Below, one piece after another: positions 1-64,000 of a DNA stretch of 64,000 bases (within the stretch, counting starts at the first letter, position 1; each line of letters starts with the position of its first letter). The DNA is taken from the NCBI GenBank assembly GCA_018609755.1, contig JAHENZ010000229.1, positions 1 to 64,000 of the forward strand, in the 5' to 3' direction. The notes below the pieces were generated by a model that made no database searches, was not told the origin of the DNA, and saw nothing but the letters and a program-made list of their open reading frames with translations. Both the position numbers and the translations under genes were made by a program. This DNA is from Salinivenus sp. (GTDB lineage Bacteria; Bacteroidota; Rhodothermia; Rhodothermales; Salinibacteraceae).

Positions 1-132
1 GAAACCCCTTTTCGCATTCGGCTTCTTTCAGTCCTGCCCTCACGGGCAGCGCCTTGCCTTCTGCTAATGATTCCTTACGACTTGGCTCACTCGGGACTTT
101 CACCCTCCAGCCTGTGAGTATGCATGGCACAC
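1..132 (-). mobile_element. 5' portion of a probable group II intron (truncated by the window edge)
   Basis: Minus strand from 132 reads GTGTGCCATGCATACTCACAGGCTGGAGGGTGAAAGTCCCGAG...AGCAGAAGGCAAGGCGCTGCCCGTGAGGGCAGGACTGAAAGAAGCC. It has a GUGYG 5' end and domain I-like strings (GGAGGGTGAAAGTCC; GCAAGG...CCGTGAGG...CTGAA(A/G)GAAGCC) typical of bacterial group II introns. No intron-encoded protein is visible in the window. Confidence 0.68.
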
Positions 133-133
133 A

Positions 134-168
134 TAAAAAAGCCCACCGCCGGCGAACCGACGGTGGGC
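134..168 (-). terminator. Rho-independent terminator of the xanthorhodopsin gene
   Basis: Hairpin GCCCACCG(CCGGCGAACCGA)CGGTGGGC at 141-168 with A6 at 135-140, i.e. a T-tract when read on the minus strand. Confidence 0.85.
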
Positions 169-203
169 CTACGGGAGCACAGTCCCGGAGAATGAGAAAT
201 CGT

Positions 204-1028
204 CTAGGCACTAGCAGTAACCGGCTCCGAATACTCGCCGACATCGAAGCCCTCTTCGATGGACTTCTGACGGGCGATGTTGTAGATCAGCACGCCGTAT
301 CCAGCCTTCGCCAGCACGTCGGCAATGGTATAGCCAACCTGGATCGCCGCAATCGTGCCCGGCGTCTCGGTTGGGTATCCACTAAAGGCCATCGGCACCA
401 TGTACACGAGGGGATAGAAGCCCCACGTGAAAAGCAGAAGCAGGCGGGCATTGCCCAACAGCGTCGCGACCTCGCTCGACTGTTTCTGTATCGTGTCCCC
501 TAGCTCCGTAAATAGAACGTAGAGCAAGTAGAGGAACGGAAGGGTGCTGAGGAAGCCCCAAAGACCGCGGGTGCCGAAGAAGCTGGCATCACCGCTAATC
601 TCACCGGGGTACCCGAGTGCGATCATGAGCGCAGCAGCAAAGCCAAGTTTGAAGGCCATCCAGCCACTTTCTCCTTTCGGCAAGTCCATCACGAGAACCA
701 GCTCCACGGTGAGCAGAGGGACCGTGAGGAGCCAGTCGACGTACCGGTACGCGTCATTGAACGGTTCGCCAGTGGGCTCGTAGGCCCCCATCGATTGGTT
801 GAGTGCATACGCACCTTCCCAACTGTTGAAGATGCGAAAGTAGTGGTAGCCGGCAATGAAGACAACCAGCGCCGAGACCATCATCGAAATCCGATACTTC
901 GGCGCAAGGTTTTTCTGTGCCAGAACAAAGAAGACGAACGCCGCCGCCATCGTTGCGACGGTAAACGAGAACATGTTATAGACCAGCGAATACTGCGCTG
1001 GAGATAACGTAGGCAGTTCCTGTAGCAT
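204..1028 (-). CDS. xop: Xanthorhodopsin-type light-driven proton pump
   Basis: Seven-TM rhodopsin. RYVDWLLTVPLLTVE carries the DTE proton-pump residues, ADVLAKAGYG carries the retinal lysine, and GTRGLWGFLS matches the glycine-containing helix E segment of Salinibacter xanthorhodopsin. SD GGAGG precedes the ATG. Confidence 0.95.
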   Translation of the reverse strand: MLQELPTLSPAQYSLVYNMFSFTVATMAAAFVFFVLAQKNLAPKYRISMMVSALVVFIAGYHYFRIFNSWEGAYALNQSMGAYEPTGEPFNDAYRYVDWLLTVPLLTVELVLVMDLPKGESGWMAFKLGFAAALMIALGYPGEISGDASFFGTRGLWGFLSTLPFLYLLYVLFTELGDTIQKQSSEVATLLGNARLLLLFTWGFYPLVYMVPMAFSGYPTETPGTIAAIQVGYTIADVLAKAGYGVLIYNIARQKSIEEGFDVGEYSEPVTASA

Positions 1029-1064
1029 AAGTGAGCCTCCGATTTATTTGGGTGATACTGTGAC

Positions 1065-1118
1065 GTAGAATTTCTGCTCTAGGGGACTGTCCCCCAGTGA
1101 CAAGTACGAAAATTCTAC
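1065..1118. promoter_or_regulatory. Nested inverted repeats in the xop leader
   Basis: GTAGAATTT (1065-1073) / AAATTCTAC (1110-1118) encloses GGGGAC (1082-1087) / GTCCCC (1089-1094). Confidence 0.5.
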
Positions 1119-1278
1119 ATGGGTGAATCCGAGAATCAGGACAGAAAAGCGCTTCGATACGTCCACTATCGAGCGATTCTGCCCGAAACCGGACCTCTAT
1201 ATCTCACCACCCAATATAATTGGTGACGGAGACGGCACCAATTTGAATCGACGATATTCCCCTCTGGAATTGTAAGCA

Positions 1279-1323
1279 GTGGGTTATAAGTCCCCTCATC
1301 GGTGGGTTATAAGTCCCCCATCG
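1279..1323. repeat. Two-copy direct repeat, GTGGGTTATAAGTCCCC(T/C)CATCG type
   Basis: 1279-1301 GTGGGTTATAAGTCCCCTCATCG and 1302-1323 GTGGGTTATAAGTCCCCCATCG, head to tail. Confidence 0.85.
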
Positions 1324-1445
1324 GTGCATTCTGTGCTGATATCTCTTTTGATATTGCCTTTGTGATCTGTGTAGGGCCCTCGCATAGTGGGCCTGTCGAC
1401 GATGTCCACATCCCCGCGTGTAAATCGATGTCGTTGGAAACGATC

Positions 1446-2207
1446 CTACGACAGAGGGGCAGAAGACCGTTGGCGCTGTAGCTCTTTCAGCGAGTCGTGT
1501 GAGCCAAAGAGAAGGAGGAGGATACCCTTTACGACTAGGCAATTCGTGACGAAGAAAAACGTGGCCTCTTCGAGCGGGAGACCAAAGGGCGCAATTCCGA
1601 GCGTGAACGTATCTGCGATCGTCCAGATACCAGACGCGATTGCCGTCGCGTCGGCCACCCAGAGGTAGACGGTGGGGATCCCGATTGCGTACAACAGCAC
1701 CGATCGGTGGGCCCAGAGCGTTTCGCCGTCGTAGATCCACATGCCGGTTAGGAGAGGGGCGGCCCAGGTGAGAATGAGCCCCAGGTACACCCCGTTCGCT
1801 GCATCCGCCAGCAGGAGTCCAAGGCCGAGCAGGGAGAGAGCTCCAAACAGCATTGTGCCAATCCATCTCCCAAAGACGGACCGAGGGTTCGGCGCTGGGT
1901 CTCGGCGAGCAAGATACTGAAAGGTAAAGAGACCGGTGAGGATTGGTTGGAGAAGAAAGAATGCGTACTCTTCTATGGGTACGTATCCGATTGTGGCGAG
2001 GACCCGATCCGGTCCGTACCACCACACCTCCCGCGCCACGAGGTAATTGTCCCACGGCGCGGTGTAGGTAAATGCGATCCCACAGACCAGTGGCAAGGCC
2101 CACCGTGCCCGCCATCCGCCCAGGGACGAGAGCGATTCCGGAAGCGTTGCCCACAGAAATACGATTGGGGGCAACAGGAAAATAAGGTGGAATGTCGCGT
2201 ACGACAT
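1446..2207 (-). CDS. crtYcd: Lycopene cyclase, fused CrtYc-CrtYd type
   Basis: Multi-TM protein with duplicated lycopene cyclase-domain motifs (FTYTAPWDNYLV...GYVPIEEYAFF and APFGLPLEEATFFFVTN). Confidence 0.85.
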   Translation of the reverse strand: MSYATFHLIFLLPPIVFLWATLPESLSSLGGWRARWALPLVCGIAFTYTAPWDNYLVAREVWWYGPDRVLATIGYVPIEEYAFFLLQPILTGLFTFQYLARRDPAPNPRSVFGRWIGTMLFGALSLLGLGLLLADAANGVYLGLILTWAAPLLTGMWIYDGETLWAHRSVLLYAIGIPTVYLWVADATAIASGIWTIADTFTLGIAPFGLPLEEATFFFVTNCLVVKGILLLLFGSHDSLKELQRQRSSAPLS

Positions 2208-2238
2208 AAGGCGGGTCGTTCTGTATGATCAAAAACGG

Positions 2239-3762
2239 CTACGCCAGGTCGGAGAGCATGACGCGAGCAGCATTCCGACCCGAGGCTCCCATGATGCCCC
2301 CACCCGGATGTGTGCTCGCTCCTGTGAGGTACAGCTCCTCAACTGGCCCCTTGTAAGACGACAGCCCCAATGCCGGCCGCCCAGCAAACATCTGGTCGAG
2401 GCTCATTTCCAAATGCATCACGTTGCCGCGAAAGAGGCCGAGGTGCCGCTCCAGCCACTCGGGGTGTTGGAAGAGCTGGCCGACGATGTGGTCGCGAATG
2501 CCCGGGGCGTACTCCTCAAACTGGGAGATGAGGCGGTCCGCCACAGTGTCAGCGACATCGGCCCACTGTTTGTCGTCCGTCATTTCATACGGGAAGTACT
2601 GCCCCCAGAGCCAGAGCACTTCACCACCCGCAGGCGCCAGGGTCTCGTCCGCCGCGCTGAACGTCATGGCCACGAGCGGAGGGTCGGTGGCCGGTCGTTT
2701 GCTGAGGTAATCACCGTAGGCGGTGTGCAGTTGGTCGAGGTCACGACAAAGCAGCTGGAGTCCGGTCCGTGCTTCGTCTCCAGGATGGGCCGTGTATTCC
2801 ACCGGTTGATCGAGCGCCAAGCGGAGCATCGCCCCGAACCCGTTTCCGATGCGGAGGCCATCCGCACGATCCGGCCGATACTCGGCGGGAAGAAGGTGAT
2901 CGAAGGTTTCCTTGGCATGTGTGGCAGCGCACACTGCGCGACTCGTGTAGATCTGGCCATTGACACGGACGCCCGTCGCTCGACCGTCCTCGACGAGAAT
3001 TTCCTCCACCGGAGCGCCCGTAACCACCTCACCACCATGGGCTTCAATGTGTCGACGGAGGGACTGGGTGAGTTCGCCGGATCCTCCTTCTGGGCGGGCA
3101 ACGCCTCCCTCATGGTAGAGTGCATGCCAGAGGGCAAAGGGACCGGTCAAAGGTTCCGTCGGGGGCGGTCCCGACTGTGCCGCCATCCACGCGATCAGCG
3201 TTTGTAGCTTCTCCTCCTCGAAGTACGACTTAACGACATGCTCGTACGGCCGAAGAATGTGCCGAAGCTCTTCGTACCAGGGGAGGGGAGTGGACTCCCC
3301 AAACACCATCCGCTTTCCGATTTGCCAGGGGGTAGGGGCAGCAAGGAAGAGATCCCGCATCGTGCGAGCAAAGCCCTGCCAGTCCTTCACGAATCGATAG
3401 TACGCTTCCCCTTCGCCCGGAAACAGCGACTCGATGTGATGTGCCGTACGATCAAGGTCACGGTAGATGAACACGGCATCCCCATCTGGAAATGGCGCCG
3501 TGAACATCGGGTCTAAGTCGATATAGTTGAGGCCGTAATTATCCAGTTCAAGTTCCTCAACCACCGGCGTTTGGCGAATGAGGATGTGTGCACTGCCGCC
3601 GAGATCAATCTGGTAGCCGGGGATCAACTCCTTCGTTGAAACGGCCCCGCCGACGATGTCCCGTCGCTCGAATACAGCCACACGAAATCCTGCTTGGGCC
3701 AAATACGCAGAGGAGATCAGGCCGTTGTGCCCCGCACCGATTGTGATTACGTCGTATTCCAT
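2239..3762 (-). CDS. FAD-dependent carotenoid oxidoreductase, CrtO-like ketolase / phytoene desaturase superfamily
   Basis: N-terminal dinucleotide-binding motif [37 protein letters not shown] and C-terminal [23 protein letters not shown]. Genomic context beside lycopene cyclase and xanthorhodopsin. Confidence 0.8.
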
Positions 3763-3915
3763 GGATGGCGGGCCCTTAGATGATGAGTCAAGACGTCAGA
3801 CTACGAATATGCGAAGGCGATTCTCCGAATCGAAGGCAAGAACGTCATTTTCACGCCCCGACCCCAAGAATTTCCGAAACCGTTGAGGCCGTCAGGCGTG
3901 GACATTAAGCAACGG

Positions 3916-3954
3916 TGAAGCACGATCGCATCCCTCGGTCGTCGTCGTGCTTCA
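3916..3954. other. Intergenic hairpin (10 bp perfect stem)
   Basis: TGAAGCACGA (3916-3925) / TCGTGCTTCA (3945-3954), followed by TCTTTC. Confidence 0.5.
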
Positions 3955-4079
3955 TCTTTCATACAGTACTCAGCCTTACTGTACAAAATTCCTCTTTGGA
4001 AATCGTCCACTGGTGCGAGTGGTGGGTTGAGCGTTGCAATCCCTTCCTGACTTGAGACACGACGGCAGGCATCCAATTT

Positions 4080-4310
4080 ATGAACTGGATTTACCAAGTA
4101 CTCAGCTTCTTTGTGGCCTTTGGTCCGGTCATTCTCGGAACGTTGCTCTGGCACTTCATCTGGAGTGACGATTCCGATTCGTCAGGAGGACCTCCGGGGG
4201 GACCGCAATGGCACCCCGCTCCCCCACCGCCGTCGATCTCGGGCGACCGCTTGCCCCGTCATGATCGTCCGGTTCGCACGCCGGACGTTCCCACCCGCGA
4301 CCACGCGTAA
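4080..4310 (+). CDS. Small hypothetical membrane protein
   Basis: Short ORF with one N-terminal TM segment (WIYQVLSFFVAFGPVILGTLLWHFIW) directly upstream of the cyclase-family gene. Confidence 0.45.
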   Translation: MNWIYQVLSFFVAFGPVILGTLLWHFIWSDDSDSSGGPPGGPQWHPAPPPPSISGDRLPRHDRPVRTPDVPTRDHA

Positions 4311-4325
4311 TGACCTGCGGAGCAC

Positions 4326-4952
4326 ATGCGGTTGATTGATATTTCCGAGGGACTTTCACCTACCATTGCCACTTGGCCCGGGGACGAGCCCTTCCGTTGG
4401 TCGTGGACCGATCAGCTGGATGCGGGAGGATCCGTGAATCTTGGGGCGTTTAGCCAGAGTACTCACACCGGCACCCACGTCGACGCTCCGCTCCACGTCC
4501 GGACAGACGGGGAAGGTACAGAGGCCTTCGATCTGGAGACGTTTGTCGGGCCCGCAGAGGTGATCGACGTAACACAGGCCGATGCCATTCGGCCGTCGCA
4601 CGTCCGAGATGTCTCCACCGGTCGCGTGTTGTTCAAAACGTCCGCCGTCGCGCGGGCCTCAGACGAATGGCCGGACCGCATCACGCCAATCCTGCCGTCC
4701 GCGGTATCGGCACTGGCGGAGCAAGGGGTAGAACTGATCGGTACCGATGCTCCCTCCGTCGATCCACTCGATAGCAAAGAGCTGTTGGCGCATCACGCGC
4801 TCATCGACGCCCGCATCCGCAATCTGGAAGGCCTTGCGTTGGCAGACGTCTCGAAGGGGAAATACCGACTGCTGGCTCTTCCCCTAAAGCTGGAGGGAGC
4901 AGATGCCGCCCCCGTTCGGGCCGTGCTCGTAGATGCCGAGAACGACCCGTAG
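4326..4952 (+). CDS. Cyclase family protein / arylformamidase (KynB-like)
   Basis: MRLIDISEGLSPTIATWPGD...STHTGTHVDAPLH: HxGTHxDxPxH metal-binding motif of the cyclase (PF04199-type) family. Confidence 0.85.
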   Translation: MRLIDISEGLSPTIATWPGDEPFRWSWTDQLDAGGSVNLGAFSQSTHTGTHVDAPLHVRTDGEGTEAFDLETFVGPAEVIDVTQADAIRPSHVRDVSTGRVLFKTSAVARASDEWPDRITPILPSAVSALAEQGVELIGTDAPSVDPLDSKELLAHHALIDARIRNLEGLALADVSKGKYRLLALPLKLEGADAAPVRAVLVDAENDP

Positions 4953-5028
4953 TTTTCAGTGCTGGCCTGGCATCATTTTCGTTGTGAATTTCCTGTTCGC
5001 CGATTCTCGAAACCGACCTACGCTCTTT

Positions 5029-6252
5029 ATGGATCTCTTCAACCGTGATGAGCTTCGGCGTCTTGCAGAGTTGCAGGGCGACGTGTGCATTTCCCTATAT
5101 CTGCCAACCTACCGAAACGAGTCAGATTGGTCTCAAAATACGACCCGTCTCAAAAATCTACTCCGAGAAGCCCGAGATCAACTTCGGAATCAGGATTATC
5201 GAGAAGACCTGATTGACGACATTCTTGCCGATGCCCGTCAACTTCTTGACCGGCCGGGATTTTGGCGTCAGAGCATTGGGGACGGGCTTGCCGTTTTTAT
5301 CACCCCCGACTCTACCGAGCGTTTTCGGTTGCCGTTGTCGTTCGATGAGCTTGCTATTGTCGGCGATCGGTTTCACCTGAAACCGCTTTTCCCCCTCATT
5401 GCTGCAAATAATCGGTTCTACCTTCTGGCACTGAGTCAGAATGACGTTCGGCTATATCAGGGCACCCATCAGTCCGTGAGCGAAATCCAGAAGGCTGAGA
5501 TTCCGTCGGACATTGTTGAGGCCCTGCAACAGACCGAGGATTCAGAGCAGCAACTCCAGTCGCACGTGCAGAACCGCGCCTCGGACCCTGATGGTCAACG
5601 GGTCGACGCGGCCTTCCACGGACATGGTGGTGGAGGCAACTCCGATGACATGAGCGGGGAGCCGCAGGACGAATTGAAACGCTTCTTGCGTGAGGTGGAC
5701 GAGAACGTGGCGGATTACATCAGTGGAGAAGAGGTCCCACTGGTTTTGGCGGGCGTTTCAGAATATCTCCCGCTGTACCGAGACGTCAACAGTTATCCTC
5801 AGCTCATTGAGGATGATCTCGTGGCCGGTAATCCAGAATCCCTGGACATAAAGGAGCTTCACCGGAAGGCATGGGAAATTGTGGAACCGGTGTTCATGGA
5901 AAAGGAAGAGTCGGAGCTGGATCGTTTCGAGCAGCTCTATTATCAGAACGAGGACATGGCGTCCGACGATTTCCACGAGATTATTCCGGGATGCGCGTAT
6001 AGTCGCGTCGACACGCTGTTCGTTCCGGTCGGAGAGTATCGGTGGGGCCGGTTTGACGCAGACACAAATACGGTGGAGGTCCACGAAGAGCAGAAGCCAG
6101 GAGACGGCGACCTTCTCAATTACGCAGCTGTGACTGCGTACCTGAACGGTGCCACCATTCACGCACTCAACCCCGAAAAGATGCCAGGAGGGAGGAGTAT
6201 TGCGGCAACGTTCCGTTATCAGGCTGACGTATCGGCAGTTGAGAGCGGATAA
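5029..6252 (+). CDS. Bacterial archaeo-eukaryotic release factor (baeRF)-like protein
   Basis: MDLFNRDELRRLAELQGDVCISLYLPTYRN...TRLKNLLREA N-terminus and a later VPLVLAGVSEYLPLYR segment resemble baeRF family proteins. The start was trimmed from the ORF at 4933. Confidence 0.6.
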   Translation: MDLFNRDELRRLAELQGDVCISLYLPTYRNESDWSQNTTRLKNLLREARDQLRNQDYREDLIDDILADARQLLDRPGFWRQSIGDGLAVFITPDSTERFRLPLSFDELAIVGDRFHLKPLFPLIAANNRFYLLALSQNDVRLYQGTHQSVSEIQKAEIPSDIVEALQQTEDSEQQLQSHVQNRASDPDGQRVDAAFHGHGGGGNSDDMSGEPQDELKRFLREVDENVADYISGEEVPLVLAGVSEYLPLYRDVNSYPQLIEDDLVAGNPESLDIKELHRKAWEIVEPVFMEKEESELDRFEQLYYQNEDMASDDFHEIIPGCAYSRVDTLFVPVGEYRWGRFDADTNTVEVHEEQKPGDGDLLNYAAVTAYLNGATIHALNPEKMPGGRSIAATFRYQADVSAVESG

Positions 6253-6286
6253 TCCGAATGGAGTCGTATCTTGCTTGACTCATCAG

Positions 6287-6323
6287 AAAGGCCTCCTCCG
6301 ATTCACCCGGAGGGGGCCTTTTA
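6287..6323 (+). terminator. Rho-independent terminator
   Basis: AAAGGCCTCCTCCG ... CGGAGGGGGCCTTTT, hairpin plus T-run just after the baeRF-like gene. Confidence 0.8.
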
Positions 6324-6374
6324 TGTTGTGAGTCACTCTTCAGGGGGAGGAAGCTCTCCGTGGGCACTAAACTC

Positions 6375-6444
6375 GTGATAACACATATTACTGAGAGTTG
6401 ACTTGCTAATCCCCATCCTCTATATTGATAATGCATGTTATCAC
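6375..6444 (+). promoter_or_regulatory. Sigma70-like promoter flanked by inverted operator-like half-sites
   Basis: TTGACT (6398-6403), 17 bp spacer, TATATT (6421-6426). GTGATAACA (6375-6383) and its inverse TGTTATCAC (6436-6444) flank it. TGATAA-TGCATG-TTATCA dyad at 6426-6443. Confidence 0.55.
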
Positions 6445-6470
6445 TAATACATGCCGTACCTAGTCCACCA

Positions 6471-7361
6471 ATGCCGATAATAAGCCAGTTCTTAGACCAG
6501 TTTAGCTCTGAAAACACCCGACGGGCGTACGGCACGGATCTTCGGCACTTCTTTCAGGAACTGGGGATGATGAACGAGTCCAGTCCGAAATTTACGCACA
6601 TTGAGACTCGCCACATAGAATCGTATCTGGAGTCTTTGCAAGACTCGGATCTATCCACGGCGACGGTTCGCCGGCGAATGGCTGCTACGAGACGCTTCTT
6701 CGACTGGCTCGTGGAAGAGGGACACGTGTCCTCGAACCCGTGCCGGTCGGCGTCTCTGTCCGTGGAGACCCCTGATCGGACAGACGCTACAGTTCTTTCG
6801 AAAGAGGAGCTCCAATCGATTCTTAGTGCAACGGACGATGATTCGCCACCTGGAGTTCGCGATCGTGCGCTCATTTTGCTCATCCTGTACGGAGCACTTC
6901 GACGCAGCGAGGTCGCGCCTCTAGACGTAGATGACATCCGACCATTGGGACGACACTGGGTCATTGATCTGCCGAGACACGCCCAAACGACGGGGGGATA
7001 CGTCAAGATTCCAGATCAGGCGGCCGATGCCGTTCAGCAACTGGTCGACATTTACGGCGAAGGGTCTGGGCCACTCTGGCGATCGTTCAGCAATCGCAAC
7101 TGGGGAAAACGCATGAGTGCAGATGCGATTTACAAACGTGTTCGCAATCTCGGGCGTGAAGCGGGGCTTGAGAGCGTGAACATACAAATGCTTCGGCGCT
7201 CCGCGCTCCGCCTCGCGTCGAAGTCCGGCGCGTCTCTTGGGCAGATCCGAGATCACGCCCGATTGGATCGAGAGTCCTCTGCCATCGAGTACGTCGACGA
7301 GGAAGACGCAACTTCACGGCTGAGATCCACTGCAGCGGACTTTCTGGAGATAAGTGTTTAA
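6471..7361 (+). CDS. Tyrosine recombinase-like protein with degenerate active site
   Basis: SAM-like N-terminal core (SQFLDQFSSENTRRAYGTDLRHFFQELG) and catalytic fold (LILYGALRRSEVAPL; IQMLRRSALRLASKSGASLGQIRDHARLDRESSAIEYV). Xer/phage integrase family. Confidence 0.85.
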   Translation: MPIISQFLDQFSSENTRRAYGTDLRHFFQELGMMNESSPKFTHIETRHIESYLESLQDSDLSTATVRRRMAATRRFFDWLVEEGHVSSNPCRSASLSVETPDRTDATVLSKEELQSILSATDDDSPPGVRDRALILLILYGALRRSEVAPLDVDDIRPLGRHWVIDLPRHAQTTGGYVKIPDQAADAVQQLVDIYGEGSGPLWRSFSNRNWGKRMSADAIYKRVRNLGREAGLESVNIQMLRRSALRLASKSGASLGQIRDHARLDRESSAIEYVDEEDATSRLRSTAADFLEISV

Positions 7362-7402
7362 ACACATAGTGCGTTACTCATGCCGTAATACCCGGTAAAC
7401 TG

Positions 7403-7430
7403 ACGAAACAAAATAAACGTTTTGTTTCGT
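7403..7430. other. 28 bp 11-6-11 perfect inverted repeat, candidate recombinase core site or operator
   Basis: ACGAAACAAAA (7403-7413) TAAACG (7414-7419) TTTTGTTTCGT (7420-7430). Confidence 0.6.
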
Positions 7431-7487
7431 TCATAAACGAGGATATCATCCACCTGCAGAGGCCCACGAATCTGCTTTTTCCGCCAT

Positions 7488-8600
7488 ATGGCTCGTTCCA
7501 GCTCGAATTCGACGTCTTCAGGCTCCACCTCCGAAAACCTGCCGGCTGAGTCCGAATCGGTACGCACGCCATCGACAACTGAGAACACGCATCGATCGGT
7601 TGATCATCTTCCGTACAACGCTCCCGACGACGGCCGCACTGCCATCGATTCTGATCAAACCCTCGTCGAGCGCTGGTTGGCCGAGAAAAGTGCGGGAACG
7701 CAGGACGAGTATGCACGCGACCTGGAGCGCTTCGTAGATTTTGTGGATCTCCCACTTCGCTACGTGACCTTGGGCCATCTTCAGGAGTATCGAGAGCATT
7801 TGGCCGATCAGGGATATGCTCCATCAACTCAGAAACGAAAGCTCTCCTCCATTAAGAGTATTTTTACATTTGGGACAAAACTGCGGTATTTTGCACATAA
7901 TGTAGGCGCTGCATTGTCTACTCCACAGGCGCGCGAACAACGGGCCGAGCGGATTCTCTCGGAGTCAGATCTTTGGGCCATCCTTCGAGACGAAAAAGAT
8001 CTTCGGAATCACGTTCTTCTCCGCCTCTTCTACGCGTCAGGGGGGCGAGTTTCGGACATCGTGGGACTTCAGTGGCGAGACTTGAAGGATCGTCCGGACC
8101 TGGAAGGCCCTGATGGGCGTCCGGGGGGCCAGGTTACATTTTACGGGAAAGGTGACAAAACGAGAGCTGTTACGCTATACAGCAAAGTATGGGCGCTCAT
8201 CGTCAGGCTCCGCGAGGAAGAACGAGAACAAGGCTTCGGCGCGGATGATGATCCCGTTTTCCGTTCACGTAAAGGAGGCAGTCTCTCAAGAACGCAGATC
8301 TGGCGAATCGTAAAAGCGGCCGCGACTCGGGCCGGCGTAAAGCTCACCGAAAAGACTCGGGAGGATGGAGTTGTGAAACGAGATGAAGACGGTGAACCCA
8401 TTCTCACGTCTGAAGTGTCCCCCCACTGGTTCCGTCACGCACATGCCTCACACGCCCTCCAGAAAGGGGCCGATTTAGAACTGGTACGAGAAACGCTTGG
8501 ACACGAGAGCATCGAAACGACGAAAACGTATCTGCACGCTCAGCCCGGGAAGTCGTCCTCGTACTACGTGGATGATGCCCCCGACTTTGACGGCGAATAG
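7488..8600 (+). CDS. Tyrosine recombinase/integrase with intact catalytic residues
   Basis: YASGGRVSDIVGLQWRDL, GKGDKTRAVTL, HWFRHAHASHALQKGADLELVRETLGHESIETTKTYLHAQP: R, K, HxxR, H and Y all present. Confidence 0.92.
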   Translation: MARSSSNSTSSGSTSENLPAESESVRTPSTTENTHRSVDHLPYNAPDDGRTAIDSDQTLVERWLAEKSAGTQDEYARDLERFVDFVDLPLRYVTLGHLQEYREHLADQGYAPSTQKRKLSSIKSIFTFGTKLRYFAHNVGAALSTPQAREQRAERILSESDLWAILRDEKDLRNHVLLRLFYASGGRVSDIVGLQWRDLKDRPDLEGPDGRPGGQVTFYGKGDKTRAVTLYSKVWALIVRLREEEREQGFGADDDPVFRSRKGGSLSRTQIWRIVKAAATRAGVKLTEKTREDGVVKRDEDGEPILTSEVSPHWFRHAHASHALQKGADLELVRETLGHESIETTKTYLHAQPGKSSSYYVDDAPDFDGE

Positions 8601-8606
8601 TACGCC

Positions 8607-9656
8607 CTACCCATACCGAAAGACGGGCTGTAATAAATCGTCAGCTTCGCTATCGAGGCGCTGATAGACACTCGGGGCATCGGTAATGGGAAACTGATCG
8701 CTAATCAGCGATCCAGGCTGAAGGGTCTCAAGATATTTCAATACGACTCCCATCCGACGGTCCTTCGTCCACCGCCCGCTGTAGTCTGGGTCCACCGTGC
8801 TCACCTGGCTGGATTTGAGCTGGATTCGTGAGCGGTGAAATTGCTCTCCAAGGTGGAGCGGGACCTCTTTTGTCCCATACCAGGACCCAACGATAACTCG
8901 TCCATCGAATCCCGTGATTGAAATCGCGTCGTCCAGCGCCGACGGGTTTCCACTCAGTTCGTAGGATAGATCTGCACCTGCCTTCTTTTCATCCGCGTTG
9001 GACCGCTCAGTGCGGATGCCGAGAACGTCACGCAGGAAATCCCAATCGTCCGAGGGATGGAAGGACTCGTCCGCCCCCCATTCCTTGGAGGCTGTACGGC
9101 GACTCGGATTCGGCTCGACGGAAAAGCACGTCACAGGATGACGGTCCAAAAGAGCCGTCGTGAGCAATCCGACAACCCCCTGTCCAAAGAGAACGACCCG
9201 CTCCCCAATCATGGGCCGACCGTCCATCACGAGGTTCGTGGCGGTTTCGAGGTTCGGAATCATGACGCCATCCTCTACGGTCGCCTCCTCCGGTAGCTGC
9301 ACGAGGTTCTCTGGTGAGGATACGAAGTGACTCGTGTGAGGCTGAAAGGAAAACACCCATTGACCGCTCCAATCCTTATCGACGTTCGCCCCGCAGGCCA
9401 CTACCTGCCCAACGGCGGCGTATCCGTAGGAGAGCGGAAATGACAGATCTCCGGACAGCGCATCAATGTCAGTGTCAGCCTGAAGCCCAGAGGGAACCTT
9501 GCCGCGGTAAATCAGCCGCTCCGTTCCTGGGCTGATGGCAGAACGCCGGGTTCGAACGCGAACTTGATCGGGATCCGGGGTCGGGATTGGGGACTCAACG
9601 ACACGTACGTCACGGGGAGCCTGAAACGTAACGGTCCGTCGGACGGTCTCAGACAT
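8607..9656 (-). CDS. Zinc-type alcohol dehydrogenase-like (MDR superfamily) oxidoreductase
   Basis: MDR fold: RRSAISPGTERLIYRGKVP, GYAAVGQVVACGANVD, GERVVLFGQGVVGLLTTALLDRHPV. Start MSETVRRTVTFQAP chosen over the longer ORF. Confidence 0.8.
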   Translation of the reverse strand: MSETVRRTVTFQAPRDVRVVESPIPTPDPDQVRVRTRRSAISPGTERLIYRGKVPSGLQADTDIDALSGDLSFPLSYGYAAVGQVVACGANVDKDWSGQWVFSFQPHTSHFVSSPENLVQLPEEATVEDGVMIPNLETATNLVMDGRPMIGERVVLFGQGVVGLLTTALLDRHPVTCFSVEPNPSRRTASKEWGADESFHPSDDWDFLRDVLGIRTERSNADEKKAGADLSYELSGNPSALDDAISITGFDGRVIVGSWYGTKEVPLHLGEQFHRSRIQLKSSQVSTVDPDYSGRWTKDRRMGVVLKYLETLQPGSLISDQFPITDAPSVYQRLDSEADDLLQPVFRYG

Positions 9657-9702
9657 GTGGACGCACACATTGTTGGAAACCCGTCGAGGGTTGATCTGCC
9701 GA

Positions 9703-11055
9703 TTATTCGGACCAGACGGGGGTCCCTTCCAACACGAGATCATCTCCCGCCCATTGGTAGCGAACGTTCTCCAGCCTGGGAAATGAATGCTCCGACTGCC
9801 CCGAGGAGCCAAGATCGAGGCTCCCAAGGGCGTGCTTGCCCCCGACAAACGTGGGGGCGACCGTCAGAATTAGGTGGTCCACCCGTTGTTGTTGCATGAA
9901 GTTGGTAATCACCTCCGTCCCCCCTTCCACCATCACACTTTCAATACCGCGGTCAGATAGGGCATCCAGAAGAGGGTCTAGGCAGATGCCTTGCGGGTCG
10001 CAGGACAGTCGAATGACGGTGGCGCCCGCAGTTTCGAGCGCACGTTTCCGGTCGTCCGGTGCCCTCTCATTCGTGGCGATGATTGGACTTGGACCCTCAC
10101 GCGACAGGAGTCGGGCGTCGGGCGGAAACCGCAACTGAGAGTCCAACACAACGGGGGTTGGGTGAGGCCCGGTTGAGTGTCGAACGTTCAGACGGGGATC
10201 GTCGGAGAGCACCGTACCGATACCCACGAGAATCGCGTCGTGCACCGCGCGGAGTCGGTGCGTAAACGTCATTGACTCCGTTCCACTGATGGCCATGGGG
10301 GAACCGTCGGGAGCGGCAATGGACCCATCAAGACTTTGAGCGTACGTAAGCGTCACGAATGGGTGCCCCGTCCGTTGAAAGTGATTCGTTGCCCGCTGGT
10401 GCAACGCCTGGACGTCGGTTCCGTGCGTATTGTCCCGCTGCCCGTCGTTGAGCGGACCGAGCTCGAGAAGGTGGCGCATCCGTTCCACCTTCGTCTGCAG
10501 ATACTCCGTATTATGCCGATTCAGATGAGGTTCTAGGGGGACGCGATTTCGAACGGAAATCCCGTCGGCCTCCAAACTCTCGATCTTCTCCGGATTATTC
10601 GTGAGAAGGCGAATCGATGAAATGTTGAGGTCGCGGAGAATCTGTGCTCCGATGGTGTAGTCCCGTTCGTCTGCCCCATGTCCAAGAATGCGATTGGCCT
10701 CAACCGTATCGTACCCCTCGTCTTGCAGATCGTAGGCGCGCAGCTTATTGAGGAGGCCAATGCCTCGTCCCTCCTGACGCAGGTAGAGAAGAACCCCCGC
10801 TCCTTCCTCCGAGATCCGGTGCATTGAGGCATTGAGCTGTTCCCCACAGTCACACCGGAGGGAACCGAGAACGTCCCCAGTGAAGCATTCAGAATGGATG
10901 CGGACGAGCACGTCCTCTTCTCCCTCCACGTCCCCGTAAATGAGGGCGAGGTGGTCCTTGTCATCGGCACTGTTTTCATACAGCGAAAGTGTAAACTCCC
11001 CATCGATGGTGGGAATCCGGGTGCTCGTCAGCCGGGTGACAGAAAGGGTCTCCAT
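9703..11055 (-). CDS. GTP cyclohydrolase II (RibA) fused to RibD C-terminal reductase domain
   Basis: RibA motif HSECFTGDVLGSLRCDCGEQL...LRQEGRGIGLLNKLRAYDLQD, then RibD_C FVTLTYAQSLDGSIA...VMVEGGTEVITNFMQQQRVDHLILTVAPTFVGG. Confidence 0.92.
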   Translation of the reverse strand: METLSVTRLTSTRIPTIDGEFTLSLYENSADDKDHLALIYGDVEGEEDVLVRIHSECFTGDVLGSLRCDCGEQLNASMHRISEEGAGVLLYLRQEGRGIGLLNKLRAYDLQDEGYDTVEANRILGHGADERDYTIGAQILRDLNISSIRLLTNNPEKIESLEADGISVRNRVPLEPHLNRHNTEYLQTKVERMRHLLELGPLNDGQRDNTHGTDVQALHQRATNHFQRTGHPFVTLTYAQSLDGSIAAPDGSPMAISGTESMTFTHRLRAVHDAILVGIGTVLSDDPRLNVRHSTGPHPTPVVLDSQLRFPPDARLLSREGPSPIIATNERAPDDRKRALETAGATVIRLSCDPQGICLDPLLDALSDRGIESVMVEGGTEVITNFMQQQRVDHLILTVAPTFVGGKHALGSLDLGSSGQSEHSFPRLENVRYQWAGDDLVLEGTPVWSE

Positions 11056-11332
11056 AAGGGGCGCGACTGTATGCGTCAGAGCCTCGATCTCTTCACGATT
11101 TTAGGCACAAAAAGGTACACCGCCCTATGTTAACGTGCTATCCCTTGTTTCCGTCGGAAGAATCGCTCACAGGTTTGTTTCTCAACCGTGTATTTTTGAA
11201 GTTGGTGCCACGCAATAACAGTACTTTGACGGGGGTAAGAAGAGGTCTCGTTGACCTCGCGAAGATGAAACCCGTTTCTGTGAGATGGGGGCATCGGACC
11301 AATTACTTTATCTTCAGTGGCAGTATTGTAGT

Positions 11333-12196
11333 ATGAGTTTTCGACCGATCGTCGTAGGAGCCCTCTATCCCGGAATTACTCGGGGATTAAGTGCGGACGT
11401 TCTTGTGACGCAGGCCCTTACGGGTCGAGCCTACCCGGTCTGTACCGCTCACGTGGTTGCAGGGCAGGGCGTGGTGACAGATGTACTCAACGTTCCTACG
11501 GACACGGTCTCTGCCCAGTTCGAACATCTGGCGGAAACCGAATCGCCCACGGCGGCCAAAGTCGGAATTATTGGCGATGCACCGACTGTAGAGACCACTT
11601 TCGATCACCTACAGACGCTGGACGGGCCGGTGGTCCTTGACCTTACGCTCAGTGGTCCGAGTGGCGAAGACGTTTTGGGCCAACGGGGATTGGAAGCCCT
11701 CCTCTCCCACCTCGATCAAGCCGATCTTGTCACGGTCCGAAAAACCGATGCCGAACTCGTTGCCGGCATGGAGATTCCGAGTCTCGACGACGCCCAGGTT
11801 GCAGTTCAGCGCATTGCCCAGCGGGGAGCAGAGCAGGTACTTTTGCGGTGTGGTCAACTTTCCACCCATCATTTTGATACTAAATCCTCGCCCCCCGAGT
11901 ATGCTGTTGACTTATACTTTGATGGAGACGATATTGCATTATTCGAAGCTCCATTCCTCGATCAACTGGAGTCTTTACATGGTGCGTCCAGTGGATTGAC
12001 GCTTTCCCTGCTCCAAATGCTTCAGGATGGGATATCGATGTCGGAAGCACTGCAAAAAGCGAAGGGACAGGTTACGGAAGCACTTCGTGCGGCACAGCAA
12101 TCGGACTCCGACGAACAGTCCCAGGTGTTCTTCGACGCCTTTCAACCCCACTTCGAACTGCCGACGCCAAAAACAGATGACTCGGTAGATTCTTAA
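11333..12196 (+). CDS. Diverged ThiD-like (phosphomethylpyrimidine kinase / ribokinase fold) protein
   Basis: Overall layout of the ThiD/PdxK fold (AKVGIIGDAPTVET, LVTVRKTDAELVAGM, RGAEQVLLRCGQ, LHGASSGLTLSLLQML). Canonical GTGC replaced by GASS. Confidence 0.6.
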   Translation: MSFRPIVVGALYPGITRGLSADVLVTQALTGRAYPVCTAHVVAGQGVVTDVLNVPTDTVSAQFEHLAETESPTAAKVGIIGDAPTVETTFDHLQTLDGPVVLDLTLSGPSGEDVLGQRGLEALLSHLDQADLVTVRKTDAELVAGMEIPSLDDAQVAVQRIAQRGAEQVLLRCGQLSTHHFDTKSSPPEYAVDLYFDGDDIALFEAPFLDQLESLHGASSGLTLSLLQMLQDGISMSEALQKAKGQVTEALRAAQQSDSDEQSQVFFDAFQPHFELPTPKTDDSVDS

Positions 12197-12261
12197 CCGT
12201 CCGTTGTTTAACCGGAATCCCTTCTCCGTACGCGAGATTCTTCTAGACCTGTACTATTCCT

Positions 12262-13293
12262 ATGCCCCAAGATGAACGGGACCAGGACAAGACGACAATC
12301 TACGACGTAGCCGAGCACGCAGGTGTCGCGATTTCAACGGTTTCTCGGGTGCTCAACAACTCCCAGGATGTTTCGGACGCTACCCGCGAGAAAGTGATGA
12401 AGGCCATTCGGGAGTTGCAGTTTCGTCCGAATCGGACGGCGAAGTCTTTGGCTCAGCGCACCACCCGAACGATTGCCGTTGCCGTCCCGACATTCACGAC
12501 GCCCTTCCACAACGAATTTTTGAAGGGGGTTCGCGATCGGCTGGACGACGCCGACATTGACCTGTTGCTCTGTGATTTAGATTGGGAAGCACCGCGCGCC
12601 ACTCTCCTCAACTTCCTAGAGCGGGGGGCGATGGATGGGCTGATTGTCGCGGGACTGCCCATTAACGAAGAGACGGCCGAAGATCTGCTCACACTTGGAG
12701 CCCCGGTGATTCTCATCGGAAGCGAATGGCCCCCATTGGACTCATTTTACTGGGATGAAGAGCCGGGGGCACGCCTCGCCGTGAATCACCTGATTGAGCG
12801 AGGGCACTCGCGCATTGGAATGATTACCACTCCCCACGACAACCGTCTCCGCAATGCGCGTGTGAATGGCTACAAGCAGGCGCTCGACGAGGCAGGCATC
12901 GACTTTGACGAATCCCTCGTCGTACACGGCCAGACTCGCAAACACGACGGCTTCAGTGAAGAGTCCGGATACGAAGCCATGACGGAGCTGTTAGCGATGG
13001 ACGAGCCTGTTTCGGCCGTCTTTGCAAGCAGTGACGTACAGGCCATCGGGGCGTGGCAGGCCATTCGGAAGGCCGGCTACGAGGTTCCCGACGACTTCAG
13101 CCTGGTCGGGTACGACGACATTAAAGTGAGTCGCTTCATCGGGCTCACAAGCGTCGCCCAAAACATGCATTACGTGGGGGAACGCTCGACGGATGTGCTG
13201 CTAGACCGGCTCAACAACACCGGCTCCGACGAGCCCGTTTCTGAGCTGGTGGAACCGGAACTCAAGATTCGGAAATCCAGTGGCGGCGAGTGA
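12262..13293 (+). CDS. LacI family transcriptional regulator
   Basis: TIYDVAEHAGVAISTVSRVLNNSQDVSDATREKVMKAIRELQFRPNRTAKSLAQ HTH plus periplasmic-binding-like domain. Confidence 0.93.
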   Translation: MPQDERDQDKTTIYDVAEHAGVAISTVSRVLNNSQDVSDATREKVMKAIRELQFRPNRTAKSLAQRTTRTIAVAVPTFTTPFHNEFLKGVRDRLDDADIDLLLCDLDWEAPRATLLNFLERGAMDGLIVAGLPINEETAEDLLTLGAPVILIGSEWPPLDSFYWDEEPGARLAVNHLIERGHSRIGMITTPHDNRLRNARVNGYKQALDEAGIDFDESLVVHGQTRKHDGFSEESGYEAMTELLAMDEPVSAVFASSDVQAIGAWQAIRKAGYEVPDDFSLVGYDDIKVSRFIGLTSVAQNMHYVGERSTDVLLDRLNNTGSDEPVSELVEPELKIRKSSGGE

Positions 13294-13353
13294 ATAGACC
13301 GCTACTTGTTTATCGCCTCCCCCCTTCGTTTGGTACTCTTACCCTCCCCCCTC

Positions 13354-14328
13354 ATGGACCGCGACCTCATTCAGAAGCAGCTCGATAGCACTCTTCCTTC
13401 CACCGACTTCGATGATTTGGGCACCCGGTATCAGGGAAAAGTGAGGGATACCTATCGCCAGGACGACCAGCTGATCCTGGTGACGAGTGACCGAATCTCG
13501 GCCTTCGATCACGTGCTCGCTCAAACCATTCCGTTTAAAGGGCAAGTCCTAAACCAGACGGCGGCCTACTTTTTTGACGCCACGGAAGATCTGGTGCCGA
13601 ACCACGTGGTCGAGGTGCCCGATCCCAACGTCACAGTCGCCAAAGCGTGCGATCCCGTTCCCATCGAGTTCGTCGTCCGGGGGTACCTCGCCGGCCACGC
13701 CTGGCGGGAATATGAAAGTGGGGCCCGTACGCTCTGCGGTCATTCGCTCCCGGATGGGCTGCGGGAAAGCGAGGCCCTTCCCGAGCCGATTGTGACTCCT
13801 ACGACGAAGGCCGAGGAAGGCCACGACCAGGACGTCACCCGTGAGGAGGCCATCGCTAGTACGGAACTGTCCGCAGCAGAGTACGACCAGCTTCGCGACT
13901 GGGCGCTCGCCCTGTTCGCCCGTGGTACCGAGATGGCAGCCGAGCAGGGCCTTCTCCTGGTCGATACGAAGTACGAATTTGGCCGTACCGCCGACGGGTC
14001 CTTTGCTCTCATCGACGAAGTGCACACGCCCGATTCCTCGCGCTATTATTACGAGGACGGGTACGAGAAGCGCTTAGAAGAAGGCATTCCGCAGGAGCAG
14101 CTCTCGAAAGAGTTTGTCCGAGAGTGGCTCATGGATCATGGGTTTCAGGGGCGCGAGGGAGAGGAGATGCCCGACCTCCCGGATGCGTTCCGCGTAAAGG
14201 TGGCCGAGCGGTACATCGAGCTCTACGAAACCGTCACGGGGCGTACGTTCGACCCTGATCTCCATCCCAATCCGCAAGCACGCATCCACGACGCACTGCA
14301 GCCCTACGACCATACGCAGGTGTCGTAA
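13354..14328 (+). CDS. purC: Phosphoribosylaminoimidazole-succinocarboxamide synthase
   Basis: GKVRDTYRQDDQLILVTSDRISAFDHVLAQTIPFKGQVLNQ, DTKYEFG: SAICAR synthase signatures. Confidence 0.93.
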   Translation: MDRDLIQKQLDSTLPSTDFDDLGTRYQGKVRDTYRQDDQLILVTSDRISAFDHVLAQTIPFKGQVLNQTAAYFFDATEDLVPNHVVEVPDPNVTVAKACDPVPIEFVVRGYLAGHAWREYESGARTLCGHSLPDGLRESEALPEPIVTPTTKAEEGHDQDVTREEAIASTELSAAEYDQLRDWALALFARGTEMAAEQGLLLVDTKYEFGRTADGSFALIDEVHTPDSSRYYYEDGYEKRLEEGIPQEQLSKEFVREWLMDHGFQGREGEEMPDLPDAFRVKVAERYIELYETVTGRTFDPDLHPNPQARIHDALQPYDHTQVS

Positions 14329-14334
14329 GTCTCA

Positions 14335-15141
14335 TCATTGGGTGACGTACGTTTCGGGACGTCGGTCCCCGAGTGTGTCGTTGAAGCGGTTGATGTGCCG
14401 TTCGCGTGCGTCGTGCGGATCGAACGACTCGATCCCGATTTCCACTTCGTCGCGAGACGCACGACGAAGAATCTCTCCGGTTGGACCACAGATCTCGCTC
14501 ATCCCGATAAAGGTGAGCTCCTCGTCTCCCTTCGTCTCGGTGCCAAAGCGATTCGCTGTAATTGAGTACAAGTGATTCTCTCGGGCCCGTACCGGCATCG
14601 CGTCCGGGCAGTGTGGAAGCACGAGGTTCGATGGGTGGGCAATTACGTCGGCTCCATTCAGAGCGAGACTTCGGGCAGCCTCGGGAAAATACCAGTCGAA
14701 GCACACCATTATGCCCAGGCGATAGGTCTGTCCCGAGCGTGTCGATGCCTCAAAGACTGGAAAGCCGAGGTCTCCCGGGTCGAATCGCTCCGTTTCTTCG
14801 TAGAAAAGGTGTACCTTTCGGTACGTTTCTGTCGTCTGATTCGGGCGAACGAGGACTGCACTATTGAAGATGGCGCCTCCCTCCCGTTCGGCCAGCCCCG
14901 CTACAAACGTCGTACCGGTGTCGGACGCCCATTGCAACAGTGCCTGCGTAGTCTCTCCCTCCGGAATGGGCTCCGCAACCTGCTCCAAGTCCGATTGTGA
15001 TTTGAAGTAATACCCTGAGGGAAACAGCTCGGGCAGAACGAGAAGATCCGCGTCGAGATCTGTGACAAGCTCCGCTACAGTTTCTCGATTTGCTTCCGGT
15101 TGAAGGTACCGGGGAGCAAACTGCAGGTATCCAGCCTTCAT
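14335..15141 (-). CDS. Nitrilase-superfamily carbon-nitrogen hydrolase
   Basis: E-K-C triad: LLVLPELFPSGY, YRKVHLFYEE, GIMVCFDWYFPEAAR. Confidence 0.9.
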   Translation of the reverse strand: MKAGYLQFAPRYLQPEANRETVAELVTDLDADLLVLPELFPSGYYFKSQSDLEQVAEPIPEGETTQALLQWASDTGTTFVAGLAEREGGAIFNSAVLVRPNQTTETYRKVHLFYEETERFDPGDLGFPVFEASTRSGQTYRLGIMVCFDWYFPEAARSLALNGADVIAHPSNLVLPHCPDAMPVRARENHLYSITANRFGTETKGDEELTFIGMSEICGPTGEILRRASRDEVEIGIESFDPHDARERHINRFNDTLGDRRPETYVTQ

Positions 15142-15165
15142 GGACTTTGTTATCGTATATTCTAC

Positions 15166-15179
15166 TTTGCAATAACGGA
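15166..15179. promoter_or_regulatory. Recurring intergenic motif TTTGCAATAACGGA (copy 1)
   Basis: Same 14-mer at 19409-19422; 11-mer GCAATAACGGA also at 49136-49146. Confidence 0.5.
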
Positions 15180-15198
15180 GATACAATCACCACTGCAC

Positions 15199-15696
15199 TC
15201 AAGCACTTAACTGGTTCAGGACCTCTCGGATTTGGTCAAAGTCCGGCTGGTTTCCTGCATTGTCGAGCACTTCACGATACCGTAGAATTCCCTTCCCATC
15301 CACGACAAACGCCGCTCGTTTTGAGATGCGATCAAGGTTCATAGGGGTAAAGTTGGCGTCGTATTTGGCGCCGTACATCTCACTCACCTTCCCATTGTGG
15401 TCGCTCAGGAGCGGAAATGTGAGGTTCTCTACCGACCGAAACTCTTCAAGAACAAACGGGGAGTCCGTCGAAATGCCTACCACTTCTGCCTCCCCGAACT
15501 CGTCGAGGGTGTTGTTGACAGTATTCAACTCCGTCGTGCATACACTGGTGAAGGCCCCAGGAAAAAACAGTAGTACGACCGGCTGATCGCGATGGTCAGA
15601 GAGCTTCCACCGTTCGCTGTCGTGTGTGAAGAGCTCAAAGTCGGGCGCCACACTACCGACTTCAACAGGCACAGGCTCATCAGGAATAGGACTCAT
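15199..15696 (-). CDS. Peroxiredoxin (AhpC/TSA family)
   Basis: VGSVAPDFELFTHDSERWKLSDHRDQPVVLLFFPGAFTSVCTTELNTV: PxxxTxxC peroxidatic motif. Confidence 0.93.
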   Translation of the reverse strand: MSPIPDEPVPVEVGSVAPDFELFTHDSERWKLSDHRDQPVVLLFFPGAFTSVCTTELNTVNNTLDEFGEAEVVGISTDSPFVLEEFRSVENLTFPLLSDHNGKVSEMYGAKYDANFTPMNLDRISKRAAFVVDGKGILRYREVLDNAGNQPDFDQIREVLNQLSA

Positions 15697-15740
15697 GTCA
15701 GGAGGAAACAGTTGAGAAGAAAGAGCAGGTTGAACGTCTT

Positions 15741-16976
15741 CTACTGAAAGCGGATTGCCCGTACGGGCTCGATATTGGCGGCCACACGAGCGGGAATGTA
15801 CGCAGCCACTCCACAAAGCAGCACCGTAAGGAGCCCGACGTACAAGTAATCAAGTGGATTCAGCTGGATGGGGGCCGTGGTGATGTAGTAAGCCTCTGCC
15901 GGAAGAGGAATGATCTCAAACCGGAGTTGGATATACCCAAGGGTGAGGGCCAACACCGACCCAATGGCCGTCCCAACGCCTCCGATGAGAAGCCCAAACG
16001 AAAGGAAAAGTCGCTTGAGAGTGCGGCCGGAGGTCCCAAGACTCTGCAGCACACCAATCTCACGGGTCTTCTCAAGGATGAGCATGAGAAGGGTGCCCAC
16101 GATATTGAACGCGGCAACGATCACGATCACGCCAATCACTAGGGGGATGATGCTTTGCTGGAGATCAACCCAGGCAAACAGAGACGCGTACGGTTGAATC
16201 TGGTAGATCGTGCGAGCAGTGGCCGGAAATCCCACTCGTTGTTCGATCGTCGACGCGACCGAATCGACGGCGGAAATGTCTTGTACCGTAACATCGAACC
16301 GGCTGACCCCTCCATTCGGCATTCCCACGAGGCGACGGGCCGAGTTGAGATTCGTGAAGATGAAATTGTCGTCGATGTTCGTGAGGGAGGTTTCGAAGAC
16401 GCCGGCAACGACAAATTGCCTCACGCGGGGCCGTTGAAGTTGTAGCGACTCGCTCTCCTGCTCCCCATTTCGTAACGAGAACGCCGTCACGACTTGGCCG
16501 ACTTCAAGCCCCAATCGCTCTGCCAGGGCTGCACCCACCACCAGCGGCGGGTACGGGTCCTCGCCCTGCTCCAGGCGAAACTCCCCTTGCGTCACGTGAT
16601 TCTTCAGATACGAGGGCGGCTCACTGGTCCCTAGTAATCGAACGCCGTCGATAGACGTTTCGGATTGCCGAAGCAACACGACATCTTCAACCATCGGCGC
16701 GGCCCGAGTCACCCCCTCCGTGTTCAACAGTGTGTCTCGCAATCCCGCCGCCTTCGTCAGCGGACGGTCTTGGAAGTAGCTCTGGACCTGCACGTGCGCC
16801 CCAAAGCCGATAATTTTGTCGGTAATCTCTTGGCTGAACCCTCGAACGATGGCGAGGGAGAGAAGCAAGGCCGCAACGCCAAGGGCAACCCCTCCGATGG
16901 CCACGTAGGTCACGAATCGGAGAAAGCTCTGGCCCTCAGCGCGCCCCTCCGCGCCCCGAAGATATCGAAAGGCCAT
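15741..16976 (-). CDS. ABC transporter permease, LolC/LolE-like (FtsX/MacB fold)
   Basis: MAFRYLRGAEGRAEGQSFLRFVTYVAIGGVALGVAALLLSLAIVRGFSQEI ... LMLILEKTREIGVLQSLGTSGRTLKRLFLSFG. The start may lie a few codons further upstream. Confidence 0.85.
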   Translation of the reverse strand: MAFRYLRGAEGRAEGQSFLRFVTYVAIGGVALGVAALLLSLAIVRGFSQEITDKIIGFGAHVQVQSYFQDRPLTKAAGLRDTLLNTEGVTRAAPMVEDVVLLRQSETSIDGVRLLGTSEPPSYLKNHVTQGEFRLEQGEDPYPPLVVGAALAERLGLEVGQVVTAFSLRNGEQESESLQLQRPRVRQFVVAGVFETSLTNIDDNFIFTNLNSARRLVGMPNGGVSRFDVTVQDISAVDSVASTIEQRVGFPATARTIYQIQPYASLFAWVDLQQSIIPLVIGVIVIVAAFNIVGTLLMLILEKTREIGVLQSLGTSGRTLKRLFLSFGLLIGGVGTAIGSVLALTLGYIQLRFEIIPLPAEAYYITTAPIQLNPLDYLYVGLLTVLLCGVAAYIPARVAANIEPVRAIRFQ

Positions 16977-17178
16977 GAAGTGCTCGAACCGAACGCCCAA
17001 GATAGAAACAGATCTTTGTATTAGCGTACACCACCTCCACCCAACGAGCAAATCCCACCTGAGTTGCGGCGCCGGAAGAGGAATTGATTGATCTTTGGAA
17101 GCGTTTCCGAACACCGAAAAACCCCGGTCCGTATCGCACATGTCAACGGTCTACTGAACAACCCCATCTCTTCTCGCC

Positions 17179-18867
17179 ATGAACAACGCCCAGGCCCGCG
17201 TCCCCGCTCCGGAAAACGAACCGGTACGTTCGTACGCTCCGGGCTCTGAAGAACGTCGAGCCGTGAAGAACCGATTGCAGGAGTTGCGGAACGACACCGT
17301 AGAAATTCCTGCGTTCATCAACGGGGACGCCGTGCACACCGGAGACACGAGTCGCGTAGCGCCTCCACACGACCACCAACACACCCTGGGACACGTTCAT
17401 CAGTCCGGGTCGGAGGAGGTTCAGCAGGCCATCGACGCGGCCCTGGAGGCCAAAGCGGAGTGGGCCGCCATGGACTTCTCCGACCGGGCCGCCATTTTCC
17501 TGCGCGCCGCCGATTTGCTGGCCGGTCCCTATCGCGACACCATTAATGCCGCGACGATGCTCGGGCAAGGAAAAAGCATCCATCAGGCGGAGATTGACGC
17601 TGCCTGCGAGCTGATTGACTTCCTGCGGTTCAACGTCCACTTTGCGGAGCAAATTTACAGCAACCAGCCCAATAACTCGGACGGGATCTGGAACCAGTTG
17701 CAATACCGGCCCCTGGAAGGATTCGTTCTGGCCGTGACTCCGTTCAACTTTACCGCCATACAGGCGAACCTCCCCACTGCCCCGGCCCTGATGGGCAACA
17801 CTGTGCTCTGGAAACCGGCCTCCCGCTCGGTCTACTCCGCGTACTACACCTACAAGATTCTGGAAGAAGCTGGACTGCCGCCGGGCGTTATCAACATGCT
17901 GCCGGCCGACGACGGAAGTGCCGTGGGAACGCCCGCACTTCAATCTGAACACTTCGCCGGGCTCCACTTCACCGGGTCCAAAGACACATTCGACCATCTC
18001 TGGTCGACGATCGGGCAGAATCTGGACACGTACCGGACGTATCCGACGATCGTCGGCGAAACTGGAGGAAAGGACTTCATTGCCGCTCATCCCTCGGCCA
18101 ATGTGGACCACCTCTCCGCCGCAATCGTTCGGGGCGCGTACGAGTATCAGGGACAGAAATGCTCGGCTGCCTCCCGGCTCTACATTCCGGAGTCTCTCTG
18201 GCCGGACGTGCACGACCAGATTGAAACGCAACTGGACGACATTCAGGTGGGCCCGCCGGAGGACTTCACCAACTTCCTCAACGCGGTGATCGACGAGCGC
18301 GCATTCGACAAGATCGTCGGCTACATCGAAGACGCACGTGAAGACGACGACGCTGAGATTGTCTTCGGGGGCGATTACGACGACACCACCGGCTACTTCA
18401 TTGAGCCGACGCTCATTCGGGCCTTCGATCCGAAACAGACGACCATGAAGGAGGAGATTTTCGGTCCCGTAACGACCGTCTACGTCTATCCTGACGAGGA
18501 GTACGCTTCCACCCTCGCCCTGATTGACGAGACCTCACCATACGGCCTCACAGGATCCATCTTCGCCTCCGACCGCACGGCCATCAAGCTGGCGAGCGAC
18601 GTGCTGGAGCAGGCTGCAGGCAACTTTTACATAAACGACAAGCCCACGGGTGCAGTCGTGGGCCAACAACCGTTTGGTGGGGCCCGGAAGTCTGGAACGA
18701 ACGACAAGGCTGGATCCATCTATAACCTTCAGCGCTGGGTGTCGCCTCGAGCAATCAAGGAGAATTTCGATCCGGCGTCTCACTACGGCTACGCCTGGAA
18801 CCAGCCAGATGCGACTGACGAAACGGCCGTCCGCACGGAAGCTGGGGATGGAAAAATGGCGAGCTGA
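17179..18867 (+). CDS. pruA: L-glutamate gamma-semialdehyde dehydrogenase (1-pyrroline-5-carboxylate dehydrogenase)
   Basis: Aldehyde dehydrogenase fold: FVLAVTPFNFTAIQANLPTAPALMGNTVLWKPA, YPTIVGETGGKDFIAAH, YEYQGQKCSAASRLYIPES, NFYINDKPTGAVVGQQPFGGARKSGTND. Confidence 0.92.
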   Translation: MNNAQARVPAPENEPVRSYAPGSEERRAVKNRLQELRNDTVEIPAFINGDAVHTGDTSRVAPPHDHQHTLGHVHQSGSEEVQQAIDAALEAKAEWAAMDFSDRAAIFLRAADLLAGPYRDTINAATMLGQGKSIHQAEIDAACELIDFLRFNVHFAEQIYSNQPNNSDGIWNQLQYRPLEGFVLAVTPFNFTAIQANLPTAPALMGNTVLWKPASRSVYSAYYTYKILEEAGLPPGVINMLPADDGSAVGTPALQSEHFAGLHFTGSKDTFDHLWSTIGQNLDTYRTYPTIVGETGGKDFIAAHPSANVDHLSAAIVRGAYEYQGQKCSAASRLYIPESLWPDVHDQIETQLDDIQVGPPEDFTNFLNAVIDERAFDKIVGYIEDAREDDDAEIVFGGDYDDTTGYFIEPTLIRAFDPKQTTMKEEIFGPVTTVYVYPDEEYASTLALIDETSPYGLTGSIFASDRTAIKLASDVLEQAAGNFYINDKPTGAVVGQQPFGGARKSGTNDKAGSIYNLQRWVSPRAIKENFDPASHYGYAWNQPDATDETAVRTEAGDGKMAS

Positions 18868-18896
18868 GCCAGTGATCGCCTCATAATCGACGGTCT

Positions 18897-19367
18897 GTGC
18901 CTGTGTCTACCGTCTTCCGGAGTACCCATCATCCTGGAAATGCCCCGAGTGGCCTAGTCTACACCCGGGCCCTCGTGGGTCCGATTGGGGTCTGTACCAC
19001 GCCGGTCATGATTGGGGCCACTGCAGCGGCCCTTCAAAGCCAGCCGATTTGGGGATACCTGGTGTGGGGACTCCCGTTGGCCATCATCCTCGCCATGACT
19101 TGGGCGCAGTTCTCATTGTCGACGACTCCGGCTGAGATCCACTTAAAACCCGGACAGTGTGCGGTTCAAAGTGTGCGCGATGTGCTTCGGGAAAAGCCCC
19201 CTACCTTTCACCCCTTGTATAACGTGAAGGTGTCTCCCTTCCAGATTGAGCTGGCAATCGGATGGAAAACCCAGGAATGTGTACGAGCAGACTGGCCGCA
19301 GTACGGAAAGCTCCGGAAGGCGGCACAACAGGCACACGACTCTACGTCTGACCCCGTGAAGACATGA
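18897..19367 (+). CDS. Hypothetical membrane protein
   Basis: Two TM segments then a soluble domain; ORF in the intergenic space following pruA. Confidence 0.55.
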   Translation: MPVSTVFRSTHHPGNAPSGLVYTRALVGPIGVCTTPVMIGATAAALQSQPIWGYLVWGLPLAIILAMTWAQFSLSTTPAEIHLKPGQCAVQSVRDVLREKPPTFHPLYNVKVSPFQIELAIGWKTQECVRADWPQYGKLRKAAQQAHDSTSDPVKT

Positions 19368-19408
19368 ACTGTCTTCCCCTCTGGTACTTTGTTGGAGATG
19401 CATACTAA

Positions 19409-19422
19409 TTTGCAATAACGGA
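19409..19422. promoter_or_regulatory. Recurring intergenic motif TTTGCAATAACGGA (copy 2)
   Basis: Identical 14-mer to 15166-15179; flanked by a C10 tract at 19439-19448. Confidence 0.5.
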
Positions 19423-19682
19423 AGTAACATCGACTTCGCCCCCCCCCCTCTCTGCTAGGGGGATTGCACAACTGAAACGCGAGAAATCGCAGATTTCGTG
19501 ACGCTCTTTCCCTCTGTATCTCCTGCCCGAAATATGCTGGGGATCGACCGCTGCCAACAAACGATGACGATTTTGGCGTCAGGTAACCGGCGCCCGAAAC
19601 CGCTAGAGTCGTTGTGCAAGGTCATTAGAACCTAAGCAGGGGAGCATTTCTCCCATCTTGGTCTCGCGAGCACTTTATTCCC

Positions 19683-20612
19683 ATGTCTCGAATACAACTC
19701 GACGCAAACTCGAAGCGCCCCCTACGGAAACAGCTGATTGATCAGCTCCGCTACCTCATCGCAACGGGCCACTACAACGTGAACGAGACGCTGCCTTCGA
19801 CGCGAGCCCTGGGGGATCAACTCGACATCTCCTTTCACACCGTACGCAAAGCGTACCAGGAATTGGAACAAGAGGGCCTTCTTGAGTCCAAAGTAGGCAG
19901 CGGATACACCGTACAGGAGCGGACTCCTCTTTCGAAGAGCCAGCGGATTGAGAGAGGAGCAAAGGTGGTGAACGAAGCCCTTCAAACTTTAGTCGGACTT
20001 GGGCTTAGCGAGGCCGAGATTGAGTCTTTGTTCCAGGAGCAGGCCAACCTGCTCGATCATAGTAGCCTGGAGCGGAAGTTACTCGTCGTGGGTCCCCACC
20101 ACGAGCTGAATGCGATGTGCGCTGAACAAATCCGCTCGGCGCTCCAACTGGCGGTTCGTCCCATCTCCCTCCCGCAGCTGGACCGTCACCAGGATGCCGA
20201 CTTTGCCTTTACCCCGTATCCGTTTTTGTCGGAGGTACTACAAAATCTTCCCCGCGGCGACACCTTAGGGTTCGTGATGCACGTCCCCTCTCGGGTGTTG
20301 GAGCGCACTGCCCGGCTTCTAGATCGCGAGGCACTTGGCCTCGTGACGCGGTATCAAGACACGATTGCCCCTCTATCTGAAGAGCTCCGAACCGACACTG
20401 CGTACGGTGGACAGGTGATCGCAGCCTCTATCGAAGAAGGAGTTGAGCACCTCTCGAACGTGATCGAGCAGACGGATCTACTCCTCTATACACCTGAAAG
20501 CAAACGTCGCCTCCTTCCGTTCTTGAGTGGCGAAGACGTGGACGCGATGGAGCTTGAGATGGTGGTAAGTGCCGACTCAATCGAAGCAATCGTGGAGGCC
20601 GTGCCCGCGTAA
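19683..20612 (+). CDS. GntR family transcriptional regulator
   Basis: RKQLIDQLRYLIATGHYNVNETLPSTRALGDQLDISFHTVRKAYQELEQEGLLESKVGSGYTV wHTH. Confidence 0.92.
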   Translation: MSRIQLDANSKRPLRKQLIDQLRYLIATGHYNVNETLPSTRALGDQLDISFHTVRKAYQELEQEGLLESKVGSGYTVQERTPLSKSQRIERGAKVVNEALQTLVGLGLSEAEIESLFQEQANLLDHSSLERKLLVVGPHHELNAMCAEQIRSALQLAVRPISLPQLDRHQDADFAFTPYPFLSEVLQNLPRGDTLGFVMHVPSRVLERTARLLDREALGLVTRYQDTIAPLSEELRTDTAYGGQVIAASIEEGVEHLSNVIEQTDLLLYTPESKRRLLPFLSGEDVDAMELEMVVSADSIEAIVEAVPA

Positions 20613-20711
20613 GACCCTCTGCCTGTGAACCTTACGCACGACGTGATCGAGCTTATACCAGTTCTGAAGGATCGGTATGCATGTAATCGCTTCGGTCAGA
20701 ATGGAACGTCC

Positions 20712-20733
20712 GTCACGAGGCGCGCCTCGTGAC
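20712..20733. terminator. 22 bp perfect palindrome, candidate terminator after the GntR gene
   Basis: GTCACGAGGCGCGCCTCGTGAC followed on + by TCTTTC. Confidence 0.45.
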
Positions 20734-20788
20734 TCTTTCGCTCCGAAACTCTCTCAAAAAAGTGCACAACCATCCTCGGTATCTGGTA

Positions 20789-23488
20789 TTAGTTCTTCTC
20801 ATCCTTGCTGGACGAGGCAGTAGGGTCCTTCTCCACTTCTCCATGACCATTTTCTTGATCCTCTTCATCAACGTCCGGCACGGACTCAATCCCGTCCCCA
20901 ACCGGGGATACGTCGGCAGAGACCGGAGCCTCCGGCGGATTTGCGTGTTCGGATCGGTGGTGCGGGGACGCTTCGGCCAGCTCCGGTCGAGGTTCCCGGG
21001 GATCTCGCACCCCGGGCGTCTGATCAAGATCATCGGTCTCAGGTTCTTCCTCTTCAGCCCAGAGCCCACTTCCGTCGACTTCAATCGTCACGCCTTCATA
21101 GGGCTCCTCCGCGGCCACCGACACGACCGTGGGCCCGGTCTCCTCCTCCGGTTCCTCCTCCTGGTCGGGATACTTCACCCGGACGTGATAAATCCCCAGA
21201 AGCATCTTCAGGAACGTATCCTTGATCTGGCGGAGATCCTTGAACGTGAGGTCTGTATTGTCCAGTTGGCCGTCGTCAATGCGCTCCTGAAAGATCAAGT
21301 CGATGAGCGACTTGAGGCGGTTGTGTGATGGATCATCGAGGCTTCGACTCGCCGCCTCCACTGAATCTGCGAGCATGAGGATCCCCGTTTCTTTCGAGTC
21401 CGGCTTCGGTCCCGGATAGCGAAACTCGGATTCTAAAACGGGAGAATCGTCCTCGTCTGCATCGTCTACAGCCTTGCGGTAAAAGTATTCAATCCGTGCG
21501 GTCCCATGATGCGTGGGAATGAACTTCAACACCCGCTCCGGAAGGTTATACTCCTTCCCCATTTCAAGCCCTTCCTTGACGTGACTGGCAATGATGAGCG
21601 CACTCATCCGCGGCTTGAGCCGATCATGCGGATTTACGCCGGCGCGCTGGTTTTCCACGAAATACTCCGCCTTCTGCTTCTTTCCAATGTCGTGGTACAG
21701 CGCCCCCACCCGCGTGAGCAGGGTGTGAGCTCCAATCCGGTCGGCGGCGGCTTCCGCCAAGTTGGCCACCTGGAGGGAATGGTTGAACGAGCCGGGGGCC
21801 CGAAGACTCAAGTCTTTTAGCAGCTTGTTGTTGGTGTCCGAGAGCTCCAACAACGTCAGGTCTGTCGTAATGTCAAAGGTCCGTTCCAGTGCCCAGAGAA
21901 AGAGTGAAGACGTGATTGTAAACGAAGACCCGATGGCGGCAAAAATCATTTCTCGCCCATACAATCCGGTAGGCGTCCCCAGATACAACCAGCTCGCGGT
22001 GAGTACCATGAGGTATCCAATGAATACCAGCCCAGCACTTACGAAAAACTGCCCACGGTTCTTGATGTCCCGAACACTGAAGATCCCAAACGCACCGGCA
22101 AAAAACGTGGCAAGTGTGTACTCTAGATCGAGGCCCAGCATCTGGCCACCCGTAAAGGCGAGTACGAGTGTCCCGAACAGACCGATGCGCGAGTTAAAGA
22201 CGATCGTGAGTAATACCGAGGCCAAAGCCACGGGCACCGCGTACAGGTTGGCCCATGGGACACGCACCAGTACTCCAAACAGCACTACGATGAAGGCGAG
22301 AACCACACTGATGAGAATCATACTCCGATCCTCCCGCCACACATCTGTACGGAGCAGGTAGAGATAGAAGAAAAAGAAGCTGAAACCGAGGAGAGCGAAC
22401 AGTCCCTCCCCCATCATCTGCTTCCAAACGATGGCCGAAGCCATTCGCTCATTTCGAACACGCTCGAGAGAAGTCAACTGACGTTTGATCTCGGCGGTTA
22501 CTCGTTCCCCCTTCTGAACAATGACTTCCCCCTTTTCGACGCCTCCCTGAATGGACGTCACATTTCGTGCTCGACGATTCCGCTCCTGTAACGTCTCGGC
22601 CCGCATGTATTGGAGCGAAGGCTGGAAGACCCCTCGAAAGAACGAAAAGGCAATGTCGGCATGACTTGGGTTATCCTGGTAGGTCTCCTGGAGCTGTTTT
22701 TCGACGTACTCATAGGCCTCATTCAACCCGTACACGTTGTCCTTGTCTACGGACCGTTGGATGCGTTCTTCCTGATTACGGACAATGATCACGTCTGTGA
22801 ACACCGAGTCCCGCGAGCGGTCCATGACGCCCACGTTGATCAGTTGTGTGGCCAGCCGAAACGCTTCTCCTAACAACTCCTGATCAAGTGGCGGGCCGGT
22901 AGGATCTGTATCTGAGCGAGAACCTCCGGACAGGCCCTGCACCCTGCGCACGTGCTGCTCTGCCAGCGTTTCCCACTGGTTAGGAGTAAGTGTCACTACA
23001 GCGTTGCGGCGATCGCGAACGTAGCGAAGCGAATCCTTCCGCGCAGCGGCCGCCTCCCCCTGCGCTCGATGGTAGCGATAGCTAGCGTAAGACTCCAGTA
23101 TTCGGTCGAGTTGACGAGCCAACGTATCTCGATTCTGGACCACCTTCTGCCGAGCCTCACTGATCTCTCGAAAAAATGGCGGGGTATTTTTTCGAACCGT
23201 GTCCCGCTTTGCCTCTACCCGTTCCTGGTCCACGTACACGGGGAAATCGAACGGCGCATCCAGGGTAGACTGCCGCCACGTATCGCCTACTTGGACGGTA
23301 TACTCATAGACTTCTCCCCGGGGGAATGCCGCCGCCGTAATTGCGATGAGGACGAGAAACAGTCCCCAACGCAGTGCCCAAAACTGCCACCGCGAAGTGT
23401 CATCTTCCGACCGTCCACTGGTCTCGAGCTCATGGCCCACAGGCTGGGCGGTGGGGCGACTCCAACCAAGTTGGTCAAACAATCCCAT
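20789..23488 (-). CDS. 7TM receptor-HD hydrolase (PgpH/YqfF family; cyclic di-AMP phosphodiesterase-like)
   Basis: Extracellular 7TMR-HDED region, 7 TM helices, and HD domain NHSLQVANLAEAAADRIGAHTLLTRVGALYHDIGKKQKAEYFVENQ. Confidence 0.92.
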   Translation of the reverse strand: MGLFDQLGWSRPTAQPVGHELETSGRSEDDTSRWQFWALRWGLFLVLIAITAAAFPRGEVYEYTVQVGDTWRQSTLDAPFDFPVYVDQERVEAKRDTVRKNTPPFFREISEARQKVVQNRDTLARQLDRILESYASYRYHRAQGEAAAARKDSLRYVRDRRNAVVTLTPNQWETLAEQHVRRVQGLSGGSRSDTDPTGPPLDQELLGEAFRLATQLINVGVMDRSRDSVFTDVIIVRNQEERIQRSVDKDNVYGLNEAYEYVEKQLQETYQDNPSHADIAFSFFRGVFQPSLQYMRAETLQERNRRARNVTSIQGGVEKGEVIVQKGERVTAEIKRQLTSLERVRNERMASAIVWKQMMGEGLFALLGFSFFFFYLYLLRTDVWREDRSMILISVVLAFIVVLFGVLVRVPWANLYAVPVALASVLLTIVFNSRIGLFGTLVLAFTGGQMLGLDLEYTLATFFAGAFGIFSVRDIKNRGQFFVSAGLVFIGYLMVLTASWLYLGTPTGLYGREMIFAAIGSSFTITSSLFLWALERTFDITTDLTLLELSDTNNKLLKDLSLRAPGSFNHSLQVANLAEAAADRIGAHTLLTRVGALYHDIGKKQKAEYFVENQRAGVNPHDRLKPRMSALIIASHVKEGLEMGKEYNLPERVLKFIPTHHGTARIEYFYRKAVDDADEDDSPVLESEFRYPGPKPDSKETGILMLADSVEAASRSLDDPSHNRLKSLIDLIFQERIDDGQLDNTDLTFKDLRQIKDTFLKMLLGIYHVRVKYPDQEEEPEEETGPTVVSVAAEEPYEGVTIEVDGSGLWAEEEEPETDDLDQTPGVRDPREPRPELAEASPHHRSEHANPPEAPVSADVSPVGDGIESVPDVDEEDQENGHGEVEKDPTASSSKDEKN

Positions 23489-23882
23489 AAGACGGCGTCA
23501 CTCGGTCAAAGCAGAACAACGGGAAAAGGCTCCTCTTCAATCTCAGAACGTGAATGGTTGGCCCTGCCAAGAGGATCCTTTCTCACTGAAAGCGTCACCT
23601 TAGGGATAAAGTCCGGCATGAGCAGAGACATTTATCACGGGAGACCCTGCTCAGAGCAGAAAAGCTTTTCTCAGTGCCAAATCATACGTTCGAAGCTCAG
23701 AAAGATGAGGGGCAGCGAGTTCCTCCAGGATCGGAAGTACGTCGCCCTCACTAGTGGTGCGTCAAGTTTTCCATGTCGAGTAGAGCGCCGATCAATGACA
23801 ATGAACGGGATTCCGGCTGTTGAAGCAGCATTCAAGTGGGCGTATTCAATTCGGCACCCGACATCTTCGGCTTGACTGACCA

Positions 23883-26024
<2,142 letters not shown>

Positions 26025-27551
26025 TTATTCTGCGGGGGCACCGACAGGAATCGTATCCGGCGTCACCGATAGGGACACCGGCGGGCCTCTCAACGTGTCG
26101 GCAAAGGACTGCGCTCCCGACCGCGTGATTTCAATTCCTCCAGTGGTGTCACTTGGAATCGGATAGGCGTACCCTTCCAGCAACAATTCAATGTCGCCGA
26201 GCTCGTTTTGGAGAGTGACCTCCTCTTCAAAAGGAAACACCCGTATCTCTCCCTCTTGAATCCAATAGGGTCGACGTAAGTCGTCGTCTCGTCGAATCCG
26301 GAGGTTGCTGACATTTGCTCTGGCCCGAACCGTAAGGTGCAGCGTCTCGCCGAGCGAAAGATTTGCGGGCGGGGGCCGCTCCGGTTCCGAAGCAGTCGTG
26401 TCTGAAGACGAGACCGCCGCCGAGGTGTCCGGCGTTGAGGCAGGGTCCGTGGGCTGGGGAGACGACGTGTCCTCAGAAGAGAAATAGAAGACCCATACGA
26501 GAATCGAAAGAAGAACGACCAGGACCCCAGCCCCAATCAGGTACATGGGACCCAGTTGGCCGGGAGAAAATGAAGTCCAGGATGAAGAGGTACGTGAAGT
26601 TCGCTCCTCTTGTGCGGAACGAGGAGCCGAACTGGGAGACCCCGACGCTTCCTCCGACGAACTTCCCAGGGGCGTAGGTTCTCCTACGATCCCTCCGCCG
26701 CCCACGTCAGCCGGTGGAGCATCCGGACCTTGTTCCTCCCTCTCCCCTTGCCCTGAGATGGGCGGAGCCGGAGCGGCCTCTTCTTCGGTCTCCTCGTGCT
26801 CATCCCCCCCCTCTAACCAATCGGGGGCGTCGTCGTCCCCCTCTTGATCGTGCTCGGCCTCTTCTTCCGTGGTCGCAGGAGGAGTTCGGGGGGAATCATC
26901 CTCGGCGTCGTCAGGGGGAGACGGTTCGGGAGGAGACTCTTCTTGACGGGATGATTCTCGACCGGGTCCCCCCTCCGAATCAGCCTCTGAGGCCTGCTCG
27001 GACGGCTCTGAGGCTTGAGACAAGCTCCCTTCTCCGGACACTGGCGTCGAAGGAGCGTCTGAAGCGTCCGATGGAGCATCGGGATCATCCTCCCCAACAG
27101 CTCGCGGAGGACCCACGATGCCTCCACGCCCCTCAGGGCCGCCTGCTGAAGGAGCAGAAAGTCCTTCATCCTTCTTCTCCGAACTCGACGGAGTGGACTC
27201 TTCTGACGAAGAGGACTTTGACGGCGTCTCTTCATCCCCACGCTGCGGAGCATGTACGTACTTTTCTGCGAGCGCGTCCTCGTACGCCCCCTCCAGGGCG
27301 GCATTCAAGCCTTCGACGGCGTCATCGACAGAAATGTCAATCGCCTCCGCGTAGGCCTGTACGAAAGACCGGAGGTACACATCGTTATAGCTCTCGTGGG
27401 TGTACAACCGTCCCTCTTCGAAAGACTCGATCAGAGTTCGCGCAATGCGAGTCCGGTTGTGGATCTCGTCGATGGACACGTCACGCTCCTCGCGTATCTG
27501 CCGAAGATCCTTAGAGAAGCGCTTCCCGGCGGTGGTGGAATCATCAACCAT
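26025..27551 (-). CDS. RodZ-like helix-turn-helix membrane protein with long acidic linker
   Basis: N-terminal HTH (FSKDLRQIREERDVSIDEIHNRTRIARTLIESFEEGR), ~200 aa E/S/P/D-rich linker, one TM (YLIGAGVLVVLLSILVWVFYF), C-terminal RodZ-like beta domain. Confidence 0.8.
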   Translation of the reverse strand: MVDDSTTAGKRFSKDLRQIREERDVSIDEIHNRTRIARTLIESFEEGRLYTHESYNDVYLRSFVQAYAEAIDISVDDAVEGLNAALEGAYEDALAEKYVHAPQRGDEETPSKSSSSEESTPSSSEKKDEGLSAPSAGGPEGRGGIVGPPRAVGEDDPDAPSDASDAPSTPVSGEGSLSQASEPSEQASEADSEGGPGRESSRQEESPPEPSPPDDAEDDSPRTPPATTEEEAEHDQEGDDDAPDWLEGGDEHEETEEEAAPAPPISGQGEREEQGPDAPPADVGGGGIVGEPTPLGSSSEEASGSPSSAPRSAQEERTSRTSSSWTSFSPGQLGPMYLIGAGVLVVLLSILVWVFYFSSEDTSSPQPTDPASTPDTSAAVSSSDTTASEPERPPPANLSLGETLHLTVRARANVSNLRIRRDDDLRRPYWIQEGEIRVFPFEEEVTLQNELGDIELLLEGYAYPIPSDTTGGIEITRSGAQSFADTLRGPPVSLSVTPDTIPVGAPAE

Positions 27552-27745
27552 GACAGCAACTTCGGCTCGGTATGGAGCGAACAACTCTAAAGTGCGACCG
27601 ACTTCCTCCTATAGGTCAAGTATACACTCACATCCTCCGCAAAGCAACCAAAAAAGTGGCTCATCAAGGAAACACCCCCCCCAAACAACAGCAAAGCCGC
27701 TTCCTCCCAGCAGAACTGGACGAAGCGGCCGAGCCGAATAGAAAA

Positions 27746-27822
27746 TGGTCGGGACAGCCGGATTTGAACCGGCGACCTCCGCTCCCCCAGAGCGGTGCGC
27801 TACCGAGCTGCGCCATGTCCCG
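27746..27822 (-). tRNA. tRNA-Pro (anticodon GGG), CCA encoded
   Basis: CGGGACA-TG-GCGC AGCTCGGTA GCGC-A-CCGCT CTGGGGG AGCGG-AGGTC-GCCGG TTCGAAT CCGGC-TGTCCCG-ACCA. Confidence 0.96.
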
Positions 27823-28044
27823 AAAGCACCCATCTGTAATGAGGAAAATGAGTCGAGGTTCTGTATCATCCTCCCGATAGATAAGCGTCAGCTGTGAGTT
27901 CTCGACGAATCCATCATACAAAGTCGAGAATCGGGAATGTGCGAGTTACACATTATTTTCAAAATACATCGAAGACGCTCGTACCGTTTTCGCGGTCATT
28001 AGTATCCATTTCCGCCTTTTCGAGACCCGTCTGCGAGGCCGCTC

Positions 28045-30003
28045 ATGCGTGACGTATTGCTGTTTCTTCTCATACTACTTCTTTGTTTCGGACGCTCAAC
28101 GCCTACCCAAGCCCAAACCGATCGGTCCTCCGAATTTCGGCCGGAAGCTGTGTGGCAACCTGCCGCCGCCGATCGCTATGGTGCGTCTCATGACCTCGGG
28201 AACGGCCATCCTGGACCGCAATACTGGCAGAACCACGTGGACTACCGCATCGACACCCGCCTCGACACCTCGGCGAACGTACTTCGGGGCTCGGTAGAGT
28301 ATACGTACACGAATAATAGCCCTACTCCCCTCCATTCGATCTGGATCATCACTGGACGCTCCTCTAACAGAGAACTGATCGACGGATCCGACCCAACGCC
28401 TCAAAGTTCCCCAATCCACATCGACAACGTCTCCGTGGTAAGCGAAAAGCAAGGCATTGCCTCCACGGCTGCAAGCGGGAATCGCAGGCAGATTCGGCTA
28501 TTAAATCCAGTGTCTGCCCACGGCGATACGGTAAAGATTACTCTTGACTATCAGGTATCTATTTCGTTCGAGGGCGACCTTCCTACGAGAATGAGTACTC
28601 CCGGGGGAGTGATGTACGAAATTGGACACTGGTTTCCGCGCGTCGCGGCATACAGTAAACGGCACGGCTGGGCCGAGGCGCCCGCCCAAACGCCCGCAAC
28701 CGCCCTCGCCGAATACGGATCATTCAACTATTCCTTGACCCTCCCCTCCGAGCTGATTGTAGCTGGCTCGGGAACGCTCATGAATCCGGATGCGGTGCTC
28801 ACATCGGATCAGCGTCGGCGGCTCATGCGCGCTCGGGACAGTGAGAGAAAAGTGGCGATCATCACGCCGGATCAGGCAGGAACTACAGACACACGCCCCA
28901 AACAAGGGGGACAGATCACTTGGAAGTTCCAGATGAACGGCGTGCGGGACGTGGCGTGGGCGGCATCGCCGTCCTTCATATGGAATGCGGCACGGTTTGA
29001 ACGGAAGGAGCAACGAGACGGACTCGTAATGTCGTATTATCCCCGATCTTCCATGGGAGGAGAAGCCTGGAATCGCTCGACCGCCCACATGCAGAAGACG
29101 ATGGAGTTCTTCTCCAAGCAGCTGCCCCCTTACCCGTGGAACACAAGCATCAATGTTGCCGGACCTGTTGGTAACCGGTCATTCCCGGGGCTCTCCTTCT
29201 GCTCCGCCACCTCGACCGGGCCCCGGCTGTTCTCGTGCACCGCCCAAAATGTGAGCCGGAACTGGTTTTCGGTCATGGTCGGCACCAATACAGAACGACA
29301 CCCGTGGATGACGGAAGGATTGAGCACCGCGATGAGCGTTCTGGCACATCGCTCTCTATATGAGGGCGAGTTTGCCCCGAAACAGGACAGCACATTTGCA
29401 CCCGAAGGCGCCTCGCCTGCACAGGGACTTCGTAGTGTGATGACGGATCCAGAATCGCCGTCAATTCTGACGCCCCCTGTCCTCCAAAGGACGCGATGGC
29501 GGACCACGCTGGCATCGTACAAGCCCGCTTATGGATTTCTGCTACTTCGGGAATATGTACTGAGTCCTCGAGAATTTGACGACGCTCTGCACCAGTACAT
29601 CCAACGATGGGCCTACCGTCAGCCTGCCCCCGCAGACTTCTTCAACTCAATTGAGGATGCCACCGGCACGGACCTCTCCTGGTTTTGGACCGGCTGGTTC
29701 AACCGCGCATGGGCCATCGATCAGGCCGTAACAGACATCTCCTATAGAAATGGGACCCCGGAAGAGGGGGCTTCCATCACCCTTCAGTTGTACCGCAGAC
29801 TTCCGATGCCGGTGAAGTTGAAGGTATCTGAAGTAGATGGGGACACCCACAGACTTCATCTTCCCGTCGAGATTTGGAAGAAAGGATCCCCCCACACTCT
29901 TCACCTACACACCGACAGCCGTCTCAAGTCGGTTCTAGCAGACCCAGACTATCAACTGCCAGACGTACGTCGCAAGAACAACCGGTGGTCGTCAAAGGAA
30001 TGA
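28045..30003 (+). CDS. Secreted M1-aminopeptidase-like protein lacking the zinc-binding motif
   Basis: Signal peptide plus M1 N-terminal domain (YRIDTRLDTSANVLRGSVEYTYTNNSPTPLHSIWI) and catalytic-domain homology around AQNVSRNWFSVMVGTNTERHPWMTEGLSTAM. Confidence 0.8.
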   Translation: MRDVLLFLLILLLCFGRSTPTQAQTDRSSEFRPEAVWQPAAADRYGASHDLGNGHPGPQYWQNHVDYRIDTRLDTSANVLRGSVEYTYTNNSPTPLHSIWIITGRSSNRELIDGSDPTPQSSPIHIDNVSVVSEKQGIASTAASGNRRQIRLLNPVSAHGDTVKITLDYQVSISFEGDLPTRMSTPGGVMYEIGHWFPRVAAYSKRHGWAEAPAQTPATALAEYGSFNYSLTLPSELIVAGSGTLMNPDAVLTSDQRRRLMRARDSERKVAIITPDQAGTTDTRPKQGGQITWKFQMNGVRDVAWAASPSFIWNAARFERKEQRDGLVMSYYPRSSMGGEAWNRSTAHMQKTMEFFSKQLPPYPWNTSINVAGPVGNRSFPGLSFCSATSTGPRLFSCTAQNVSRNWFSVMVGTNTERHPWMTEGLSTAMSVLAHRSLYEGEFAPKQDSTFAPEGASPAQGLRSVMTDPESPSILTPPVLQRTRWRTTLASYKPAYGFLLLREYVLSPREFDDALHQYIQRWAYRQPAPADFFNSIEDATGTDLSWFWTGWFNRAWAIDQAVTDISYRNGTPEEGASITLQLYRRLPMPVKLKVSEVDGDTHRLHLPVEIWKKGSPHTLHLHTDSRLKSVLADPDYQLPDVRRKNNRWSSKE

Positions 30004-30049
30004 CTGACACGGTGGAGCATTCCCTCTGAAAAACCGGACGAGGCGACGA

Positions 30050-31378
30050 TTAGCGTGCCACTGAGGACTGGTACGCCTGAAATCGACGTTCCATCGTCAT
30101 TCCCTCCCCTTCGTCTCCGTCATTCTCTTCCAAGAACTCCTCCAGGCGACGAAGACGTTCCTGCAAGTTCCTCGCGGAGAGGTAATCCTCGTCGAATAGG
30201 TCCGGATCATTCGTCCGGAGAGTGGTAATGTGCTCTACGGCCCGAGCGATGCCCATAGGAGAATACCCGGCTTCCGAGAGGAACGCTGCCGCTATGCGAT
30301 CGGCCTCCTTCTCGTACTTCAAGAGGCGATCATTAACGACCCGGCGGTAACTTTTCCGCATCATCTCGTTCAGGTCTTCTTCTACCTGCTGATACTTCTC
30401 GTCGTCCTCCCCGGTGGCCTCTTCCAACTCCGCAAATGCGGACTGGGACCGACGCTTGACCTCCCGTTCGGCCCGCTCCATCATGCCGTGATGCCGAACG
30501 ACGTGGGCAATTTCGTGAGCCAGTAGGCCCGCAAGCTGCGCTTCAGTCTCAAAGTGAGTAAAGATGCCTCGCGTCAAGAAGATGATGCCGCCCGGACAGG
30601 CAAAGGCATCGGGCCCGTTTCCCTCCACAATGACGACGTCAAACCTGTGGTCGTAATATGGAGTGTCTTCCGTAATCTGCTCCGTGAGAAGCGACAGATA
30701 CCGCTGCACCCGGGGCGCTTCCACGAGGCCTTTGCTCACGAGGCGCGTGGCAACCGCCATTCCCACCTGGCGTTCACGCACGGATGGATCGTAGGGCTCC
30801 AAGTCAACGTCGAGATCGCCAAGATCGAGGTCGGGATCTGCAGAACGGAGAGGCCGCCGGAAATGCTTTAGGTCGTTCGCCGTGATGCGAGGGGTACCCT
30901 GCAGATACGCCATCAACGATTCTACGGACCCCTCCTCCAACCCGTCGGCATGCATTTGAAATCCGCGAACCGCCGCGGCCACGCCCGTCTGAGTCGCTTC
31001 CTTGCTGGCCCATTCCTCTGCAATGTCCTCGGTCGTCACTTCTTCATTGGACTGCCCCCCCCGGACGCTCGTCTTCGCAATCCAACCCGTCCGATCATCC
31101 GGTAGGCGAACCCGAACCCATCCCTCTTTTCGCTCCAATACCCTCAGCGGGGTGTCCGGCTTCACGACCACGATCACTTTGTGGAAAGAGCCTGGCCCCT
31201 CCCGTACGTAGTTACTTGAGCGAGCCGTGACGACGACGTCATCGTCCGACCGTACGACCCTATCAGCCCCAACCACTGAACCGGCCGGACTGCAAAACAG
31301 GCCAAGCACCAGCACGACAAGAGACACGAAAATAGTCCGGCTCCCCGCAGCAAGATGCATAGCGTTTTCTGGGTTCAT
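30050..31378 (-). CDS. M48 family metalloprotease with N-terminal SH3-like domain
   Basis: AQLAGLLAHEIAHVVRHHG (HExxH) and SSNYVREGPGSFHKVIVVVKPDTPLRVLERKEGWVRVRLPDDRTGWI SH3b domain. Confidence 0.9.
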   Translation of the reverse strand: MNPENAMHLAAGSRTIFVSLVVLVLGLFCSPAGSVVGADRVVRSDDDVVVTARSSNYVREGPGSFHKVIVVVKPDTPLRVLERKEGWVRVRLPDDRTGWIAKTSVRGGQSNEEVTTEDIAEEWASKEATQTGVAAAVRGFQMHADGLEEGSVESLMAYLQGTPRITANDLKHFRRPLRSADPDLDLGDLDVDLEPYDPSVRERQVGMAVATRLVSKGLVEAPRVQRYLSLLTEQITEDTPYYDHRFDVVIVEGNGPDAFACPGGIIFLTRGIFTHFETEAQLAGLLAHEIAHVVRHHGMMERAEREVKRRSQSAFAELEEATGEDDEKYQQVEEDLNEMMRKSYRRVVNDRLLKYEKEADRIAAAFLSEAGYSPMGIARAVEHITTLRTNDPDLFDEDYLSARNLQERLRRLEEFLEENDGDEGEGMTMERRFQAYQSSVAR

Positions 31379-31427
31379 TGGAGATCTGAACGGATACAAA
31401 AGGGGAGAGAGGTCTGAACGTGAGGGA

Positions 31428-33614
31428 CTATTTTCCGACCTCCATCTCATGAATCCCCTTCCAACTAGACGGAAGGGATTCTCCCGCTCGTTCTTCGACG
31501 CGTTGCTGATACACTGCAGCGGGCCCGTCGTCGGGATATTGATCGAGAACGTCCGCAAATGCCTGTCGGGCGCGCATCCACCGCTGGGTACGATATGCCG
31601 CGAGTCCCTCCTCGAAAGTTTCACGAGCCCGTTCTTGCGCCCCATTAAGCTCTCCATCAGGCGCAAGAACCTCAAAGACTCGAACGGGCTCTTTCTTGCC
31701 CGTAAGCCGAAGGAGATCAATCTCTCGAGCTTCAATCGCAGGCTCGGCCTCCTGGTACGTCCGTTCGCTGATGAGAATGCGAGTCCCGTACTGCTTATTG
31801 GCCTGCTCTAGCCGGGCCGCCACATTCACGGCATCCCCAATGGCCGTGTAATCCACCCGCCGCTCCGTACCGATGTTACCCACCACGATCTGACCCGTGT
31901 GGATGCCAATACGCGATTGAAACGGAGGGCGATCTGGATGGGACTGCTGGTCATAGAAATCCGAGAGCACCTCATCCATTTCAAGTGCAGCGAGACAGGC
32001 CTGGGCTGGATGATCGGGATCCTGCACCGGGGCTCCAAACACCGCCATGATCGCGTCCCCGATAAATTTGTCCACCATCGCCCGTCGGTCCAGTACCACG
32101 TCGGTCGACACACCAAAGTACTCGTTTAATCGCTGGACGACCTCCTGCGGACTCAACTGCTCCGCAACGGTCGTAAATCCCTTGATGTCGGAGAAAAATA
32201 CAGTAGCTTCGACCTCCTTTCCCCCCAAAGTGAGGGCCTCTGGATTTTGCACGACCTCATCGACGACCTGCGGGCTCACGTACCGCTGAAACATGGAGCG
32301 GAGTTCTCGTCGGCGACGTCCTTCAACCGCGTAGCTCATAGCAGAAGTAGCCGAAAACCCGACCACCAGAGCCAATCCTGGAGCCACAACGGGGATCCAC
32401 CAGCGCAGGAAATAGAACGCGGCCGCGGCAGCGCCGATGTATAATACCCATATCCCAAACGTCGCGAGGGCGGCACGGCCAATTCGACCCGGTCGAAGCG
32501 CAACGAGCCCCGCCCCAAGACAGGCCAGCATCAGAATAAACAGGTAGGTCCATCCCCCCGTGAAGTCGTGCAAGAAATGATCCTGATAAACATTGCTCAG
32601 GAACGTGGCAAAAATTTCCATACCCGGGTAGTCTCCGGTCCCCCCCACCGGAGTAGAATGCCGATCGTGGAGTCCTGCGGCAATTCCCCCAACGATAATC
32701 GTCTTATCCTTGAATCGCTGCGGAGGGACGATGGGATCGGACCCTAGTTGCATCCGGGCCGCCGAGACAATCAACGACTGAATGGAATAATATTGGTCTT
32801 CGAAAACCCCGTCGACGCCCCCTGGCCCGTACCAGTACAGGAGGAAGGCTCCTCTCGGCCCCACCGGAAGGTCCGCCAAAATCGACCACGCCGACGCCGC
32901 CGAAGAGTCGGCCAGGAGCGCTGAGACGCCAAGGTTGGGAAGGAGGAAACGATCTCGAAGCTGATACGCGAGCGGGACGCGTCGGACCACCCCATCCCCA
33001 TCGGCCTCCATGTTCACGGCTCCGAGCGCCGCTGCTCCCTCTTGAAACGACGGGATCGGCGCCAGGGCCCCTCGTCCAGATCGTACCCGGACCCGCTCCT
33101 CAACATTGTGGTTGAGAATGTGGGTAGAGTCAATCGGATTCGTCGTCGTGTCCGACTCCGTTAATTGCACGGCAAGCGTCACGTTGCCCGACCTGCGGAT
33201 CGCAGACGCAAATCGCTGATCCGACTGCTGTGCGCTCACGTTGGCACGCGGAAAGTCCGGTTCAGGAAACAGAATGTCGAACACCACCGTCCGGGCTCCT
33301 CCTTCCCGAAAGTAGTCCAGAAGCATTCCGTAATACTCCCGCGGCCAGGGCCACCCCACCTTCATCTGCCGACGTGTCCGGGAGATGCTGGCATCGTCAA
33401 TCGCCGCCAGTACGATCGAGGTGTCCACGTCTACCGGCCGGTTCAGGAATCGAAACCGGGCATCCAGCGTCGTGTGTTCAAATGAACGAAGGGCTCCCGT
33501 GGCAAAAAGCCCCGCAACGACCAGAAATGTTCCCCCCGCGCAGATCATTACCCGCATGAACCGCCCCCGTCCCTCCCCCACCGAGCGCAAGAACTCCCAT
33601 ACGGACGTTAGCAT
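31428..33614 (-). CDS. CHASE2 sensor - adenylate/guanylate cyclase
   Basis: Extracellular CHASE2 (IVLAAIDDASI...WPWPREYYGMLLDYFREGGARTVVFDILFPEPD), three TMs, class III cyclase domain (ATVFFSDIKGFTTVAEQLSPQEVVQRLNEYF ... GDAIMAVFGAP). Confidence 0.93.
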   Translation of the reverse strand: MLTSVWEFLRSVGEGRGRFMRVMICAGGTFLVVAGLFATGALRSFEHTTLDARFRFLNRPVDVDTSIVLAAIDDASISRTRRQMKVGWPWPREYYGMLLDYFREGGARTVVFDILFPEPDFPRANVSAQQSDQRFASAIRRSGNVTLAVQLTESDTTTNPIDSTHILNHNVEERVRVRSGRGALAPIPSFQEGAAALGAVNMEADGDGVVRRVPLAYQLRDRFLLPNLGVSALLADSSAASAWSILADLPVGPRGAFLLYWYGPGGVDGVFEDQYYSIQSLIVSAARMQLGSDPIVPPQRFKDKTIIVGGIAAGLHDRHSTPVGGTGDYPGMEIFATFLSNVYQDHFLHDFTGGWTYLFILMLACLGAGLVALRPGRIGRAALATFGIWVLYIGAAAAAFYFLRWWIPVVAPGLALVVGFSATSAMSYAVEGRRRRELRSMFQRYVSPQVVDEVVQNPEALTLGGKEVEATVFFSDIKGFTTVAEQLSPQEVVQRLNEYFGVSTDVVLDRRAMVDKFIGDAIMAVFGAPVQDPDHPAQACLAALEMDEVLSDFYDQQSHPDRPPFQSRIGIHTGQIVVGNIGTERRVDYTAIGDAVNVAARLEQANKQYGTRILISERTYQEAEPAIEAREIDLLRLTGKKEPVRVFEVLAPDGELNGAQERARETFEEGLAAYRTQRWMRARQAFADVLDQYPDDGPAAVYQQRVEERAGESLPSSWKGIHEMEVGK

Positions 33615-33728
33615 GAACACGAGGAAAGATCTTTAAAAATGAGAGTGTGGGATAGACCTGTCGAGTTCTCGAGAATAGAACCGCTGTCAAACACTCTTCA
33701 GATCGCAGTTCAAACTGAGCGCAAAGAG

Positions 33729-35360
33729 CTAAAACGAGATCACCTCGGGCTCCTTCCCTTCCACGAAGGGCATCTCCATTCCAATACTGCTACCAATGTA
33801 GGTCGGATCGGCCAAAATATAGGTGTCCCCATTGACCGTCAGGGTCCGGTCATCGGAGGTCGGCGACAGTCCATCGCCCACTTTTACCGCTGTCGCCACG
33901 TGCCCGGGCCACTGCAATCCCACCAACTCCCGATCCATCAGGGTACGTGCAAGGTATGCAAAAAGCACCGCCCGATCCTCACAATCTGAGGCAGAGGCCG
34001 CCAATGACTCTTCAGGAAAGAGAAACCGCTCTTCCCCAAAGTTGTCGCGATCCCGCTGATACTTTGTGGCGAATTGCGTGAACCGAAGCAGGATGTTCAG
34101 AGCGTTTCTGGGCGATCGATCGGCCACGTGCGGTTGTAGCGCATTGACGAGCGACGCCTCCGCCACAGACGACACTCCCGACCGGAAAAGCACTCGGAGC
34201 TCTACGTTCGGGTATGCCCGAAGGTACTCAAGCACCGCGGGATTGTACTCATAGTCGATCGTATATCGCTGGTCGTCGTACGAAAACGAGGTGGAGCGGC
34301 TCTCCGTCGTCTCTCCCAGCGAGGGTACGTCAGTCTCGTCTAGTGTTAATACCCGATCAGCGCTCTCGTGCTGCCCCTCGTACGTGCGGAGAGAACCACT
34401 GCCCCCCTCCCCCACCATCAGGTAGTACCGCTGGCCGTCGACGCGCAGTTGAGGACGATTAAAGATCTGGCCATCAACCGGAAGCATGAGGAAAATGTCA
34501 TCGTCCCGGTATCCGACTCGTACCGAGTAGCCGGATTTGATCATCATAAACCAGGTCCACAGTGTGGGGTCGTTCGACCCGGCCTCACGTCCGTTCTGTT
34601 GGTAGAGATGATCGCTCAGGTTCCGGACGTAAACGTAATACCCCCAGTCGCTGAGACCTAACTCCTCGCGTCGTTGCTGGAGCGCCTTCAGGGTCGGGGA
34701 GTAGGACTGGCTGGCCAGTGCTGCCCAAAAGTCCCCAATGGATTCCTTCCCGGGCGCCCCCTCCACTGCCGGAGTAAGGGCGTCCGAGTATGGGATTGTC
34801 GTCTGAACGCCGAAAAACGACATGGACGCCTGGGACATACTAGCGTTTTCCTGCCTCTGCGGGCGCGAGGGGGACTGCGTTGACGGTGCGGACTCCGCAA
34901 CCGATTCAGTCGCCTGCCGCTCTTCGCCTTCCTCTTCTTCAGAAGGTGGCTCCGCGTCCACGTCCGGAGTCGTCTCCTCTGGGGATTCCTCGGGCTCTCC
35001 CGCGTCCGATACGGACTGAGAGGGGGATGCGTCGGAAGAACGCTCCTCTCCATCAGACGGCACTGAGCCCCCTGACTGCTCTAATCCCCCACTAACGGTC
35101 GGGATTTCTCGCGGTTTGTTGTCGATCGGACTTCCCATCCGGGCCTCAACGTCAACGTCCTTCCACTGCTTCTGCAGAAACTTTAGGAACGCCTGATCCT
35201 GCTCATTGAGATACTCTTCGTACTGTTGCTCCTGCTGTTTCCGCCATTCCTCGTAGTCTTTCTGGGCATATGCTGTCGACGAGCCGAGAAGCACACCAAT
35301 GGTGAGCAGGGACAGAACGTACGCGTACGATGAACAACTGGTAATCGAGATGTCGGACAT
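33729..35360 (-). CDS. Transglutaminase-like cysteine-peptidase-fold protein with signal/TM segment
   Basis: ASDCEDRAVLFAYLARTL (Cys), LQWPGHVATAV (His), YILADPTYIG (Asp) triad; N-terminal hydrophobic segment. Confidence 0.75.
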   Translation of the reverse strand: MSDISITSCSSYAYVLSLLTIGVLLGSSTAYAQKDYEEWRKQQEQQYEEYLNEQDQAFLKFLQKQWKDVDVEARMGSPIDNKPREIPTVSGGLEQSGGSVPSDGEERSSDASPSQSVSDAGEPEESPEETTPDVDAEPPSEEEEGEERQATESVAESAPSTQSPSRPQRQENASMSQASMSFFGVQTTIPYSDALTPAVEGAPGKESIGDFWAALASQSYSPTLKALQQRREELGLSDWGYYVYVRNLSDHLYQQNGREAGSNDPTLWTWFMMIKSGYSVRVGYRDDDIFLMLPVDGQIFNRPQLRVDGQRYYLMVGEGGSGSLRTYEGQHESADRVLTLDETDVPSLGETTESRSTSFSYDDQRYTIDYEYNPAVLEYLRAYPNVELRVLFRSGVSSVAEASLVNALQPHVADRSPRNALNILLRFTQFATKYQRDRDNFGEERFLFPEESLAASASDCEDRAVLFAYLARTLMDRELVGLQWPGHVATAVKVGDGLSPTSDDRTLTVNGDTYILADPTYIGSSIGMEMPFVEGKEPEVISF

Positions 35361-35863
35361 AGCAGAGATGAGGTCAGTGACGGGACAACTTGGGACACGT
35401 CATCTCCACGCATCCGTCAAAACGCACGGGGCCGTCTTCAACATCTGCCCAGCATGCGACCATCTGCGAAATCCGAAGGAGGATTCCCGTTAGATAACCT
35501 CGTGCTGCGAGACGTGGGCACGCATGGGAAGACCCCGGATTTTGGTGGCGGCCTTGAACACGGGGTCACGACTCCACCGTACGCCACCTCGTTTTGAAAT
35601 TGCGGTACGTTGGAAGAATGCCGACAGACATTCCGGCCTACTCCCCTCCTCTTCGCTCTTGGCAGCTCCATGTGGAACGCCGAGCGACTGGATGAAGAGA
35701 GAAAGGGAAATAATCGTGTATCACCCCTAGACCGTGAGAATGAGAACATGCCTCCAGTTCCCAGGCGATCAACGCAAGATACGGTGCTCCAAGTCCGAGT
35801 AGGTCGCCGTGACTACATGGAGGCCCCTAAACTAGGAGGATACGCATGCTGCACATGGACAAA

Positions 35864-35892
35864 CTGGCCGCCACCAAGCCGGCGGCGGCCAG
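35864..35892 (-). terminator. Possible terminator of the LPP20-like gene
   Basis: CTGGCCGCC (35864-35872) / GGCGGCCAG (35884-35892), followed on minus by TTTGT. Confidence 0.4.
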
Positions 35893-35939
35893 GAATCCCA
35901 CAGGCACGAAAACAACTGGCAGGCCATCAGGCACATGCA

Positions 35940-36548
35940 TTAACGGTTGCTACCACCCTCTGTACTCTGAGAGGCCATGCCTCTCTGCTGCTCCCTCTCA
36001 TACTCGTCGACAGCCTCCTTCATTTCCTTGAATGCCTGGCTGGACCGGAAGCGTGTATACATCTCGTCGTTCTTATCCATGCTGTTGATCTTCGATAGAA
36101 ACTGCTGGGCCGCCTCCCCAACGGGCAGCTCCATCAGAACGTACGCACGCCAGGTCCCGTCATCTTGCTGAAACACCTCCTTCTCCCTTGGGCTCGTCCC
36201 CTTAAGGACCTTACTGGTGATTTCCTTCTGAGCCTCCGTGTACTGCTGTCGCAGCTCGTCCCCAACTTCTTCAGTGAACGACTTCGTCATGCTCTCGATC
36301 TTGGTCTCGAGGTTGGCTGCGAGATCGCCACGAGCACCGGTCGTTGCCTTGTCGATGGCCACCTGCATTTTTTGCGAAGTCGCGGAATTCGCCGCATAAA
36401 CGTAGTTTGTCTCCTCAGGGGTCTCCAGATACCACTCCGGCACCTCTCGTCCCCCCGCCTGCGGTTCCGAAGATCCACAGCCTGCCAAAACGACAGCGAC
36501 GAGTAAAAGACTGAGAAGGGAAAGTGGCGATCGTGCGTGCTGAGTCAT
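35940..36548 (-). CDS. LPP20-like lipoprotein
   Basis: Lipobox LLLVAVVLAGCGSS, EVPEWYLETPEETNYVYAANSATSQKMQVAIDKATTGARGDLA typical of the LPP20 family. Confidence 0.8.
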   Translation of the reverse strand: MTQHARSPLSLLSLLLVAVVLAGCGSSEPQAGGREVPEWYLETPEETNYVYAANSATSQKMQVAIDKATTGARGDLAANLETKIESMTKSFTEEVGDELRQQYTEAQKEITSKVLKGTSPREKEVFQQDDGTWRAYVLMELPVGEAAQQFLSKINSMDKNDEMYTRFRSSQAFKEMKEAVDEYEREQQRGMASQSTEGGSNR

Positions 36549-36818
36549 GGGTCTTATCATGGCCGTAGAGATGATGGTGAATGAAGCAAACGAACAGTGA
36601 GCAGTCTCGGCTCAAAGACGTGAAATTCTTGTGTGCTATCACTGCCTCACAGAGAGCATGTTTCCATACACATCAGTCAACGTCTGATAGAATACTGTGC
36701 ACTGTGCACAGGTACATGTCTTGAGATGAGACTCTGCAAAGAGATCAGTCCGTAAACAGATCTAGGCTTTTTCTCAAAGGCTGAGGACTTCCGCCAGAAA
36801 AGATTTGTAGAGCGTTTG

Positions 36819-37121
36819 TCACAACTCCTCACGAAGATCCACGAGGAAGTCCCGAAGGTCCCGAAGTCGTTCCTGGAATTCCTGACTATCTTTCGAACGA
36901 CGAATGGCCTGACGAGCCCCTTCAATGGTATACTTCTCGTCTTTCAGTAGATATCGGATTCGTTCGATGGTCTCGATGTCGTCGTCGGTGTACACCCGCC
37001 GACCCGCCCGATTTTTTCGCGGACTGAGCTCCTCAAATTCTTGCTCCCAATAGCGAAGGACGTGGGGATCGTACCCCACGATGTCGCTTACCTCTCCGAT
37101 TGAGTAATACAGCTTCTCCAT
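36819..37121 (-). CDS. MerR family transcriptional regulator
   Basis: KLYYSIGEVSDIVGYDPHVLRYWEQEFEELSPRKNRAGRRVYTDDDIETIERIRYLL. Confidence 0.92.
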   Translation of the reverse strand: MEKLYYSIGEVSDIVGYDPHVLRYWEQEFEELSPRKNRAGRRVYTDDDIETIERIRYLLKDEKYTIEGARQAIRRSKDSQEFQERLRDLRDFLVDLREEL

Positions 37122-37215
37122 CCTATAAATCTGCGCTAGACGAGTCCAAGTGATATAACGGAAGCGAGGATGGAAACCGGACATGATGCTGTAATCCCAG
37201 AACCACCACGCGCTA

Positions 37216-40200
37216 TTATGCTCCGACCACCTCGAAAGTCGAACCGATGGCAGGATCTTTTTCGACCTCAATGCGAACCGGAAATGCCTGCTTAAGGCGT
37301 TGAAGATGCGTAATCACGATGATTTTTGCAAAGTCATCGCGGATTGCCTGAATGGCCTCCACGAGCCGCTCGATCCCCGTCTCATCCTGCGTGCCAAAGC
37401 CCTCGTCGATGACCAGCGTCCGCACACGAACGCCACTCCGATCAGCGAGCAGTTGCGCCAACGCCACGCGGAGGGCAAAATTCACCCGGAAGCTCTCTCC
37501 GCCCGAATAGGTTTCATACGGCCGGGGCACCCCCTGCTCGTCGGTAATTATAATGTCGAGGGTTTCCTTCGTCCCACCGCTCTTTTTCTCCTTTAAGGTT
37601 TCGAGACGAACGTGCATCCGCCCGTCCGTGAGGCGGTCAAGAATCCGATTTGCTCGTTCCTCAATTTCCGGAAGGGTTTCTTCGATGATCAAGGACGGAA
37701 TCCCGTGCTTCCCAAAAACAGTGCGGAGATGCTTGTATAACTGCCGATCATCTTTGCAGGCCTCAAGTGTGTCTCGGGCTTCCTCAAGATCCTCCCGATC
37801 TCGCTGCGCCTGGTCGAGGCGTTCACTGAGCATGCCGAGCGTTTGCTGCGCGTCCGTCAACGACTCTTCCGCAGCTTCCAATTCCTTCTCCACAGACTCT
37901 ACCTCTTCGTCCAGCGACGCTTTCTTCTCTAGGGCGTCGTTCAGTGTCTCAATCTCTTCCCGCTTATCCTGGCGTTCTTCCTTCAGAGCTTCAATCTGAT
38001 CCCGGACCTGCGCACGCTGCTCGACCCATTCGGACCGGTTGTTTTCAGCGTTCTTGAGCTCGCTCCGGCGATCTGGAACGTGACTGAGGTCTTTGAACGC
38101 CTGCCGCACCTCTTGAAACCGCTCAGGATCGAAGTCCACGTCCTCCAGCTGCTGTTGAAGAGTCTCCCGTCGGTCCTTCAACTCTTCGAAGGCGGTTCCA
38201 TCCTCCAGTTCTGTCCGAAGCGTTTCAATCTCCTCGTTATGCTCGCGAATCTTCCGCTGAAGCTCCTCTCGACGACCGTCGAGCTCATTCAGCTCTCGAA
38301 GTCGCTCGGTATACCGATCCAACTGCGCCGCCCGGTTCTGGAGAGAGTCGAAGTGCTCGGGATCGAACTGCAACGCAGCCCGACGCTGGGCGCACCACTG
38401 CCACCGCCGACGATGCTCGGCCCCGTAGGTCCGGTGTTGGAGTTTCTGCTGGAGAGCTAGGGCCTGCTGCCGATGCACGTCCTTCTGTTCGGCACGCTCC
38501 TGGAGTGATCGCCGCTGCTCACGGGCGGTGGCCAGCGCTTCCTCGACTCCGTCTAGCTCCCGTCCCTTCTTTCGTAGCTGAGCGTATTGCTGCCGAAGCT
38601 CTGTGCGACGCTCCGATAGTTCTTGCAGCTGCTCTTCCCCCTCCCGGATGGACTCCTCCAACTCGTCAATGCTGGATTGCAGTGTCGACTCCACCTCCTG
38701 CCGGTGGGACGGGGTCAGTTCGGTGCCGCAGGTCGGACACGTCGGGCCGTCGGCCGCCCGAAAGCGTTGGAGTTCGGCCTGATCCTGATCGCGCTCCTCC
38801 CGCCGGGCGTCCAGCTGTCCCTCTAGCTCCTGAATGTGCTGGCCCACCGTCTTGCCCTTCGCCTCAAGCTCCTGCAACTGCTCGTCCAGCTGGCTCCGCT
38901 TCTCTTTCTTCGTCGAGAGGGTGTCGATTCGTTCGTCGAGGTCCTCCAGTGCCGACACGGCCTCCTCTTCATCTGCGATTTGTTCCTGCAGGGCATCGAG
39001 CTCCCCTTTGAGCTGCTGCTGCACCCCAACGAGGGCGCGTCGCGCCTCTTGCTGCTGTTCCTTCAATCGGTCACGACGGTCGCGCACCGCCTCCCATTCC
39101 CGCACCGTCTGTCGCGCGGCCTGAGCCTCCCGCAAGTGCTCTTCTACAGCCGACCGCTGGGCCAACTGCGTCTCACACTCGTCCAGGTCTCGCTTGAGAT
39201 TCTTGCGCTCAACCTTTAGCCGGTCGAGGCGACGCTCCAATGTGTTTGTGCGCTCTCGGAGCGACGACTCCACCTGTTCAATCTGCTTCTCCAGGCCCCG
39301 GTGCAGGTCTCGTTTTTCATCGAGCGCATCCCGCTCTTCTTGAAGGGACTGATACCGTTCATACGCCGCCTCAATCTCTTCCTGCTCATCCAGTAGCTCG
39401 TCGGCCTGAGCAATCTTCTCGTTAAGCGACTCCAGTGTGTCCTCTTGATTCCCAATTCGATCGTCGAGGTCCTCCAGGGCCGATCGTGCCGCCTCCCGTT
39501 CGCGAGCCTTCGCCTCAAGGTCCGCTACCGCCTGCGTGAGGCTCTTTTCACGTTCTCGGAGCTCTGCCACCCTCTCCTGTTGTGCCTCAATGTCGGCCTG
39601 AACCTCCGCGCGTTTCTCTTCCCACTCCGGTACGTCCGCAACGGCCTCCTCCAGGCGCTCGACCTCTGCCTCCGTCCGCTGCTGGCGTTTTTTCGCCTCA
39701 CGCCAACGATCCCGAGCCTTGTCCTCCAGCTGTTCGTAGCGGCTCAGGTTCAGGATGCTGACCAGAATTTCCTTGCGCTGGCTCGGGCTCTTGTCCGTAA
39801 ACTCGTCGGAGCGCCCCTGTAGCAGGAAGGCGGAGTTGATGAACGTGTCGTAATCGAGGCCGAGAGTGTCTTCGATCCGGCCCTGCGTCTCGCGCTGCGT
39901 CGCCCCCGTGAGCGGTCGGTACTCGTCATCCTCTGGATCGAAGAGCTGGAATTCGAGGTCCGAAGAGGTGGTCTTTCCTGTCGCCGAACGCGAGAACGAA
40001 CGAGTGACGCGGTAGCGGGTGCCCTCCAGATCGAAGGTGAACGTCACCTCCATGTGCCGCGAGCCGATTCGGATGAGCTCGTCATCGGGTTTGCGCTTGC
40101 CACTGGACTTCCGAGCCTCTCCCCAAAGGGCCCAGGTGATAGCATCGAGGAGTGCGGACTTCCCCTCTCCGTTTCCGCCCGAAAGACACGCCACCTCAAA

Positions 40201-40275
40201 ATCGTTGAATTCGAGGGCAGGGGCCGCCGTACCGTAGCTGAGAAAGTTCTGAAGCTCGAGTCGAACGGGGACCAT
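37216..40275 (-). CDS. sbcC: SbcC/Rad50-like SMC-family ATPase (exonuclease subunit)
   Basis: Walker A SGGNGEGKSALLDAITWALWG, long coiled coil with CPTCG zinc hook, C-terminal SGGESFRVNFALRVALAQLLADRSG...LVIDEGFGTQDETG. Confidence 0.93.
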   Translation of the reverse strand: MVPVRLELQNFLSYGTAAPALEFNDFEVACLSGGNGEGKSALLDAITWALWGEARKSSGKRKPDDELIRIGSRHMEVTFTFDLEGTRYRVTRSFSRSATGKTTSSDLEFQLFDPEDDEYRPLTGATQRETQGRIEDTLGLDYDTFINSAFLLQGRSDEFTDKSPSQRKEILVSILNLSRYEQLEDKARDRWREAKKRQQRTEAEVERLEEAVADVPEWEEKRAEVQADIEAQQERVAELREREKSLTQAVADLEAKAREREAARSALEDLDDRIGNQEDTLESLNEKIAQADELLDEQEEIEAAYERYQSLQEERDALDEKRDLHRGLEKQIEQVESSLRERTNTLERRLDRLKVERKNLKRDLDECETQLAQRSAVEEHLREAQAARQTVREWEAVRDRRDRLKEQQQEARRALVGVQQQLKGELDALQEQIADEEEAVSALEDLDERIDTLSTKKEKRSQLDEQLQELEAKGKTVGQHIQELEGQLDARREERDQDQAELQRFRAADGPTCPTCGTELTPSHRQEVESTLQSSIDELEESIREGEEQLQELSERRTELRQQYAQLRKKGRELDGVEEALATAREQRRSLQERAEQKDVHRQQALALQQKLQHRTYGAEHRRRWQWCAQRRAALQFDPEHFDSLQNRAAQLDRYTERLRELNELDGRREELQRKIREHNEEIETLRTELEDGTAFEELKDRRETLQQQLEDVDFDPERFQEVRQAFKDLSHVPDRRSELKNAENNRSEWVEQRAQVRDQIEALKEERQDKREEIETLNDALEKKASLDEEVESVEKELEAAEESLTDAQQTLGMLSERLDQAQRDREDLEEARDTLEACKDDRQLYKHLRTVFGKHGIPSLIIEETLPEIEERANRILDRLTDGRMHVRLETLKEKKSGGTKETLDIIITDEQGVPRPYETYSGGESFRVNFALRVALAQLLADRSGVRVRTLVIDEGFGTQDETGIERLVEAIQAIRDDFAKIIVITHLQRLKQAFPVRIEVEKDPAIGSTFEVVGA

Positions 40276-40335
40276 GCGGGATAGGAAACTACGAACGGTG
40301 TCCTCGGACTCGACCCCGAGGCACCGACCACGAGG

Positions 40336-40767
40336 TTATCGAAATTGAATGGGAGTAACGCTTACGATGACCTCCACGACCGACGCTAAGTCGTACTCCT
40401 CAAGGTACGAGAGCATCTCTTCCTCCAGCGCGTCGGCCAGGCGGGCCCGGACCGGAGGGGTGATGGCGTCGTCCACATTTGCGACCACACCATCTTCCCC
40501 TTCCACGTCCATCAAGATGGAAATCCGTTCGCGAGGGGCTCCCGGCACTCGATCTTGCTCCACGGAGACATCGACCGTGAGCGTATGCGAACCGAGATCC
40601 GCCCCGTTCAACGCTTCTTCCGCCAAGGGACGAACGGTTTGGCGGACGCGCTCTGCTATCGTTGGGTGAACGCGTTCGCTCTGTCGCGTAGCGCCGCGGA
40701 CGGAATCGAGGTCCGCATCTTCAGTGAGGTGGAGATCAATCGAAATGGTACTACCGACGACGGCCAT
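40336..40767 (-). CDS. Hypothetical protein
   Basis: ORF directly upstream of sbcC on the same strand; no family recognised. Confidence 0.55.
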   Translation of the reverse strand: MAVVGSTISIDLHLTEDADLDSVRGATRQSERVHPTIAERVRQTVRPLAEEALNGADLGSHTLTVDVSVEQDRVPGAPRERISILMDVEGEDGVVANVDDAITPPVRARLADALEEEMLSYLEEYDLASVVEVIVSVTPIQFR

Positions 40768-40897
40768 GATTGGGGCGAATGCAGTGAAGAACCAGGCGAA
40801 TGTGTAGAACCAAACGTGGTGTAGTGTAAGCATTCACGACATTTTGATTCAACCACCCCTCTTCCCTGCGGCCCCCACACAATGTTACGAAACGGAA

Positions 40898-41473
40898 TTA
40901 CTGATCGGATTTCTTGCGGCTCGCTTCCTGAATGGAGGAATCCAGCGAGGGCTCGATCTCATGCCCGAATGCTTCCGATGCCCGCCGGGCCGCCGGTAAG
41001 TAGGGCGACGTGGCCTCCAGGGTTTCCGGCAACGCGCTCGCCACGGGAGCGTATAGCTTGGAGCGGCTCCGGACGTCCTTGCTGGGCATCTCAAACCCCG
41101 AGAGCACCAGAAACAGTACACTCAAGAGCAACGCCGCCTTGAAGCCTCCCAGCGCGCCCCCTGCTGCTCGATTCACGAGGTTCAGCGATAGGGTCTCCAG
41201 AATTTGTTCGAGGAGTCGCGAGAGTGCCAAAAACACCAACTGTACCCCGACGAAAATCACGATGAACCCCGCGATGGGCGCCACGGACTCCGCCAATCCG
41301 AGACTGTCCACAACGAGGGCCCCGACCGGATGCATGAGCTGCACCGACAGAAAAAAGGCAAAGACCAGCCCAACTAGACTCGCGATCTGTCGCACCGCTC
41401 CCACAAAAAATCCCCGGACGAGTCCGCCCGTCAGTACGACCAAAATGAACCAGTCCAGAGCAGCGAGCCCCAT
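40898..41473 (-). CDS. CvpA family membrane protein
   Basis: LDWFILVVLTGGLVRGFFVGAVRQIASLVGLVFAFFLS, four-TM CvpA layout. Confidence 0.88.
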   Translation of the reverse strand: MGLAALDWFILVVLTGGLVRGFFVGAVRQIASLVGLVFAFFLSVQLMHPVGALVVDSLGLAESVAPIAGFIVIFVGVQLVFLALSRLLEQILETLSLNLVNRAAGGALGGFKAALLLSVLFLVLSGFEMPSKDVRSRSKLYAPVASALPETLEATSPYLPAARRASEAFGHEIEPSLDSSIQEASRKKSDQ

Positions 41474-41708
41474 GACGACGACACGGTGCAAGGATGGCAG
41501 TGAGCACTCGGCCTACTTCGCATTCGGAAGCAGGACGCGGAGGGATGTCCGAGATATAGCTGTTTTCACTATACGCTGCAAAGCTGCCGCTGCGGGACGG
41601 CTACAAACGCGCCCAATTCAGTCTAACTTTTCAGACGCATGCGCACGAGTTCGACATCCGGACTTGAAAAACGGCTGCTGTAAATACAACCCTAAACTCA
41701 AACAGAGT

Positions 41709-42182
41709 CTATCCTCCTAGAAGCTGTTTAACGACCGTCTGCACCCGTCCCCCGGCCACTTTGCCACGCAACTCGTCCATCGCCCGACCCATCACCGGTC
41801 CCATGTCCGCCATCGACTCCGCCCCCACGTCGTCAATAATGGACTGAAGCTTCTCTCGAAGCGCCTCATCCGACACCTGATCGGGCATGTATTCGTCCAG
41901 CACGTCGAGTTCTTCCTGCTCTTTCTCCACCAAGTCCTCCCGCCCGGCGTTCTCGTACTGCTCGATCGAGTCTTTCCGCTGGTTGACCTGCTTCCGAAGA
42001 ACCGCCAGCTGGTCTTGTTCACTCAACACGGTTTCAGCCCCGTCCTGACGTTGGTCGATTTCTTTGTTTTTGAGAGCCGAACGGAGGGACCGCAACGTCC
42101 GAAGTCGGACCTTGTCCTTGTTGCGCATGGCCTCCTTGAGGTCCTCACTGAGACGATCGAGGAGCGAATCGGCAGTTGGCAT
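41709..42182 (-). CDS. GatB/YqeY domain-containing protein
   Basis: LSEDLKEAMRNKDKVRLRTLRSLRSALKNKEID...MGPVMGRAMDELRGKVAGGRVQTVVKQLL. Confidence 0.93.
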   Translation of the reverse strand: MPTADSLLDRLSEDLKEAMRNKDKVRLRTLRSLRSALKNKEIDQRQDGAETVLSEQDQLAVLRKQVNQRKDSIEQYENAGREDLVEKEQEELDVLDEYMPDQVSDEALREKLQSIIDDVGAESMADMGPVMGRAMDELRGKVAGGRVQTVVKQLLGG

Positions 42183-42263
42183 GGAAAAGCTGGGGAAACA
42201 TCAATCAGAATCGAACTGGAATTATCATCGTGATACGCTCCTCGGTCGTAAACGGTCCGGCCC

Positions 42264-44057
42264 CTAATTGTCAAGATCCATTGTGAGATCGGCATCGTAG
42301 CATTCTCGACACCAGTCCCGGGTGGTACGCCGGACCGCGTCCGCATCGGAGGCCGACAGCGCTGCCGTCGCCAAATCCTCAGCGTCCCTGACTGAAATCT
42401 GAGAAATGGCGTGCATCACTTCTGGCAGTGAGGGCATCGAGACGCTCAGTCGCCGCAGTCCAAGGCCCAGTAACACGGGGAGGGCATACAGATCGCTGGC
42501 CACCTCCCCGCAGAGGGAAACAGGCGTTTCTGCGAATTCCCCTGCCTCTACGGTCCGGCGGAGCAAGTGAAGGACCGCCGGATGCAGAGCATCGTACCGG
42601 TTGGCCACGCGATCATTGCCGCGATCCACCGCCAAAACATACTGGGTGAGGTCGTTGGTTCCGATGGATAAAAAGTCCACCGACTCCGCAAATAAATTTG
42701 CCTGGAGGGCCACGGCCGGCACCTCCACCATGACTCCCAGGGGAAGGTCCGCGTCATGCGCAATGTCCTGAGTATCGAGTCGCCTCGCCTCTTCTGCGAG
42801 CATTTCCCGCACACGCTCTACTTCGCTCACTTGGGTAACCATGGGCAGAAGGACCCGAAGCGCCCCGTGCACGTTGGCTCGGAGCAGTGCCCGAAGCTGC
42901 GGCCGGAGCAAGGATTCGGGGCGATCCAGCAGCACTCGAATGCCCCGCCATCCGAGAAATGGATTCGCTTCGTTCCCGGGAAGTGAGAACAGCTTATCGC
43001 CCCCCAGGTCGAGAAGACGAATCGTGGCGCCGTGCGTACCCGTCACTTCGGCGGCTTTTCGGTACGTCGCGGCCTGCTCGTTCTCATCCATCACCATTTC
43101 GTCGCCGCTCAGAAACAGCATTTCCGTACGCATGAGCCCGATCCCATCCCCCCCCAGATGGCCGAGTGAATCGAGGGTCTCCCCAAACTCGACGTTGGCC
43201 TGAACGGTGATCACCTCCCCATCGGCTGTAGTGGTTGGATGGTCGTCCGGCTCCGTCTTGGACTTCAAAAGCGCCTCGTTGCGCGACCGACGCTGCCGGT
43301 AGCTCTCGACTATTTCGTCGGCGGGGTGCACGATGAGGTGCCCCTGGCGCCCGTCGAGAATGACCCGGTCGCCATTGGCAACGACATCGAGGGCCGTATC
43401 CGCGCCCACAATGGCCGGCAAGTTCAGCGCACGAGCAATGATGGACACGTGAGAGGTCTCTCCCCCTTTCGTCGTCACGCAGCCGAGGATTCCATGGCGG
43501 TGAAAACGGATCAGGTCGGCGGCGGTGAGTCGCTCCGCTACGACAATGGCATTCGGTTGAACAGTTGACACGGTTCGGTTGCGCTGCAAAATCTGGAGGA
43601 GACGCGCCTCCAACTCTTCCAGATCCCCGGCCCGCTCCCGCAAATAGTCGTCCTCACTCTCCTCCAGGCGGCGTCGGTGGGCTCGCAGAACCGATGAGAG
43701 TGCGTGCGCCGCAGACTCGTGGTTTTCCGTAATGCGTTGCCGGACCGCACCCAGCACTTCTTCATCTTGGAGCATCAACGTTTGAGCTTCCAGCAGGGCC
43801 TCGCCTTCTTCCCCGAGTTGATCCTGCGCGAGTGCGTGGGTCTTCTCAAGCTCCCGCTCGGCCCGAGACACGGCGTCATCAAACAACTGGAGCTCCTCTT
43901 CTACGTCCGAAGGGTCGACGTTCCTCTGTTGAATCTCCGGAGGAGGCAGCCGGTACCGATGCACCGACCCGATCGCGATGCCGGGCGCCCCTCCAATCCC
44001 CTCCACGACCACCGGATCGGACGCGGACGAGCTCATGTTGGATTGATCGTCGGTCAT
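42264..44057 (-). CDS. ptsI: Phosphoenolpyruvate-protein phosphotransferase (PTS enzyme I)
   Basis: GCVTTKGGETSHVSIIARALNLPAIVG active-site His, EVPAVALQANLFAESVDFLSIGTNDLTQYVLAVDRGN. Confidence 0.95.
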   Translation of the reverse strand: MTDDQSNMSSSASDPVVVEGIGGAPGIAIGSVHRYRLPPPEIQQRNVDPSDVEEELQLFDDAVSRAERELEKTHALAQDQLGEEGEALLEAQTLMLQDEEVLGAVRQRITENHESAAHALSSVLRAHRRRLEESEDDYLRERAGDLEELEARLLQILQRNRTVSTVQPNAIVVAERLTAADLIRFHRHGILGCVTTKGGETSHVSIIARALNLPAIVGADTALDVVANGDRVILDGRQGHLIVHPADEIVESYRQRRSRNEALLKSKTEPDDHPTTTADGEVITVQANVEFGETLDSLGHLGGDGIGLMRTEMLFLSGDEMVMDENEQAATYRKAAEVTGTHGATIRLLDLGGDKLFSLPGNEANPFLGWRGIRVLLDRPESLLRPQLRALLRANVHGALRVLLPMVTQVSEVERVREMLAEEARRLDTQDIAHDADLPLGVMVEVPAVALQANLFAESVDFLSIGTNDLTQYVLAVDRGNDRVANRYDALHPAVLHLLRRTVEAGEFAETPVSLCGEVASDLYALPVLLGLGLRRLSVSMPSLPEVMHAISQISVRDAEDLATAALSASDADAVRRTTRDWCRECYDADLTMDLDN

Positions 44058-44088
44058 AAAAGTCCCTTCCGTGAGGACCATCAAAACG

Positions 44089-44358
44089 CTACATTTCCTC
44101 TCCAAACCCATCCGCAAAGAGCTCAGCAACCGCGTCGGCCGCGGCTTCTTCATCTTCCCCCTCCACCATGAGCGTGAGCGACGCCCCCTGCTCCGCAGCC
44201 AGAGTCATGACCCCAATCACACTCTTCCCGTTGATCTCGTAGTTGTCCCGCCGCAGAAACACGTCGGCCTCGAATTTCGATGCCGTTCGGACAAGCATTG
44301 ATGCAGGCCGGGTATGAAGACCGGCCCGATTTCGAACGGTGACTTCGCGCTCAATCAT
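44089..44358 (-). CDS. ptsH: HPr phosphocarrier protein
   Basis: NRAGLHTRPASMLV (His15) and INGKSVIGVMTLAAEQG (Ser46). Confidence 0.95.
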   Translation of the reverse strand: MIEREVTVRNRAGLHTRPASMLVRTASKFEADVFLRRDNYEINGKSVIGVMTLAAEQGASLTLMVEGEDEEAAADAVAELFADGFGEEM

Positions 44359-44498
44359 GCGATATGAGGGTCGTGTGTAAAAGCGGCTCCGAAAAATTCA
44401 ATGGCCCGACGGACATGCAAAATCACACCGTGGGATTCGGAAGTCAACTTGGGAAAACGACCACTGTGGCTACGGACGCAGAAGGACACCGTTGCGCA

Positions 44499-45494
44499 CT
44501 AATGGCTGCGGGCCTCCATTTCATCGATCAGCCAGGCAAGCGTCTCTCGCGCCTGACCGGGGGGGAGCACGTCCAGGTGTTCGCGCGCATGAGAGCTGTA
44601 CCGCTGAACCGCCGAGCGTGCCTCCTCAAAAATGCCAAGACGTTCCATCCGCGTCCGAGCCTCGTCCACGTCCGATCGCGGGAGCCCATCCTCGTGGATG
44701 AGGCGGGCAAACCAATCGTACTCGTCGCCCTCGGCTCGTTCCAGGGCTCGGAGCGTGAGGTACGTCTTCTTTCCCGTTACCAAATCTCCCCCTACGGCTT
44801 TTCCCCAGTCGTCCCCGTCCGCGGTCAGATCCAAGAGGTCGTCCTGAATTTGAAAGGCTCGACCAACCAATTGGCCGGCAGAACGAAGAGCATCTCGGTC
44901 AGACTCAGGCGCATCGCCCACGACGGCTCCCAGCTCGAAGCACGCTGAGAGTAGCGCGGCGGTCTTCCCGTCAATCATGTCGAGGTAGGCCGCCACCGAC
45001 ACCTCCTCCTGCGTTTCAAACGAGGCGTCGAGCGCCTGTCCCGAACAGAGCTGCTCGACCATCGGGTGATAGACGTCGTACAGCACGTCGTCCGAGACAC
45101 CGTCCACGTTCCCCAGCACCTCATACGAGAGTCCCATGAGGAGATCTCCTGTGAGGATCGCAGTGCCGAGGTCCCACTTCACGTGAACGGTGGCCCGTCC
45201 GCGTCGCTCGTCGGCATCGTCCATAATGTCGTCGTGCACGAGCGTGAAGTTGTGAAACACCTCCACGGCTAGAGCAGCCGGAAGCGCCGATTCTGGGGGC
45301 CGCCCGTAGGCCTCGGCAACGAGCAAAAGCAGGGTGGGCCGCACGCGTTTTCCGCCCCCCTCCAGTACGTACTGTACGGGAGTATAGAGCACCCCCGGCG
45401 ACCGATCCGTGACTAGTCCCCGCAGGCCCTCTTCAATTTCTGAACGGAGAGAGTCAATGTGATCGGGCGGGCGAAACGTAGCGGACGACGCCAT
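44499..45494 (-). CDS. Polyprenyl (prenyl) diphosphate synthase
   Basis: FTLVHDDIMDDADERRGRATVH (first Asp-rich motif), FQIQDDLLDL (second). Confidence 0.93.
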   Translation of the reverse strand: MASSATFRPPDHIDSLRSEIEEGLRGLVTDRSPGVLYTPVQYVLEGGGKRVRPTLLLLVAEAYGRPPESALPAALAVEVFHNFTLVHDDIMDDADERRGRATVHVKWDLGTAILTGDLLMGLSYEVLGNVDGVSDDVLYDVYHPMVEQLCSGQALDASFETQEEVSVAAYLDMIDGKTAALLSACFELGAVVGDAPESDRDALRSAGQLVGRAFQIQDDLLDLTADGDDWGKAVGGDLVTGKKTYLTLRALERAEGDEYDWFARLIHEDGLPRSDVDEARTRMERLGIFEEARSAVQRYSSHAREHLDVLPPGQARETLAWLIDEMEARSH

Positions 45495-45575
45495 TTCAGA
45501 ATGGATAGACGGCAGAAGTTAGAAACGCAGGGGATGATAGAACGGACGGCAGAACCAGACGATGACTACGAAGTC

Positions 45576-45611
45576 ACCGCCTGGACAACCATAACCGCCT
45601 GGACAACCATA
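45576..45611. repeat. 18 bp tandem duplication
   Basis: ACCGCCTGGACAACCATA twice, 45576-45593 and 45594-45611, perfect. Confidence 0.95.
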
Positions 45612-45655
45612 GGAGAACGAACGTAGCTGGTTGCCCCTCAGGAGCGCATTCGCAT

Positions 45656-46303
45656 CTATGCCCGAGTCGCAACACGCTCATCGAGCACCGAGTCGATTCG
45701 CTCGTATACGTCTTCAATGTCTCCTTCCCCGTTCACCGTAAGGAGCAGATCACGCGACTCGTAGTACTCCTCAAGCGGCTCCGTTTCGTCGCGGTAGACC
45801 GCGAGCCGATTGCGGACCGTCTCGGGCTGGTCGTCGTCGCGCTGAACGATCAGGTCTGGATCAATGTCCGCGGGTGGGGGATCGTGGTCCAGATGGTACG
45901 TCTCACCGGTCTCGGCATGAACCCGACGTCGACTCAACCGCTCGACAATGACCTCATCCGGCACCGACAAGCTGAGTACTGCGTCAATCGGGGTGTCGTT
46001 CTCCTCGCAAAACTCCGTGAGCCACTCCGCCTGTTGGGTCGTTCGCGGGTATCCGTCGAGAACGTAATCGTCGTAGTCCTCGTCCGCAATCGCGTTTTCG
46101 GCCAGTTTCCGGACCACCGTGTCGGGCACGAGTTCTCCTTTCTCCACGTAGGCCTTTGCTTCTTTCCCCACCGGCGTCTCATTTTTCATCGCCTCACGGA
46201 TGATGTCCCCCGTCGAAATCTGCACGAGTCCGCGTCGCGTCTCCAAGAGACTGGCTTGTGTTCCTTTGCCTGCTCCCGGCGGTCCAAAAATGATGAGTCG
46301 CAT
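45656..46303 (-). CDS. adk: Adenylate kinase
   Basis: MRLIIFGPPGAGKGTQASLL...LDGYPRTTQQAEWL. Confidence 0.96.
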   Translation of the reverse strand: MRLIIFGPPGAGKGTQASLLETRRGLVQISTGDIIREAMKNETPVGKEAKAYVEKGELVPDTVVRKLAENAIADEDYDDYVLDGYPRTTQQAEWLTEFCEENDTPIDAVLSLSVPDEVIVERLSRRRVHAETGETYHLDHDPPPADIDPDLIVQRDDDQPETVRNRLAVYRDETEPLEEYYESRDLLLTVNGEGDIEDVYERIDSVLDERVATRA

Positions 46304-46449
46304 ATCGGTTGAGAATTCGCTTGGTGTAGGCGTTCAAGAATGGAAATTCATGGCGCACTGGTGCATCTCTCACACACAGCACTCCCCCGTTCGCTTCTCC
46401 TAGCTGGGCTGATCGGCTCCTCGCGTACCGGCCCACGGAACAAACAGAT

Positions 46450-47052
46450 TTAGGTGTCTGCAGCAACGGACGACGCGTCCTCTCCCGCTCCGCCCTCCAA
46501 ATCATCGAAGGCCGCAACGTCATCCGGAAGTTGGTCCTCCACAACCCCTTCGACATCAAGGTTCGCGAGCAAAGCTTCAATGGCCTCTCGCGCGAGCAAG
46601 CTCAACCCCGTACTGAAGAGAATCTCAACACTTTCCTGAAGAAGGTGGCGCGTCCATCCAGTATTGGCTCGCCGCCCTTGCCGGCCGTCACGGTCATAGA
46701 CCACGAGGGGCACCCGGTCTCGAAGCGCTTTGTCGAGTGCAGGCCCCGGCTCCTGCCCGGCATCCACCTGCTCCACCACCTCCTCTCGCAGAGCCTCAAG
46801 GTACGTGTCGATGAGCTCCGCGTGCGCCTTTCGCCGTCGGGTCCGACGGCTACTGCCAAAGAGAAGGCCCACGGCTAACCCTGAAGCAAGCATCCCCCCA
46901 ACACTCTTTAGGGGATTCCGCACGATCCATTTCTGCAACGACGTCCCGGTGGAAGACACCTCCTCCTGCAGGGAGGCCAGGCGGTCAGACATGGCCTCTG
47001 CGGTCTGGTGAAGGCGCGACTCCACGTCAGCTTTGTTCGGCTTCGAATCCAT
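46450..47052 (-). CDS. Hypothetical YqjD/DUF883-like membrane-associated protein
   Basis: Amphipathic N-terminus, RNPLKSVGGMLASGLAVGLLFGSSRR glycine-zipper-like TM. Confidence 0.6.
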   Translation of the reverse strand: MDSKPNKADVESRLHQTAEAMSDRLASLQEEVSSTGTSLQKWIVRNPLKSVGGMLASGLAVGLLFGSSRRTRRRKAHAELIDTYLEALREEVVEQVDAGQEPGPALDKALRDRVPLVVYDRDGRQGRRANTGWTRHLLQESVEILFSTGLSLLAREAIEALLANLDVEGVVEDQLPDDVAAFDDLEGGAGEDASSVAADT

Positions 47053-47126
47053 TGGAGCGCCAGAAATAAGGGAAGGGTACAACGAAGAATCGTTCTTAGA
47101 GTGCGCAATCCCCGCAGACTTTCCTT

Positions 47127-47609
47127 CTAGTCACGCTCTGCAGAGGGATCTACCGTCGCCTGAGCCTCTCGGGTCGGCCGTCCGTCCTCATCGGAGTCGG
47201 ATTCTTTGCCACGAATCTGTTCGAAGAGGTTGGACGGAGGCATCAATTCAGGACGCGTCTGTGCCAGCGCCGTGACCGTGAGCACGAGAATCACAGAGAC
47301 AATCAGGAATCCCCAGAAGGGATGCCCCAGCAGCCATCCCAGGCCCAGCGCAACCGTGGTGAGCACAAACATCGCGGCAAAAAACCCGAGGAAGGCCAGT
47401 GTAATCCCGAGCGCAACCTCATTTCGGAGGTCGTCAATTCGCTCTTCCATCTCCAGAATCGCGAGGTCGACACGGAGATCGATCCACTCGCGCAAATCCT
47501 CAACGAGGCCGCGGGTGTGGCCGGCAATTCGACCCAGTTTTCCGCTGCGAGGGACCTCAGAGGGAGAGCCTCCCTCGGAGGATGGCGAGCGGTCCTGGAG
47601 CGATTCCAT
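47127..47609 (-). CDS. Phage holin family / YqjE-like membrane protein
   Basis: LREWIDLRVDLAILEMEERIDDLRNEVALGITLAFLGFFAAMFVLTTVALGLGWLLGHPFWGFLIVSVIL. Confidence 0.75.
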   Translation of the reverse strand: MESLQDRSPSSEGGSPSEVPRSGKLGRIAGHTRGLVEDLREWIDLRVDLAILEMEERIDDLRNEVALGITLAFLGFFAAMFVLTTVALGLGWLLGHPFWGFLIVSVILVLTVTALAQTRPELMPPSNLFEQIRGKESDSDEDGRPTREAQATVDPSAERD

Positions 47610-47792
47610 GAGCAAAGACTGCGTCTTTGGTAACTGTATTGGACGGTAAAAATAGCACAGAGAACACCATACTCAAGTGAATTCGGCATTCAACTGTGCC
47701 ACGTGATCATTTCGTTGAACTCGCGGTCCCCCCCTCCGTACGTGCTGTGCGAAATTCGTTCGAGTCGCCCCTCTCCACTGAGCGTTAAAGCT

Positions 47793-48074
47793 ATGGGCAC
47801 CATTCAGTCTGAGCGCACCCCAAACCCAAATAGCCTCAAGTTTTCGAGCGCAGACGGCCAATTCAGCGAGGATGTCGTAGCAATGACGTCCTCCTCAGAG
47901 GCGGACCGCCATCCCTTGGGGCCTCCCCTCTTCGAAATCAATGGTGTGGACGACGTGTTCGTGACGCCGGAATTTGTCACGGTGTCCAAGGCCGTGTCCG
48001 TCGACTGGGACGACATAAAATCGGACGTGGAGTCCGTTCTTTCCGACTTCCTCAATACAGAGGCTTCAAATTAG
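47793..48074 (+). CDS. Stand-alone Nfu/NifU N-terminal domain protein
   Basis: IQSERTPNPNSLKF...GPPLFEINGVDDVFVTPEFVTVSKAVSVDWDDI matches Nfu_N; no CxxC domain. Confidence 0.85.
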   Translation: MGTIQSERTPNPNSLKFSSADGQFSEDVVAMTSSSEADRHPLGPPLFEINGVDDVFVTPEFVTVSKAVSVDWDDIKSDVESVLSDFLNTEASN

Positions 48075-49135
48075 CGTCCGGCCCGCACCTGTTGGAGAAA
48101 CTGCATCGTTGTACGTCCCTCCTCGTCGTTCAGGGGGGGCACATGCACCCCGCCGGGCGTCCGAAGCGGCCAGTGGCTCGGAAGTTGGTCATGCAGGTGA
48201 TGCCGGGCGATTACGGCGTACACGTCATCCGACTGGTCGGAACGCCACTCTTCAACGTCCTCAAACCCATCGTACTCCGACCAGCGGACGTGGCCTGAAC
48301 GCTGCGGTGATGGATCACCTCGACTCACGAGAAACTCCAATCCTTCCGCGTATGCGTGCGGCTCATCTCGGGCCTCCAGGAAGGCCTGCTGCATCTGGAG
48401 CGTACCGGGCGTATCCTCGTGCGCCGGGAAAAGTCCTCGAAAGCGGGCCATCGCCTCCAGATACGCATCGGGAGAATGATCGACCGGCGCCCACAGCAAC
48501 GCGAGTCGGCGACGCCCCGCTCCCTCGAACAGCAGCATGTCCTCGGCAAAACGCTCCATCTCGTCCTCCGACTCGTGGCCGTCCACGACCCCGACGCTGT
48601 AGAGCGGCGATCGAATGAGGCGGTGCGATTCCTCAATGCTCTGTTCGTCGCAGGCGCCGGGGACGTCCATCTCATCGTCCGATCTCGGGCCTGCAATGAG
48701 AACGTCCGCCTGCTGAACGACAGCGTCGGCTGAGGCAAATTGAATGTCCCCGTCAACTCCCGCCGCGCGCACAGATGTCCCGAACGCTGGAAGAATTGCG
48801 GGGGACGACTCCGGTACGGCCCCAACGTAGTCGAGGCCAAGCGCCCAAACGGCGATGGCGTCCCGAAAGCCGGCGAACGGCCCGTCGTCGCCGTGCACCA
48901 CCCCCACGGTCACCGATTCGGCAGAACCGTTGCTCCCCTCTCCCACCCAGTCCTGTACCGCGTCTAGCGTCAGACGATGCATCCAGCGATCCAGGGCGTG
49001 ATCGAGAGCTTGCTCGGTCCAGCGGTTTGGGGCTGCCAGTGTATCCTCAATGGCTTGATTTCGAGAAGCAAAAGATTCTTCCCTCCATTCTGTTGCAGCC
49101 TCGATGATTTTTTCTATGTTCGATGTGCCTTTCAT
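48071..49135 (-). CDS. LuxC-like acyl-CoA reductase family protein
   Basis: TVGVVHGDDGPFAGFRDAIAVWALGLDYVGAVPESSPAILPAF and LIRSPLYSVGVVDGHESEDEMERFAEDMLLFEGAGRRRLALLWAP follow the layout of Bacteroidota acyl-CoA reductases. Confidence 0.6.
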   Translation of the reverse strand: MKGTSNIEKIIEAATEWREESFASRNQAIEDTLAAPNRWTEQALDHALDRWMHRLTLDAVQDWVGEGSNGSAESVTVGVVHGDDGPFAGFRDAIAVWALGLDYVGAVPESSPAILPAFGTSVRAAGVDGDIQFASADAVVQQADVLIAGPRSDDEMDVPGACDEQSIEESHRLIRSPLYSVGVVDGHESEDEMERFAEDMLLFEGAGRRRLALLWAPVDHSPDAYLEAMARFRGLFPAHEDTPGTLQMQQAFLEARDEPHAYAEGLEFLVSRGDPSPQRSGHVRWSEYDGFEDVEEWRSDQSDDVYAVIARHHLHDQLPSHWPLRTPGGVHVPPLNDEEGRTTMQFLQQVRAGR

Positions 49136-49146
49136 GCAATAACGGA
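49136..49146. promoter_or_regulatory. Recurring intergenic motif GCAATAACGGA (copy 3)
   Basis: Shared with 15169-15179 and 19412-19422; abuts the predicted start codon of the LuxC-like gene. Confidence 0.5.
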
Positions 49147-49166
49147 AATCAACCCTGGGGATTGTG

Positions 49167-49763
49167 TTATGGATATTGAATCCTGCAGCCAAATGCCTTC
49201 TGCTGGTTCGTGCTGAGGTCCGCTCCCGCCTTCATTGCCTCTAATGCGGACCTCACGTATGTCTCCTGCGCTCGCCCTTCCGAACCGGGGCTGTCATCAA
49301 TGGCCCCGACGTACACGAGCGTCTGATTGCTGTCGAACACGAACGCATGAGGCGTACGCGTAGCGCCGAGGGCCCTGGCAAATTCAGATTTCGGATCGCG
49401 AACGTAGGTCGCGTCTTCCCCCTCCTCCTCTGCCTGCCTGCGGATCGCATCCAGGGACTCGTCGGCATTCGAATTCACGAGCACGAACCGAATGCCCTCC
49501 TCCTGATACTCGGATACGAGCGATTGAACGCGGGTCTCATATCGATCTACCCACGGGCACTGCGTACTCCAGAAGAGAAAGACCGTACCTTGCGGGCCAG
49601 CCAACTCCGTCGGGGACACGGACGTACCATTCACGCGCTGAAGCGACACCTGCACGGAAGAAAGTGACGTGCCGGGCGCTTTCGGGGTTTGTGCCTTCGC
49701 AGTCCCCCCCACCACGCCCATCACTAGAGTCACGAGCAAACCGACACGGCAGAAGCGACTCAT
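49167..49763 (-). CDS. Secreted thioredoxin-fold redoxin protein
   Basis: Signal peptide; GTVFLFWSTQCPWVDRYETRVQSLVSEYQEEGIRFVLVNSN; C-terminal AFGCRIQYP. Confidence 0.8.
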   Translation of the reverse strand: MSRFCRVGLLVTLVMGVVGGTAKAQTPKAPGTSLSSVQVSLQRVNGTSVSPTELAGPQGTVFLFWSTQCPWVDRYETRVQSLVSEYQEEGIRFVLVNSNADESLDAIRRQAEEEGEDATYVRDPKSEFARALGATRTPHAFVFDSNQTLVYVGAIDDSPGSEGRAQETYVRSALEAMKAGADLSTNQQKAFGCRIQYP

Positions 49764-50147
49764 TCGTGGGGGATCGTGGATTGCTGTACATTGAGAGCAC
49801 GCCCCTCTATCCGAACGCCCGCGGATCCGTTCCGACGTATGAGCTGTCAGCCCGCACGGTGGCATCGTACCTCTGGCCCCTCGCCTCCGTTTCCGCAATC
49901 CGGTCGGGACTTCCCCCCGCCCCGAATAAGGAGATCGGGAGCCCCCAGTGAGGACGCACGTTCAGAGAGTGCCCGTTCGCTTTCTCTTTCGAACAGAGAT
50001 GGATCCAGTCAAAAGGGCCGCCGGTCGTGAGTTTTGCACCCCTGCATACGATGGCCCAAGGAGACGTCGGTTCAAGATTCGAAATTTCGAAAGTGCTTCG
50101 ATACTTTCCAATCATTCGAGCGGTTTCCGTAGCGATTTCTACTTCTG

Positions 50148-51584
50148 ATGCCTGACGCCAATGTTGAGTTATCCAGAGCCCAATGGGGATCGCGTTTCGG
50201 GTTTCTCATGGCCATGCTTGGGGCGATGGTCGGGGCTGGAAATATCTGGCGGTTTCCATACATCACCGGCGAACAGGGGGGTGGTGCCTTCATCCTAGCC
50301 TACCTGGTGCTTCTCATCATCCTCGCAATCCCCGGCCTCATTGCCGAGGTGGCACTGGGCCGATATGCAGGCCGAGGGGTCATTGGGGCCTTTCGGAAGG
50401 TCGTCGACTCTCGGGGAGTGATTGGACTCGGGGTCGTCGTATTGCTGGTAAACGTCGTTCTAATGTCCTACTACGCACCGGTCGTGGGGTGGACGCTGTA
50501 CTACGCCGTGCACTCCCTCCTACTCACGTTCTCGCAGGCGGGATTTGCACCGGAGACGTTCTGGCAGGCCTTCCAGGACAGCACGCTCTTAAATCTGGGT
50601 ATGCACACCATCGTGATGGCTATGGTCGCAGGCGTGCTCTACTTCGGCATCCGCCGGGGCGTTGAACGTCTGGTCGTGTACGCCGTCCCGGGCCTCATCC
50701 TCGCCCTTCTTGCGATTACGATCCGTGCCCTCACGCTCCCGGGCGCCGCAGAGGGATTGATCTTTACGTTCGACATTGACTGGAACGCCCTCGTGCGGGG
50801 AGAAACCTGGGTCACGGCCCTCGGACAGGCCCTGTTTTCTACGGGGTTGGGGTGGGGAATCGCCCTCACCATCGGCAGCTATCTCCCGAAGTACGACGAC
50901 ATTCCGATCGGGGGCGGCCTGTTCACGGTGATCGGCAATTCCAGTGTTGGGTTGCTCGCAGCCTTCGCCATTTTCCCTATCGTGTTCGCCTACGGAGTGG
51001 ACCCCGCCTCCGGCAGCCAGCTTACCTTCGTGTCCCTGCCTCAGGTCTTTCCTCAAATGGCCGGTGGCGCGTTCTGGGCCATCCTCTTCTTCGTCGGATT
51101 CTTCCTCGCCACGTTCACCTCGGCGGTTCTCATCACAGAAGTGGGGGTTACGACGATCAATGAGGAGACGGGGTGGAGCCGTAAGCAAACCGTGTTCAGC
51201 GTGGTCGGGGCCATCTGGCTCCTCGGTCTTGCAAGCGCGTACTCCGGATCGGTGCTCGGGTACCTTGACTTCGTGTTCGGCAATTTTGGGCTTCCTCTCG
51301 CCACGCTCTCCATCATCGGCGTGATCGGATGGTCTCTCTCTCCGGAGAAGCTCCGTGTGCTGGAGGTCAACCGGAACGGCGGCGTGTACGTTGGGCCCCT
51401 TTGGAACCCGATCATCAAGTACGTCATCCCGCTCGTCATGCTCTTTATCCTCGGCAATTATGCATGGACGAACTTTGGCTCTCCCGAAATGATTGGCGGA
51501 GTGGTGGTCATCGTCACCTTCCCCCTCCTCGGATACGGACTGATGCGTACGCTTGCCTCCCCTCCCGAACGTTCTCATTCGTAA
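50148..51584 (+). CDS. Neurotransmitter:sodium symporter (NSS/SNF) family transporter
   Basis: WGSRFGFLMAMLGAMVGAGNIWRFPYITGEQGGGAFILAYL: TM1 NSS signature. Confidence 0.95.
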   Translation: MPDANVELSRAQWGSRFGFLMAMLGAMVGAGNIWRFPYITGEQGGGAFILAYLVLLIILAIPGLIAEVALGRYAGRGVIGAFRKVVDSRGVIGLGVVVLLVNVVLMSYYAPVVGWTLYYAVHSLLLTFSQAGFAPETFWQAFQDSTLLNLGMHTIVMAMVAGVLYFGIRRGVERLVVYAVPGLILALLAITIRALTLPGAAEGLIFTFDIDWNALVRGETWVTALGQALFSTGLGWGIALTIGSYLPKYDDIPIGGGLFTVIGNSSVGLLAAFAIFPIVFAYGVDPASGSQLTFVSLPQVFPQMAGGAFWAILFFVGFFLATFTSAVLITEVGVTTINEETGWSRKQTVFSVVGAIWLLGLASAYSGSVLGYLDFVFGNFGLPLATLSIIGVIGWSLSPEKLRVLEVNRNGGVYVGPLWNPIIKYVIPLVMLFILGNYAWTNFGSPEMIGGVVVIVTFPLLGYGLMRTLASPPERSHS

Positions 51585-51599
51585 CCCGCATACGTTTCC

Positions 51600-51920
51600 A
51601 TGGCTGGTCTCCCCGTTGACGTCTGGGCAATGATGATTTTCAGCGTCCTGGTCTTCTTTGGCGTTTCGATCTGGGCGCTCGTATACACCCTCTTCCAGGA
51701 AGAACGCAAGCTGGATCTTCTACGCTCCGAAGAGGCCATTGACACGCACGCGCCGACGGCGCTCCGAGAGCTCCGTGCGTGGATCGAAGCTCACCCCGAC
51801 GATCCGGACATTGAAGAGGCTCGCACCACCTATCTAGACTGTCGGGAGGCCCTGCAAACCTCCGACCGGCACTTTTACGACTGGAAAGAAGAGGAAATTG
51901 AACAGCTGGAGTCGCTATAG
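51600..51920 (+). CDS. Small single-TM protein, candidate NSS partner subunit
   Basis: VWAMMIFSVLVFFGVSIWALVYTLFQEE TM segment plus soluble C-terminus; starts 16 bp after the NSS gene. Confidence 0.7.
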   Translation: MAGLPVDVWAMMIFSVLVFFGVSIWALVYTLFQEERKLDLLRSEEAIDTHAPTALRELRAWIEAHPDDPDIEEARTTYLDCREALQTSDRHFYDWKEEEIEQLESL

Positions 51921-51958
51921 GGCGGACTGTTGGCCTCGCACTTGACGTCCTCTGGACG

Positions 51959-54448
51959 CTATGACCCTGCCGTTTCTAACCGTAGTTTCGACCGCGCGTC
52001 ATCGTCCGTCCACTCGGAAGGTGTACCTGGTCTCTTCAGCCGGAAATACTCAAAGGTAAGATACGTGGGGATTTGCGTGTCGTAGAAAATGGGGTCCAGG
52101 GGACGGCCGCTCTGCCCGCCGGGCACCACTCCGTAGCCGGTGGGCGGCGTCGTTGAGAAGTCAATGATCACGCGTTGGCTGGCGCTATGCGTGGTCGTGC
52201 GGCCCCCTGCCGGGGATAGGGTCGAAGCAAACCCTGGATACTCGTACGGGCCGCGCCAGAGGGGTCGCAGCAGTTCGCTGCCGGATAGGTGCTGGAAATG
52301 GACCGTGTGATGGTCTCCCCACCGCCAGGTCGAGGGCGACCAGCCGTACTCTGCAGCCATCGTGTCGGCCGTCGCCTCCAGCACGCGCGTCAGCAAGGCG
52401 GAGGCGTCCTCTGTCGTGTCCGTCGCCTGCACGTCGAACCAGCGGGCCTCCGGGTCGGTGCGCAGGAGCTCCACGAGAATAGCGTCTTCTGGATTGGGCG
52501 CCGTTGCAAAGACCCGTTCATCCCACATCTGGGTGCGAAGGACGGACAGCAATTCGTCGAAGACGAGGGGCTCGGGTCGGTCGACTGCCGCCTCCCCGTT
52601 CCACTGCTGGAGCATGGTTTGAAGAGTATCTGCCCGAGGAGAAAGCCCCTCCAGTTCCCCAAAAAACGGCGTCAGAACCTGATGTTGCTGTACCCGCACG
52701 TCCGCCTGGTACTGCTTGAAATCGGCAACGGAGTGGGACGGCGCGCTTCGAAGGAGAGTGTCAATCCGCAATGACCGGTAGCCGTCACTCCAATCGTGGC
52801 CGAGGTAATACGGGTAGTTCGGCCCCGTCGGCTTTTGGTTGGTGGAGGACAAGAATTCCTGTGAAGGGTTTCGAGCCGCGGGCAAGGAGTCGAACGGAAC
52901 GCGGCCCGTCCATTCGTACGTGTCGGTAGATCCCGGCAAAAGTCCCCGCCCATGGCCCGCCCGTCGTACAGGCAGGTGCCCGGCCGATCGAATCGCAATG
53001 TCTCCTCCAGTCCCGGTGTATAGGACGTTCTGCATCGGTGTGTCCCAGTCCCGCAACGCGTTCGTCACGGCCGCCACACGATCCGCCCGATTCATCTTCC
53101 ACAGGGCGCGGAGGGTCCGAGACGGCGCGTGGGCCGTCCACCGCTCGGCGACGGCAGTCCCCCCGGTGCCCTCCCCCGAAAACCGTACGGGCCCGAAATG
53201 AGAAAAGTACGTCGTATCAATCACCGGGGTGTCATTCTTGACGTGAATCGTATCCACGACGCGTCGGAGGTCCCGCCACTCGCCTTCATATCGGTAGCGG
53301 GTCCGTGAGGCGTCCAGGTCCAGTTTCAAGTGATCAATCTGATCGGCACCGGTGTTCGTCAGGGTCCATCCTACGTGCCGGTTGAACGCTTGAATGAGGA
53401 CCGGCGCTCCCGGGATTGTGAGGCCGTAGGCATTCATCGTGGGAGTCACAACGTGCGCCTCGTACCAGATCGACGGCAGGGAAAGCGACAAGTGCATGTC
53501 GCCTGCCAGGAGTGGCTCATTCGTTGCGGAGCGTCTCTCGTGAACCGCCCAGTTGTTGGATCCTTTTCCGGGCACGTCTCGAGGACCTAGGAGCTCCTCA
53601 ACAGCCGCCTGCCCGGCCCGACGGTTCTCGAACACAGACGAGGCCTCCCCAAAGAGCAAGCCACGATCGGTCCGATCGGAAGAGGCAGTCGCGCCGAGCT
53701 GTTGCTCTGCAGGAACCATGGGCTCGAATAATCCCGGCGGATGCTGAGGATAAAGCCGTTCGTAGGCCGTGTCTCCCAGAGCCCGACGGAGCTTGGAATA
53801 AACCGGATCGTCGGTACTGTACGTCAGGTCATAGTTCATGTACTGGATGAGACGAAGCCCTTGGATCGGGGTGTACCGGTCTGGTTCGTAGCCGAGGAGC
53901 CGGAACTCCAGGGGAAGATCGGCCCGACGCTGACGATCCAAAAAGGCATTTACCCCCCTCCCGTACCACTGGAGCGCATCCAGCTCAATGCCGTCCGCCT
54001 TGCGGATCCGATCTAAATTTTTCTGAGCGCCCAACTCCATCCCTGTGCGTCGAAGAAATTGATCTGCTTCAACCGACTGGCCCCCAAACGCTTCGGAGAG
54101 GCGACCCGCAGCCACACGTGGAATGAAATCCATCTGGAACAGCCGGTCCTTTGCCGCCACGTATCCGAGGGCAATGGTAGCGTCCCGGTCGCTCTCGGCG
54201 TAGATGTGGGGAACGTGCCGCTCATCCCGGAGGATGGTCACCGGCTGGTCGAGGCCGGAAAGACGAAGGGTTGTCGTATCCGCAGGGGGCACAGCGGAAC
54301 GGGCAGTAGCGTAGAGCCCACCTGCCGGATCGAGAATTGTGCTGATCGACGGTCCCCCTGCCAAGGGACGATGAAGCCCGTATATCAGTCCCCCGGTTAT
54401 GACGAGGAGAGCAGCAAGAAGAGCAAGGCGCTTGGGACCCCTAGACAT
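51959..54448 (-). CDS. Penicillin acylase family (Ntn hydrolase) protein
   Basis: VTILRDERHVPHIYAESDRDATIALGYVAAKDRLFQMDF and GKGSNNWAVHERRSATNEPLLAGDMHL (Ser nucleophile). Confidence 0.93.
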   Translation of the reverse strand: MSRGPKRLALLAALLVITGGLIYGLHRPLAGGPSISTILDPAGGLYATARSAVPPADTTTLRLSGLDQPVTILRDERHVPHIYAESDRDATIALGYVAAKDRLFQMDFIPRVAAGRLSEAFGGQSVEADQFLRRTGMELGAQKNLDRIRKADGIELDALQWYGRGVNAFLDRQRRADLPLEFRLLGYEPDRYTPIQGLRLIQYMNYDLTYSTDDPVYSKLRRALGDTAYERLYPQHPPGLFEPMVPAEQQLGATASSDRTDRGLLFGEASSVFENRRAGQAAVEELLGPRDVPGKGSNNWAVHERRSATNEPLLAGDMHLSLSLPSIWYEAHVVTPTMNAYGLTIPGAPVLIQAFNRHVGWTLTNTGADQIDHLKLDLDASRTRYRYEGEWRDLRRVVDTIHVKNDTPVIDTTYFSHFGPVRFSGEGTGGTAVAERWTAHAPSRTLRALWKMNRADRVAAVTNALRDWDTPMQNVLYTGTGGDIAIRSAGHLPVRRAGHGRGLLPGSTDTYEWTGRVPFDSLPAARNPSQEFLSSTNQKPTGPNYPYYLGHDWSDGYRSLRIDTLLRSAPSHSVADFKQYQADVRVQQHQVLTPFFGELEGLSPRADTLQTMLQQWNGEAAVDRPEPLVFDELLSVLRTQMWDERVFATAPNPEDAILVELLRTDPEARWFDVQATDTTEDASALLTRVLEATADTMAAEYGWSPSTWRWGDHHTVHFQHLSGSELLRPLWRGPYEYPGFASTLSPAGGRTTTHSASQRVIIDFSTTPPTGYGVVPGGQSGRPLDPIFYDTQIPTYLTFEYFRLKRPGTPSEWTDDDARSKLRLETAGS

Positions 54449-54479
54449 GAGGCAAAGGGACTGAGCAAAAAGCAGGTGA

Positions 54480-55328
54480 TCAAGAATCCAGGGCTTCTTT
54501 CGGGAGGGGCACGTCTTCGGCCTCGATTGTCTCGTCGGCTACGGGAGCTGCTGTGTTCTCCTGGGACTCGATGCCCCGAAGCCGACGAAGCAATTCGTCT
54601 GTGGCATTAGCGTAGTCCCGTGCCCCCCGTGCAGCAGAATCGTGATCAAAGACGGTGGTGCCCCCCTCCCGCGACTCCGCCAACGCCGTACTGGTTCGAA
54701 TCACGTTCTCCAGCACCTGATCGTCGTACTTCTCACGGAGATACTGCTGATAGGTGCGGTGAATGCGCTTGCGAGCGTCGACCTGGGTGAGCAAAAACGT
54801 CCGGGACTGAAGGCGGGGATTGAGCTTCTCCCGAACGAGGTTGGTCGTCTGGTAGGTTTGCTCCGATCCAACGACCGCCTGGTATTCCGGCAGCACGGGA
54901 ATGAGGATGTGTTGACTCGCGACCATCGCGTTGAGACTGTACACGGTGACCGCGGCCGCCGTATCGAAGAGCAACACGTCGTAGTCCAATTCCGCCTGTT
55001 CGATCGCCTCGCGAACCCAAAGCACGTCCGTCGGCTTGTTCAGGTCCCGCATTCGCTTCGTCAAGGTGCTCGACGACGGAAGCAGGTCAAACCCACTCAC
55101 CTGGCGAACGGGAATACGACCGAGCTCCACGTTGAGATCAAAGAGAGCCGCTACGGAGGTCTCAGGGGCTGGCTCTTCGACACCCATGGTGCGCGTCAAA
55201 AACCCCTGTGGATCCAAATCAATGACCAGCGTACGGCATCCGGACAGCCCCAGCGCCGCGGCAATGTGGATGGCAGAGGTCGTTTTCCCGGTGCCTCCCT
55301 TGTGGTTGCAAACCGACAAGACGATCAT
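54480..55328 (-). CDS. ParA/Soj-type ATPase
   Basis: MIVLSVCNHKGGTGKTTSAIHIAAAL deviant Walker A; LVIDLDPQGFLT. Confidence 0.93.
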   Translation of the reverse strand: MIVLSVCNHKGGTGKTTSAIHIAAALGLSGCRTLVIDLDPQGFLTRTMGVEEPAPETSVAALFDLNVELGRIPVRQVSGFDLLPSSSTLTKRMRDLNKPTDVLWVREAIEQAELDYDVLLFDTAAAVTVYSLNAMVASQHILIPVLPEYQAVVGSEQTYQTTNLVREKLNPRLQSRTFLLTQVDARKRIHRTYQQYLREKYDDQVLENVIRTSTALAESREGGTTVFDHDSAARGARDYANATDELLRRLRGIESQENTAAPVADETIEAEDVPLPKEALDS

Positions 55329-55669
55329 ACGAGTGGGAGCAAGTGTAGAAAACCTCAGCCTGAAAGGTAGGCGCCTTCGGAGGGTCTGTCAACCGTCGAT
55401 CGGCCCAGCACTCCCTCGTAGAAACGGAGCCGTGCACGCAGGTCACCCTAATGACCTTACACAACTACTCTGACGGTTTTGAGCCCCGATCATCTGGCGA
55501 TACAATCGTAAGAGCGTGCCGACGATCGGCGATCCAGAGCATGTTCCACGCAGAAGGTACAGACGGAAACAGCGTGACGATCTCTGCGATTTCTCTGAGT
55601 TCAGTTGTGCAAGCCCACTACCCACGATCTTCTCTCGTATTTCCTCGAAATCGCACTCAAATATTGACC

Positions 55670-56290
55670 GTGACTCTTCTCAGAAATCGATCCGCGTCGC
55701 TGATCCTGGCCTCACAGTCCCCCCGGCGTCGCGCTCTTCTGGAGCAAGTACATGCCAACTTTCGCGTTCAGGTAAGTCCTGCGGACGAACAACTGGAGGA
55801 GTCCCTTCCGCCATTCGAAACGGCCCGCGCACTGGCGAAGCGAAAAGCGACGCCGGTATCGGAAGAGCATCCGTCCGCACTCGTCCTCGCCGCCGACACA
55901 ATTGTCGTTCATGAGGACGACCTCCTCGAAAAACCGGAGACCCCCGAGCACGCCATCAAGATGCTTCGCCGCCTCAGCGACGACACTCACGTGGTCTATA
56001 CTGGATTCGCCCTACAGCATAAAGCAACCGACCGAATCGTCACCGCCGGCGCAGAAACGCACGTTCGCTTTGCTTCCCTGTCGGATGATGAAATTGAATC
56101 CTACGTCGCCACCACCTCCCCAATGGACAAGGCTGGAGCCTATGGTATCCAAGACCATACGGGTCCTTTTTTCGTCCAAAACCTGAACGGAGACTATTAC
56201 AACGTCGTAGGCCTTCCGCTCCGTCGGCTGTACGAAACGCTGCGCACGCACTTCTCGGACCTTCTTGAGCCGCCTGCCTCCGCCTCTTGA
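55670..56290 (+). CDS. maf: Maf family nucleotide pyrophosphatase
   Basis: LILASQSPRRRALLEQV...LAADTIVV...DKAGAYGIQDHTGPFFVQNLNGDYYNVVGLPL. GTG start assumed. Confidence 0.9.
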   Translation: MTLLRNRSASLILASQSPRRRALLEQVHANFRVQVSPADEQLEESLPPFETARALAKRKATPVSEEHPSALVLAADTIVVHEDDLLEKPETPEHAIKMLRRLSDDTHVVYTGFALQHKATDRIVTAGAETHVRFASLSDDEIESYVATTSPMDKAGAYGIQDHTGPFFVQNLNGDYYNVVGLPLRRLYETLRTHFSDLLEPPASAS

Positions 56291-56373
56291 CCGACGGACT
56301 CCTCCGGTCTCAACCTTCGGGGCACTTCAAAGTATACATTGTGCCCGCCTCGCACGAATCTGCGCGCCCCTCC

Positions 56374-57264
56374 ATGAACGCCTCACCCCCGTCTGATGCT
56401 CCTCCCCTGCTTCGGTCGCCGCTGTGGCCCCACTCCCTCCGGTTGCTGCTCGTACAGGCCCGCAACGCCCCGCGCATGATCAAGCAAGAGCAGCAATGCT
56501 TCGCAGAGCGGTGTCGCGTGCCGATCGATCGGTTCCGAGTGGTGAACGTAGCACAGGGCGACCGCCCCTCGCCCGATCATCTCGCAGACGTGGATGCCGT
56601 GCTCATCGGAGGCGCGGGAAAATTCTCGGCGGCAGAGGACTACGCGTGGACCGACCCGCTCCTTGATTTTGTTCGCCACGTGGTACATGAGCAAGTGCCC
56701 CTCTTTGGGTCGTGCTGGGGCCACCAGGTGATTGCTCGCGCCCTCGGAGGAACCGTTCAGTACGACCCCGACCACGCCGAACTCGGGTGCTGGGAAGTCA
56801 CGCTTACCGCCGCCGGTCAGAACGACCCTCTGTTTCACCGATTTCCCCGGCGCTTCTACGCGAACATGGGGCACCACGATCGAGTGACCGACCTGCCAGC
56901 GGGGGCGGTCGAGTTGGCCCAAAACGAACAGCCCTATCAGGCCTTTCGGCTGCGGAACGCCCCGGTCTACGGAACGCAGTTTCACAGCGAGCTTGATGCC
57001 AAAAGGGAGCGGGAACGGATCCTGGTGTACCGAAAACACTACCGCGAGGCGCTGCCCGACAAGGAGACCGTGCAGAAGGTCATCAACAATTTAGCCGCCA
57101 CGACAGAGGTCGATCATCTGCTCTACGATTTCCTTACGACCTTCGTCGTAAGGGGCCGGCCGCTCGAACACGCAGTGTCCCTCGAACGTCCGTCGTCTTT
57201 CCCGTCGTCGAGGCTCTCTATCGAGCCGAATCCTCCTCCGAAGCGGCACCCCGAATCTGATTAG
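56374..57264 (+). CDS. Type 1 glutamine amidotransferase
   Basis: VPLFGSCWGHQVIARALGG (Cys) and APVYGTQFHSELD (His-Glu). Confidence 0.9.
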   Translation: MNASPPSDAPPLLRSPLWPHSLRLLLVQARNAPRMIKQEQQCFAERCRVPIDRFRVVNVAQGDRPSPDHLADVDAVLIGGAGKFSAAEDYAWTDPLLDFVRHVVHEQVPLFGSCWGHQVIARALGGTVQYDPDHAELGCWEVTLTAAGQNDPLFHRFPRRFYANMGHHDRVTDLPAGAVELAQNEQPYQAFRLRNAPVYGTQFHSELDAKRERERILVYRKHYREALPDKETVQKVINNLAATTEVDHLLYDFLTTFVVRGRPLEHAVSLERPSSFPSSRLSIEPNPPPKRHPESD

Positions 57265-57288
57265 TCGGGATGCTGCACTCCGGGAGAG

Positions 57289-57723
57289 TCACCCCTCCCC
57301 TTCGGTATTGTCGATGTAGTACGTGGCCTCCGCCCGATCGCAGGGACCTCCCACGGGCGGATTCGGCTTCCGGACGGTCACTTCCACGCCTTCTACACTC
57401 GGGTATGTCTCCAGCACCTGATGTGCGATGCGGTAGGCTAGCTTCTCGATGAGGTAGAAGTTGTTCTCTGTAACGAGGGTCTTTACGTACTCATAGACCC
57501 TTTCGTAGTCAACCGTCCGGTCCAGGTTGTCGTGGAGGGCTGCTTCTTCAAAGTCCAATTCCACCCCCACGTCCACCTCGTAGCGACCACCCACTTTATG
57601 CTCCTCCTGCATCACGCCGTGGTGACCGTAGAACACGGCGTTCACCAGGCGCACCCGACCGGTGGTGGACCGGTCGGGCGGCGACTCCGCATCTGGCCGG
57701 TTGTCAGTGTCCGGATCAGTCAT
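57289..57723 (-). CDS. folB: Dihydroneopterin aldolase
   Basis: RVRLVNAVFYGHHGVMQEEHKVGGRYEVDVGVELDFEEAALHDNLDRTVDYERVYEYV. Confidence 0.92.
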   Translation of the reverse strand: MTDPDTDNRPDAESPPDRSTTGRVRLVNAVFYGHHGVMQEEHKVGGRYEVDVGVELDFEEAALHDNLDRTVDYERVYEYVKTLVTENNFYLIEKLAYRIAHQVLETYPSVEGVEVTVRKPNPPVGGPCDRAEATYYIDNTEGEG

Positions 57724-57764
57724 TAGAACATGTCCCGATGAACGAAATCACACTTGAGTGAGAC

Positions 57765-58703
57765 CTATGCCGGCTGTTTCCCAACAGGCACGAGGGTCGG
57801 AATGGCAGCCAGGTCGCGGAAGGACTGCGCGCGCTCGCTGATGTCAATCGGATCCAGGTTGAGAAGCCGATTCGGGCCGAACGCCTCGACCACGAAGGAC
57901 GCCATCACACTACCGTACACCACTGCGCGGCGAAGAGACTCTTGATCGAAGGACTTCGCCCGAACCAAATGTCCGGCCAAGCCCCCGGCGAAGGCATCTC
58001 CGGCCCCGGTGGGATCCTGAATGTCTTCGAGCGGATAGGCCGGAGCACTGAACACCTGGCTGTCAGTGAAGAGGAGCGCCCCGTGCTCTCCCTTTTTAAT
58101 AATCAGGGTCTCCGGCCCCATGTCGCGGATGATGTCGGCCGCCGTCACGAGATTCGGTTCATCAGCCAGTTCGCGTGCCTCCGAATCGTTGATGACGAGA
58201 CAATCCACGAGCTGGAGCGTCTTCCGAAGACTGTCCGGCGTGTTCTCGATCCAAAAGTTCATCGTGTCGGCGATAACAAACTCCGGATCGTCCACCTGCC
58301 GCAGGACGTCGCGTTGCACCTTCGGGTCCAGATTTCCGAGACAGATGATCTCGCTGTCGTCGTAGGAGTCGGGGATCTCAGGTTCAAACCCCTCAAGGAC
58401 GTTCAGCTGTGTCTCGAGGGTGTCCCGCTCATTCATGTCGTAATGGTAGCGTCCGTGCCAGAAGAAGGTCTTCCCTTCTTCGTTGGTCTCCAACCCTTCC
58501 AGGTCGACGCCCCCATCGAGCAGCGTCTGACGGTACTCATCGGGAAAATCGTTGCCAACGACGCCCACGAGTCGAACATCGTCCGTAAAGTACCGCGATG
58601 CGAGACTAATGTAGGAGCCGCTTCCCCCAAGCACGCGCTCGGCCGAGCCGAACGGCGTCTCAATAGAATCGAATGCGACAGTGCCAACAGCAAGAATGCT
58701 CAC
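57765..58703 (-). CDS. PfkB family carbohydrate kinase
   Basis: LGGSGSYISLASRYF; DPTGAGDAFAGGLAGHLV. Confidence 0.92.
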   Translation of the reverse strand: MSILAVGTVAFDSIETPFGSAERVLGGSGSYISLASRYFTDDVRLVGVVGNDFPDEYRQTLLDGGVDLEGLETNEEGKTFFWHGRYHYDMNERDTLETQLNVLEGFEPEIPDSYDDSEIICLGNLDPKVQRDVLRQVDDPEFVIADTMNFWIENTPDSLRKTLQLVDCLVINDSEARELADEPNLVTAADIIRDMGPETLIIKKGEHGALLFTDSQVFSAPAYPLEDIQDPTGAGDAFAGGLAGHLVRAKSFDQESLRRAVVYGSVMASFVVEAFGPNRLLNLDPIDISERAQSFRDLAAIPTLVPVGKQPA

Positions 58704-59083
58704 AGGTACGTCAAGGCAGACTCTTAAAAATTGGATCGAACGCGAGGAATCTAAGGGTTAGGCTCTCCGCTTAACAGGGACTTGTGCGAATTCCGTACCA
58801 AGCACGATCACGGGAGAGAAGGAGCTACGCACAAGTCCTTTCACGCCCAATTTCAGCGCCTCGGATAGTGAGGGGTAGGCAAAACAAAACTCCCCCACCT
58901 TCTATCGCACGTCACGCCCTGTCCCTGCCCCAGAAGCAATTCAAGTTGCTGAATACAAATGCTCTGCCATCAAAGACGACCGACCACGGACGCGGACTCC
59001 CTCAGGCGCGCTATATTCAGCGGTCTGAGGTCTGTCGTCCGTTGTCGATTCGAAATACAGTACGGCAGGTCACAGATTAGATT

Positions 59084-59818
59084 TTATAGCCACTTCCGCA
59101 CCTGGGCGGCCAGAAACCCACCTGCTGCAATTCCGGCCAATCCAAGCACTGCGCGGGAGAAAGAGGAACCATCACTCGTGGCGTCCGAAACCGTCTCCGA
59201 AACGGCGTCCGTGTACTGTTCCATAGCCTCAGTGGCCTGTTCTCCCAGCTCCTGGGCGTCGTCCCCCGCCTCCCCCGCCGTTGCACGTCGTTCCTTGAAT
59301 CGCTTCGCAGCCTCCCCAGTCGCCTCACGAATCCGCTCTGAAGCACTCTTCGCAAATTCCTGAGCCCCTTGCTGAGCGCTGTGGCTCGCCTCTTGCGCGT
59401 CAGCAGCCAACTGGCGACCGGTCTCATGTGCACGTTCTCGAAGCTCTGCTCCCGACCGGGCGGCGCGATCTCCGACCTCCTGGCGAAGCCTCGACGCCGC
59501 TTCTCGTGCATCGTCGGTGAGACGACGAAGGCGCTGCCGAGCGTGCTCGGAGAGGGTCTGAGGCGGACGTGGACGGAAGGCCATGGAGGCCCCGTAGCCG
59601 GCTGCCGTACCGACCCCGATGGAGAGGGCCATCGTCAGGAGCGGATGGCGCTGGATCCAATTCTGTGCGCGGGCTTTCGCCTGTTGCGCTTTCAGTCGAG
59701 TGATTTCCGCGCGGAGCTCCCCCACGAGTTCGTGAAGGTCCGATTGGGCCTCGTCATTCGACTCTTCGGCGTCGGCCTCTCGGGATTCAGATGTAGAGGT
59801 TGGGTCGTCGGTGCTCAT
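59084..59818 (-). CDS. Hypothetical membrane protein with apolipoprotein-like amphipathic helices
   Basis: Central TM (HPLLTMALSIGVGTAAGYGASMAF), long A/E/R/Q helical repeats, C-terminal TM. Confidence 0.6.
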   Translation of the reverse strand: MSTDDPTSTSESREADAEESNDEAQSDLHELVGELRAEITRLKAQQAKARAQNWIQRHPLLTMALSIGVGTAAGYGASMAFRPRPPQTLSEHARQRLRRLTDDAREAASRLRQEVGDRAARSGAELRERAHETGRQLAADAQEASHSAQQGAQEFAKSASERIREATGEAAKRFKERRATAGEAGDDAQELGEQATEAMEQYTDAVSETVSDATSDGSSFSRAVLGLAGIAAGGFLAAQVRKWL

Positions 59819-59863
59819 AAATACAGTATCGGTTGAGGTGAAGGAAGAGATGAACGCTGGGCC

Positions 59864-60106
59864 TCAGTCGCGGACCAGGGCACCGAGAACAACACCGGTG
59901 GCAAAGGCCCCAAGCATGCTGGCCTTCTGGTGATCTTTCACCCAGGTCCGCGCGACGTTCAGGGCGAACGATGCCTGAAGCTTTGCCGAAGCAAATGGGT
60001 CGTCTTCCTCTCCAAAGGGATCGTCGGACGCCCCACGGTCTGGAGTGCCCCCCATTTGCTGAAACGGGTCCGACGGACGGTCCTCGTTCGAGGGAGATTG
60101 AGTCAT
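59864..60106 (-). CDS. Small hypothetical protein with C-terminal TM
   Basis: KDHQKASMLGAFATGVVLGALVRD; adjacent to the 59084 gene. Confidence 0.5.
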   Translation of the reverse strand: MTQSPSNEDRPSDPFQQMGGTPDRGASDDPFGEEDDPFASAKLQASFALNVARTWVKDHQKASMLGAFATGVVLGALVRD

Positions 60107-60610
60107 TGCTTTTCCAAAGGCTGATTGCCAAATACGTAGAGCAGACGCACGAAGATCGACGATCTTCTCTCTTTGCAGTTCGTGCGCAGGACTTTTCTTC
60201 TGCGAATGCTTGAAGATAGCGCTCGAAAAGAGGCACATGTTCCCCACGATGCGCTCATTTTTGACGAACCCAGGGCACCTCATGGTTTTCACCCCGTTAG
60301 GCTTTGAACGTCAATGGTTTTAGACGCCTTCTTTTCCGCCGAACAGCATTCCGAGTGGTAATCTACTGGTGCATACCGTTTTTCGTAGGGGGGACGACTT
60401 TGAATAGCTAGCGGTGTCCGTGACATTGAGCATCGGAATCCATTGCTATGTTCATATGCTGCACCTGATTCCTTCTAACCACCCATTTGAATTCCGCATC
60501 CTCGCTGCTGGTCTGCCTCCGCCCCATGTAACCCTTCGGTTGAACACATGAGCCTTGACTTCAGGCCCATCAATCTGCAACATCGGCTTCCCGGTTTGTC
60601 TTTCCTCGCT

Positions 60611-63600
60611 ATGCTCTCTTCGGTCCAGAAGATTGGTCTTTCGGTCGTCGGAAGTCTTCTCCTGCTCGGGGGACTCCTTCCCATCCCGCACGCCATTGCC
60701 CAACACAAGGAGCCAAACCCAGAGCGTGCATTTGCATCGGCGGTGGAGCTCTACGATCAGCGGCTCTATGCGGACGCCATGTCGGCATTCCAGGCGTATC
60801 GGTCAGCGTATCCGACGCACGCTCAGGCAGGGCAGTCGCTCTATTTGGAGGGAAAATCGGCCCTCGCTCAGGGTCGCGACCGAGAAGCCATTCGGCTTTT
60901 TAAGCAATTTGAGCAGACCAGCCCCTCGCATCCGAGGGCCTCAGACGCGCAGCTCCGTCTCGCCCAGTTTTTTCTGAGCGAAGGGGACACGGGTGCGGCC
61001 CGCACTCAGCTCCAGTCCATCATCGAGGATCCCTCGAGTCCCGCCCAGGCGGCCCGCGCCCTGTACCTCTTCGGCCGCAGTGAGCGCGAGCGTGGAAATC
61101 TTGAGCAGGCCCGACAGTACTTCGAGCGCGTCCAGTCTGATTACCCCGAGACGGCCGTAGCCCCGGCCGCCTTGTATGCCCTCGGTGGAACCCAGGTGCG
61201 AATGCAGCGCTACGACGCTGCGGCTTCCTCTTTCGAAACCCTGGGGCAGAAATTTCCATCCTCCCCGTTTGCCGAAAATCTCGGAACGGCTCTCGGTGAG
61301 GTCTACTACCGGCTGGGGCAATACGAGCAAGCCGCCACGGAATTGCGCGATCGCCTCAGCTCGCTCGAAGGCTCACAGCGGGCCCGCGCGTTATTCCTCC
61401 TCGCCGAATCGTCGAACCAGTTGCAAAAGGGCGAGGACGCGGTCGTAAACTATCGTCGCGTCATTGACGAGTATCCCAACACGCCGTACGTGGGGCCGGC
61501 CCGATACGGGTTGGCCTGGCATTACCTCCGGGGAGACGAACATCAGCAGGCCGCAGAGGCCTTCTCGCGAGTACGGCAGAATGCAGATCCAACGCTTGCC
61601 GACCCCGCGACGTACTACGAGGCCGTGGCCCGTGCTATGGCCGGGAATACGGATCGGGCGGTAGAACTCTACCAGACCGTTGCCGAACAACAACCGGATC
61701 ATCGGCTGGCGGCTGAGGCCCTCTTCGAGGCCGGCCTCCTTCGCTACGAGCAGAGTCAGTACGGGGCCGCCTCTGCCCTCTTCCGGGCCCTCGTCCGGGA
61801 CCATCCGAACGCGGATCGTTTAGGCGACGCCTACTACTGGCTCGGGAATGCCTATCTTGCAGACGGAAGCGTGGACCGTGCCCTCAAGGCCTACAACCAG
61901 GCCACGAAGCACGACGCTGCCCCGGCCTCCCTGCTCGTCGAAGTCCGGTTTCAAAAAGCCTGGGCCCAGTACGAAGACGAACAGTACGAGGCCGCGGCTC
62001 CCATCTTTTTGAATCTAGCCGAATCGAACGGCGATACGTCCCGAGGCCGTGCCGCTCTCTTCTGGGGCGCAGACTGTCTCTACCAGCAGGGCAACTACGG
62101 CCGCGCACGCTCCCTCTTCCAGCAGTACTTGAATGAAAATGCGGAGGGAGAGCACGCAGCAGCCGCAAAGTACGCCCTGGCCTGGACCCACTTTAAGCAG
62201 AACCGCTTCGAGAGCGCTGCCCGGCACTTCCAGCAGTTTTTGGATGCATACGAAGGACAACAGTCCGACATTCCGTACGCCCAGGACGCGCGCCTCCGGT
62301 TGGCGGACTCCTATTATGCGATGAAGCGATACGAGGACGCTGTCGAAGCCTACCGCCGCGTCGGGGGACAAGGGGCCGACTATTCGCTCTACCAGGCCGG
62401 CGAGGCGCTGAATTATGCGGGACGGCGTGAGGAGGCCCTCCGGTCGCTTCAACGCCTCGTCGAGCGATACCCCAACAGTCGTTGGCATCCGGAAGCCCTC
62501 TACCGGATCGGGGCCGTGCACTTCCAGATGCAGCAGTATGAGAATGCCGTGGAGGCGTATCAGCAGTTTCTGGAGACCTACCCGGACCACCGTCTCGCGC
62601 CGGAGGCCCAGTATGGCATTGGCGATAGCCATTACAATGCAGGGGCGATGGAAGAGGCCGTGGAGGCCTATCGAACCGTTCTTGAAGAATACCCTGAGAA
62701 CCCCTCGGCAAACGAGGCCGCGTCGAGTCTATTCTTCGCGCTCAACGCCGCGGGGCAAGGAGATCGCGCCGATGAGGTTATTGCGTCTATTGCAAAGCAA
62801 AACCCGAACGCAAACTTAGAGGACCGGTTGCGTTTCCATCGTGCGAAGGCTGCCTATCAGAGTGGCGACTCGGAGCAGGCCCAGCGCCTGTTTCAGGAGT
62901 TTGTGCGCACCTCCTCGACGACCTCCCTCCTTCCGGAAACGTACTACTATCTCGGTCTTCTATATGCCAATGACGACGAGAGGACCGAGGCGAAGAATTA
63001 TCTCCAGCAGCTCGTCAATCAATATCCCGACAGCGACGTGCTTCCGGAGGGAGCCCTCCGCCTCGGCGACATCTACATGGAAGAGGAGGCCTACTCGAAG
63101 GCGGTGGAAACCTACCGAACCGCCGCTGAGAGCGACGCCATCAGTACCGAGTTGCGGGCCCAGGCACGCTACGGCGAGAGTACAGCACTCCTGAACCTCG
63201 ACCGAAGCGATGAAGCCAAACAAATTCTGAACCGCCTACTGGACGAAGGGCAGGGCGGTCCCCTCCAGGCCTCCGCCCGTCTTGGGCTCGCCCGAATCTA
63301 CGAGGATGAAGGTCGCACCGGAAACGCCCGTAAACTCTACCAGCAGGTTGTCGAAACGTCCGATAGTGAAACCGGAGCGGAAGCCCTCTTTCGGCTCGGG
63401 CAACTACTGCGTCAACAAGACAACCCACGACGGGCAATACAGGAGCTCGACCGCATGACGTCCCTGTTCGCCGGCTATCCTGAATGGGTAGCGCGCGCTC
63501 TGCTCGAGCAGGCCCGCGCCTACCGACAGCTCGGGCAAACCGGACAGGCGGCCCAGCTCTATGATCAGGTGGCCGAGGAGTACCCGGGCACGCCCTTCGC

Positions 63601-63634
63601 CGAAACCGCGCAAAGCGAACGTGAAGCCCTCTGA
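60611..63634 (+). CDS. Tetratricopeptide repeat protein with signal peptide
   Basis: Many TPR units of the form YYLGLLYANDDERTEAKNYLQQLVNQYPDS...; N-terminal signal sequence. Confidence 0.92.
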   Translation: MLSSVQKIGLSVVGSLLLLGGLLPIPHAIAQHKEPNPERAFASAVELYDQRLYADAMSAFQAYRSAYPTHAQAGQSLYLEGKSALAQGRDREAIRLFKQFEQTSPSHPRASDAQLRLAQFFLSEGDTGAARTQLQSIIEDPSSPAQAARALYLFGRSERERGNLEQARQYFERVQSDYPETAVAPAALYALGGTQVRMQRYDAAASSFETLGQKFPSSPFAENLGTALGEVYYRLGQYEQAATELRDRLSSLEGSQRARALFLLAESSNQLQKGEDAVVNYRRVIDEYPNTPYVGPARYGLAWHYLRGDEHQQAAEAFSRVRQNADPTLADPATYYEAVARAMAGNTDRAVELYQTVAEQQPDHRLAAEALFEAGLLRYEQSQYGAASALFRALVRDHPNADRLGDAYYWLGNAYLADGSVDRALKAYNQATKHDAAPASLLVEVRFQKAWAQYEDEQYEAAAPIFLNLAESNGDTSRGRAALFWGADCLYQQGNYGRARSLFQQYLNENAEGEHAAAAKYALAWTHFKQNRFESAARHFQQFLDAYEGQQSDIPYAQDARLRLADSYYAMKRYEDAVEAYRRVGGQGADYSLYQAGEALNYAGRREEALRSLQRLVERYPNSRWHPEALYRIGAVHFQMQQYENAVEAYQQFLETYPDHRLAPEAQYGIGDSHYNAGAMEEAVEAYRTVLEEYPENPSANEAASSLFFALNAAGQGDRADEVIASIAKQNPNANLEDRLRFHRAKAAYQSGDSEQAQRLFQEFVRTSSTTSLLPETYYYLGLLYANDDERTEAKNYLQQLVNQYPDSDVLPEGALRLGDIYMEEEAYSKAVETYRTAAESDAISTELRAQARYGESTALLNLDRSDEAKQILNRLLDEGQGGPLQASARLGLARIYEDEGRTGNARKLYQQVVETSDSETGAEALFRLGQLLRQQDNPRRAIQELDRMTSLFAGYPEWVARALLEQARAYRQLGQTGQAAQLYDQVAEEYPGTPFAETAQSEREAL

Positions 63635-63698
63635 TCAGTCCAATCCGTTCCTGAGACTCCCCCCTCGCGCATATCGCCCCTCACTGCTGATCTACCCA

Positions 63699-64000
63699 AT
63701 GCCTCGTCTCTCGTCCCGTCTCCTTTGCGCTCTCTTCATTTTGGCGTGCATTTTGCCGTTGAAAAGTGTAGCACAAGACGAAGGAGACGATTCCGATCAA
63801 CAGTTGCCAGAAATTGCGCCGCAGGAAATTGAGATCCGGGGAGAGTTGCAGTTGTCTTTCCCTTCGCTCCAGCGACAACCTCTCCGAGGATTTGCCACGC
63901 CTCCCAGCATCCCCTCGGTTCCGGACGGACGAATGCCATACGTTGAGTCGTACAAGCAGGAATTGGATGATTTACCGGAAAGCCTCCCGGCTCCCGACGC
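63699..64000 (+). CDS. Secreted/outer-membrane protein, N-terminal part (runs off the window)
   Basis: MPRLSSRLLCALFILACILPLKSVAQDEGDDSDQQLPEIAPQEIEIRGELQLSFPSLQRQPL...: signal peptide, open to the window end. Confidence 0.7.
   Translation, partial: MPRLSSRLLCALFILACILPLKSVAQDEGDDSDQQLPEIAPQEIEIRGELQLSFPSLQRQPLRGFATPPSIPSVPDGRMPYVESYKQELDDLPESLPAPD

Follow-up and report, generated by a model that had tools for sequence, protein, structure and literature searches.

The left end of the analysed window holds the beginning of a group IIC intron retroelement, lying in the sense direction immediately after the terminator of a rhodopsin gene; we put the probability of this overall reading at roughly 0.96. 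The copy at this site belongs to an ORF-less subtype, here called I2, and is most likely helped in trans by the RT-maturase of a second subtype, I1. The window, that is, the whole stretch of DNA under analysis, comprises 64,000 nt and equals contig C229 of a 328-contig draft genome, its base 1 being the contig end.

Read along the minus strand, a hairpin (170 to 139) comes after the rhodopsin gene (1028 to 204), then a T-tract reaching to 133 and, from 132 onwards, the intron (Table 1). A sequence-only reading of this DNA had proposed a group II intron directly behind the xanthorhodopsin terminator, and this placement is borne out: both stem and T-tract are present, and 132 is precisely the first base of GTGTGCCATGC. 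The sequence which that reading called domain I-like is matched by RF02001 (D1-D4) from 49 to 1 with an E-value of 0.0015 in spite of being cut by the edge; longer copies elsewhere in the genome reach 111-116 bits with RF02001, and both RF02001 and RF01998 score above their cut-offs on sister copies. Furthermore, the 132 nt in the window are identical at 132/132 positions to a full I2 copy on contig C60. The contig stops at window base 1 because the element is repeated; the truncation recognized by the sequence-only reading is a contig end, and the class which it had left open is group IIC. When the whole window was scanned with Rfam at the gathering threshold, a tRNA was the sole match, a consequence of the truncation of the intron piece. 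Matches to a Brucella sRNA and to a snoRNA in the window were weak, far below the cut-offs, and were rejected. Beside the rhodopsin gene, positions 1446-3762 contain an amine-oxidase-family protein and a weak match to lycopene cyclase (25.7 bits against a cut-off of 27); these may be carotenoid genes that serve the rhodopsin.

Table 1. Features at the left edge of the window (window coordinates)
Feature	Position	Strand	Remarks
5' 132 nt of ORF-less group IIC intron, subtype I2	1..132	-	starts GTGTGCCATGC at 132, cut by contig end at 1
Rho-independent terminator of rhodopsin gene	133..170	-	14-bp stem, TTCG loop, T-tract ending TTAT; predicted target motif: stem-loop, IBS1 = TTAT
Proton pump gene of the bacteriorhodopsin family (xanthorhodopsin-like), lying upstream of insertion	204..1028	-	Pfam PF01036, E=9e-37

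The contig downstream of the insertion, C83, was identified by synteny. It begins with the 3' end of I2 (domains V-VI) and runs on into miaA (PF01715). Five relatives (G009, G008, G005, G007 and G003) have a match to its flank on the downstream side of the rhodopsin gene, and miaA follows the rhodopsin gene in all five of the relatives examined at the locus, which joins the window to miaA. In the four relatives with a readable site (G009, G008, G005 and G007), the terminator is present without the intron and the aligned region is uninterrupted, while the match in G003 ends before the terminator site. The absence of the element from related genomes at this locus, proposed earlier as a check, was thus observed wherever the site could be read. 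Domain V, another feature to be expected of a group II intron, is found on the joined contig: the domain V-VI end scores 39.5 bits with RF00029 (E=5.4e-6), 0.5 bit under the curated cut-off. Taken together with RF02001 and RF01998, covariance models match on the window, the sister copies and C83. Domains V-VI of the ORF-bearing copies are not among the RF00029 matches listed. The complete window copy would measure 621 nt, with 132 nt in the window, the last 139 nt on C83 and nt 133-482 taken from the complete copy on C60. As the assembly is a draft and the contig ends inside a repeat, the junction could in principle be a chimera, with the intron not truly located behind the rhodopsin gene; this is highly improbable, however, since C83, which bears the opposite end of this subtype, runs into miaA, the gene next to the rhodopsin gene in 5/5 relatives. 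A search for intron D1 in 40 relatives gave no match in any other genome, and a search for the source of the intron in about 400 genomes of the phylum returned short conserved-core matches only.

The first 140 bases of the intron recur at contig ends throughout the genome, and at least nine copies begin with the same bases behind a terminator, so the arrangement of terminator and intron is not due to chance. Nine 5' flanks (I2: C229, C214 and C60; I1: C169, C233, C230, C232, C141 and C132) and nine 3' flanks (I2: C83, C19 and C132; I1: C241, C142, C109, C87, C69 and C101) were collected; those ends of C60 and C101 at which a complete copy lacks a usable flank on one side were left out of the bookkeeping. 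These flank counts suggest about nine copies, approximately six of I1 and three of I2, the window copy being one of the latter. I1 is complete on C101 (L016:4506-2617, minus strand), where it spans 1890 nt and encodes an RT-maturase of 468 amino acids; I2, complete on C60 (L017:622-2, minus strand), spans 621 nt and has no RT. Identity between the two subtypes amounts to 86% across the first 407 aligned positions and to 84% across the last 87. Within each subtype, the end sequences that were read, of up to 139 nt, show no difference. One RT was found in the genome, identical copies being collapsed in the assembly and the ORF being read in the C101 copy of I1. An RT-maturase, which the sequence-only reading had proposed to look for, is present in one of the sister copies of this genome; as the copy in the window is ORF-less, no RT is expected within 3 kb to the left. 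The terminator following the tmRNA gene (RF00023, 151 bits; L014:2908-3278) has one I1 copy directly behind it, and the gene downstream of the I1 copy on C101 (L016:2617-1158), as read from its ORF, is presumably enolase.

The assignment to group IIC draws on the RNA, and the RT matches lean towards IIC proteins. The intron ends read GTGTG...GAT throughout, in agreement with GUGYG at the 5' and AY at the 3' end, and domain VI has a bulged A near the 3' end, both in the sequence and in the fold of I1. Domain V features a CGC triad with a G-U inside and an AU or AC (AY) bulge; as CGC is the domain V triad of IIC introns (PMC7923331), triad and bulge fit this class. In an alignment of domain V from I1, I2 and five related introns, 98.9% of the cells are paired and five pairs show double changes, an agreement that is destroyed by sliding the pairing partners. 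The I1 protein matches TIGR04416 with 389.9 bits and contains RVT_1 and GIIM domains; no endonuclease domain is listed for it in the Pfam search. Amongst solved structures, the GsI-IIC RT is its best match (355 bits), followed by 7uim (313 bits), as against 134 for LtrA. Over its length, the RT is at most 48% identical to any relative found, and insertion just past terminators is also frequent for the g6, U1 and U2 types (PMC8919778), both of which could speak for a group II intron whose IEP belongs to a different class, such as g6 or an unclassified one; with the CGC triad in domain V and a IIC protein as the best solved relative, we consider this unlikely.

The insertion sites agree with a group IIC intron, too. 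A terminator stem with a T-rich tail ending at the junction is found in 9/9 of the 5' flanks as compared to 450 of 127,480 window positions (0.35%) under the same fixed test, and the first base of the 3' flank is a T in all nine, the site consensus being mostly TTDT/T. Together with the IIC features of domain V, this supports the class C target preference by which the sequence-only reading had explained the location. Insertion of class C introns after terminators has long been known (PMC8919778, PMC4424553), and ORF-less introns of bacteria, which are rare, almost always occur beside related introns with proteins that might assist them (PMC4424553); with both behaviours in the literature, the element is ordinary in kind. 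A related intron in genome G093 also lies behind a terminator-like hairpin, as read from the sequence, beside a 5S rRNA gene. A tandem arrangement is seen in genome G098, where a related intron begins immediately after the apparent end (domains V-VI) of a different group II intron (L101, around 2490, minus strand).

Lacking an RT, the ORF-less copies might be dead remnants, a single such intron having been spread by recombination or DNA duplication rather than by retromobility in trans. We regard this as quite improbable: the copies occupy three separate sites with exactly the same boundaries and no flanking sequence in common, each 5' flank is a terminator, and the copies are identical where read. 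In addition, I2 differs from I1 by eight paired double changes, and 9/9 one-sided changes keep the pair, in a structure predicted from the same two sequences, which argues for I2 as a working RNA kept under structural constraint. In domain IV of I2, 39 collinear bases resemble the RT ORF, but 16/300 shuffles score as high, so no ORF remnant is recognized there. The identical ORF-less copies were probably spread in trans by the RT of the related intron. We lean slightly towards an autonomous/non-autonomous IIC pair, in which a 621-nt intron without ORF, structurally intact at about 14% divergence from the RT-bearing partner, would be using that partner's RT to spread actively to terminators, comparable to a short element riding on a long one.

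Splicing, mobility and assistance in trans are inferred for the element. In group IIC, a complex of intron RNA and its reverse transcriptase reverse-splices into DNA after a terminator stem-loop, with the site chosen through short IBS1 pairing (mostly TTDT here) and IBS3 (T), and the inserted RNA is then copied into DNA. For the I2 copy in the window, the RT-maturase of the 1.89-kb I1 in the same genome would most likely carry out both splicing and movement in trans.

With the group IIC introns B.h.I1, GsI-IIC and Ta.it.I1, the element shares the CGC triad, the location after terminator stem-loops, a T at the IBS3 position and the sense orientation, and its RT resembles theirs in that Pfam lists no endonuclease domain for it; it differs from them in that its RT is at most 48% identical to any relative found and that an ORF-less subtype coexists. 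The IBS1/IBS3 consensus of group IIC-attC introns, TTGT/T (PMC7923331), fits most sites here. Their targets differ, however, as those observed here are terminators and no attC sites or cassettes were seen on plain reading of the nine sites. As in trans-helped bacterial ORF-less group II introns (PMC4424553), an ORF-less intron lives with a related RT-bearing one, but here the class is IIC and three identical copies are present, with help in trans being the likely route. The element contributes a further example of a multicopy group IIC intron, from a bacterial genus that bears rhodopsin; intron-free sites exist in relatives, and its natural ORF-less partner would permit a clean test of trans mobility in class IIC.
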